From NCBI GenBank assembly GCA_944381535.1, contig CALWLN010000170.1:1-39078 (forward strand): a stretch of 39,078 nucleotides of DNA. The letters are read 5' to 3'. The position numbers were made by a program, and so were the translations under genes. Positions 1 through 39,078 of this stretch are shown one piece after another. The DNA is from an uncultured Lachnospiraceae bacterium. GTDB taxonomy: Bacteria > Bacillota > Clostridia > Lachnospirales > Lachnospiraceae. The notes beneath the pieces were generated by a model. That model was not told the DNA's origin. It was given only the letters and a program-made list of their open reading frames with translations, and did not search any database. Numbering within the stretch: the stretch's first letter is position 1; every line of letters starts with the position of its first letter.

Positions 1-22
1 TAAAAATCCCATAGTAATGGGT
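1..22 (-). terminator. weak intrinsic terminator after the glycoside hydrolase operon
   Basis: On the minus strand a 5-bp stem CCCAT/ATGGG (8-12 with 17-21) with a 4-base loop is followed by ATTTTTA. It lies about 60 bases past the stop of the hydrolase gene. The stem is short, so the call is tentative. Confidence 0.4.
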
Positions 23-79
23 TTATTAAGGTTACCCTTTTTTGCGTCAACTGCTCGAAAAAAATTTTTTAAACATTTT

Positions 80-1816
80 CTATTTTACCTCTTGACATTT
101 CTTAGCTGGACTTACCGCAAAATGAACCATGCGGTCGGAATCCGTATGGATTTCGGACAACGGCAGCTTCCCATTTACATGCATGGTGCGTATCATATTT
201 TCGTTGTCATAATGGATCTGAAAGCTTGCTGACAGCTTCTCCTTTTGGCCCGGCAGAGAGTTCTCCGGAACAGATGTACCAATATAGATTCCATGCTGTT
301 CCAGTTCAATTTCGTTGCCGTTTACTTTGTAGGTTCCCGCTTTGCCATACAGGTTCAACACCGCAAGGGTTTTATCATTAAATTTTCTGACAAATATCCC
401 TTGGGGAATATTGCCCTGAACATCCGTCACGGCAATCTCCTTTTGAAACATCCCGCATATAACTTCTACATCTGATGTTACCGTACCGTTCAAACAATAT
501 GCAAGCTTGTCGTTAAACTCAATGACCGGAATATTTCCGCAGTCTTCCTCCTCCGCCGCAAACTTCCACTGTAATTGATAAAAGGAGAGTCTGTTAAGAA
601 GGTTGGTAAAAGCTTCCATATTAAAATTATCTGTGATATGCTTCGCACATAGTTCCGTAGGGTATCTGACGTATACATCCGGCGTAAAGTCCTTTTTGGC
701 GTACTGTGCCGCCAGCTTTGCGTCCTTCGCCAAAAGTAATGTCCCCTTGAAATCAGGTTGATCGGCAGAGAAGTCATTAAAATAATCTCTTATTTTCCGG
801 TTCCCTCTTAAGTCCATATGAGATACCGCAAGAAAATAATGGTTTATCTTAAAGCAGGCAGCGAAAAAAATCATGCAGCGTTTCGTCGTATAGGACATAT
901 CGCAAGGGCCTAAAGCAAACAGCTCCGCCATGGCGCCATGTTCTCCGCTTGCGTATTCCGCTGCTCCAAAAAGGGAAAGCAGAAAGCTCTCGGTGAAATC
1001 CGTACGTATCTCATCAATTCCAGGTAGTGAAAAAGACGACAGATTTCTGAGTAAATCCCCATTGTATCTGGTCGCCGCAAAGGGTTGATGATCTTCCATC
1101 AGATGCCCTGTCATTAAAATGTGATGGGCTTTGCACCTATCGTCTATCTTTTTTATAAAACAATGGTGAAATCGATCCGCAATTAATGCGACTGCATTTT
1201 GGCAGAAAAGCTCATTGGCATTTTCCATGTCCTCCATAAAATCACGGCCGAAACACTCCTTGTAATCATTTTCCATTCCGTCATAATATGGAAGGGAGTT
1301 CTCCGGACAACAGTAGCCCATGCTGGGTTCATCCGTAAAAATACCCTTAATTATATTGCCGAAATAAGCGCCAAATTTTTCATAATATTTTTCATGGGTA
1401 CATGCAACAAAATACTCCACAGCTTTTTCCGATAGCAAATCCGGAAAATACTTTTCCCCGAACAGGGCGGAATTATGGGTGGAAAGTCTGCGTATTTCTC
1501 CCATATTTTCGCCTTTCACGGTAACGGCCTTCAGTCTGAACTCCTCGAATTTTGTTACTCTTCCACCGGCATCTCCCGATGGCCAGTTAAATTCGTCATA
1601 CAGCCATACGTTCATGTCAAGCTGCTCTGCGGTTTTTATAAATTCTCCAATTTTTTCAAACCACTCATCGCTCAGATATTCAATTTCACAGCCGACTCTC
1701 GGATATAGCATGACCTGCTCAATTCCGTTTGTATTTAGCTTCTCCATGTAGTCATAGATTTCTTCCTTTGTTGGATTTCCCGTGATTGCCGACATTGTGA
1801 TAAGCGGATTTTTCAT
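80..1816 (-). CDS. glycoside hydrolase-like TIM-barrel protein (GH106-like group)
   Basis: This 578-residue cytoplasmic protein has no signal peptide. The N-terminal part reads like the barrel of bacterial 'glycosyl hydrolase' proteins related to alpha-L-rhamnosidases. It has a YDEFNWPSGDAGG strand at about residues 73-85 and FTDEPS at 160-165, whose acidic pair D162/E163 is the likely catalytic candidate. The C-terminal 120 residues look like a beta-rich domain. Family members are often longer than 700 residues, so this is a short form; no frameshift is visible. The ATG at 1816 has GAGGAG about 9 bases upstream. It follows the Gfo/Idh gene by 30 bases and is probably co-transcribed with it. 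The substrate cannot be read from the sequence; plant or host glycosides with rhamnose-like sugars are only a guess. Confidence 0.7.
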   Translation of the reverse strand: MKNPLITMSAITGNPTKEEIYDYMEKLNTNGIEQVMLYPRVGCEIEYLSDEWFEKIGEFIKTAEQLDMNVWLYDEFNWPSGDAGGRVTKFEEFRLKAVTVKGENMGEIRRLSTHNSALFGEKYFPDLLSEKAVEYFVACTHEKYYEKFGAYFGNIIKGIFTDEPSMGYCCPENSLPYYDGMENDYKECFGRDFMEDMENANELFCQNAVALIADRFHHCFIKKIDDRCKAHHILMTGHLMEDHQPFAATRYNGDLLRNLSSFSLPGIDEIRTDFTESFLLSLFGAAEYASGEHGAMAELFALGPCDMSYTTKRCMIFFAACFKINHYFLAVSHMDLRGNRKIRDYFNDFSADQPDFKGTLLLAKDAKLAAQYAKKDFTPDVYVRYPTELCAKHITDNFNMEAFTNLLNRLSFYQLQWKFAAEEEDCGNIPVIEFNDKLAYCLNGTVTSDVEVICGMFQKEIAVTDVQGNIPQGIFVRKFNDKTLAVLNLYGKAGTYKVNGNEIELEQHGIYIGTSVPENSLPGQKEKLSASFQIHYDNENMIRTMHVNGKLPLSEIHTDSDRMVHFAVSPAKKCQEVK

Positions 1817-1846
1817 TGATCGATTCTCCTCTGTTTTTGTTTGATT

Positions 1847-3100
1847 TTAACATAAGTCTTTCAATCCATCCAGCCACTTTTGGCGCATGACATTATATAC
1901 CGCATCTTCTATTTCAGGAGTGCCCACAGACAGAGTGGGCAGCAGCATATCACCGGCCACTTTCGGGTCTGTACAGGCCGTGTCATCGCAATACTGCCGG
2001 CGCACCGCTTTATCCCTTAAATTGGGTATCTCCATGGGAACACCTCCCGCTAAAACAGAACGGTATGCAAACATCCCAGGTAGAAACATATCCATGGCCT
2101 CATATACGTCAATGATATCGGCCTCTTTATTCCCCAAAAGCTTTTCCACAAAATGGTACATGGAATAAAAATCGGAACCGCCGTGACCAAATCCTTTCCC
2201 CTTTTCATCCTGCTCACGCTCTGGAATATAGTTCTCTTCCAAAGCCTTGTCATAGGCTCCGGAATAAGAATCCGCGCTTACATAAAGCCGCTGTACGCCG
2301 TCGGGAGAAGCGCCTTCCCGGGCAGACTCCATACTGCCCTTGGAACCATATACGCAATACCAGATGGAATTGCGGTAGAGATCTCCATGAATACTCTTGA
2401 CGATACCTCCGTTTTCCAGTGTTATCATCTCTATCCCGAAGGAACCGCCTTTGGCTCCTGTTCGAAGCTTACGCTCATTTTTCAACCCCTCATAACCGGT
2501 TACGGACACTGGCCGGAGCCCTGTGATATGAATAAGGGGACCAATGGAATGGGTGCAATAAAAATTAGCATACATATTGTTGCGCCAATGCTCCCTTTCT
2601 CCATAAGTGATATTCGGCCAGATAGACTCGCAATTATGGATATATTCACCTTCGCCATACTCAAATTCACCGATTTTACCCGCTCTGTAAAGACGCCGCA
2701 TCTCATAAGGAGCCGGCATGTAGCAGTAGTTTTCACCGTACGCATAGGTCATACCGGTCTCTTCCACGGCCTCAATCAGCTCCACAGCCTCCTTCATGGT
2801 CTGTACAGGCAATACCTCGGAGAAAACGTGCTTTCCGGCTTTCATGGCTTTGATTGCAAAGGGCGCATGCTCATTGGCATAATTCGCCAGCACCACGGCA
2901 TCCATATCATGCCGGATAAACTCCTCAAAGTCGGTGTAATAGGCAATATCCATACCTTTGCACTGATTCTTATGCCGGTTCAGCCCATCCTCCCATTTAT
3001 CGCAGATGGCAACCAGCTCAGCATGCTCTGCGTTCTTACAATAATTTATCATACTGGTGCCGCGCCCTGCGCCGAGGACACCGATTTTCATTTTTTTCAT
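1847..3100 (-). CDS. Gfo/Idh/MocA-family oxidoreductase with a non-canonical EKP motif
   Basis: This is a 417-residue NAD(P)-dependent sugar oxidoreductase-type protein. A Rossmann start GVLGAGRGT lies at residues 8-15, and the C-terminal alpha/beta domain carries GENYCY and a THSIGP segment. The usual catalytic Glu-Lys-Pro is replaced by SEVLP (residues 94-98), so the active-site lysine is absent. Such EV-type motifs occur in subfamilies including the NAD-dependent glycosidases near GH109 (family knowledge, not tested here). The start was set at 3100 because AAGGAG lies 9 bases upstream; an in-frame ATG at 3118 would add six residues and would overlap that ribosome site. It is the first gene of an operon with the hydrolase downstream and is divergent from an AraC regulator. 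Confidence 0.85.
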   Translation of the reverse strand: MKKMKIGVLGAGRGTSMINYCKNAEHAELVAICDKWEDGLNRHKNQCKGMDIAYYTDFEEFIRHDMDAVVLANYANEHAPFAIKAMKAGKHVFSEVLPVQTMKEAVELIEAVEETGMTYAYGENYCYMPAPYEMRRLYRAGKIGEFEYGEGEYIHNCESIWPNITYGEREHWRNNMYANFYCTHSIGPLIHITGLRPVSVTGYEGLKNERKLRTGAKGGSFGIEMITLENGGIVKSIHGDLYRNSIWYCVYGSKGSMESAREGASPDGVQRLYVSADSYSGAYDKALEENYIPEREQDEKGKGFGHGGSDFYSMYHFVEKLLGNKEADIIDVYEAMDMFLPGMFAYRSVLAGGVPMEIPNLRDKAVRRQYCDDTACTDPKVAGDMLLPTLSVGTPEIEDAVYNVMRQKWLDGLKDLC

Positions 3101-3181
3101 GACGCATAACTCCTTCATTCCTTATTCTATTTACCGCAGCCGCAGTCTCCTGATACAGTAACAATTGTTATTCCGAGAATA

Positions 3182-3207
3182 CCATTGTATCCAGAGAAAT
3201 ACAATGG
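3182..3207. promoter_or_regulatory. inverted repeat between Gfo/Idh and AraC genes, candidate operator
   Basis: Perfect 9-bp arms CCATTGTAT (3182-3190) and ATACAATGG (3199-3207) are separated by 8 bases in the divergent intergenic region. A second small palindrome TAACAATTGTTA lies nearby at about 3161-3172. Position suggests binding by the adjacent AraC protein; this is inferred. Confidence 0.4.
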
Positions 3208-3245
3208 ATAATTTCCTTCTATTCATGGAAAATAGTAAGAATTTA

Positions 3246-3274
3246 TTGACTGGCAGGCTGAAATATTCTATACT
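3246..3274 (+). promoter_or_regulatory. sigma-A type promoter of the AraC gene
   Basis: TTGACT (3246-3251), a 17-base spacer and TATACT (3269-3274). Transcription would start near 3281, so the in-frame ATG at 3274 is excluded and the start at 3325 is favoured. Confidence 0.7.
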
Positions 3275-3324
3275 TGAAAAAAGCCCGCTCTGTGAGATTC
3301 TGTGCCGGGAATGGAGGTTTTTTC

Positions 3325-4149
3325 ATGATAGAAAATAATATTTGTCGTTTTGTTCCTCCCCACAATGATTATGAAGCGATTCACACCATCAATTTCGTAC
3401 TGGAAACACAACAACAGCGCTATGAAAGTCTGAAAAGCAATTCCGTCTATCGCATCCACTATGTAAACGGGGGTGAGGGACTTTTTCATACCCCCGGCAA
3501 TACCCAGCCCTTAAAAAGAGGGGATATTTTCTTTGTCCTGCCGGCTGTGCCCTTCGCCATTGAATCAATAAAGGATTTCCGTTATATGTATATCAGCTAT
3601 ATGGGCGCAAAAGCCAACCGGATCATGGACAGACTTAAGATTCACGGACAGAACTGCCTTTTTCATGACTTTGAGGAGGTGGAGAGCTTCTGGCTGGATT
3701 CTATTAATGCCAATCCGGCCCTCTTTGACCTTCGGAGCGAGAGCGTGCTCCTTTATACCTTTGCTGTCATGGGCGCCAGATTCCTGGAGGAAGAAGAACG
3801 GGAAAAAAAGCCGGCAGCTGCGCCGACTCTGATAAAAAAATATATCGACGATAACTTTTCGGATACCGAACTTTCCCTGGAGAAAATCGGGAACGCCCTT
3901 TCCTATCACAAAAAATACGTGTCCACCTTGTTTAAAAATACATACCATGTGGGCATTACCGAATACCTGAACCTGGTGCGGATACAGCACGCATGCACAC
4001 TGATGGAACAGGGATTTACCAGCATCAGAGACATTGCACAGCTATGCGGATTCAAGGATCCGCTGTATTTCTCGCGGGTGTTTCGCAGCAGGCTGGGCAT
4101 GGCGCCCCGGGAGTACCTTGCAGGACTAAAGCCCTGCAAGGAAACATAA
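3325..4149 (+). CDS. AraC-family transcriptional regulator (cupin + HTH)
   Basis: This is a 274-residue cytoplasmic regulator. The N-terminal half is a cupin-like sugar-sensing domain. The C-terminal 100 residues hold the double helix-turn-helix of the AraC family: first helix pair around SLEKIGNALSYHKKYVSTLF, second around SIRDIAQLCGFKDPLYFSRV, ending with the typical APREY. The start at 3325 has GGAGG 7 bases upstream and fits the promoter at 3246-3274; a longer frame from 3274 overlaps the -10 box. It is transcribed away from the Gfo/Idh-hydrolase operon and probably controls it. It converges on the degraded transporter genes. The inducer is unknown. Confidence 0.88.
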   Translation: MIENNICRFVPPHNDYEAIHTINFVLETQQQRYESLKSNSVYRIHYVNGGEGLFHTPGNTQPLKRGDIFFVLPAVPFAIESIKDFRYMYISYMGAKANRIMDRLKIHGQNCLFHDFEEVESFWLDSINANPALFDLRSESVLLYTFAVMGARFLEEEEREKKPAAAPTLIKKYIDDNFSDTELSLEKIGNALSYHKKYVSTLFKNTYHVGITEYLNLVRIQHACTLMEQGFTSIRDIAQLCGFKDPLYFSRVFRSRLGMAPREYLAGLKPCKET

Positions 4150-4246
4150 CTTACCACCGAAACAGTCTCTCTCATAACGCAACAGCGCACAGGCTCCACA
4201 AACACCAGATAAAAATGCGCGCACCGTTGCGGCCCTGCAATACACC

Positions 4247-4882
4247 CTACCCTTTAACAGCCCCAATCATAACACCCTTTGTAAAATATTTCTGCAGGAA
4301 TGGGTAAATACACAGAATCGGCACTGTGGATACCACAATGGCCGCATATTTCAACGACTCCGAATACTGATCGAAATTATCAAAACCGGCACTGTTTAGA
4401 GTAATATCATTCTGCAGAAGAACCGAACGTATGATATTCTGGATGGGCATCAAATCCGTGTCCTTAATATACACGGAGGCCGTGAACCAATCATTCCAGC
4501 GGGCCACGCCGTAATACAGCGCAAGCACCGCCAGCGTGGGCTTGATCAACGGGATTACCACCTTGAATAACACCTGAAAGTCATTGGCCCCATCGATATA
4601 GGCCGATTCCTTCAGGCTGTCGGGAATTCCCTCAATGGCCGTTTTGCAAATGATGGCGTTATATACGCTCAAGCACCCAGGGATGATCAACGCAAGCATG
4701 GTATTGTAAAGCCCCAGGGATTTGATATTTAAAAATCCCGGAATCAGCCCTCCGCCAAAAAACATGGTGAACATGATAATTCCCACCGCCAGTTTCTTAA
4801 AAAGCATATCGGTACAGGACATAAAATAACCGCACAGCAATGTCATAACAAGGCTTAAGGGAAGCGTTCCAAACAAAACCAC
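4247..4882 (-). pseudogene. 5'-truncated LplC/MalG-type sugar ABC permease
   Basis: The 211-residue frame matches the C-terminal two thirds of carbohydrate ABC permeases of the LplC/YtcP group. The EAA loop is at SLKESAYIDGANDFQVLF and the ending is IYPFLQKYFTKGVMIGAVKG. Normal length is near 290-300 residues, so roughly the first 80-90 residues (first membrane helix and periplasmic loop) are missing. The only start is a GTG at 4882 inside the tail of the binding-protein frame, with no ribosome site of its own. It is directly fused, out of frame, to the truncated solute-binding gene. The partner permease (LplB type) that normally lies between them is absent. It is most likely non-functional. 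Confidence 0.8.
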
Positions 4883-5685
4883 CCGTTGTCGTCCACATAA
4901 AAGCTGGCGCTAAAGGACGCATACGCTCCGGTTCCGGATCCGAGTCCGCTCATATTCATGCGCGCCATAGTGAAACCAAGCGCTGCGCCATAGTTTTCCT
5001 TAAAGGTAATCAGCACGTTCTCCCAGTCGTCCAGAGTGACAGGGGTCTCCAGCCCGCACTCGTCCAGCCAATCCTGACGAATCACTGGTCCCGTATAAGT
5101 GATATTGTACAAACTCTCGCAAAAATTTTCCACACCGTAGAAGCTTCCACTGTCCGTTGTCAAAGACTGCAGCACATTGGCGTATTCCTCTTTGTGGATT
5201 GTTTCCCAGTAATCCGGCGCGTAAATGGGAAGGTAGTCGGTCAAGTCATAGATGACGCCGTCATCTATCAGCTGCTGTGCCTCGGAAGACGTAATATCCG
5301 TAAAAATAATGTCCGGAAGTTCCTCCTCCGTCAGCAGCAGATTATAGGCCTGTGTGGCATCCGCTCCCTCCGCCGGGAACTGCCACTCTACTTCCACGCC
5401 TGTATTTTCCGCCAGCCCGGTATGGAAGGGGGATTCCGTATAGTCCGCATAAGAGGTCGCCGGAGTGATCTGGTTTTTTGACCACACAGTCAACATATCC
5501 TCTGTCTGCAATGGATATGTAATTTCAACTGCCTCCCCGTCTCCAATCTGGCTCGACTGCTCATTCTCCGACACCTGGGCTTCTCTGTCATTGTCCTCCG
5601 CGTCGCCGCCGCACCCCATCATTCCAACTGCCATGGCACAGGTCAGAAGGATTGACAATACCTGTGATACTCTTTTTCTTTTCAT
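4855..5685 (-). pseudogene. 3'-truncated sugar-binding lipoprotein of an ABC transporter
   Basis: The start is authentic: ATG at 5685 with AGGGAG 9 bases upstream, then KRKR, a hydrophobic segment and the lipobox MGMMGC, so it begins as an exported lipoprotein. The next 240 residues read like the N-terminal lobe of LplA-type extracellular sugar-binding proteins (ELPDIIF and YDLTDYLP segments). Those proteins usually run to about 540-570 residues. Here the match stops at YVDDNG near 4885, and the frame then runs 8 residues through permease DNA (WFCLERFP) to a stop. The second lobe is missing, so sugar binding is not expected. It is also fused in frame at its 5' side to the truncated regulator, giving one unbroken frame of 972 codons. 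Confidence 0.8.
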
Positions 5686-5718
5686 GTGTGTTTTCTCCCT
5701 TCTTTTCATCATAGGATT

Positions 5719-7846
5719 GGCATTATGAATCCGCACGGACATCACGTAACCGGGAATAGAAATGCCGTACCGCTTTCGAAACAACTTCGACACATATCCG
5801 CCGGAACGGCCCACCTGTTCCCCAATCATAACCACCGACAGGCCAGGGTCGGAAAAATGCTCCTCGATATAACGCTTGGCGAGTCCCGCGCAATCCTGTT
5901 CCTCCTCTGCTTCCTGGTTTTTCCCACGCAGCATGATCAAAAGTTCCGTAAAAATCTCCCGAAATTGCTCCAGAGTCGGCTTTTCCAGCAGTTCCCCCAC
6001 TGCCTCCGCACCTTCCTTTGTAGAATAACCAATCGAACTCATGGCTCGGTTGATAGTACTTGCAATCTCGAATTTGAAGCACTCTACCGTCTCCATGGAG
6101 GCTTCTTCGTTGATATCGTGCATCGCCAGAATTTCTTCCAAAAACAGCTTTGGCTCCTTTTGTTCCTCCGGTTCCCGGATATATTTGATAATCATTTTCG
6201 ACAGCCTGGACTCTGCGGAAGCATGATAGCTGAATCTCCGATTCCGAATCCTGGCGAATTCCAGAATCTGCTTGTCTCCCAACAAATACCGGTAACGCAG
6301 TGTTTTCATGGCTTCCTCATAGGCATCGGGAATCTCCTTTGCCCCCTGGTGGATTTCACTGACCGCGATAGCTACATTCCCCGGATAATGTTGCTCCAAA
6401 AAAAGTTTTCCTTCCTCCAGAATCTCTTTTAAATTCTCCATATCCGCCGTGTTCCGCGGATTCAGCAACACGGTGTAATGATTCTCGGAGCTGGCGACTA
6501 CATATCCCCTGTGTTCCCGATTGCACAACTCTTCAAATACGTTTCCCACAATAAAAGACAACAAGTCCATCCCGTCCGGTTTTGTTGACTGCACCTGGAT
6601 AATTCCCACCAGAAACCGTTGGGAGACCAGCGTTATGCCGGATTTTGCACAGGCCTCATAGATATCTCCTTCTATACTGCCCTCCAGCAGCGCCGTAAGG
6701 AACCGGTCCCTGCGGAGATTTTCGCTGCTTTTCAGCTTCAAATTCAAAAGCCTCCATTCTTCCTTTTGCTTTTCAAACAGCGATGTGATATATTCAAATT
6801 CCGAGTATATCCTTCCATTGTAATCGGGTCCTTCCTGTCCCTGAAGCCTGACAACCACATTTTTCACAGGCTTGTATGCACGGAGCGTATTCCAATAAGC
6901 AATCAGCACGCTGATGACACAGCAACTCCCAATACTGACGCCGCAAAGCAGCCTGAGCTGTGACAATTGCTGCCAGAAATAATCAACGGGAATCGCCGAT
7001 GCATAATACCCCTCCAGGACATCGGATTCCTGTACCTGCATCATATAAGAAACCCCCTCCAATTCCATTTGATAGGATACCTCGGTTCCGGAATATCCTT
7101 CCAGATGCCAGTTCTGATTCATGTCGCTGCTGAAGAGAATTTCCTTGTCCTGATTAAACATCATGATGATACCGCCGGCCTCCCCGTTTTCCTGCTCAAT
7201 GAGCTGGTTGATATATCCCTGTTCCAGCACCACCACAACTTCATAGCTCTGTGCGCTGTTCCGGTAATCCAACTGCTTCATAGACACGCAAAGGTAATAA
7301 TCACTGCTCTCCCGATTCATGACAAAAAAGGACGGACGTCTGGCGTCGGCCTCAAGGATCTCCCAGAATTCTTCCCGAAAATCCTTCTCCGCGCTGACAG
7401 CATAATAGGTATCATAATAATAATCTGCTTTGAGAGAGGAATTGACACCGGAAATAATCTTGTCATTCACAGGGAAATACACAAAGATATCATGGTATCT
7501 CTCGTTTTGATAGGTCGCCAGCTGATTTTTCACCATAAGGCTCTGATAAGGCGCCCGTTCGGAATAATTGGCCGCATAATAAGAATAATTGACGCACTCG
7601 GTGTCGCCCGCTACCGAAATACAGATGTTCCTCATCTCCTCAGTAACGGAGTCCATCAGCCGGAAAAACTGATTCAGGGTGTTTTGATTTGATAAGATAA
7701 TCTGATTTTTTACCGTGCTCTCCGCCTGCATGTAAACAAAAAAGATTGCCAGAATCGGCACGCATAGGTTCAAGATAGAATTAAAGAGAAATTTGTAGAA
7801 ATAGCTTTTTCTTCCTTTGATCTTATCCCTTTTTTTGTTTCTGCAT
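5719..7846 (-). pseudogene. damaged membrane-bound AraC regulator (YesS/YesN-like sensor)
   Basis: The readable protein has a membrane helix (LCVPILAIFFVYM), an extracellular sensor domain of about 250 residues, a second helix near 6890-6960 and a cytoplasmic linker. It ends in an AraC DNA-binding domain that begins at about 5850 (IEEHFSDPGLSVVMIGEQVG). That domain breaks off at VRIHNA near 5719, about 45-55 residues short of its end, so the second helix-turn-helix is gone and the frame runs into the lipoprotein gene. The 5' end is also broken. The good start (ATG 7846, AAGGAGG 11 bases upstream) is one base out of frame because of an A7 run at 7830-7836; with A6 it would read MQKQKRDKIKGRKSYFYKF straight into the gene. 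As it stands only weak starts such as TTG 7773 remain. Confidence 0.75.
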
Positions 7847-7943
7847 CACATTTTTTTCCTCCTTGCTCACATATTTATACATTCATTATAAAACGGGAGC
7901 CTGCAAAAAGGTATTGACGAAAATAGGAATCATGGATTATTTT

Positions 7944-7978
7944 AACAAAAAGGCTGGCACACCAAATGTGTGACAGCC
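7944..7978 (-). terminator. intrinsic terminator after the two-component operon
   Basis: Stem GGCTGGCACAC (7952-7962) with GTGTGACAGCC (7968-7978) and one G/A mismatch, loop of 5, followed on the minus strand by TTTTTGTT. It sits 40 bases past the histidine kinase stop. Confidence 0.85.
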
Positions 7979-8018
7979 CTGATATTTTATCATCCCGCAT
8001 AAATCAATTTACTTTTTC

Positions 8019-9416
8019 CTACAACACCACCGTAAAGGTACTCCCCACGCCAGGTTCGCTTTCCACCTTCACCTCACCCCCGTGAAGCCAGGCGATCTCC
8101 TGGACCATGGACAGGCCCAGGCCGGTGCCCCGGCTGGAGCGGGCGGTGTCCACCTGATAAAAACGGTGGAAAATTTTTTCCTGCTCCTCCTTGGCGATTC
8201 CGATTCCATCATCTGTCACCGACAGCTCCACCCGTTCTCCGGCTCTTATGAGGGCCACCAGAATGTGCCCGTTCTCCTTGCCGTAGCGATAGGCATTGTG
8301 GATGAGATTCCGAAGAAGTCTTACCAGAAGCTCCCGGTTTCCCTTGACGGTCACGCCGGGCTCACACCCGCAGGTCAGAATAATATCCTTCTCCTTCAAC
8401 ATGGAAAGTTCCCCGCAGACCGTCTCCACAAGCTCTGACAGATCCAATTCCTCCATAGTATAACTGTCGGCTTTCCGTTCCAGCCGGGTGACGCTCAACA
8501 TATCTTCAATCAAGGCCGTCATATGGTCTCCCTGCCGCTTGATGACGGTGAGGGCCTCCCGGTAATCCTCTTCATTTTCCGCATATTCCATGGAAAATTC
8601 ACACTGAGCCATGATCACGGACATGGGGGTGCGAAGCTCATGGGAGACATCCGAGGCAAACTGTTTTTCCTGTTCAAAGGACTCCTCCAGCCGCTCAAAC
8701 ATCTGGTTAAAGGTGTCCGCCAGGGTGTGCAGCTCATCCTTTCCCGGACCTATGGGGATCCGCTTCTTTAAATCCCGCCCCTGACCAATCTGAGAGGCCG
8801 TGGCGGCCATCTCCTTCACGGGCCGCAAAGACCTTCCGGCAATCAAATAGCCGCCCAAGATTGCCAAAAGCACCAGCCCCGGCATCAATATCAGTGATAC
8901 CCGGGTCACCGACGAAAGCTGCATGTCCCCCTGCTGTTCCGACACAACTCCCCGCAGCCATAATCCCTCCAGCTCTTCTGTGGAAAGGGCCCGATCATAG
9001 ACATAATAGGTGATTTTCCCCACGGATATCTCCCGCAGCGTTTCATCCGCAAAGGCAAGGTCCGACGTGTGATTGGCAATGGGATTTTCCCCGTACATCA
9101 GCGTACCGTCCTCCTGATAAAGCCCGGTGGCAATCCCGTTGACCCTGTCCAGGAAATCATCGTCAATCTCCATGATGCCATTGCGAAATTCTATATACAG
9201 ATCGGCATTGTTCCACTGCTCCTCCGGCGGCATCTCGTCGTAATACTCTACCTCATCGATATTGTCCTCCACCGTCTCCACCAGGCCGTCCCGCACGGTC
9301 TTTTGAATCACGGACCGGCTGACCGAAAGGGCCACCAGAAAGGTCAGTGCCATCACAGCCACCAGCACCACGGAAAACCAGAGGGTAATTTTCATGCGAA
9401 TGGATAAATTTTTCAT
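8019..9416 (-). CDS. sensor histidine kinase (HAMP-HisKA-HATPase)
   Basis: This is a 465-residue inner-membrane kinase. A first membrane helix lies at residues 12-32, an extracellular acidic sensor region at about 35-170, a second helix at 173-193 and HAMP at about 194-245. The phospho-acceptor is H259 in ASDVSHELRTP. ATPase motifs are LLRNLIHNAYRYGK (N box), DDGIGI (G1) and GTGLGLSM (G2). The start overlaps the end of the response regulator by an ATGA, so the two are translationally coupled and almost certainly partners. It is the last gene of a run fumC, malic enzyme, regulator, kinase, ended by a terminator. The signal is unknown; a role in C4-acid metabolism is suggested only by position. 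Confidence 0.92.
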   Translation of the reverse strand: MKNLSIRMKITLWFSVVLVAVMALTFLVALSVSRSVIQKTVRDGLVETVEDNIDEVEYYDEMPPEEQWNNADLYIEFRNGIMEIDDDFLDRVNGIATGLYQEDGTLMYGENPIANHTSDLAFADETLREISVGKITYYVYDRALSTEELEGLWLRGVVSEQQGDMQLSSVTRVSLILMPGLVLLAILGGYLIAGRSLRPVKEMAATASQIGQGRDLKKRIPIGPGKDELHTLADTFNQMFERLEESFEQEKQFASDVSHELRTPMSVIMAQCEFSMEYAENEEDYREALTVIKRQGDHMTALIEDMLSVTRLERKADSYTMEELDLSELVETVCGELSMLKEKDIILTCGCEPGVTVKGNRELLVRLLRNLIHNAYRYGKENGHILVALIRAGERVELSVTDDGIGIAKEEQEKIFHRFYQVDTARSSRGTGLGLSMVQEIAWLHGGEVKVESEPGVGSTFTVVL

Positions 9417-10087
9417 GGCTCCTCCCGCAGGACATACCCGCTGCCACGTACGGTGTGAATCAGCTTCTTCTCGTGGCCATCGTCAATCTTTTTCCGCAGA
9501 TACCGGATATAGACATCCACCACGTTCGTTCCGCCCTCGTAATCAAAATTCCAGACATGGTCCTCGATGGTCTCCCGGGACAGCACCACGCCCTTGTTGT
9601 GCATGAGATATTCCAGCATGGCATACTCCCTGGCCGACAGCGAAATCTCCACACCCGCCCGGGAAACCGTATGAGCGGCGCAGTCCATAGTCAGATCCCC
9701 CACCGTCAGCACGCTGGTGGCCTGTCCGAAGGGATTTCTCGTCATGGCCCGGATCCGCGCCATCAATTCCTCAAAAGAAAAGGGCTTCACCAGGTAGTCG
9801 TTGGCCCCGCTGTCCAAGCCCTTCACCCGGTCCACCACCGAATCCCGGGCTGTCAGAAACAGCACCGGGGTGGTCTTTCCCGCCTTTCTTAAGGCGCTTA
9901 AGACTTGAAATCCGTCAGCCTTTGGCATCATGATATCCAGAATCACCCCGTCGTAATCCGCCGCCATAAGATAATCTATGGCTTCCGCTCCGTCATAACA
10001 GCTGTCAACGCTATAGCCCTCCCGTTCCAGCTTTTTTGTAACGATTTTATTCAGATCCCGTTCGTCCTCCGCAAATAATATACGCAT
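9413..10087 (-). CDS. OmpR/PhoB-family response regulator
   Basis: This is a 224-residue cytoplasmic DNA-binding regulator. The receiver domain has the acidic pair E7/D8, the phosphorylated aspartate D51 (ILDIMMP), T79 and K101 (LVKPF). The C-terminal winged helix-turn-helix starts near residue 125 (VLTVGDLTMD) and ends with HTVRGSGYVLREE, as in PhoB-type regulators. The ATG at 10087 has AGGAGG 9 bases upstream. It lies 50 bases after the malic enzyme stop in the same direction and overlaps the kinase by 4 bases. Confidence 0.93.
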   Translation of the reverse strand: MRILFAEDERDLNKIVTKKLEREGYSVDSCYDGAEAIDYLMAADYDGVILDIMMPKADGFQVLSALRKAGKTTPVLFLTARDSVVDRVKGLDSGANDYLVKPFSFEELMARIRAMTRNPFGQATSVLTVGDLTMDCAAHTVSRAGVEISLSAREYAMLEYLMHNKGVVLSRETIEDHVWNFDYEGGTNVVDVYIRYLRKKIDDGHEKKLIHTVRGSGYVLREEP

Positions 10088-10137
10088 ATGAAAACACCTC
10101 CTGGACCATAGTATACGGCGGAAAGATTAAAATTATA

Positions 10138-11313
10138 TTAGAATATCCTGGCGACGCCGCTTTTCCTGGCAGCCTCCGCCACAGCCTGGGCAACGGCCTT
10201 ACTCACCCTCTCATCAAAGGCCGCCGGCAAAATATAGTCGGGACTGCGCTCCTCATCGCTTACCAATCCGGCAATGGCATGGGCTGCGGCGATTTTCATC
10301 TCGTCATTGATGTCAGAAGCCCGGACGTCCAGAGCGCCCCGGAACAGTCCGGGGAAGCACAGCACATTATTTACCTGGTTGGGAAAATCGGAACGCCCGG
10401 TTCCCACCACTTTTGTTCCCGCCTCTTTTGCCAGATCCGGCATGATTTCCGGAACCGGATTGGCCATGGCAAATACAATGGCATCCGGGTTCATGGACGC
10501 TATCATCTCCTTCGTGACAATCCCCGGCGCGGAAACGCCGATAAAAATATCCGCCCCTTTTAAGGCGTCTGCCAGGGTTCCCCGCTTCTGCTCCCGGTTC
10601 GTGACCTTTGCCATCTCCTTATGCATCCAGTTGAGGTTTGGGGAGTCCTCTCCGATGATCCCGTTGATATCGCACATGGTAATCCGCGCAAAGCCATAGG
10701 TCAGCAGTAGCTTTGTAATGGCCACTCCGGCGGAGCCGGCTCCGTTTACCACGACCTTGCAGCTCTCCTTCTGTTTTCCGGTAACCTTTAAGGCATTGAT
10801 AATCCCCGCCAGGGTGATCACCGCCGTCCCGTGCTGGTCATCATGAAAAATGGGGATATCGCAGCATTCTTTCAGCTGCTGCTCGATTTCAAAGCACCGA
10901 GGCGCGGAGATATCCTCCAGATTGATTCCGCCAAAGCTCCCGGCCAGCAGGCGCACCGTATTCACGATTTCCGTCGTCTCCTTACTCCGTATGCACAGAG
11001 GAACGGCGTCCACGCCGCCGAACTCTTTGAAAAGCACGCATTTCCCCTCCATGACAGGCATTCCGGCTTCTGGGCCGATATCGCCAAGCCCCAGCACCGC
11101 GGTTCCGTCCGTCACCACCGCCACCGTATTCCAACGTCTGGTCAGTTCATAGCTCTTGTTCACATCCTTCTGTATCTCCAGACAGGGCTGCGCCACCCCC
11201 GGCGTGTAAGCCAGGCTTAAGGCCTCTCTGGAATCCACGGCTACCCGTGATGTCACCTCGATCTTTCCTTTTAATTCATAATGTAATTTCAAGCTTTCCG
11301 CTGCGTAATCCAT
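10138..11313 (-). CDS. NAD(P)-dependent malic enzyme (oxaloacetate-decarboxylating), short form
   Basis: This 391-residue cytoplasmic enzyme converts malate to pyruvate and CO2 with reduction of NAD(P). It carries the malic enzyme N-domain motifs SLAYTPGVA and DGTAVLGLGDIGPEAGMPVM, the metal/substrate region FHDDQHGTAV, and a Rossmann VVNGAGSAGVAI in the C-terminal domain with MANPVPEI later. The length fits the compact bacterial form without the phosphotransacetylase domain. The start has AGGAGG 7 bases upstream. It follows fumC by 11 bases, so fumarate to malate to pyruvate is encoded as one unit. NAD versus NADP preference was not judged. Confidence 0.93.
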   Translation of the reverse strand: MDYAAESLKLHYELKGKIEVTSRVAVDSREALSLAYTPGVAQPCLEIQKDVNKSYELTRRWNTVAVVTDGTAVLGLGDIGPEAGMPVMEGKCVLFKEFGGVDAVPLCIRSKETTEIVNTVRLLAGSFGGINLEDISAPRCFEIEQQLKECCDIPIFHDDQHGTAVITLAGIINALKVTGKQKESCKVVVNGAGSAGVAITKLLLTYGFARITMCDINGIIGEDSPNLNWMHKEMAKVTNREQKRGTLADALKGADIFIGVSAPGIVTKEMIASMNPDAIVFAMANPVPEIMPDLAKEAGTKVVGTGRSDFPNQVNNVLCFPGLFRGALDVRASDINDEMKIAAAHAIAGLVSDEERSPDYILPAAFDERVSKAVAQAVAEAARKSGVARIF

Positions 11314-11324
11314 GTTCTTTCCTC

Positions 11325-12689
11325 CTATACCATCTTTTCCGGCCGTACCTTTGCCTCATACTCTTCTTCCGTCAAAAGCCCCAGCGCAAGCACCGCCTCT
11401 TTCAGCGTAATATTCTCCCGCAGCGCCTTCTGGGCTACAGCGGCGGCATTTTCATAGCCGATTTCCGGGGTCAGGCAGGTCACCATCATAAGGGACCGGT
11501 TTAAATAATATGCCATTTTCTCCTTATTCGCCTTCAGACCCGACAGACAATTTTTCGTGAAGGAGTTTATCCCATCCGTCAAAAGTCTGACCGATTGCAG
11601 CAGGTTGTAAGCGATCACCGGCATAAACACATTCAGTTCAAAATTGCCCTGGGAGGCCGCAAATCCGATGGCTGCGTCATTTCCCATCACCTGCGCGGCA
11701 ATCATAGTAACTGCTTCACACTGGGTGGGGTTGACCTTCCCCGGCATAATGGAGCTTCCCGGCTCATTTTCCGGAATATGGATCTCGCCGAGTCCGCACC
11801 GTGGTCCGCTGGCCAGCCAGCGGATGTCATTGGCTATCTTCATCAGATTTGCCGCCAGAGCCTTCAAAGCGCCGTGAACAAACACAAAGCTGTCCTTTGA
11901 GGTCAATGCGTGAAATTTATTTTCCGCCGGGAGAAAACTTTCTCCGGTGAGACGGGAAATATATTCCGCGCAGACTTCGTCAAACCCTTCCGGGCAATTC
12001 AGCCCCGTTCCCACTGCGGTCCCTCCGATGGCAAGGGAAAGGAGAGATTTAGAAGACTGCGTAAGCATTGTTCTGTTTGCCTCAAGCATTCCCCGCCAGC
12101 CGCTGATTTCCTGGGAAAACCGCAGCGGAACCGCGTCCTGGAGGTGCGTCCTTCCGATTTTTATCACATCCTTATTTTCCGCTTCCAGCTGCCTGCATAC
12201 CGCGATCATACAGTCCAAAGCCGGAAGCAGCCTCTTTACAATTTCCAGCCGCGCCGCAATGTTCATGGCCGTGGGGAAGGTATCGTTGGAGCTTTGGGAC
12301 ATATTTACATGGTCGTTTGGATGAAGCCCCAGTCCGGGATATCTGGCATTTCCAATATGGGCAATCACTTCATTGACATTCATGTTGCTCTGTGTGCCGC
12401 TTCCCGTCTGCCACACCTTCAGTGGAAATTCCTCCGGGTATTCTCCCTGCAAAATGCTCTCGCAGACCTCCACAATGGCGTTCTTGCGCCCTTCCTCCAG
12501 CTTCTTCATCCGATAATTGGCCTCCGCCGCCGCACGCTTCAGTATCACAAAAGCGTGAATTACCTCGGACGGCATGGTTTCCGCGCCGATGTTAAAATTC
12601 TCAAGGCTTCTCTGGGTCTGGGCTCCCCAGCAATGGCTTGCCGGGACTTTGATCTCACCCATACTGTCATGTTCCATGCGATATTCCAT
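11325..12689 (-). CDS. fumC: fumarate hydratase class II
   Basis: This 454-residue homotetrameric, iron-independent fumarase interconverts fumarate and malate. Superfamily signature GSSIMPGKVNPTQCE is present, plus TGSGTQSNMNVNEV near residue 95, SQSSNDTFPTA and GRTHLQDAVPL, which together distinguish fumarase from aspartase-like relatives well. Length is normal. An AAAGGA ribosome site lies upstream of ATG 12689. It is the first gene of the fumC-malic enzyme-regulator-kinase run. The 126 bases before it are AT-rich and probably hold its promoter, but no box was clear enough to call. Confidence 0.93.
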   Translation of the reverse strand: MEYRMEHDSMGEIKVPASHCWGAQTQRSLENFNIGAETMPSEVIHAFVILKRAAAEANYRMKKLEEGRKNAIVEVCESILQGEYPEEFPLKVWQTGSGTQSNMNVNEVIAHIGNARYPGLGLHPNDHVNMSQSSNDTFPTAMNIAARLEIVKRLLPALDCMIAVCRQLEAENKDVIKIGRTHLQDAVPLRFSQEISGWRGMLEANRTMLTQSSKSLLSLAIGGTAVGTGLNCPEGFDEVCAEYISRLTGESFLPAENKFHALTSKDSFVFVHGALKALAANLMKIANDIRWLASGPRCGLGEIHIPENEPGSSIMPGKVNPTQCEAVTMIAAQVMGNDAAIGFAASQGNFELNVFMPVIAYNLLQSVRLLTDGINSFTKNCLSGLKANKEKMAYYLNRSLMMVTCLTPEIGYENAAAVAQKALRENITLKEAVLALGLLTEEEYEAKVRPEKMV

Positions 12690-12815
12690 CTTCTGTCATC
12701 CTTTCTGTCTCGCCAACGGATTCTGTTTTTTCCTAATATAATATCATACGGTCTTCATTTTATCATATTTTTTTTCATGCAACAACCCTGCTTCCAGGCA
12801 GCCGGGCATACATTC

Positions 12816-15800
12816 TCAGCTGTCCACCTCCAGCAATTCCAGGATCTCCTCTCTGGTCAGACTGCCCAGCTGGCCGGTCTGGCCGCCGATGACCTGGTCG
12901 GCAAGATTTTTCTTGGTTTCCTGGAGTTTCTCTATCTTTTCCTCTATGGTGTTTTTTGCGATCAGTTTATAAACCGTCACCTTTTTTGTCTGGCCGATGC
13001 GGTGGGCACGGTCCGTGGCCTGGTTCTGCACGGCCTGGTTCCACCAGGGATCATAGTGGATAACCATGTCGGCTCCGGTAAGGTTTAAGCCCACGCCTCC
13101 TGCCTTCAGAGAAATCAGAAACACCGGCACATCCCCTTCATTAAATTCCTTCACCAGCTGCAGGCGTTTGTCCTTGGGAACGCTTCCCGTAATCGTGTAA
13201 TAGGCTATCCCGGCTTCCGAAAGCTTCTCCTTAAGGATATCCAGCATGGACGTGAACTGGGAAAATACCAGCATCCGGTGGCCCCCGTCCATGGCGCTTA
13301 AGATCAGCTGCAGGCACGCCTCCAGCTTGGCGGACTCGCCATGATAATCCTCAAAGCACAGGGAAGGGTCGCAGCAAATCTGGCGAAGCCTGGTCAGTTC
13401 CGCTAAGATCAGCATTTTATTCTTATTAAAATCCGCGTCATCCTGTCGGGCAATGCTCTCTCTCATATGGAGCACCTGACCATCATACAGCTTCTGCTGG
13501 GTACTATCGAACCGCACATAGCGGCTCTCCTCCAGCTTCTCCGGCAAATCCTTCAGCACGTCCTCCTTCCTTCTGCGCAGGATAAAGGGACCCACCATTT
13601 TCCGCAGGCGCTGCATGGCCGTCTCATCACTGTTCTTCACGATTGGAGTCTCCATCTCCCGCTTGAACACCTCATAGTTGAACAGGAAGCCGGGCATAAG
13701 ATAATCAAAAATACTCCACAATTCGCTCAACCGGTTCTCAATGGGCGTGCCGGTCAAGGCATACCGGACCCGGCTGTTTATCACCTTCACGGCCTTGGCT
13801 GCCGCCGTGGTCTGATTCTTGATATACTGGGCCTCGTCGATCACTTCATACTGAAACTGCTTGTCCTCATATAAAACGATATCCCGTTTCAGAAGGTCAT
13901 AGGATGTCACAAGCACATCCGCCTCCTGCCAGGCCTCTATTTTTGCCTGCCGCTCCTCCTGGGTTCCCGTGATCAGAGACACCGTAAGCTCCGGCGCAAA
14001 CCGGTGGAATTCCTCGCCCCAGTTGAAAACCAGAGAGGCCGGCGTCACCACCAGGGAGGTGCCGCTTCTGCCCTCCTGCTTTGCCGAAAGGAGCACCGCA
14101 ATGACCTGCAGGGTCTTACCCAGGCCCATGTCGTCGGCCAGAATGCCTCCAAACTGCCATGCCTCCAGGGTACGCAGCCATTTGTATCCGTTCTTCTGAT
14201 ATTTGCGCATCACCTTAGATAAGCTCCCCGGTTCCTCGAAATCCGCGTCCTTCACGGTCTTGAAGCCCTTCACCACCTCCCGGAAGCGGCTGTCCCTGCT
14301 GCTGTAGACGTCCTCATGCTCCTCCAGCATTTTGTCCAGATACAGGGTGCGGTACATGGGAAGCTTCATCTTTCCCTTTACCAGCTCTTTTGGCTTTATG
14401 TGGGTGGTATCCATCAGTTCCGTGAGCATATCCAGGGAGGAGTCCGTAAGGTTCACAAAGGAGCCGTCCTTCAGACGGTAGTATTTCTTCTTCGCCCGGT
14501 AGCCGGCAAGGATGTCCAGCAGTTCGCTTTCGGGCACGTCCTCGGTGGAAATCGTAAGCTCCAGCAGGTCCGATGCCACCGAGACGCCCACGGACACCTT
14601 GACCTTTCGCACGGCGCGATATCCCATAAACCGCCTGGTACACCGCACCTCTCCCAGTTCCAGCAGCTTCTCCGTGCCGCTTTCCATCAACTGATAGATC
14701 AGCTCTTCCCTGCCACCACAATGAAGCTCCCGCTTCTGCCAGTCGATTTCCGGCAGCCACTGCCGGACCTTGTCGAGAACCTCCTCCTCTCTGGCTTTAT
14801 CCCGGAAATACTCCGGATTTCCCGATTCCCGGGGGGTAAGGACATCCAGCAGGTCCACTTCCCTTTCCCCGTACCTTCCATATGCCCTACAGGTAACATT
14901 CTGTTCTTCCGCATCCAGATAAAAAGTAAAACGCACGTCCGGGAGCAGATAGGCCCGGATCTTCTCCGGCTCCGTCTCCGTAACCTCCGCCACCTCCTGC
15001 AGCCGGGGCAGAATCCGATAGTAAAATTCGGACATATGATTTCTTCCCACATGAAAGGAAAAGGTATCCCCCTTCGCCAGCGCAGCCAGAGGCTCAATGT
15101 CCTTCTCGAACTCCCTGTCCACCCGATAAATGTGGTCCCTACTGATATAGTAGGCGTCCTCTATCCCGTAGTACAGCTCCGGAAGGCTGCCCTCCACCTT
15201 GATTCCGTGGAATGTCTCATCCCCTTCCAACTGTTCCCGAGAAATCCGCATAGTCACCCTGGGATTCCGCTCCCCCCGGAGCAGAGTGCCCTTCCGTTTT
15301 TCGCCATCGCTTTTTTCTTCATAATCCATGGGGTCGCTGCCCATCAGATGATAGAATTCATCCAGCCGCCAGCCGAACAGGGACAACTCGTTTCCCACGC
15401 CGTTTTTCCGATAAGCGTTGTAATACCGGCCTTCCACAAGCCTTCGCTGAAGCTCCTCCTCCTCGCTCACGATCCGACTGATAAAGCGAATCCATTCCAT
15501 TCCCTTTTCCGTAAAATTTTCCGGACTGTGGTTGATCTGGGTATTGGTGCCGTATGTATCCGTAGCCGAAGCCCTGACATTTTCACAGAACTCGTCCAGC
15601 TTCTTGACTACAAACAGCTTATTCTCCCCAACTTTAAAGGATACGAACAGCTCTCCATCCTTATTAAGAAGCCTTGGAAGCAGCCGCAGACTCTCTTTCC
15701 TGGTGTCTTCTTCCATCACGGAATTCGCCCTCTGCCCCCGGTAAAAATAAAACAGCTTCTGTCCGTTCCGGTCGGTGGCGTCCCCCACATTGTGGGTATT

Positions 15801-17105
15801 CAGATAATCCGCCACCTCCCGCATCATTTCGGCCTTGTAGGCGCAGTCTGTTTTGCGGGGATTCCAGATATAGTAATCCTTCCTGCATTTGGGACATCCG
15901 CACTCGAAAGCCTTGATCTGGGTTCTGGAAAATATCATCCGCAGGTTGAATTCCTCCCTGCCATTTTTCCCCTTTGCCTCCGCCTGTCCAAGAATCTCTC
16001 CGCTCATCTGCTCATAGCCGGAAAAAATCTTCTCCAGCTTAAATTTTCCCTGGCGGCGCAGCTGTTCTCCCTCCTGGTAGGCCCGCTGGGGAATCTGTAC
16101 CGTGGCCTTGATCTGCGTGCCGTCAAAATAGCTATAGTGTTCCAGCTCCTCTATGTCCTCCCCGACGTTCTCTATCTCCGGCGTGTCCGTCTCCTGGGAC
16201 CAGGGCGTTCCCAGAAGTTCAAACTCTTCCCTTCGCGCTTCCTGAAGCTTCTGCTGTTCCACTTCTCTGCGGCGCCGCTCTGTCTCCTGGCGCTGTCTCT
16301 CCTTCTCCTGGCGCATCCATTCCTCCTCCTGGCGGTGTCTTTCCTCCTCCTGGCGCTTCTCTTCCTTCTGCCGCATAAGTTCCTCCTGGCGACGCTGTTC
16401 CTGGGCCCGCTTTTTGCCTTCCTCCTCTTTCCGGCGCTTCTCCTCCCGGCGGCGGGCCTCCTCCTGCTTCTGCATTCTTAAGCTTTCCCGGCGGGCCTCC
16501 TCCGCCAGACGTTTCTCGTTTTCCTTACGCCGGGCCTCCTCTGCCAGGCGCTTCTGTTCTTCCTTCTTTCTTGCCATCTCCGCCTTCCGCTTCTCACGGG
16601 CCAGGCGTTTCTCCTGGCGCTCCTGCTCCAGGCGCCGGGCTTCCTCCGCAGCCTTCGCCTCCTCCTGGTGCGGGGCTTCCTCCGCCGCTTTTGCTTTCTC
16701 CTGGCGGCTCTTCTCTTCCGCTGTTTTGGAAACCTTCTGCCGGCTCTTCTTTTCTGCCTTCTTTCCTTCCTTCTGTCGCAGGGCCTCATCCATCTGTTTC
16801 CATTTTGTCAGAAGCTCCGCCTCCGTAAGCGCTTCCTTAGCCGCCTCGCCTCTGGCTTCGATTGCATATAAAACGGCAGCCATATGCTCGCAGTTTCTTC
16901 CCATCCTCGACACGGGACAACTACAGCTCATATGCCCCAGACTGCCGCCCGGCATCCGCACCGTCACCGGGAACCGCTCCCTGCCCAGCACTGCCGCGGT
17001 ATACCCGCCATTGATTTCCTTTAGATCATCCACTCTCTTATTCAGGAAAGAAGCCTTTCCTCTTTCCAGCGTATTTTTGTCAAACCTCTGCTTCCAGTCT
17101 TCCAT
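12816..17105 (-). CDS. SWIM zinc finger / SNF2-family DNA-dependent ATPase
   Basis: This is a very large protein of 1429 residues. The N-terminal SWIM finger has C61, C63, C72 and H74. Residues about 100-310 are an almost pure Glu/Arg/Lys/Gln stretch, probably a long coiled coil. The middle 600 residues match the bacterial SNF2-associated region of Firmicutes. The motor then has GGILADDMGLGKT (Walker A, about residue 985), DEAQ as the Walker B box (about 1087), TGTPIENR, and a helicase C domain ending with TDRAHRIGQTKKVTVYKLI. It is expected to remodel protein-DNA or stalled polymerase complexes rather than unwind DNA. GAGGG lies upstream of the ATG. It is monocistronic; neighbours on both sides are unrelated. 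Confidence 0.93.
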   Translation of the reverse strand: MEDWKQRFDKNTLERGKASFLNKRVDDLKEINGGYTAAVLGRERFPVTVRMPGGSLGHMSCSCPVSRMGRNCEHMAAVLYAIEARGEAAKEALTEAELLTKWKQMDEALRQKEGKKAEKKSRQKVSKTAEEKSRQEKAKAAEEAPHQEEAKAAEEARRLEQERQEKRLAREKRKAEMARKKEEQKRLAEEARRKENEKRLAEEARRESLRMQKQEEARRREEKRRKEEEGKKRAQEQRRQEELMRQKEEKRQEEERHRQEEEWMRQEKERQRQETERRRREVEQQKLQEARREEFELLGTPWSQETDTPEIENVGEDIEELEHYSYFDGTQIKATVQIPQRAYQEGEQLRRQGKFKLEKIFSGYEQMSGEILGQAEAKGKNGREEFNLRMIFSRTQIKAFECGCPKCRKDYYIWNPRKTDCAYKAEMMREVADYLNTHNVGDATDRNGQKLFYFYRGQRANSVMEEDTRKESLRLLPRLLNKDGELFVSFKVGENKLFVVKKLDEFCENVRASATDTYGTNTQINHSPENFTEKGMEWIRFISRIVSEEEELQRRLVEGRYYNAYRKNGVGNELSLFGWRLDEFYHLMGSDPMDYEEKSDGEKRKGTLLRGERNPRVTMRISREQLEGDETFHGIKVEGSLPELYYGIEDAYYISRDHIYRVDREFEKDIEPLAALAKGDTFSFHVGRNHMSEFYYRILPRLQEVAEVTETEPEKIRAYLLPDVRFTFYLDAEEQNVTCRAYGRYGEREVDLLDVLTPRESGNPEYFRDKAREEEVLDKVRQWLPEIDWQKRELHCGGREELIYQLMESGTEKLLELGEVRCTRRFMGYRAVRKVKVSVGVSVASDLLELTISTEDVPESELLDILAGYRAKKKYYRLKDGSFVNLTDSSLDMLTELMDTTHIKPKELVKGKMKLPMYRTLYLDKMLEEHEDVYSSRDSRFREVVKGFKTVKDADFEEPGSLSKVMRKYQKNGYKWLRTLEAWQFGGILADDMGLGKTLQVIAVLLSAKQEGRSGTSLVVTPASLVFNWGEEFHRFAPELTVSLITGTQEERQAKIEAWQEADVLVTSYDLLKRDIVLYEDKQFQYEVIDEAQYIKNQTTAAAKAVKVINSRVRYALTGTPIENRLSELWSIFDYLMPGFLFNYEVFKREMETPIVKNSDETAMQRLRKMVGPFILRRRKEDVLKDLPEKLEESRYVRFDSTQQKLYDGQVLHMRESIARQDDADFNKNKMLILAELTRLRQICCDPSLCFEDYHGESAKLEACLQLILSAMDGGHRMLVFSQFTSMLDILKEKLSEAGIAYYTITGSVPKDKRLQLVKEFNEGDVPVFLISLKAGGVGLNLTGADMVIHYDPWWNQAVQNQATDRAHRIGQTKKVTVYKLIAKNTIEEKIEKLQETKKNLADQVIGGQTGQLGSLTREEILELLEVDS

Positions 17106-17245
17106 TGTATACCCTCACAACCTGTATCTTACGCATGCTTTTGTCACAACGGTATTTTAGCACATAAACCGGATTATTACAATGTATTGTCCGGCAACAA
17201 GCGCTGCAATTCCATTGCTCCTTACCGTTTTTTATGCTAAAATGA

Positions 17246-17461
17246 AGTACGCCCTGCTTTCAAAATCTGCTGTATCTTGATATCTCCCTTGGAAACGGAA
17301 AATATCCGGAAGATATGAGGCTTTACCATGATTTTCTGAAGCAGACAGAGATGGACAGTCAGATGCAGGCTAATTTGGCCGGAAATATTTTATATTTCCG
17401 CAAGCTGATGCGCACGAAATGGTACTGGCCGCTGTTTCTGGAGTTCATTCGTCCATCGTAG
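17246..17461 (+). pseudogene. unrecognised gene fragment
   Basis: This frame is open from 17246 to the stop at 17459-17461. It reads like real protein (LDISLGNGKYPEDMRLYHDF near its start) but has no credible start; the first ATG is at 17315 without a ribosome site. Its 3' end overlaps the AAA-ATPase-family fragment in another frame, suggesting that two broken genes were joined here. The family was not recognised. The DNA from 17106 to 17245 holds nothing else clear. Confidence 0.35.
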
Positions 17462-17859
17462 ATGCCATGACGGAAGAAGAATATACCAGTTATTGGACCA
17501 GTACGGAAACCTATGAAGCACTCCAGATTTATATCGATCTGGATATGGATGGATTGAAAGAGACCATTATTTCCATGCTGGGAGGAATATCCTGTGAAAT
17601 AGATACCGGTTCCTTCCAGAACGATATGACTTCCTTCAAGAGTAAGGACGATGTTCTCACGCTGCTGGTTCACCTTGGATACCTGGCCTATGATGAGCAG
17701 ACACATTCCGTTTTCATCCCCAATGAAGAAGTCCGAATTGAATTTCTCCGGGCAATACGAAACGGCAGCCGCCCGGAGCTTGTAAAGGCGATTCAGGCCT
17801 CTGACCAGTTTAAGAAAACCAGAATACATGAATGTGTGATCAAATCCGCGCAGCAATAG
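17440..17859 (+). pseudogene. fragment of an AAA-ATPase-like / PD-(D/E)XK nuclease family protein
   Basis: From about 17443 (SSIVDAMTEEEYTSYW) the frame matches the middle of the large AAA-ATPase-like family (Pfam AAA-ATPase_like with a C-terminal DUF1703-type nuclease) that is abundant in gut Clostridia and Bacteroidetes. The stretches TSTETYEALQIYIDLDMDGL and VHLGYLAYDEQT are characteristic. The match stops at VKAIQASDQ near 17810, and a 15-residue unrelated tail follows. Both the N-terminal ATPase and the C-terminal nuclease are missing; full-length members are over 500 residues. An ATG at 17419 extends the frame upstream but has no ribosome site. It is surely a relic. Confidence 0.7.
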
Positions 17860-17880
17860 TATTCCTTTTCTTTCACTTAT

Positions 17881-17937
17881 AAAGCCGGCTTTCGGCAGTT
17901 ACGGAATCTTCTCCTGTATATACCAAAAGCCGGCTTT
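17881..17937. repeat. pair of identical 12-bp palindromes
   Basis: AAAGCCGGCTTT occurs at 17881-17892 and 17926-17937. Each copy is its own reverse complement, so they can pair with each other or fold singly. There is no U-run after the second copy, so it is not a standard terminator. It sits just past the gene fragment and before the sigma gene. Confidence 0.55.
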
Positions 17938-18083
17938 CTCTGCCCTCACCCAGTTCTCATATTTTACTGGCCATCCGTCTGCAACCATCCAATAAAGCAA
18001 CCGCATATTTTAAAATGCATGTAGTTTTTGGCACGGAAACCGTAGTATATAGATGTAACAAGGAAAGAAGGGGGGTGCCACTG

Positions 18084-18641
18084 ATGGAAGATGAAAAAAT
18101 CATCGAATTATTTTTCCGACGTTCCGAGCAGGCCATATGGGAACTGGATACAAAGTACGGCAGGGTCTGTCATCAGCTCTCATACAACATTGTAAACAAC
18201 CGGCAGGACGCGGAGGAATGTGTCAACGACGCATACCTGGGCGCATGGAACGCAATCCCGCCGGCAAAGCCCGATCCACTTCCGGCCTATCTGTGCAGAA
18301 TCGTCCGCAATCTTTCTCTGAAGGCCTATTATCGGAACAAAGCAGCTAAGCGAAACAGCGTCTATGATGTTGCCATGGCGGAGCTGGAAGCCTGTCTGCC
18401 CTCATCCGATACCGTGGAAGGCCAGATAGAGGCAAAGGAATTAGCCCGTATCATCGAAGCTTTTCTGAACACGCTGTCTATGGAAAATCGCGTCATTTTC
18501 ATGCGCCGCTACTGGTTTTTGGACAGCTACCGGGATATCGCAAGCCAGATGGGGCTTACCGAGAAGAACGTGTCCGTCCGGCTCACCCGCATCCGCCGGA
18601 GGATGAAAGACTATTTGACGGAAAGAGAGGTATTCCTATGA
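18084..18641 (+). CDS. ECF-type RNA polymerase sigma factor
   Basis: This is a 185-residue sigma-70 family protein with only regions 2 and 4. Region 2 contains ECVNDAYLGAWNAIPP and PLPAYLCRIVRNLSLKAYY. Region 4 contains LSMENRVIFMRRYWFLDSYR then IASQMGLTEKNVSVRLTRIRRRM. The start was placed at 18084 (MEDEKIIELFF), preceded by a purine-rich GAAGGGGGG. An upstream in-frame ATG at 18015 would add residues unlike the family and lies in likely promoter DNA. Its stop overlaps the next gene by ATGA, a usual arrangement for a sigma factor with its membrane-bound regulator. The target regulon is unknown. Confidence 0.9.
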   Translation: MEDEKIIELFFRRSEQAIWELDTKYGRVCHQLSYNIVNNRQDAEECVNDAYLGAWNAIPPAKPDPLPAYLCRIVRNLSLKAYYRNKAAKRNSVYDVAMAELEACLPSSDTVEGQIEAKELARIIEAFLNTLSMENRVIFMRRYWFLDSYRDIASQMGLTEKNVSVRLTRIRRRMKDYLTEREVFL

Positions 18642-19603
18642 ACACAGAAAAGTTTTCTTATGTGAAATTTTCTGACGCCATGAGCGAGCTTGACGACAGG
18701 TATATTGCGGAAGCAATCCGCTACAAAAAGAAATCCGGAAAGCGCAGGCTGGTAAAATGGAGCGCCCTGGCGGCCTGCCTGTGTCTTCTGCTGTCGGGGA
18801 CCCTTCTGTACCGGGCGGAACACCCGTATCCCGTAAAAGAAATAGAAACTCCCTCCGATTCCGCCTCGGAAATAGCGGAAATCCCCCGCTGGGAGGATAT
18901 GGAAATTTATTCCCAATACGGAGAGATTATCCTGAATAACCTGGAATACCAGACGGGAAACGGAGAAGTACCCACGGAACGACTGGGCGAAAGCCTGGGC
19001 ACCGTCACCGCCAGAGGCTGGGACGAATACGCATATATAGCCGGTGAGGACGCCAACCGGTACTGCGATGCGACGATATACGAGATAAAAAATATCTCTG
19101 TACAGTGCGCCGTGGCCGTACAATATGAGGGAACAGAGACCTGTTACGCCGCGGTGAATTCCTCCTACCGGCCGGAGACACTGGGACAGTTTATCGAGGA
19201 TCTGGACCTTCAAAATACGTTGGTTATTAACTGGGCCTCCTACGATTACCAAAAACCCTTAAGCGGATATGCCGCCATCCGTTTTGAGCAGCTTGATACG
19301 AACCGGGTCTGGGATCTGCTGTTGTCCGATGTGTCGGCAGAAAATGAATATGATGACCTGTCTTTCGATGAGCCAAAAGAGCTTTTAGGCATCTGCGTCA
19401 GTGTTCCCATGCTGGGCTATGAAAATATCAGCATCAGCGTCCGGGAAGACGGGTACCTCATCACCAACATCCTGTCCACAGGGAAAATGTTTCAGGTGGG
19501 CGAGGAGAACACCCAGGCCTTTGTGGATTACGTTTTGCAGGAATGCGAGGGGTATGAGATTGTGTATGTTTCCGATCCTGACGAGGACGGCGTTGCGGAA
19601 TAG
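18638..19603 (+). CDS. membrane-anchored partner of the ECF sigma factor (putative anti-sigma)
   Basis: This is a 321-residue protein with a short cytoplasmic N-terminus containing DAMSELDDRYIAEAIRY. This pattern is common in the proteins encoded directly behind ECF sigma factors in Lachnospiraceae (family knowledge). One membrane helix follows at about residues 40-60 (WSALAACLCLLLSGTLLY), then a 260-residue extracellular acidic domain with no recognised fold. There is no zinc-binding anti-sigma motif. The gene overlaps the sigma gene by 4 bases. Holding the sigma factor at the membrane is the inferred role; an effector function is also possible. Confidence 0.65.
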   Translation: MNTEKFSYVKFSDAMSELDDRYIAEAIRYKKKSGKRRLVKWSALAACLCLLLSGTLLYRAEHPYPVKEIETPSDSASEIAEIPRWEDMEIYSQYGEIILNNLEYQTGNGEVPTERLGESLGTVTARGWDEYAYIAGEDANRYCDATIYEIKNISVQCAVAVQYEGTETCYAAVNSSYRPETLGQFIEDLDLQNTLVINWASYDYQKPLSGYAAIRFEQLDTNRVWDLLLSDVSAENEYDDLSFDEPKELLGICVSVPMLGYENISISVREDGYLITNILSTGKMFQVGEENTQAFVDYVLQECEGYEIVYVSDPDEDGVAE

Positions 19604-19605
19604 AA

Positions 19606-19707
19606 TCCCCGGAATATAAAATAGGAATCCTGGACGCAAACTATTTTACCAGGATGTTTAAAGCCGATACGGGGATTACGCCCAGGAAATTCAGAGCTCG
19701 GACTTAA
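19606..19707 (+). pseudogene. C-terminal fragment of an AraC-family regulator
   Basis: A frame too short to be called on its own reads SPEYKIGILDANYFTRMFKA and continues to TGITPRKFR before a stop at 19705-19707. This is the last helix-turn-helix and signature of an AraC regulator (compare DPNYFSRVFKKxTGxTPxxYR). The residues before KIGIL do not fit, so most of the gene is deleted. It abuts the stop of the putative anti-sigma gene, which marks a deletion joint. Confidence 0.65.
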
Positions 19708-19818
19708 ACAACCATCTCCTGGGTATAATACCTCGCCTTTCTGGTTCCAGAAACCGTGAATTTGTGCTGTTTTTTCGGACTTCTTTTCGGACATCCTTTG
19801 TCCTATTAGAATCGTGTC

Positions 19819-20535
19819 TCATACTCCATCAAACAGAGAAAGCTGCTCCGCCTCCATCTCATACTCCGCAGCCGCCGGGGCTCTCCTTAACATGGCCTCC
19901 GCCGCCTCATCATCAAATAGCCAGCCTACAAGCTCCTCTTCCCCTATCAGAAGGGGCATACGCTCATGGACTTTTCTTAGGGTCTCGTTTGCCTGGGTGG
20001 TAATCACCACAAACCGGTTCTCCCCCTCCTTAAGGTCGTAACAGCCGGCCAGATAGAGGGTGGGCCTTCCCGCCTGATAGCACACGGCCTTCTCCCGGCT
20101 TAGGTTCCACTCATAAAAATGCCGAGCCGGCAACACGCACCGGCGATACCTTGCGCTTTCCCGAAAGGTCTTTTTCTCCAGAATCGTCTCGGCCCTGGCA
20201 TTGATAAGAAGGCCCTTCCCCTCATAGGGCGGAAATCCCCAGCGCATGGCGCCCGCAACAAGCCTGCCCTCTGCGCCAAACAGAACCGGCGCAGGCTGGG
20301 AGGGGCAAATATCGCCGTCCCATACAGCCCAGGAGAAATCACCTTCTCCGCTTTCCTCCGAAATTCCCAGTTCTCCGGCAATTTCCATATGCAAAAGGTT
20401 CCCGCCCTTCCGGGCCATATCCGCAGAATCCACACTCCGCCGGATGGCTCCTTCCTTCAACGCCAAATCCACGCCGTTCACAATCCGACGGATGTCCCTC
20501 ATCACGCCGTCATCCACATAATACCGTCCGCACAT
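19819..20535 (-). CDS. yedK: SOS response-associated peptidase / abasic-site protein (YedK/HMCES family)
   Basis: This 238-residue SRAP protein forms a covalent thiazolidine cross-link with abasic sites in single-stranded DNA, shielding them. The catalytic cysteine is C2 after removal of Met1 (MCGRYYV). Other conserved parts are NARAETI, the glutamate in ARHFYEWN and the histidine in KVHERMPLLI. The length is normal. It lies directly behind a small unknown gene and the Y-family polymerase, with a LexA-like box upstream of the pair, so damage-inducible expression is likely. Confidence 0.92.
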   Translation of the reverse strand: MCGRYYVDDGVMRDIRRIVNGVDLALKEGAIRRSVDSADMARKGGNLLHMEIAGELGISEESGEGDFSWAVWDGDICPSQPAPVLFGAEGRLVAGAMRWGFPPYEGKGLLINARAETILEKKTFRESARYRRCVLPARHFYEWNLSREKAVCYQAGRPTLYLAGCYDLKEGENRFVVITTQANETLRKVHERMPLLIGEEELVGWLFDDEAAEAMLRRAPAAAEYEMEAEQLSLFDGV

Positions 20536-20547
20536 AGGCTCGTCTTA

Positions 20548-20868
20548 CTACCTCCTGTTTTTCCATAATATTTTCCACTCCTGCCGTTCCACATAATATA
20601 GCAGCCGGAACAGATATCTCGTTTCCCCTAGCATTATATCACATTCAAACTCTATGGTGGGGATTCCGCAGTAAAATTTTTCTTCCTCGGTTATCACATG
20701 GATATCCGAAAGAGTGTGAAGCGTTCCCTCCCGGTCCTGAAATTTAATGGTCTTTGGCAGTATCCGCCCGGTGCTGGTAAACCAGACACCACAGGCGACG
20801 GGCTCCTGGTAACCCTTGATTTCTCCGGCGTCCGCCGGTCCTGCATTGATTCCGATTCCCATTCCCAT
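20548..20868 (-). CDS. small protein of unknown function between dinB and yedK
   Basis: This is a 106-residue soluble protein of no named family that I can assign with confidence. The start at 20868 has AGGGGAG 7 bases upstream; an ATG at 20901 would add 11 residues but has no ribosome site. The middle reads as a small beta-barrel (GRILPKTIKF, then TLHTLSDIHVI, then RYLFRLLYYVERQEWKILWK). This layout resembles short proteins often found next to Y-family polymerases in Lachnospiraceae (remembered pattern, not checked). It ends 12 bases before yedK, and a LexA-like box lies 68-81 bases upstream, so a role in damage tolerance is inferred from context only. Confidence 0.75.
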   Translation of the reverse strand: MGMGIGINAGPADAGEIKGYQEPVACGVWFTSTGRILPKTIKFQDREGTLHTLSDIHVITEEEKFYCGIPTIEFECDIMLGETRYLFRLLYYVERQEWKILWKNRR

Positions 20869-20935
20869 AGCAAGCTCCCCTGTTCCTTCCTTCTCATACA
20901 TAGTATGCGCCCAATTACGTGAAATAGCCCCGCTT

Positions 20936-20949
20936 CAAACATACGTTTC
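20936..20949. promoter_or_regulatory. LexA-like SOS box upstream of the unknown gene and yedK
   Basis: CAAACATACGTTTC differs from the Gram-positive consensus CGAACRNRYGTTYC only at position 2. It lies right behind the dinB stop and upstream of the next gene, with TTGAAA overlapping it on the minus strand. Confidence 0.65.
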
Positions 20950-20953
20950 AATT

Positions 20954-22222
20954 TTAATCGATCCTGACACTTCCATAGTCCACACTCCGCTTCTCCCGGG
21001 ACACGCCGCCGGAGAGGTGGTCGATGGGACTGCCCAGGAAAACGGCCCGCTTCACTGCGTCAATGCCATGGGTCTTTCGGATTCCGTCCACCGCCCGATT
21101 CAGCTTCCGCAGCCGCTCATAATCCATGACGTCAAACATATCCATCTGCCGCATGTCCGCCCCGTCGGAAATCCGGCTGGTATGAAGCCCCAGATGGCGG
21201 ATGGGCCTGCCGTCCCAGACCTCATCGAACAACCGGCAGGCATGGGCATACAATTCCTCCGTAATGTCGGTGGCCTGATTCAGCACCGTCTGATGGCTTA
21301 CATATTTAAAATCATGGCTTTTAATCCCCACCGCCAGCACCTGGGCCCGGACTCCATGCTCCCGCAGTCTGGCTCCCACGGTCTCCGCCAGGGCCAGCAG
21401 CACCAGCCTGGCGGTGGAGGCGTCGGTGACGTCAAAGGCGATGGTGGTGGAATTGCCGTAGCCCTTCTGAGGCGGCGGCTCAAATTCCACCACGGAGCAG
21501 TCCCGTCCGTTGGCAAAATTCCAGATGACCTCCCCGTGCTTCTTCAAAACACTTTTCAAAAGGGCCGGGTCCGTGCCCGCCAGCTCCCCAATCGTGGTAA
21601 TCCCCATATTCAGAAGCTTTTTTGCGGTGGCCCTGCCCACGAAAAATAAGTCCGATACCGGCAGGGGCCACAATTTTGCCGGAATCTCCTCCGCAAACAT
21701 GGTATGCACCAGATCCGGCTTCTTTAATTCCCCGGCCATTTTTGCCAAAAGCTTATTTGGGGCCACCCCGATATTCACGGTAAAGCCCAGTTCCTCTCTG
21801 ATTCGATCCTTAACCTCCTCCGCCACCCGTACCGGATCATTTCCCAACATTCCTATGGTGCCCGTCATGTCCATGAAAGCCTCATCGATACTGTACTGCT
21901 CCACCTCGGGAGTATATTCCCGCAGAAGTTTCAAAAAGGCCTTCGAACACCTTTCATACAGCCCATAATTGGGCGGCACCATATAAAGCCCGGGACACCG
22001 CTGACGGGCCTCCATCACCGACATGCCGGTCTGAATGCCATACCGCTTGGCCGGCATGCTCTTAGCCAGAATAATCCCGTGCCGGGCCGCCATATCCCCC
22101 GACACCGCCGAGGGGATCTCTCTGATATCCAGCCTTCCGCCCAGATGGTGCAGGCGGTAGGCCGCTTCCCAGGACAGGAAGGCGCTGTTTACATCCACAT
22201 GAAATACCAGCATATCAAACAT
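20954..22222 (-). CDS. dinB: Y-family DNA polymerase (DNA polymerase IV type)
   Basis: This 422-residue translesion polymerase has the catalytic aspartate in FHVDVNSAFLSWE near the N-terminus and the YSIDEAFMD motif near residue 105. The helix-hairpin-helix thumb is around LFFVGRATAKKLLNMGI, and the little finger contains GNSTTIAFDVTD. No beta-clamp motif was called with confidence. The start is taken as ATG 22222 with AAAGGA upstream; the frame extends to 22273 but that part lies in the promoter. Two LexA-like boxes, one in the promoter spacer and one over the start codon, indicate damage-induced expression. Confidence 0.92.
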   Translation of the reverse strand: MFDMLVFHVDVNSAFLSWEAAYRLHHLGGRLDIREIPSAVSGDMAARHGIILAKSMPAKRYGIQTGMSVMEARQRCPGLYMVPPNYGLYERCSKAFLKLLREYTPEVEQYSIDEAFMDMTGTIGMLGNDPVRVAEEVKDRIREELGFTVNIGVAPNKLLAKMAGELKKPDLVHTMFAEEIPAKLWPLPVSDLFFVGRATAKKLLNMGITTIGELAGTDPALLKSVLKKHGEVIWNFANGRDCSVVEFEPPPQKGYGNSTTIAFDVTDASTARLVLLALAETVGARLREHGVRAQVLAVGIKSHDFKYVSHQTVLNQATDITEELYAHACRLFDEVWDGRPIRHLGLHTSRISDGADMRQMDMFDVMDYERLRKLNRAVDGIRKTHGIDAVKRAVFLGSPIDHLSGGVSREKRSVDYGSVRID

Positions 22223-22229
22223 ATGTTCC
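22216..22229. promoter_or_regulatory. LexA-like SOS box over the dinB start
   Basis: CAAACATATGTTCC differs from CGAACRNRYGTTYC only at position 2. It covers the ATG at 22220-22222 and the spacer to the ribosome site, so bound repressor would block transcription just downstream of the promoter. Confidence 0.7.
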
Positions 22230-22244
22230 TTTCTCTTTTCTATC

Positions 22245-22273
22245 ATCATACACGAATATATGTTTGTTTGCAA
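22245..22273 (-). promoter_or_regulatory. dinB promoter with a LexA-like box in its spacer
   Basis: On the minus strand: TTGCAA (22268-22273), 17-base spacer, TATGAT (22245-22250). The spacer holds CGAATATATGTTTG (22253-22266), matching 12 of 14 positions of the SOS consensus. This box and the one at 22216 are 37 bases apart centre to centre. Confidence 0.75.
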
Positions 22274-22356
22274 CTGGTAATTATTACCTTTTTATTCCCA
22301 CCATTGCGGAGCATGCTGCTTAGAGCGGGATGGGCCGTAACATTTTTCTTTTTCCG

Positions 22357-24432
22357 TTACCTTTCCTCCTCCAACAGTCCGCTCAACTCCCCATGGTACA
22401 CAATATGAAGCTCATGGAGGGCCCGGGTGATGGCCACATACAGAAGCTTGGCGTCTCCCTGGCTTTCACTATAGGCTTCTCTGTCCGGGTTCCACAGAAT
22501 CACGCTGTCAAATTCCAGTCCCTTGGTCAGCTGAATGGGCAGCACCATCACGCCCTGCCGGAAATCCAGGGTGCTGCCAGCAGCCTCCGTCTCCCCTTCC
22601 CGGAAAACACCTCTGGCCTCAAGGTCCTGTTCCACCGCTTCCGCCTCCGCCTGATTCCGGCAGATGACAGCGATGGTCCCATATCCCCGGCCTTTGATTT
22701 CCGAAAGTAAGGCCGCTGTTTTCTCTCCCATCTCTTGTTCCCCAACCTTACAGAAATCCACCGGCGCCCCGTGGCGGATCACCGGCTGAATCTTATATTT
22801 TCCAAAGGAAGCCTGCTCCAGCACCCGCCCGGCCACCTCCGAAATTTCAATGGTATTCCGATAGCTTTTGGCCAAAAGGTAAAATCCGGCGCGCTCCCCG
22901 GCAAACACCCCTTCCGTCAGCGCCTCCCAGTCATTCATTCCCGTCTCGTAATGAATGTTCTGGGACACATCTCCCATAATGGTGAAATAGCACTGGTGCA
23001 GCACCTGCTTCATCACATAATACACCGCCGCCCCAAAATCCTGGGCCTCGTCGATGATGATCTGCCCATACTCCTCATAAAATTCCTTCTCCGTCATACG
23101 CTTCTGAATCAACGCCAGCGCCGCCAGATCGTACACGTCAAACTGCCCCCTGGCCGTGTGGGCAAGAACAGATTCCACCAAAATCCCATGGTCTTCCCCA
23201 TATCCCTTAAGAAAATCATGATACATCCCCACCAGATTTTTCAACTCCGGTCCCTGGTAAAAATATCCCCGATATTCCTTCTGCTTATCCCTGCAAAAAT
23301 CCTTGTTGTCCTCCGGCACCAGAAACCGGATCCGGGTCCGTATCCGTTCGTTCAGCAGCCGGTAGATCCGCGCGACGGAATCCCTGGGATTTTCCATCAG
23401 GGTTCTCTGAATACTCTCCCCAGACAATATAACTCCCAAGATCTTGTCCGTCACCTGTACCTGGTCAAAAAGCTTATGCCGGAGTTCCTTAAGATATCCG
23501 TCCAGGGCCTCCACAAATTCCAGCTTGCTCTTGAAGCTTTCCTTTCGGGAAAGCTCTGCCAGGCGATAGCTCTTCTTCCACTCCTTTCCCAAAAGTTCCC
23601 GGAAAAAGGCGTCCATCCGAAGCTGCCTTACATGATACACGTCCAGCTCCGGCAGCCCGCTGGTGATATAGCCAAGCAGCATGTCATTGCTGCCGATAAC
23701 GCAAAATTCATCTGGACGGAACCGTTCCTCATAGTTATATAAAATATAAGAGATCCGGTGCATGGCCACGGTGGTCTTGCCGCTGCCCGCCACTCCCTGC
23801 ACAATGAGATTCCGAAAGGGCGACTGCCGGATGATTTCGTTCTGCTCCTTCTGAATGGTGGAGATAATATCTCCCAGGATCACGTCCTTGTTCTGGGACA
23901 GATATTTTACCAGAAGCTCGTCGTTAGCCGCCGTATCATTATCATAATACCCCAGAAGCTGCCCGTCGCTGACGTCAAAGGTGCGCTTCAGCTTTAGTTC
24001 CACCGCAATCTCTCCGATTTCCGGCACCTCATAGCTTCCCGGCCCCAGCTCATTTTCATAATACAGGGTGGACACCGGGGCCCGCCAGTCCACAACCACC
24101 ACATTTGTCTTATCCCGGGAGACGCCGTTTTTGCCGATATAAAGCTGTTCCTCCTGGCTGGTGGCCTCCTCCCGGTAATCAATCCGCCCAAAATAGGGCT
24201 TCACATAAGCCGCCCGGTTCTTCCGAAGCTGCCGCTCATTGTGCTCCTGGACATCCTTACTCACGATCAACTGATTGTAGAGCTCCACATCCCCGGAGGC
24301 CACCGCCGCAAACAGCGCTTCCGTCTCCGCCTTTCCCTGCCGGGCCTTTTCCTCGTAGTACTCAATATTTTCAGCAATCAGCTCACGGCATTCTGAAAAA
24401 TGCTGCTGCTCCCGTTCCTGCTCCAAATCCAT
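22357..24432 (-). CDS. helD: HelD-type UvrD/Rep-family helicase-like ATPase
   Basis: This is a 691-residue cytoplasmic superfamily 1 motor. The N-terminal coiled-coil arm (about residues 1-60) and the segment YFGRIDYRE then YIGKNGVSRD are typical of HelD, which removes stalled RNA polymerase from DNA in Firmicutes. Motor motifs: GVAGSGKTTVAMHRISYIL (Walker A, near residue 215), IIDEAQDFG (Walker B), KSYRNTIEIS (motif IV-like), QLTKGLEFDSVI and LYVAITRALHEL (motifs V-VI). GGGAGG lies 9 bases before ATG 24432. It is divergent from the zinc-ribbon gene. The name rests on the combined N-terminal arm and the motor; a generic UvrD-like helicase is the alternative. Confidence 0.85.
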   Translation of the reverse strand: MDLEQEREQQHFSECRELIAENIEYYEEKARQGKAETEALFAAVASGDVELYNQLIVSKDVQEHNERQLRKNRAAYVKPYFGRIDYREEATSQEEQLYIGKNGVSRDKTNVVVVDWRAPVSTLYYENELGPGSYEVPEIGEIAVELKLKRTFDVSDGQLLGYYDNDTAANDELLVKYLSQNKDVILGDIISTIQKEQNEIIRQSPFRNLIVQGVAGSGKTTVAMHRISYILYNYEERFRPDEFCVIGSNDMLLGYITSGLPELDVYHVRQLRMDAFFRELLGKEWKKSYRLAELSRKESFKSKLEFVEALDGYLKELRHKLFDQVQVTDKILGVILSGESIQRTLMENPRDSVARIYRLLNERIRTRIRFLVPEDNKDFCRDKQKEYRGYFYQGPELKNLVGMYHDFLKGYGEDHGILVESVLAHTARGQFDVYDLAALALIQKRMTEKEFYEEYGQIIIDEAQDFGAAVYYVMKQVLHQCYFTIMGDVSQNIHYETGMNDWEALTEGVFAGERAGFYLLAKSYRNTIEISEVAGRVLEQASFGKYKIQPVIRHGAPVDFCKVGEQEMGEKTAALLSEIKGRGYGTIAVICRNQAEAEAVEQDLEARGVFREGETEAAGSTLDFRQGVMVLPIQLTKGLEFDSVILWNPDREAYSESQGDAKLLYVAITRALHELHIVYHGELSGLLEEER

Positions 24433-24497
24433 CCTTCGCGTCCTCCCTTTCCTTCACAGATTTCTCTCACAGAATACCAAAAAAAGAAAAAAAGTGC

Positions 24498-24526
24498 TAG
24501 ACTTATATTTTTATTTGTGATATGAT
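24498..24526 (+). promoter_or_regulatory. promoter of the zinc-ribbon/DUF2085 operon
   Basis: TAGACT (24498-24503), 17-base spacer, TATGAT (24521-24526). The predicted start near 24533 leaves a 90-base leader that contains a strong hairpin and a LexA-like box. Confidence 0.65.
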
Positions 24527-24545
24527 GATAACTGTAATTTCACCC

Positions 24546-24586
24546 AAAAACAGGAACCACATTTTCGAATGTATGTTCCTGTTTTT
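24546..24586 (+). promoter_or_regulatory. leader hairpin with U-run and embedded LexA-like box
   Basis: Stem ACAGGAAC (24550-24557) with GTTCCTGT (24575-24582), nested stem ACATT/AATGT with a TTCG loop, and flanking A5/T5 that extend the stem and give a terminator-like U-run. It sits between the promoter and the gene, so it may attenuate transcription. CGAATGTATGTTCC at 24566-24579 matches 13 of 14 positions of the SOS consensus (mismatch at position 5). Confidence 0.6.
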
Positions 24587-24621
24587 AAATACATAGCGCA
24601 TGCTTTCAGGAGGTAATTTTT

Positions 24622-24852
24622 ATGGTATGTCCAAAATGCGGCAGTACAAACGTCACCAGCCAGGCAATCACGGAAACCACCGCCAAGGGGAAAACCAAGG
24701 GCTTCGGATGGATAAAGGCCTGCCTGGGCTTTCTCATTTTCAGCCTGCCCGGCGTCCTGTGCGGTCTGTGCGGCATGGGCAAGGAAAAAACTAAGACCAG
24801 AACCACCACGAGGGTGATACACGTATGTCAAAATTGCGGAAATCACTGGTAA
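24622..24852 (+). CDS. small zinc-ribbon membrane protein
   Basis: This is a 76-residue protein. An N-terminal CPKCGSTNV and a C-terminal CQNCGNHW form a split zinc ribbon around a glycine-rich hydrophobic segment (about residues 32-52), so it probably inserts in the membrane with both ends near the same side. AGGAGG lies 8 bases before the ATG. Its last 28 bases overlap the following DUF2085 gene in another frame, showing translational coupling. Function unknown. The promoter and the LexA-like box in the leader suggest stress-linked expression. Confidence 0.8.
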
Positions 24853-25196
24853 ATTTCATCTATGAGCTAGGCGATTACAGCGGCTGCCATCAGCTTCCGG
24901 AGCGAAGCTTCTTCTGGAGGGGCCGCCAGTTTCCCGTGTGCGCCCGCTGTACCGGCGTAGCTGTGGGCCAGTTGCTGGCTGTCGTCACAGGGATTTTCCT
25001 CTCCGTCCCCCTTCTGTTGTCTCTCCTGTTCCTGTCGCTTATAGGATTGGACTGGGGTTTGCAGGAGCTTAAGATTGCGGAGTCCAACAATTTCCGGCGG
25101 CTTTTCACCGGGATACTGGGAGGCTTTGGACTGTTCAGTATCTATATACGCATTTTCAAAAAGATTTGCTCCTTTTTCAAAAATCATAAATTTTAA
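24825..25196 (+). CDS. DUF2085 family membrane protein
   Basis: This is a 123-residue protein with the DUF2085 signature [12 protein letters not shown] followed by [10 protein letters not shown]. The conserved cysteines and histidine could bind a metal or heme. Two to three membrane helices follow ([32 protein letters not shown], and a weaker one near the end). It overlaps the zinc-ribbon gene by 28 bases and has no separate ribosome site, so both are one operon. The biochemical role of the family is not known to me. Confidence 0.8.
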
Positions 25197-25325
25197 AAAG
25201 AAATTGTATAAAGAGATTTTTTTCGTTCATACTATAATTACCGGCAGAGAAATGAAGGGCCCCCACCCGTTTCTCCCGGGAACTACCAATGATGAAGTTA
25301 AATACTTATCCTCCCCTTTTAATAA

Positions 25326-25375
25326 GAAAGGCGAAATGCCCCGAAAACAATTTGTTCCAGGGCGTTTCGCCTTTC
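25326..25375. repeat. 50-bp imperfect palindrome, possible bidirectional terminator
   Basis: Arms GAAAGGCGAAATGCCC (25326-25341) and GGGCGTTTCGCCTTTC (25360-25375) pair over 16 positions with one T/G wobble, and the loop can pair further (AACAA/TTGTT). It lies between the DUF2085 stop and the UgpC stop. The following bases are only weakly U-rich on either strand. Confidence 0.55.
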
Positions 25376-25407
25376 TTTGCGTCCTGCCGTTCCATGATGG
25401 GCAAACC

Positions 25408-25436
25408 TAAAAAGAGGCCGCCGCAAAGCGGCAGCC
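25408..25436 (-). terminator. intrinsic terminator after ugpC
   Basis: On the minus strand GGCTGCCGC pairs with GCGGCGGCC (25428-25436 with 25416-25424, one wobble), with an AAA-side loop and a TCTTTTTAG tail. It lies 15 bases past the ugpC stop. Confidence 0.85.
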
Positions 25437-25450
25437 CCCAAAATTTCTGA

Positions 25451-26563
25451 TTAATGTGTAATTACCAGCTCAGTCTCTTTGTCGAATACGTGAATCTTCT
25501 CAACATCCATAGCCAGCTTGATGGTGTCGCCGTAACGAGCGGTTGTTCTGGAATCAACCTTGGCGGTCATCGGTGTGTCGTTGACACTGTAGTACAACAG
25601 AACCTCGGAACCAAGCAGCTCGTAACCGGTAACGGTGGTGGTTACAATACCATCCGCATGAGTCTCGATGGCAATCTGAGAATCATCAATATCCTCGGGA
25701 CGGACACCAAGTACAACGGTCTTGCCTGCGTAGCCGCCTTCCTTCAGGGCATGGGCCTTTGCGGGAGGAAGTACAACGGTGAAATCGCCGAACTTCAGGG
25801 AAACCTTGTCGCCATCAACGATACACTCGGCATCCAGGAAGTTCATCTGCGGAGATCCGATAAATCCTGCCACGAACAGGTTATCCGGCTCGTTGTATAA
25901 GGTCTGGGGAGAATCTACCTGCTGGATAACGCCATCCTTCAGAACAACGATTCTGGTACCCAGAGTCATAGCCTCTGTCTGGTCATGGGTAACGTAGATG
26001 ATGGTTGCGCCCAGTCTCTGGTGCAGGGAAGCAATCTCGGAACGCATCTGCACTCTCAGCTTAGCGTCCAGGTTGGACAGCGGCTCATCCATCAGGAATA
26101 CCTTGGGCTCACGAACAATAGCACGTCCCATAGCCACACGCTGTCTCTGACCACCGGACAGAGCCTTGGGCTTACGGTCAAGCAGCTTCTCCAGGTCAAG
26201 GATTCTGGCTGCCTCTTCCACCTTCTGCTTAATCTCGGGCTTGGGAACCTTTCTCAATTTCAAACCGAAGGCCATGTTGTCAAACACGGTCATATGGGGA
26301 TACAGAGCGTAGTTCTGGAATACCATGGCGATATCTCTGTCCTTGGGCTCCACGTCGTTCATTAATTTTCCATCAATGTATAACTCACCCTCAGAAATCT
26401 CCTCCAGGCCCGCAATCATACGAAGGGTTGTGGACTTACCGCATCCGGAAGGACCTACGAAGATGATGAATTCCTTGTCGGCTACTTCCAGGTTGAAATC
26501 CTTAACCGCTTCAAAGCCGTTAGGGTATTTCTTGGTGATATTTTTCAGTGATAAACTTGCCAT
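25451..26563 (-). CDS. ugpC: carbohydrate ABC transporter ATP-binding protein (UgpC/MsmX/MalK type)
   Basis: This 370-residue cytoplasmic ATPase energises sugar ABC importers. It has Walker A GPSGCGKST (about residues 37-45), signature LSGGQRQRVAMGRA, Walker B VFLMDEPLSNLD and switch THDQTEA. A C-terminal TOBE/regulatory region (GVRPEDI) as in MalK follows. It stands alone with its own ribosome site (AGGAGG, 8 bases before ATG) and terminator and has no permease beside it. This is typical of the shared MsmX-type ATPase that serves many sugar importers. Codon choice (for example many CTG, GGC, AAC) looks stronger than in its neighbours, suggesting high expression. Confidence 0.93.
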   Translation of the reverse strand: MASLSLKNITKKYPNGFEAVKDFNLEVADKEFIIFVGPSGCGKSTTLRMIAGLEEISEGELYIDGKLMNDVEPKDRDIAMVFQNYALYPHMTVFDNMAFGLKLRKVPKPEIKQKVEEAARILDLEKLLDRKPKALSGGQRQRVAMGRAIVREPKVFLMDEPLSNLDAKLRVQMRSEIASLHQRLGATIIYVTHDQTEAMTLGTRIVVLKDGVIQQVDSPQTLYNEPDNLFVAGFIGSPQMNFLDAECIVDGDKVSLKFGDFTVVLPPAKAHALKEGGYAGKTVVLGVRPEDIDDSQIAIETHADGIVTTTVTGYELLGSEVLLYYSVNDTPMTAKVDSRTTARYGDTIKLAMDVEKIHVFDKETELVITH

Positions 26564-26663
26564 AATGAAACCTCCTAAAAAATGTTTGCTTTATTTTGTT
26601 CTCAGCAATTTGCCTGTATATACTTTACCAAATTCCGCGGATTTTCACCACCCTGAAACTTCA

Positions 26664-26708
26664 CAAAAAAAAGACAGGTTTCTTGGCATTTTACCTAAGA
26701 TACCTGTC
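26664..26708 (-). terminator. strong intrinsic terminator ending the eight-gene operon
   Basis: On the minus strand the stem GACAGGT/ACCTGTC (26702-26708 with 26673-26679), with an inner TCTTGG/CCTAAGA extension, is followed by U8 (26665-26672). It lies about 70 bases past the PRTase-like gene. Confidence 0.9.
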
Positions 26709-26776
26709 CGTTTCTACTGTGTTCGTTATTTTTAATAAAAACCGTTATCTTTTTTGTGCACCCTGACGAAAACGCC

Positions 26777-27421
26777 CTACAATTTGGAGTACCCGTAGCC
26801 GTTTACCATGGCTTCCAGACGGTGTCCCTTTTTACAGAAGGGGCAGTCCTTCTGGGGATAAGCCGCATAGCCGGGCAAATCCTCCCCGGTGAACACCGAA
26901 ACCACCGGATAGCCCTCTACCTCCTTCACCGTACTGAAAATAGAGCTTACGCCCTCCACAATGCCACCATAATACTGAATGCACTCCAAGCTCCTGCGGA
27001 CAGTCAGACCGGTAGTGGTAGTGGCCAGCAGAAGCAGCACATGCTTGTCCCGAATGGCCAGCATATTGTTATCCCGAAAAATCATCTGGTTGGTGGAATT
27101 AAATTCCGGTGATACCACATAGATGGTCTCATGCTGGTTAGTGGTTGTCAAAAAGCTTGTCTCCTCAAATTTCTGGGCCAAAAAAGCTCCCACCACTTCG
27201 GTGCCGTCCATACAGACAATGGTGTCAACAGTGATTGCGCTTGTAAATTTAGACGCAATCACGGCAGCCACGTTTTTCGCCTCCTTTGCGCGAATCTTCA
27301 GGCTGGTCAAATCAATGTAATAATTGATATGAGAATGACTGGTTGCGAAGTGACCCGGCACTGCATGCAGTGCCACCTGACCGGAGTCCTTGGCATAAAA
27401 TTTTACCATGCGATTTTCCAT
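26777..27421 (-). CDS. orotate phosphoribosyltransferase-like protein
   Basis: This is a 214-residue cytoplasmic type I phosphoribosyltransferase-like protein. The PRPP-binding loop appears as TVDTIVCMDGTEVVGAFLA near residues 60-80, where canonical enzymes have VVxDDxxxTG-like acid pairs; here the acidic pair is reduced to a single D. The C-terminus carries CPFCKKGHRLEAM, a possible zinc-binding knuckle not normal for PyrE. The same variant is annotated as orotate phosphoribosyltransferase in many Lachnospiraceae (recalled). It is the last gene of the operon after dut, so pyrimidine metabolism is consistent. Whether it acts on orotate is uncertain. Confidence 0.65.
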   Translation of the reverse strand: MENRMVKFYAKDSGQVALHAVPGHFATSHSHINYYIDLTSLKIRAKEAKNVAAVIASKFTSAITVDTIVCMDGTEVVGAFLAQKFEETSFLTTTNQHETIYVVSPEFNSTNQMIFRDNNMLAIRDKHVLLLLATTTTGLTVRRSLECIQYYGGIVEGVSSIFSTVKEVEGYPVVSVFTGEDLPGYAAYPQKDCPFCKKGHRLEAMVNGYGYSKL

Positions 27422-27451
27422 AAAAATCCCCGCCTTTCCCTACTGCCTTCT

Positions 27452-27886
27452 TTACCGCCTGCCTGTGCTGCCGAAGCCGCCCCGGTTGGTATTGCTTAAG
27501 GATGCTACCTCCTCAAAGACAATCCTGGGCTGATTCTCCACAATGCGGAACTGGCAGATTCTATCGTTTTTTTTGATTACGGTGTCCCGAGTGGCGTACA
27601 CAGGCATCCGCCACATATCCTCGTCACCGCAATAGCTACTATCTATTATACCACAACTATTGACCTGTAGCACCCCATAATTTTTAAAAGTGGAACTTCT
27701 GGGAACCACATGGGCTTCATATCCTCTGGGAAGCTCCATGGCCACTCCAAGGGGAATCAGCTTGAATTCTCCCGCCTTCAACTCCACCGTCTCGGAGGCC
27801 CTTAAGTCAATCCAGTCGGATTTCCCGTCAATATAGGTAAGCTTGTCAATATCCTCTGTAAAATACTTGATTTTAATTTGCTCCAT
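27452..27886 (-). CDS. dut: dUTP diphosphatase
   Basis: This 144-residue trimeric enzyme hydrolyses dUTP to dUMP and pyrophosphate, keeping uracil out of DNA and feeding dTMP synthesis. All five dUTPase motifs are visible in order: [35 protein letters not shown] and the C-terminal arm RGGFGSTG. Motif 3 is unusual in carrying [11 protein letters not shown] rather than VGVIDSDYRG, as in a clostridial subgroup. It sits 30 bases before the PRTase-like gene and 32 after a membrane protein gene in the same direction. Confidence 0.9.
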
Positions 27887-27918
27887 TTAAAGTCCTTTTC
27901 CCTTCTTTCCCGCAATGC

Positions 27919-28509
27919 CTATTCCAGCGACAGCTCCCATGTCTGAACATCCCCGGTCTCATAGGTTCGATCCAGTATCAGACGAATATCCGTAACGCCC
28001 TCCTTCACCTGAACGATCACCCGAACCTCCCCGGTCTGACAGGAGGGAATCACTGCCAGATTTGCATAATCCAAATCAGATTCGAGCCACTCCTCCCCGT
28101 CCAGGAATTCCATATAGACATCATCAGCGTTGTCGCCCTCACAGCTGAGATACAGATAGTCCGGTACGAGAAATTCCGAACCTCCGTTGTAAATGGCAGC
28201 CGTCACCGCATAGTACTGATATCCCTCGTACGCAGTCTCTCCCTGATACTCCGTGCCGATGAGTTCTGCCGCTGCGTCCTGAATCACCGGAAGCTCATAG
28301 ACCTCCCGCTCATAATCGCTGTAAAAACCATCTCCATAATCCTCCCCGTAGCCATAAAGCTCCTCGCTCCAGTCAAAAGCATCATAGGTGCTTTCCGCAA
28401 TATCGAAGGAGCTCTTTATCACAATGACAACAAACGCGCTGATCATCAGAAACACGCCGAATACCGAGGCCAGCACAATATTCGCAATAAAAATTCCGCT
28501 TTTCTTCAT
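27919..28509 (-). CDS. single-pass membrane protein with an extracellular beta-rich domain
   Basis: This is a 196-residue protein. An N-terminal membrane helix (residues about 8-32) acts as an uncleaved anchor; no lipobox is visible. The outside part is very acidic and Tyr-rich, then forms alternating beta segments (YYAVTAAIYNGG, VRVIVQVKEGVTDIRLIL) like the DUF4352/Ig-type domains of Gram-positive surface proteins. It starts 3 bases after the stop of the zinc-ribbon protein upstream, which ends with a similar domain. The two probably derive from a common ancestor or work together. Function unknown. Confidence 0.7.
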   Translation of the reverse strand: MKKSGIFIANIVLASVFGVFLMISAFVVIVIKSSFDIAESTYDAFDWSEELYGYGEDYGDGFYSDYEREVYELPVIQDAAAELIGTEYQGETAYEGYQYYAVTAAIYNGGSEFLVPDYLYLSCEGDNADDVYMEFLDGEEWLESDLDYANLAVIPSCQTGEVRVIVQVKEGVTDIRLILDRTYETGDVQTWELSLE

Positions 28510-28512
28510 GGT

Positions 28513-29403
28513 TTATATCTCCTCCCCCGGTCCGATTTCAAGAGGTATCTCGAAAATCTCAATCATCTCGTAGGTATCCTCATTTCTGGACTCTATGTAC
28601 AGCTTGAGGCTGGTAACCTCCTCCGGCACAAACACCAGAAGCTCCCCTTCGCCCTCACCGTAAGAAATATTGTAGCGGTCCACAATGCGGATACTTCCCA
28701 GAACATTCAGATACTGCTCCATGTCATAGGACGTCAGACATGCCCGGTAGGTATCCTCGTAAAATCCCACATACAGCATATCCGTGGCGTTGTATTCCTC
28801 ATATCCCTCATGAGTATCCTGATGGGTCACGGAAATGGCAACCAGATTTTCCCCTTCGGGAAACCCCTCCACATAGCCGGCGGGCACCCGGACCCGAGCC
28901 GCTCCCACAGTCACCGCAAGTTCACCGTCATTGCCGAGATACAAAGGCTCTCCGGCGGTTCTCCGCGCAACGGGCGCCGTCTGCTCCGCATAGGTTACAT
29001 CCTCCGCGGAATCCGAGCCACCGTCATCGCCATGCAGGTCTTCCCCGGACTGGGAAAAGATATCTTCCGTAACAGACACTCCAAATTCCATACTTCTGCC
29101 AAAAATATATAAGAATGGGAAAGCGATGGTGCCCACAATGCCGATAATCAACAGAACAAAGACCAGAATGGCGCCCGGCGTTGCCTTGGCCCGGGCTGTC
29201 CCCTGCCGCTTTGTGGCGGCAGGCCAGGGCGCCGCCACATACCTTCCCGTGGACTGACTGTGTTCCCCATTATCATACTGCTCATGCAGCGCCATATGCG
29301 CTTCCTCTGGGGTTTCCTCCCGGTTATAGGTACCGCATTTCGGACAGATTCCATAGTATTTCTCATAATCAAAATTTTTTCCGCAGTTAAAACACTTCGC
29401 CAT
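28513..29403 (-). CDS. zinc-ribbon membrane protein with an extracellular domain
   Basis: This is a 296-residue protein. An N-terminal zinc ribbon CFNCGKNFDYEKYYGICPKC lies in the cytoplasm. A basic linker, one membrane helix (about residues 78-102, ILVFVLLIIGIVGTIAFPFLY) and a 190-residue acidic extracellular beta domain follow. The domain resembles that of the next gene (GENLVAISVTHQDT against YYAVTAAIYNGG; similar C-terminal strands). It starts 3 bases after gpsA and ends 3 bases before the next gene, so it belongs to the long operon. Zinc-ribbon plus single-pass layout is common in uncharacterised Firmicutes envelope proteins. Confidence 0.75.
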   Translation of the reverse strand: MAKCFNCGKNFDYEKYYGICPKCGTYNREETPEEAHMALHEQYDNGEHSQSTGRYVAAPWPAATKRQGTARAKATPGAILVFVLLIIGIVGTIAFPFLYIFGRSMEFGVSVTEDIFSQSGEDLHGDDGGSDSAEDVTYAEQTAPVARRTAGEPLYLGNDGELAVTVGAARVRVPAGYVEGFPEGENLVAISVTHQDTHEGYEEYNATDMLYVGFYEDTYRACLTSYDMEQYLNVLGSIRIVDRYNISYGEGEGELLVFVPEEVTSLKLYIESRNEDTYEMIEIFEIPLEIGPGEEI

Positions 29404-29406
29404 AAT

Positions 29407-30423
29407 TTACTCCTCATCCCAAAGTAAATCTTCGTGCTCCGCCTTTCTGTCCCGGAGCATCAACTCCTGTACTGCCTCCTTCACCGGCTTATCATGGAAC
29501 AACACCTGATTGACCTGCTCGATGATGGGCATGGGTACCTGATATTTTTCCGCAAGCGCCACGGCCGCTTTCGTGGAATAAACGCCCTCCACTACCATCT
29601 GCACCTCATCCATAGCCTCCTGCATGGTCTTTCCCTGTCCGATCAACATTCCAGCCCGGCGGTTTCTGCTGTGAACACTGGCACAGGTCACGATCAGATC
29701 TCCGATACCGGTAAGACCGCTTAAGGTCTCCGCCCGGGCCCCCATGACAATGGCCAAACGGCTGATTTCCGCAATTCCCCTGGTGATCAGCGCCGCCTTG
29801 GTGTTGTCCCCGTAGCCCAGCGCATCAGCCATACCGGCAGCTAGGGCGATGACGTTTTTCAGGGCCCCGCCCAATTCAATACCAAGCATATCCGGGCTGG
29901 TATAGACCCGAAAGACCTCGCTCATAAACACATTCTGAATGAACTCCGCAGTGCTTTTATTGTGGGCTCCAACCACACAGGTGGTGGGAAGTCCCCGTCC
30001 CACTTCCTCCGCATGACTGGGACCGGACAGAACAGCCACCGTCCCCTGGGGAATCTCATCCTCGATGATCACATCCAGGGTTTTTAAGGTACTCTCCTCA
30101 ATTCCCTTGGCCACATTGACAATGATCTGTCCCTCCTCCACAAAGGGCTTCATACTGTGAGCCGTGGTTCTGGTATAGACCGAAGGCACCGCCAGCACCA
30201 GCAGATCCCTGCCCCGGATGGCTTCCTCCAGATCCGAAGTAAATAAAATATCCTCCGGCAGCTTCACCCCCGGAAGCTTACTTACATGCTCCCGCTTCTC
30301 CTTCAACATCTGAATCTCCGACTCAATGAGAGACCAGACCGTCACTTGATGGCCGTTTGTGGAGAGCAGCCTGGACAGGGCGGTGCCCCAGCTCCCCGCT
30401 CCGATTACACTGACCTTTGCCAT
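29407..30423 (-). CDS. gpsA: glycerol-3-phosphate dehydrogenase [NAD(P)+]
   Basis: This 338-residue cytoplasmic enzyme reduces dihydroxyacetone phosphate to sn-glycerol 3-phosphate for phospholipid synthesis. It has a Rossmann motif VIGAGSWGTALS at the N-terminus, SGPSHAEEV in the middle, and the catalytic lysine region GALKNVIALAAGMADAL with NTKAALITRG. Length is normal. It lies one base after plsY, whose product uses the glycerol 3-phosphate made here, a recurrent pairing in Firmicutes. Confidence 0.95.
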   Translation of the reverse strand: MAKVSVIGAGSWGTALSRLLSTNGHQVTVWSLIESEIQMLKEKREHVSKLPGVKLPEDILFTSDLEEAIRGRDLLVLAVPSVYTRTTAHSMKPFVEEGQIIVNVAKGIEESTLKTLDVIIEDEIPQGTVAVLSGPSHAEEVGRGLPTTCVVGAHNKSTAEFIQNVFMSEVFRVYTSPDMLGIELGGALKNVIALAAGMADALGYGDNTKAALITRGIAEISRLAIVMGARAETLSGLTGIGDLIVTCASVHSRNRRAGMLIGQGKTMQEAMDEVQMVVEGVYSTKAAVALAEKYQVPMPIIEQVNQVLFHDKPVKEAVQELMLRDRKAEHEDLLWDEE

Positions 30424-30424
30424 A

Positions 30425-31075
30425 TTATGCCTCCTTCTTTTTTCCTCCGAGTTTATTTTCCGTTCCTGTCAGGAGCCGTTTGATATTGGCCCGATGCTTC
30501 CACAGGGCCAGCAGCGAAAATACCGCTCCCAGCAGATAAACCTCCACCCGATACTGTTCCGGAATGGTAATCAATCCCGTCTGACCGAAAACCACAAGCT
30601 GAATGAAAAAGCTTATGACCACCAGAATAGACCCCAGGGACACATATCTGGTAATGGCCACTGCCGCCACAAACAACACCAGACAGACAGGCGCAGTGAG
30701 CGGGAAACAGGCCAGAACAAAGCCCGCGGTACAGGCGATACCCTTCCCGCCCTTGAATTTCAAATAAAAAGGATAATTGTGCCCCAACACAGCCCCAAGG
30801 CCGGCATACATCATAAGGACCAGCACGCCCTCCGGATACCTCTCATGGAACAGAACCCATGCCACTAAAATAGCCAGCATGGCCTTGCCCAAATCTCCGA
30901 TAAAAGTGATGGCCCCAGCTTTCCAGCCCAGGGTCCGAAGGGTGTTTGTGGTCCCGGCATTGCCGCTGCCGCAGGTTCGAATGTCGATATTATGCGCTTT
31001 TCCGTAAATATAGCCTGTCTGAAACAGCCCGAATATATAGCCGATGACCAGACAGATAATTCGACTGATAACCAT
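30425..31075 (-). CDS. plsY: acyl-phosphate:glycerol-3-phosphate acyltransferase
   Basis: This 216-residue polytopic membrane enzyme carries out the first acylation of glycerol 3-phosphate. The three conserved cytoplasmic motifs are visible: GSGNAGTTNTLR near residue 36, GHNYPFYLKFKGGKG near 100, and a later YVSLGSI segment. About five membrane helices can be seen. Start and stop lie 1-2 bases from der and gpsA, so the genes are translationally linked. Confidence 0.94.
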   Translation of the reverse strand: MVISRIICLVIGYIFGLFQTGYIYGKAHNIDIRTCGSGNAGTTNTLRTLGWKAGAITFIGDLGKAMLAILVAWVLFHERYPEGVLVLMMYAGLGAVLGHNYPFYLKFKGGKGIACTAGFVLACFPLTAPVCLVLFVAAVAITRYVSLGSILVVISFFIQLVVFGQTGLITIPEQYRVEVYLLGAVFSLLALWKHRANIKRLLTGTENKLGGKKKEA

Positions 31076-31077
31076 AT

Positions 31078-32400
31078 CTATCCTTCCTTTCTTTCGCGAA
31101 TGATAAATTTCAACGCCGTTCCCTTGAAGCCAAAGGCGTCCCGGATACGGTTTTCCAGATACCTGGTGTAGGAAAAATGCATAAGCTCCTTGTCGTTGAC
31201 AAAGACCACAAAGGTGGGCGGTTTCACGGAAACCTGGGTAATATAGTAAAGCCTTAAGCGCTTTCCCTTGTCTGAGGGGGGCTGCTGCATGGCTACCGCC
31301 TCGCTCATGATCTCATTGAGAACGCCGGTGCCAACCCGCAGGGTCTGATTCTCCAGCACTACGTCGATCAGTTCAAACAGCTTGGGCAGACGTTGTCCGG
31401 TCTTCGCGGAAATAAACATGATCTCCGCATAAGGCATAAAGCTTAGAATCTCCCGGATGCGTTCCGTGTACTTGTAAATGGTCTTATCGTTCTTCTCCAC
31501 GGCATCCCACTTGTTCACGGCAATGATGATACCCTTGCCTCTCTCGTGGGCAATGCCGGCAATCTTGGCGTCCTGCTCGGTGACACCCTCCGTGGCGTCA
31601 ATCACCAGAATCACCACATCGGCCCGCTCCACCGCGGTTACCGCCCGGATGATACTGAAACGCTCAATTTCTTCCTTGATTTTACTTTTCCGGCGCAGTC
31701 CCGCCGTATCAATAAACACGTACTCCCGACCCTGGTACTGAATCTCCGTATCAATGGCATCCCGGGTAGTTCCGGCAATGTCGGAAACAATCACCCGCTC
31801 CTCCCCGGTGAGCTTGTTGATCAGAGAGGATTTTCCCACGTTGGGCTTGCCCACGATAGCTATCTTGGGCCGGTCGTCCTCCGCCTCCTCGGGTACCTCC
31901 TCCGGAAAATGCTTCACCAGTTCCTCCAGCATATCTCCCAGACCCAGCCGGGAGGCCGCGGAAATCGGAATCGGCTCTCCGATTCCCAGATTGTAGAATT
32001 CATACACATCCGGCATGAACTTCTCAAAGCTGTCCACCTTATTGACCACCAGAATCACTGGCTTTCCGGACCGCCGCAGCATGTCCGCCACCTTGGAATC
32101 CGCATCCACCAGTCCCTGGCGCACATCCGTAATAAAAATGATCACATCTGCTGTGTCAATGGCAATCTGGGCCTGCTCCCGCATCCGCGATAAAATAATA
32201 TCCTTGCTCTCCGGCTCAATTCCGCCGGTATCAATGAGGGTAAATGCCATATTCAGCCAGGTCACATCCGCATAGATCCTGTCCCTGGTCACGCCCGGAG
32301 TATCCTGGACAATGGAAATCCGCTCTCCGGCCAGCGCGTTAAACAGTGTGGACTTTCCTACATTGGGACGCCCTACAATGGCAACGATCGGTTTACTCAT
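31078..32400 (-). CDS. der: ribosome biogenesis GTPase Der (EngA)
   Basis: This 440-residue essential GTPase has two tandem G domains for 50S assembly. First domain: GRPNVGKST (residues 10-18), [12 protein letters not shown] and NKVD. Second domain: GKPNVGKSS near residue 183, [16 protein letters not shown] and NKWD. A C-terminal KH-like domain ends with [16 protein letters not shown]. It lies 12 bases downstream of the DUF512 gene, the usual Firmicutes neighbour. Confidence 0.96.
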
Positions 32401-32412
32401 CTTATTCTCCTT

Positions 32413-33780
32413 TTACTTCAACAAACATTCCACCAAATGGTGTCCGTTTGATTCTACAATAGTAACGGGCACTTGTAAAGCATTTTCCAGCTCCCCAAGA
32501 GTCATATCATCCAAAAAATCCTGTTCCTGGCTGCGCAGCAGGTTGCAGGGCAAAAACAGTGCTTCTCCCAGGTCCTTACCTCTCAGCTGCTCTAAAATAT
32601 CCTGTCCGGTCAGAAGGCCGGATACGGTGATCATCTCCCCGAAGAAACGGTTTTCGATTGGATAAATATGGATGATTCTCTCCGGGAACTGCTCTGTAAA
32701 ACGCCTGGCAAGCTTCTCTATGTGAGGGGCTGCCAAGAGCCCCGTGGCGATGGAAATCACCTTCGGCTTCCGGCCGGTCCCTGTCTGCTGTTCTCTACCT
32801 GCTTCCTGATTCAAAGAATCTGCCTGCCCGGAGATTTCCCGTCCTGTGCCGGCCAGGGCTTCCATAAATTCCGTCTCCAGCAGCCGCAGCATCCCTACGC
32901 CGTTTTCAAGCTGGGGATACCCATCGTAATTTTCCTCCGCCGGCAGGGGTTCCTCCGCCAGCAGATACCATTCATCACTGGCATGGATAAAATGGCTGCC
33001 GTGCTTCTCATAACACCATTTCTGCCATTTATGAATGATGGCAAGCACCTCCCGGGCGTCCTCCCGGTCAAAGGGCTCCAGGGGATACAATCCCTCACGG
33101 AACCGGCTCAAACCCACGGGAACCACCGAGACACTCTCCATAAAAGGCAGATATCCCGTCAAATCCCGGATGGAGCGTTCCAGTTCTTCCCCGTCATTGA
33201 CTCCTTTGCAGAGCACGATCTGTCCGTTCATGGGAATCTCCGCCTCATACAGACGCCGCATTTTCAAAAGTGCCTCTCCCGCAAAGCGGTTGTTCAGCAT
33301 CCTGCAGCGAAGCTCCGGGTTGGTGGTGTGCACCGAGATGTTGATAGGGCCCAGCCGGTACGCTATGATACGCGCGATGTCCTCCTCCTTCATGTTGGTG
33401 AGGGTCACATAATTTCCCTGCAAAAAGGAGAGGCGTGAATCGTCGTCCTTAAAATACAGGGTGTCCCGCATGCCCTTCGGCATCTGATCAATAAAACAGA
33501 AAATGCATTTATTTCGGCAGGATTTGTAGTCATCCATCAGACCGTTTTCAAATTCCAGCCCCAAGTCCTCCTCGTATTCCTTCTCGATTTCCAACTCCCA
33601 CTCTTCGCCGTTTTTCTTTTCCACATTCACCGTGAGATATTCCTCGTTGGTAAAATAGTGGTAATCGAAGACATCTTCTATCTCATTTCCGTTGACGGTA
33701 AGCAGCTTGTCCCCGGGCTGTAGTTCCAGTTCTTCGGCGATACTGCCAGGCTCCACCTTGTATATGACATGTTTCTTCAA
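32413..33780 (-). CDS. DUF512 radical-SAM-like protein with an N-terminal PDZ domain
   Basis: This is a 455-residue protein. Residues 1-60 form a PDZ-like domain (PGDKLLTVNGNEI). CRNKCIFCF near residue 90 is a CX3CX2C iron-sulfur motif of the radical SAM type, and the DUF512 region follows (IGITVSGLL-like end, here MITVSGLLTGQDI near residue 385). It is well conserved next to der in Clostridia; its reaction is not established. Initiation is at TTG 33780, supported by AGAGGAAACAAG just upstream; no closer ATG fits the family N-terminus. It is the first gene of the eight-gene operon, about 115 bases behind the promoter. Confidence 0.88.
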   Translation of the reverse strand: MKKHVIYKVEPGSIAEELELQPGDKLLTVNGNEIEDVFDYHYFTNEEYLTVNVEKKNGEEWELEIEKEYEEDLGLEFENGLMDDYKSCRNKCIFCFIDQMPKGMRDTLYFKDDDSRLSFLQGNYVTLTNMKEEDIARIIAYRLGPINISVHTTNPELRCRMLNNRFAGEALLKMRRLYEAEIPMNGQIVLCKGVNDGEELERSIRDLTGYLPFMESVSVVPVGLSRFREGLYPLEPFDREDAREVLAIIHKWQKWCYEKHGSHFIHASDEWYLLAEEPLPAEENYDGYPQLENGVGMLRLLETEFMEALAGTGREISGQADSLNQEAGREQQTGTGRKPKVISIATGLLAAPHIEKLARRFTEQFPERIIHIYPIENRFFGEMITVSGLLTGQDILEQLRGKDLGEALFLPCNLLRSQEQDFLDDMTLGELENALQVPVTIVESNGHHLVECLLK

Positions 33781-33793
33781 CTTGTTTCCTCTC

Positions 33794-33922
33794 TCATTCT
33801 GCCTGACAAATACTTGGAACAGGCAAAAAATCAGGTAAAATGCCTCCTCCCTGCGGGGGCTGCCCTTCCTTCGTCTGTTCCGAAACAGGCTCTTCCTTTA
33901 CAGTATAGACAATTTCTGCCAT
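33794..33922 (-). other. cryptic short open frame in the operon leader
   Basis: A frame open from 34009 to a stop at 33794-33796 reads like genuine protein. It has GYKNVGLFPIEF, then a Pro/Gln/Gly-rich tail containing EEPVSEQTKEGQPPQGGG. The only ATG is at 33922 (42 codons) and it has no ribosome site. It overlaps the predicted operon promoter, so it may be the C-terminus of a decayed gene or a repeat-derived frame. The remainder of 33923-34135 shows no gene or RNA that I recognise. Confidence 0.25.
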
Positions 33923-33930
33923 AAATTCAA
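33902..33930 (-). promoter_or_regulatory. promoter of the DUF512-der-plsY-gpsA-dut operon
   Basis: On the minus strand TTGAAT (33925-33930), 17-base spacer, TATACT (33902-33907). The predicted start near 33895 gives a leader of about 115 bases before TTG 33780. Confidence 0.65.
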
Positions 33931-34135
33931 TAGGAAATAGCCCCACATTTTTGTAACCGAATAGAACCACGCGACTATCGCATGGTTTTCTTAAGACAGA
34001 AAGGACTATCTACGTACACGGATTGCTCGAACTGCCACTGTTTGATCTTACAAAAATACAGCGCAGGCGCCGAGACTAAAAAACCTCGTACACCCACGCT
34101 GTCTGTGATCATCCAAACAATCTTTTGTAACCCCA

Positions 34136-35005
34136 TCAGAAAACAGAGGCCGCATACCCCTTCAGATTCTCAAGCCCGATGGAAACACCATCCATACAGT
34201 CCTCCATCCCCTCAAACTCGATGGCCAGATAGCCGTCGTAGCCTGCGCGCTTTAATGCCCGCAGACAGGAGACCACCGGGACATCCCCGTGCCCCACGAT
34301 GGTTCCCCGCAGATATTTTCCGCCACGGGAGCAGAAAAATCCTTTCCCCGGGTCGGGCTGCTGTCCGTCCTTCACGATAAAATCCTTGGCGTGGACGTAG
34401 AAGGCGTACCGGGACGCCCTGCCCACAGCCACAGTCGGGTCGTCATCGGTGCAGAGGAAATTGCCTATATCCACCAGCCAGCCAAAATTATCGCTGGCCA
34501 CAGTGTTTACGAGCTTCTCCACCCGCAGGCTGTCCTGGGAGAAGTATCCGTGGTTCTCCGTCATGGTCTTAATGCCGTACTGCCCCGCATACTCCGTTAC
34601 TCTCCGGCAACCCAGGGCCAGTCGTTCCAAAACGCTCTCATATCCCTGATAAACATGCTCGGTTACGCCGCCTGTCACATCGTGGCGCATGGTGGGGCAG
34701 CCCAGGATCCGGGCAATCTCCACCTGCCCACAGAGCCGCTCCACCTCTTTGTACAGATCACCGTCGCTTCCGGCCAGGAAATCGGCCCCCACCGCATAGT
34801 TGGAAATCTCGATCCCCACCCTTTTGGCTTCCTCGGCCAGCTTTTCCGCATACTCCTTTGGATCCTCTTCCTGGGGGAATACAAAGTCCACAAACTCTAT
34901 GGCGTCAAACCCCAGCTCCTTTGCCTTTCCGATACAGGTAAGGGGCGTCAGCTTTCCGCTGTTTAAATATTGCATAAAACTGTAGGCACTCACCGCATAT
35001 TTCAT
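34136..35005 (-). CDS. sugar phosphate isomerase/epimerase-type TIM barrel (AP_endonuc_2 family)
   Basis: This 289-residue metal-dependent TIM-barrel protein has the four expected metal ligands: glutamate in TMTENHG, aspartate in WLVDIGN, histidine in FYVHAKD and glutamate near the end in LAIEFEG. Relatives include IolE/IolI, xylose-isomerase-like epimerases and the lyase-like DgpC group. The start overlaps the upstream Gfo/Idh stop by ATGA. It is the last gene of the three-gene module. The substrate is unknown; a keto-sugar produced by the adjacent oxidoreductase is likely. No terminator was seen behind it. Confidence 0.88.
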   Translation of the reverse strand: MKYAVSAYSFMQYLNSGKLTPLTCIGKAKELGFDAIEFVDFVFPQEEDPKEYAEKLAEEAKRVGIEISNYAVGADFLAGSDGDLYKEVERLCGQVEIARILGCPTMRHDVTGGVTEHVYQGYESVLERLALGCRRVTEYAGQYGIKTMTENHGYFSQDSLRVEKLVNTVASDNFGWLVDIGNFLCTDDDPTVAVGRASRYAFYVHAKDFIVKDGQQPDPGKGFFCSRGGKYLRGTIVGHGDVPVVSCLRALKRAGYDGYLAIEFEGMEDCMDGVSIGLENLKGYAASVF

Positions 35006-36066
35006 AATATCACCTCATGACCGGTTCTTGCAGATTCATAAATGGCATCCAAAATCTCCATCAGCGTCACGCCGTCCTCCGCCGGAGCCTTGCAGGGCGT
35101 GTTATTTCTCACACAGTCCACAAAATGATTGATTTCATTAGCGAACAGGCCGTCAAAGCTTAAGGCCGTGGGGGTGGCAAGCTGCACGTTAGACATATAA
35201 CCGTTGAGCTCCGTATAAATTTCCAGCTCCGGATCCAGCTTCGCTCCGGCCTTGGTGCCGAACAGCTCGATAGTCCCGGTATCCTCCTTAAGGTTCAGGG
35301 AAAAGGAGGCTTCCAGGGAAATCACCGCTCCGTTGTCGTAGCGTATGAGGGCCACGGCCAGGTCCTCCACGTCAAAAATATCCTGCTCGCTTCTGCTCAC
35401 AGAGGAATAGCCGCCATGGGCGCCCTTAATTCCCGGGCGGTTCTTAAGCTGGTCGAAGGTTGCCCCGTACACGGACACCGGCTTGGGATTGCCGATCAGA
35501 TACCGGGTCAGATCAATGACGTGGACGCCCAGATCGATCAGAGGGCCGCCGCCGGAGCGGGACTTGTCGCCAAACCAGCCGCCGGGACAGCCGTTACGGC
35601 GAAGGTAGGTGGCCTTGCCGTAATAAATATCGCCGAAATAGCCATTTTGAATGTAGTCGGTTAATATGTTACAATCGTTGCCGAAGCGGCGCACAAAGCC
35701 GATCATCAGAAGCTTTCCGTTCTTCTCGGCCGCCTCCTTCATCTCTCTGGCCTCCCTGGCGCTGGTAGCCATGGGCTTCTCGCAGATGACATGACAGCCC
35801 GCGTTGAGGGCCGCAATGGCGCAGGGGGCATGCTGGCTGTTCCAGGTGCAGACGCTGACGGCTTCAATCTCCGGCAATTCTTTTAACATCACGTCCTTGT
35901 CCGTGTAGGTACGGGTAACGCCATACTTCTCCGCCATCATTTTTACTTGGTTCTCATTAATGTCGCAAAACGCGTACAGTTCCACATTGGGATTTTTCAG
36001 GTACGCATTAATGTGTTCGTTGGAAATGCTTCCGGTTCCGATTACCGCTACTTTAATCTTATCCAT
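35002..36066 (-). CDS. Gfo/Idh/MocA-family sugar oxidoreductase
   Basis: This is a 354-residue NAD(P)-dependent oxidoreductase. It has a Rossmann motif VAVIGTGSIS at residues 6-15, the canonical catalytic ICEKPMATS (E96, K97, P98), and GGGPLIDLGVHVIDLTRYL with the usual Asp/His pair in the C-terminal domain. Start chosen at 36066 with AGGAG 9 bases upstream; the frame runs to 36108 without a ribosome site. It lies between two TIM-barrel isomerase genes, overlapping one by 4 bases. It probably oxidises a sugar, inositol or glycoside position so that the partner barrels can act on the ketone. Confidence 0.9.
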   Translation of the reverse strand: MDKIKVAVIGTGSISNEHINAYLKNPNVELYAFCDINENQVKMMAEKYGVTRTYTDKDVMLKELPEIEAVSVCTWNSQHAPCAIAALNAGCHVICEKPMATSAREAREMKEAAEKNGKLLMIGFVRRFGNDCNILTDYIQNGYFGDIYYGKATYLRRNGCPGGWFGDKSRSGGGPLIDLGVHVIDLTRYLIGNPKPVSVYGATFDQLKNRPGIKGAHGGYSSVSRSEQDIFDVEDLAVALIRYDNGAVISLEASFSLNLKEDTGTIELFGTKAGAKLDPELEIYTELNGYMSNVQLATPTALSFDGLFANEINHFVDCVRNNTPCKAPAEDGVTLMEILDAIYESARTGHEVIL

Positions 36067-36153
36067 TTCAGTTCTCTCCTGTCCAATATTTTTTTGGGGC
36101 AAGGTCATGCTTTTTCATCTAACCATGGCCCCCTTGGCTTCTTGGCCCTGGTG

Positions 36154-36996
36154 TCATTTTATGTGTGCATTCAGAAAATCCACCGCAATCTGAATATCCT
36201 TGAGGGGCGTGTCCCCTACCTCCCGCTCAATAGTCAGGAAGCCGTGGTAGCCAATCTCGTCAAGGGCCTTTAAATAGCCCGCAAAATCCACCTGGCCCTG
36301 GCCTAACGGCAGCTCGTCAAAGGAAGGGCTCTCCGGGTTCTCCACATCCAGCAGTCCGTAAACCTCCTCAGGCTCCCGGTAATAATTCCTCCGTCCATCC
36401 TTGGCATGGGTATGCACAATGTAATCCCTCAGGTTATATACCGCCTGCACCGGGTCATCTCCGGTCACCATAACAAGATTGGCCGGGTCCAGATTCACCG
36501 CCACTCCGGTGGAATGAAGGCTGTCCAGAAACCCTTTCAGCACCGCCGAAGTCTCCGGCCCCGTCTCCACCGCAAAATGGGCCTCCAGGGAATCCGCGTA
36601 CTCCGCCAGCGCACCGCAGGCCTCCTGCATGATCTGATACCGGGGATGATTCTTATCCGCCGGCACAACCCCGATATGGGTAGTCACGATATCCGTCTCC
36701 AGATCCTTTGCCAGTTCCAGAATCCGTTTGGACTTCTCGATAAGCTCCGGATTCAGTTCGGGATTGTGGAAACCCTTGCCCAAATCTCCACACAGAGCGG
36801 AGACCACAAGCCCCTCGCTTTTTACCATATCCAGGAATTCCCGGCGTTTTCCCGGCGTCATCTTCTCTGGGGCAAGTTCCCCGTAGGTGGCGTAGGCCTG
36901 CACACCCGAAATCCCCATCTTCCGCGCCTCCTTCAAGGCCTCCGGATAAGGCTTTTTAAAGCTCTCCAACACAACTCCGATTGAAAAATCGTACAT
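36154..36996 (-). CDS. sugar phosphate isomerase/epimerase-type TIM barrel (second copy)
   Basis: This is a 280-residue AP_endonuc_2-family barrel. Likely metal ligands: glutamate in FAVETGPE, aspartate in VNLDPANL, histidine in VHTHAKDG and glutamate in LTIEREVG. The start at 36996 has AAAGGAG 8 bases upstream; the frame extends to 37047 but without support. It is only distantly like the other barrel of the operon, so the two probably catalyse different steps. It is the first gene of the module, 87 bases ahead of the Gfo/Idh gene and divergent from the AraC regulator. Confidence 0.87.
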   Translation of the reverse strand: MYDFSIGVVLESFKKPYPEALKEARKMGISGVQAYATYGELAPEKMTPGKRREFLDMVKSEGLVVSALCGDLGKGFHNPELNPELIEKSKRILELAKDLETDIVTTHIGVVPADKNHPRYQIMQEACGALAEYADSLEAHFAVETGPETSAVLKGFLDSLHSTGVAVNLDPANLVMVTGDDPVQAVYNLRDYIVHTHAKDGRRNYYREPEEVYGLLDVENPESPSFDELPLGQGQVDFAGYLKALDEIGYHGFLTIEREVGDTPLKDIQIAVDFLNAHIK

Positions 36997-37036
36997 AACA
37001 GCTTCTCCTTTCGCATAACATTTTTTTGCTGTCCAT

Positions 37037-37046
37037 TGACATGTCA
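37037..37046. promoter_or_regulatory. 10-bp palindrome in the leader of the isomerase operon
   Basis: TGACATGTCA is perfectly symmetric and lies just downstream of the -10 box. Its half-site TTGACA/TGTCAA also builds the larger dyad at 37086-37109, so both may bind one regulator. Confidence 0.35.
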
Positions 37047-37055
37047 TTTGCCTTT

Positions 37056-37083
37056 ATTATATAATTTTTTCATAGTTTGTAAA
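37056..37083 (-). promoter_or_regulatory. promoter of the isomerase/oxidoreductase operon
   Basis: On the minus strand TTTACA (37078-37083), 16-base spacer, TATAAT (37056-37061). Confidence 0.65.
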
Positions 37084-37085
37084 GC

Positions 37086-37109
37086 TGTCAATGTTGCCGC
37101 AATTTGACA
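37086..37109. promoter_or_regulatory. 24-bp imperfect dyad upstream of the operon -35 box
   Basis: TGTCAA (37086-37091) and TTGACA (37104-37109) flank an inner TTGC-C-GCAA. It lies directly upstream of the -35 box, where an AraC-type activator would bind. Confidence 0.45.
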
Positions 37110-37203
37110 CAATATTGCCCTCTGACCGCTCTCTGCCCCTTCACCCCAACAGTTTTAAGAACATTGGGGGCATTTAGCGGTTACCAGGCGGAAAGGAGTC
37201 GCT

Positions 37204-38010
37204 ATGTCTACTTTTTATGAAAAACACAACTACCTGGACCCGGATTTTCCTATTTTTTTCCATCACGACCACAGCAGCCGGGAAAATTCCCGTTTTCCCA
37301 CCCATTGGCACGAACACATCGAACTTCTCTACATTACCGATGGCATGTGCCTCGTCTGTGGAAACGGTATCACGCTGAAAGCCGCCCCCGGCGATGTTGT
37401 CATGATCAGTCCCAACTGCGTCCACGATATCCACGCCGCGGAAAAATCCTGCGGCTACTACTGTATCACGGCGGACAAGGGCTTCTGCGACAGCTTTGGC
37501 GTGCCCATGTGCAGCGGACAGTTTGCCATGGTGCTGAAAGACGCCCCCATAAAGGAATGCTACGAGAGTATTATTCACACCATGCAGGAGGAGCCCCGCC
37601 ATTTTCGGATGGAAGCCAAGGCCCTGGTGCTCCGCCTTCTGATTCTCTGCTGCCGGGCCGCCGAGGACGCGGATATGGACGGAAAGGAACACGCCCATTC
37701 CCGGATGGTGACGGAGGCCATCAATTATCTGCACCTGCATTTTGCGGAACCTGTCACGGTGGATGATCTCTGCGCTCATCTGGGCTTCAGCAAGTTTTAC
37801 CTCTGCCGCAGCTTTAAGGCCGCCACCGGGAAAACCATTATGGATTATCTTAATTATCTGCGGTGCGTGAACGCCAGACGGCTTATTGCCAGCGGACAGT
37901 ACAATATCAGCGAGAGCGCAAGAAGAAGCGGGTTTCACAATATGTCCTATTTTTCCCGCTCTTATTTAAAACAGATGGGACATAAGCCCTCCCAGGCGCG
38001 GCAGCAGTAG
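37204..38010 (+). CDS. AraC-family transcriptional regulator (cupin + HTH)
   Basis: This is a 268-residue regulator. The N-terminal cupin contains FPTHWHEHIELLYITDG with the typical paired histidines and glutamate. The C-terminal domain has two helix-turn-helix units (DLCAHLGFSKFYLCRSF and SESARRSGFHNMSYFSRSYL) ending in GHKPSQAR. The ATG at 37204 follows AAAGGAG by 5 bases. It is transcribed divergently from the isomerase/oxidoreductase operon across 207 bases that contain a promoter and dyad sites, so it is the probable activator of that operon. The ligand is unknown. Confidence 0.9.
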   Translation: MSTFYEKHNYLDPDFPIFFHHDHSSRENSRFPTHWHEHIELLYITDGMCLVCGNGITLKAAPGDVVMISPNCVHDIHAAEKSCGYYCITADKGFCDSFGVPMCSGQFAMVLKDAPIKECYESIIHTMQEEPRHFRMEAKALVLRLLILCCRAAEDADMDGKEHAHSRMVTEAINYLHLHFAEPVTVDDLCAHLGFSKFYLCRSFKAATGKTIMDYLNYLRCVNARRLIASGQYNISESARRSGFHNMSYFSRSYLKQMGHKPSQARQQ

Positions 38011-38065
38011 ATAAACAGCGGGGAGGATATTTTCGATCCTCCCCGCTGTAGCATGCTCTGTATAA

Positions 38066-38293
38066 TTATGCCACCTTTGCATAATCAACCACGGAAATAT
38101 CTTCCATAGCTTTTCTGGTTGTTTCAATAATTTTTTCCAATTTCTCCACTACATCTCCAGTATAATAAATCTCATTGCACTCGCTGCATTTATAGCAAGG
38201 AACATTTCTGACAATCACAAGGCAGCCTCCTAAATCAGTTACACTCGTTGTCGTGCTTTTCTCTGCCTCTGCTCCACATCCTAAACACTTCAT
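38066..38293 (-). CDS. YgiT-type zinc-finger antitoxin-like protein
   Basis: This is a 75-residue protein. Two CXXC pairs (CLGC near residue 3 and CYKCSEC near 33) bind zinc as in the N-terminal domain of MqsA/YgiT. The C-terminal helix DVVEKLEKIIETTRKAM is usual for the short form paired with DUF4258 toxins. It has no DNA-binding HTH domain. AAAGGAG lies upstream of ATG 38293, and the start overlaps the stop of a truncated toxin frame by ATGA, confirming the original toxin-antitoxin operon. The toxin is now broken, so this is an orphan. Confidence 0.82.
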   Translation of the reverse strand: MKCLGCGAEAEKSTTTSVTDLGGCLVIVRNVPCYKCSECNEIYYTGDVVEKLEKIIETTRKAMEDISVVDYAKVA

Positions 38294-38421
38294 TCTTTTC
38301 GCTCCTTTCTGGTTTTAAAATCTGCCTCCCACTGCTCCAAATTTGGATAGTATGCCGTTATTAGATATATATAGTTATTATTCATACTCACAACTACGTG
38401 TAAATATTTATTATTTGCAGA
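38290..38421 (-). pseudogene. C-terminal remnant of a DUF4258 toxin
   Basis: The frame ending in TGA at 38290-38292 reads NNKYLHVVVSMNN, then YIYLITAYYPNLEQWEADF and KTRKERKE. This is the end of DUF4258 (BrnT/RelE-like) toxins, recognisable from about 38412. An in-frame stop at 38422-38424 closes the 5' side, and the N-terminal half with its conserved His/Arg residues is missing. Confidence 0.75.
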
Positions 38422-38436
38422 TTACGCAGCCCCTTT

Positions 38437-38654
38437 CTATTCTTCTGTATAACCTCCGGTAATCTCAATTGGATTCCCGTCCGGATCCATAAATGTAAAA
38501 TACCAGTATGGTGAAAATACATGAATATACCGAATCGGCGTCAACTCTATTGCAATATCTAACCCTTTTATTCTTTCATATCCAAAACCTTTTCATAAAA
38601 TTGCACGGATTTATCAAAATCTTTCACCACTAAATAGATGGAACCGTATCTCAT
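38437..38654 (-). pseudogene. VOC (glyoxalase/bleomycin resistance) protein with an internal deletion
   Basis: From ATG 38654 (GGAGGG upstream) the frame reads MRYGSIYLVVKDFDKSVQFY, the first strand and helix of a VOC domain, and stops after 29 codons at about 38568. A second frame ending at 38437 reads FSPYWYFTFMDPDGNPIEIT, the last strand with the conserved metal-site glutamate. The 60-70 residues between them are deleted. The remainder is certainly non-functional. Confidence 0.78.
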
Positions 38655-38683
38655 CCTTTTCCCTCCAAATTTCCAAAGGCTAA

Positions 38684-38725
38684 GTCCCCCGAGAAGAAGT
38701 TATCTTCCGGGGGACCCTTTTTATT
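38684..38725 (+). terminator. intrinsic terminator reading to the right
   Basis: Stem GTCCCCCG (38684-38691) with CGGGGGAC (38708-38715), inner GAAG/CTTC, then CCTTTTT. No intact plus-strand gene lies before it in this intergenic stretch, so it may be left over from a lost gene or act on read-through. Confidence 0.7.
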
Positions 38726-38781
38726 ACTTATTGATGTTGGGGCAAAATACGCTTTACCCCCAAAAAACTTTTTACTGCACT

Positions 38782-38888
38782 TCGGGAAACTCAAACTCCG
38801 CTTCGCTACGTTTGGGTAGCAGGCAGCGGCTTCGCCTCGGGAAACCCGAACTCCGCTTCGCTACGTTTGGGTAGCGCACAGCTACGCT
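38782..38888. repeat. GC-rich direct repeat with hairpins behind nifJ
   Basis: Two 39-bp copies (38782-38820 and 38837-38875) differ at only a few positions. Both contain CTCCGCTTCGCTACGTTTGG and can fold through CCCGAAC/GTTTGGG-type arms. A short hairpin separates them, and GCACAG/CTGTGC follows at about 38877-38892. The block sits in the 3' untranslated region of nifJ. Confidence 0.65.
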
Positions 38889-38893
38889 GTGCT

Positions 38894-39078
38894 TTATTCC
38901 TCAGTGCCGTACAGCTTCACCAGCTTGTTCAGATACTCATAACGCTCTTTAGCGTTCTTCTCTGCATTGTCAAACAGCTTCTCGGCCCGATCCGGATTGA
39001 ATCTTGCCAGAGAATTGTAACGAACCTCGCCGTTCAGGAAAGCTTTGTAGTCTCCGGTGGGTGCCTTGCTGTCTAAGG
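38894..39078 (-). CDS. nifJ: pyruvate:ferredoxin (flavodoxin) oxidoreductase, C-terminal end (partial)
   Basis: The frame enters from the right edge and stops at 38894-38896, giving the last 61 residues (from LDSKAPTGDYKAFLNGEVRY to VKLYGTEE). The patterns DYKAFLNGEVRY and AEKLFDNAEKNAKERYEYL are the usual carboxy-terminal tail of clostridial PFOR, which makes acetyl-CoA, CO2 and reduced ferredoxin from pyruvate. The remaining ~1100 residues lie outside the window. The malic enzyme made elsewhere in this window would supply pyruvate to it. Confidence 0.85.
   Translation of the reverse strand, partial: LDSKAPTGDYKAFLNGEVRYNSLARFNPDRAEKLFDNAEKNAKERYEYLNKLVKLYGTEE

Follow-up and report, generated by a model that had tools for sequence, protein, structure and literature searches.

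Gene organization at the locus

The analyzed window, the whole stretch of 39,078 nucleotides from an uncultured Lachnospiraceae bacterium, carries on its − strand a Y-family DNA polymerase gene (20954–22222, start ATG at 22222) with the Pfam domains IMS, IMS_C, and IMS_HHH; the best NCBIfam model, PRK03103, scores under its curated cut-off. It is followed on the same strand by orf117 (20548–20868, probable start ATG at 20868), encoding a small all-beta protein of 106 aa, and by a SRAP (YedK/HMCES family) gene (19819–20535; Pfam SRAP, E = 8.2e-32). Genes for a zinc-ribbon protein with a weak LITAF-like match (24622–24852) and a DUF2085 membrane protein (24825–25196; Pfam, E = 7e-29) lie on the + strand.

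Four LexA-like boxes accompany these genes: box A (20936–20949, − strand), operators B (22216–22229, − strand) and C (22253–22266, − strand), and box D (24566–24579, + strand). All are present where the original prediction placed them, three of them (CAAACATACGTTTC, CAAACATATGTTCC, and CGAATGTATGTTCC) one mismatch from CGAACRNRYGTTYC and the fourth (CGAATATATGTTTG) two mismatches from it. A HelD-like gene (22357–24432), which that prediction did not mention, sits between boxes C and D. An Rfam scan of 19700–25460 gave two sub-threshold matches to miRNA families at 25321–25377, which we took as chance.

LexA and its motif in the genome

A LexA-dependent regulon presupposes a lexA gene, and the genome encodes a 205-aa LexA (C173; 86.1 bits, above the cut-off). 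Motif discovery without a seed motif in 29 lexA promoters from this genome and its relatives returned a palindrome, CGAACATATGTTCG, with an A/T-rich centre. Matching boxes occur in this genome at lexA, recA, pcrA (a LexA target in Bacillus subtilis), a Rad3-like helicase gene, and a repair radical-SAM gene. The helicase gene (L096) was initially read as addB, an assignment rejected on the NCBIfam match. The pattern CRAAYRNRYGTTYS has 15 places in the genome, a biased count because the pattern was fitted to the four sites. In Clostridioides difficile, lexA and recA are among the LexA targets described (PMC4234289). A literature search on LexA, Lachnospiraceae, and SOS gave nothing on Lachnospiraceae LexA among the matches listed, and one on LexA box, Clostridium, regulon, and Firmicutes gave no match.

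Scoring of the four boxes

The plain consensus alone says little, and we rejected it as evidence: at ≤ 3 mismatches, CGAACRNRYGTTYC has 76 matches in the window vs 69.7 expected from shuffles. The boxes were scored instead with three matrices, all trained without the window. A sharp matrix was built from one site per promoter in 29 of 30 lexA promoters, including those of this genome and its sister species (L159 was dropped, its upstream sequence missing). A lexA-only broad matrix comprised 105 lexA-promoter sites from other species, first picked with the sharp matrix, and a combined broad matrix added 114 polymerase-promoter sites of relatives to these 105; neither broad matrix contains the lexA promoter of this genome or that of the sister.

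B and C hold the first two ranks in the window under all three matrices. With the sharp matrix, C ranks first and B second (0.02 and 0.03 expected per window), and A and D rank seventh and eleventh, at chance level (1.8 and 2.7 expected per window). Because rank 3 goes to 26575–26588 (14.3 bits), 12 bp 5' of an ABC ATPase gene, another gene start outscores A and D under this matrix. With the lexA-only broad matrix, the four boxes take ranks 1–4 (B 19.0, C 18.8, A 14.7, and D 14.3 bits), followed by sites at 34114 (12.7 bits) and 26575 (12.5 bits), and the combined matrix places the same four at ranks 1–4, with D at 14.4 bits vs 11.4 for the next best site.

We further scored 20 stretches of 20 kb from the same genome (400 kb; 399,740 positions), a non-random draw since the stretches were taken from contigs that earlier matches had shown to be long. 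Positions scoring at least as high as B, C, A, and D numbered 0, 0, 1, and 2 with the lexA-only matrix (0, 0, 0.10, and 0.20 per window) and 0, 0, 1, and 3 with the combined matrix. For a pair of D-level sites to fall within 3.6 kb, P ∼ 2e-4, a value weakened by the choice of threshold and interval after the sites had been seen and by the probable derivation of A from a B-like polymerase start. An interim reading of A and D as pure chance, based on the sharp matrix, was abandoned, as their third and fourth ranks with the broad matrices leave room for both as real operators.

Paired boxes at the polymerase promoter

B and C are predicted LexA operators of the Y-family polymerase gene, each matching the lineage's own LexA motif. 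C, which reads CAAACATATATTCG on the − strand, occupies the −35/−10 spacer of the promoter-like sequence TTGCAA-17-TATGAT (22245–22273, − strand) found by a promoter scan, and B (GGAACATATGTTTG) lies 37 bp further downstream over the start codon, with the ATG inside the palindrome. Independent matrices and conservation agree with the original prediction on this two-box arrangement. The sister species carries CGAACGTACATTCG at the position of C, scoring 9.6 bits with the sharp and 15.0 bits with the combined matrix, and is missing B; two boxes are therefore dispensable, given a sister without B whose C is weak under the sharp matrix.

Conservation was assessed in polymerase loci of relatives, and all counts in this paragraph refer to the best 80 of 204 loci, which come from related genera and so are not independent; the loci recovered include those of two cultured relatives with the operon, Faecalicatena faecalis and Anaerocolumna aminovalerica. 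Matrix counts replaced an earlier count that applied a hand-made score to 76 of the 80 loci. At 12 bits, the sharp matrix finds at least one promoter site in 62 of 79 Lachnospiraceae polymerase loci, none in 17, and two in 20, mostly spaced 35–37 bp; inside the polymerase gene it finds one site in 4/79 and two in 0/79, and one site appears in 31 of 3950 shuffles. At 13 bits, the lexA-only matrix finds at least one site in 68/78 loci and a pair 30–42 bp apart in 25/78, with 24 pairs at 34–39 bp and 35 bp the commonest distance, against 1/78 and 0/78, respectively, inside the gene. A LexA box is thus kept at orthologous polymerase promoters. Most of the 25 paired loci also share the surrounding elements: TTG or TTTAC lies ≤ 10 bases before the first box in 24, TAnnnT directly follows that box in 18, and GGAGG or GGGAG stands at the second box in 24. 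A literature search on paired LexA boxes, or on dinB together with LexA, did not show the arrangement among the titles listed, and we claim no novelty for the double-box layout.

Box D and the zinc-ribbon operon

Box D is part of a stable hairpin, AAAAACAGGAAC...GTTCCTGTTTTT (24546–24586, + strand), a candidate terminator or attenuator in the zinc-ribbon operon's putative leader. Just 5' of the hairpin, the promoter scan lists a promoter-like TAGACT-17-TATGAT (24498–24526, + strand) whose −10 is preceded by TG, and D lies downstream of this sequence. The box may be no more than the arm and loop of a hairpin that serves as intrinsic terminator or attenuator, with LexA uninvolved. This reading accords with the folding scores (z = −5.0 on the + and −5.7 on the − strand), with the A-tract and T-tract flanking the two sides, and with the sister species, which keeps the hairpin through a two-sided base-pair change from G-C to A-U. 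It also accords with 15 other zinc-ribbon loci, in which upstream scores reach ≤ 9.4 bits vs 14.3 for D, so that a LexA-like site upstream of this gene is confined to this genome and the sister species (13.3 bits). On the other side, the terminator scan did not list the hairpin, the covariation amounts to one pair because only two species are available, and TCGAATGTATGTT is unchanged though the opposite inner arm changed, which an operator would predict likewise. We lean slightly towards this reading, which bears only on D and can hold alongside LexA control of the polymerase; LexA control of the zinc-ribbon/DUF2085 operon is at most putative. In a genome search the hairpin matched itself and its reverse arm, and all other matches span 14–24 bases (E > 0.7).

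Box A and the polymerase–orf117 junction

Box A lies immediately 3' of the polymerase stop codon, within an insert of ∼65 bp that is missing from the sister species. The A region is identical in register to the B/start region at 24 of 36 bases and to the Robinsoniella polymerase start at 23 of 36, and of the 20 bases that follow the box, 12 agree with the polymerase start, a level reached by 0.15% of 20-mers in the window and sample. Among the best 80 of 204 loci, none of the 75 polymerase–orf117 gaps of relatives, sister included, has a box, the highest gap score being 9.7 bits vs 11.1 for A with the sharp matrix and 7.8 vs 14.7 with the lexA-only matrix. The initial gap and SRAP tests used 12 bits, above A's own 11.1; repeating the gap test at 13 bits with the lexA-only matrix again gave 0/75. 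The promoter scan listed nothing on the − strand near A; the box has neither a conserved position nor a listed promoter of its own. Since the insert is absent from the sister, resembles the polymerase start, and has no boxed counterpart in the 75 relatives, the likeliest origin of A is duplication of a polymerase start, of which it would be a relic. A genome search with the insert gave matches of 14–22 bases, the best of 21 bases at E 0.012.

The original prediction of a compact SOS regulon would make all four boxes working LexA operators of three damage-inducible units, namely the polymerase, orf117–SRAP, and zinc ribbon–DUF2085. In such a scheme helD might be controlled as well. The four top ranks under two broad matrices, the scarcity of D-level sites in the genome sample, and the retention of the D stretch in the sister fit such a regulon. 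It is nevertheless unlikely: A and D are at chance with the sharp matrix, A has neither a listed promoter nor a counterpart in the sister or other relatives, and D sits in a hairpin 3' of a promoter-like sequence and lacks an equivalent at the 15 other zinc-ribbon loci. Quite unlikely, too, is a co-opted box A, at which LexA would act as a roadblock at the polymerase–orf117 junction and reduce orf117 and SRAP levels compared with the polymerase, with B and C as operators; A is a good LexA-like palindrome (14.7–15.8 bits with the broad matrices) in the operon's presumed transcribed path, but its insert looks like a passive duplication, not shared by the sister, and relatives have no box at its position. 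That A and D both bind LexA, as an operator copied with the polymerase start codon and a LexA-like site in a leader hairpin, seems to us very improbable. If true, this one locus would show operator spread by local duplication inside an operon and an operator joined to an RNA attenuator, extending damage control to a membrane-protein operon that is not known to belong to the SOS response.

A single operon under probable LexA control

With A most likely a relic, and D in a hairpin and absent from the other zinc-ribbon loci, the predicted regulon here is a single polymerase–orf117–SRAP operon, of a known kind. With no promoter listed near A, no A in the sister, and 75 box-less gaps, orf117 and SRAP are probably part of one operon with the polymerase. 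Among the best 80 of 204 loci, orf117 adjoins the polymerase in 75/80, its match beginning ≤ 70 bases from the end of the polymerase match in 62 of these 75, and a SRAP match is present in 52/80. SRAP is located upstream of the polymerase in 25 of these relatives (within 300 bp in 21), and at 13 bits the lexA-only matrix finds a box before none of the 25 upstream SRAP genes, as did the 12-bit test; before downstream SRAP genes it finds 0/23, vs 1/23 in the 12-bit test. SRAP is therefore not always part of the predicted LexA-controlled unit.

We consider it probable, with good confidence, that LexA controls the polymerase–orf117–SRAP operon via B and C, with A a stray copy and D shaped more probably by its hairpin than by LexA. 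Transcription would start from TTGCAA-17-TATGAT (22273–22245, − strand); LexA on C, between −35 and −10, would keep RNA polymerase out, and LexA on B, over the translation start, would strengthen repression. Upon DNA damage, RecA loaded on single-stranded DNA would prompt LexA self-cleavage, vacating B and C. This would allow co-production of the polymerase, the small partner protein, and SRAP for lesion bypass and abasic-site protection, the roles of their families. A would be a by-product, a stray polymerase-start copy (operator plus ∼10 codons) left between the polymerase and orf117, and D a LexA-like stretch in another operon's leader hairpin.

These results provide a Lachnospiraceae LexA motif derived from many genomes and point to a recurring promoter design for translesion polymerases, with one box in the promoter and a second, a near-fixed distance away, at either the ribosome-binding site or the start codon. 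LexA-like boxes in the neighbourhood of SOS genes may turn out to be relics or arms of hairpins, so matching the consensus at the start of a gene does not suffice to place that gene in the regulon. The remainder is ordinary SOS biology.

Relation to known systems and identity of orf117

The LexA gene and box type match those of the B. subtilis and C. difficile LexA regulons (GAACNNNNGTTC/T-type box), whereas the motif here is CGAACATATGTTCG with its A/T-rich centre and the polymerase boxes are paired at a near-fixed spacing of 34–39 bp. The co-occurrence of a Y-family polymerase and SRAP, with an adjacent small beta protein, recalls the DinB–ImuB-C–SRAP operons described in PMC3765255, and the polymerase with its small neighbour likewise resembles the pairs of YqjH polymerase and stand-alone ImuB-C described for Clostridia (PMC6511836). 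Unlike in those systems, orf117 has no Pfam match, and its ImuB-C identity is that of a candidate. The UvrX/YqjW–YolD counterparts of Pol V in Gram-positives, as described in PMC6511836, likewise pair a Y-family polymerase and a small beta protein, and LexA control is predicted here as it is there for the B. subtilis polymerases YqjW and UvrX. orf117 differs from that partner, and we rejected a YolD assignment: none of 34 family members matches PF08863, with E up to 10.

ImuB-C domains are beta-rich, with a Trp and basic residues conserved towards the C terminus. The orf117 model is all-beta (pLDDT 86), and K42 and W98 are invariant in the family. A fold search of the model against the PDB gave no match below E 0.001, and a search of plasmid records for an ImuB with which to compare orf117 gave none recognised among the matches listed, out of at least 5000 records. 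In one clostridial plasmid region, 'hypothetical protein' is the annotation of the gene that follows the polymerase.

LexA and its binding motif in the lineage

The 4.3-Mb draft genome that contains the window encodes LexA; absence of lexA had been named in the original prediction as grounds for discarding an SOS-type regulon. An unseeded search of the 220 bases 5′ of lexA in 29 genomes, including this one and a sister species, returned the palindromic motif CGAACATATGTTCG. Pattern searches of this genome placed three boxes at lexA, the box CGAACCTATGTTCG ∼17 bp 5′ of recA, CAAACATTTGTTTT immediately 5′ of pcrA, and the strong LexA box CAAACAAATGTTTG (locus L096, 1501–1514) upstream of a Rad3-like helicase gene; many of the remaining matches are intragenic. 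A strong box, CGAACATATTTTCG (locus L178, 1501–1514), also stands ∼110 bp 5′ of where a radical-SAM gene for DNA modification/repair (TIGR03916) probably begins, which makes that gene a candidate addition to the SOS set of the lineage. On another contig (C75:1861–2019, locus L002), a 149-aa frame gives a second LexA_DNA_bind match, a weak one that at 21.5 bits falls under the cut-off.

Scoring of the four boxes

All four predicted LexA-like sites are present: boxes A (20936–20949, − strand), B (22216–22229, −), C (22253–22266, −), and D (24566–24579, +). Because the consensus first used for them does not by itself separate sites from background (76 matches vs 69.7 expected), matrices were built from other sequences. 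With a sharp matrix from the 29 lexA promoters, C and B ranked first and second in the window (0.02 and 0.03 expected), and A and D ranked 7 and 11, at chance level (1.8 and 2.7 expected). Rank 3 went to 26575–26588 (CTAAAAAATGTTTG, 14.3 bits), 12 bp 5′ of an ABC transporter ATPase gene; this site is weaker with two broad matrices (12.5 and 10.0 bits) and is taken as a chance match.

The broad matrices comprised 105 lexA-promoter sites from other species (lexA-only) or these plus 114 polymerase-promoter sites of relatives (combined). Under both, boxes A–D occupy ranks 1 to 4, the next-best window site reaching 12.7 (lexA-only) and 11.4 bits (combined). Across 400 kb sampled from this genome (399,740 positions, on contigs picked for length, not at random), no position scored as high as B or C, one equaled or exceeded A, and two (lexA-only) or three (combined) did so for D. 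At the level of sequence, the four-box cluster is therefore genuine; the weight of A and D depends on the matrix. The proposed SOS-type regulon is partly supported, as one SOS operon with two operators; A is a probable relic and D a doubtful site.

Two probable operators at the polymerase promoter

A promoter-like TTGCAA-17-TATGAT (22273–22245, −) encloses box C upstream of the Y-family DNA polymerase gene (20954–22222, −), whose nearest named records are from Lachnospiraceae. Box B lies 37 bp downstream of C and covers the start codon, with the ATG at 22222 within GGAACATATGTTTG. The predicted layout of one box in the promoter spacer and one over the start codon therefore holds, and its two boxes are the top-ranked ones.

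We compared the best 80 of 204 polymerase loci of relatives, which are mutually related, so that the counts represent non-independent events. With the sharp matrix at 12 bits, 62 of 79 upstream regions carry at least one site and 20 carry two, against 4/79 and 0/79 within the polymerase gene; 31 of 3950 shuffled upstream sequences had one site. With the lexA-only matrix at 13 bits, at least one site occurs upstream in 68 of 78 loci and within the gene in one, and boxes paired 30–42 bp apart occur upstream in 25/78 and within the gene in 0/78. Spacing is 34–39 bp in 24 of the 25 pairs, with 35 commonest. TTG or TTTAC lies ≤10 bases 5′ of the first box in 24 paired loci, TAnnnT directly 3′ of it in 18, and GGAGG or GGGAG at the second box in 24. 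At three loci (L040, L070, and L082), the start ATG falls within the second box and the proteins begin MFD or MFE. The sister species (G002) keeps box C (locus L137; contig L003 has the same boxes and gap), and box B is absent from its polymerase locus.

The boxes, the promoter-like sequence, the gene for LexA, the gene order, and the arrangement in relatives are all directly observed. The mechanism is inferred: LexA at C would block RNA polymerase binding, and LexA at B would strengthen repression. RecA-stimulated LexA cleavage would free both operators, and the translesion polymerase, its small partner, and SRAP would be made in a joint burst.

Probable operon partners

Downstream lie orf117 (20548–20868, −; 106 residues, likely start 20868) and an SRAP gene (19819–20535, −). 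Among the best 80 of 204 polymerase loci, orf117 is present in 75, its match beginning ≤70 bases from the end of the polymerase match in 62. SRAP is present in 52 of these 80: 23 have it downstream on the polymerase strand, 25 have it upstream at a distance of no more than 1.5 kb (21 of them no more than 300 bp), and 4 have it in some other placement. The lexA-only matrix detected no box before SRAP in either the upstream or the downstream placement, and the sharp matrix detected one before 1 of the 23 downstream copies. Because 25 relatives (e.g. L044, L055, and L070) carry SRAP upstream without its own preceding LexA box, the placement of SRAP with respect to the operators differs among genomes.

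The orf117 family has invariant W29, T31, P38, K42, G68, C76, L89, and W98, and gave no useful match in Pfam. Its predicted structure is confidently all-beta (pLDDT 86), and a PDB fold search with the model returned nothing at E <0.001. PMC3765255 describes a neighbourhood of DinB, stand-alone ImuB-C, and SRAP, and PMC6511836 describes YqjH polymerases, mostly from Clostridia, coupled with ImuB-C. Both are neighbourhoods of the kind seen here, and orf117 is a candidate ImuB-C.

Origin of box A

Box A lies in ∼65 bases between the polymerase stop and orf117 that are missing from the sister. None of the 75 corresponding gaps of relatives (best 80 of 204 loci) holds a LexA site by the sharp or lexA-only matrix, the highest scores being 9.7 (A: 11.1) and 7.8 bits (A: 14.7), respectively. 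Together with its next 22 bases, box A shares 24 of 36 positions, in register, with the region of box B and the polymerase start; with the Robinsoniella polymerase start (L070) it shares 23 of 36. Of the 20 bases 3′ of the box, 12 agree with the polymerase start, a level attained by 0.15% of the 20-mers drawn from the window and the sample, and a local alignment including the box narrowly beat 300/300 simple shuffles (15 vs at most 14). Translation from the box-A ATG gives MFEAGLFHVI, compared with MFDMLVFHVD at the polymerase start, and a promoter scan found nothing beside the box on that strand. On this sequence evidence, the simplest account is that box A is a short duplicated polymerase start, probably a relic, which would therefore owe its likeness to a LexA box to descent.

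Box D and the zinc-ribbon operon

The helD-like and zinc-ribbon genes diverge, and in the interval between them box D lies within a hairpin (24546–24586, +) that is preceded by a promoter-like TAGACT-17-TATGAT. The sister conserves both promoter and hairpin, with one stem pair changed on both sides from G-C to A-T, and its box D is CGAATGTATGTTTC (13.3 bits). Compared with the window, its left inner arm is altered and its right inner arm identical; an operator would predict the unaltered right arm too, but few bases are involved and the hint is weak. Among 17 loci with a recognisable zinc-ribbon gene (two being overlapping copies of one place), an upstream site occurs only in this genome and its sister; in the remaining 15, nothing in the 330 upstream bases scores above 9.4 bits. 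LexA control through D is unlikely. The hairpin lies 126 bases from the zinc-ribbon start in the sister (L111) and 35 in the window.

Neighbouring genes

At 18015–19603 (+), a sigma-70-like gene (regions 2 and 4) is followed by an overlapping 321-aa gene with no Pfam match. The gene directly upstream of the polymerase (22357–24432, −) encodes an RNA polymerase recycling motor that resembles HelD (its match to NCBIfam HelD_BACSU, at E = 6e-103, falls short of the curated cut-off), a neighbour seen elsewhere, among the best 80 of 204 loci, only in the sister contig L003.
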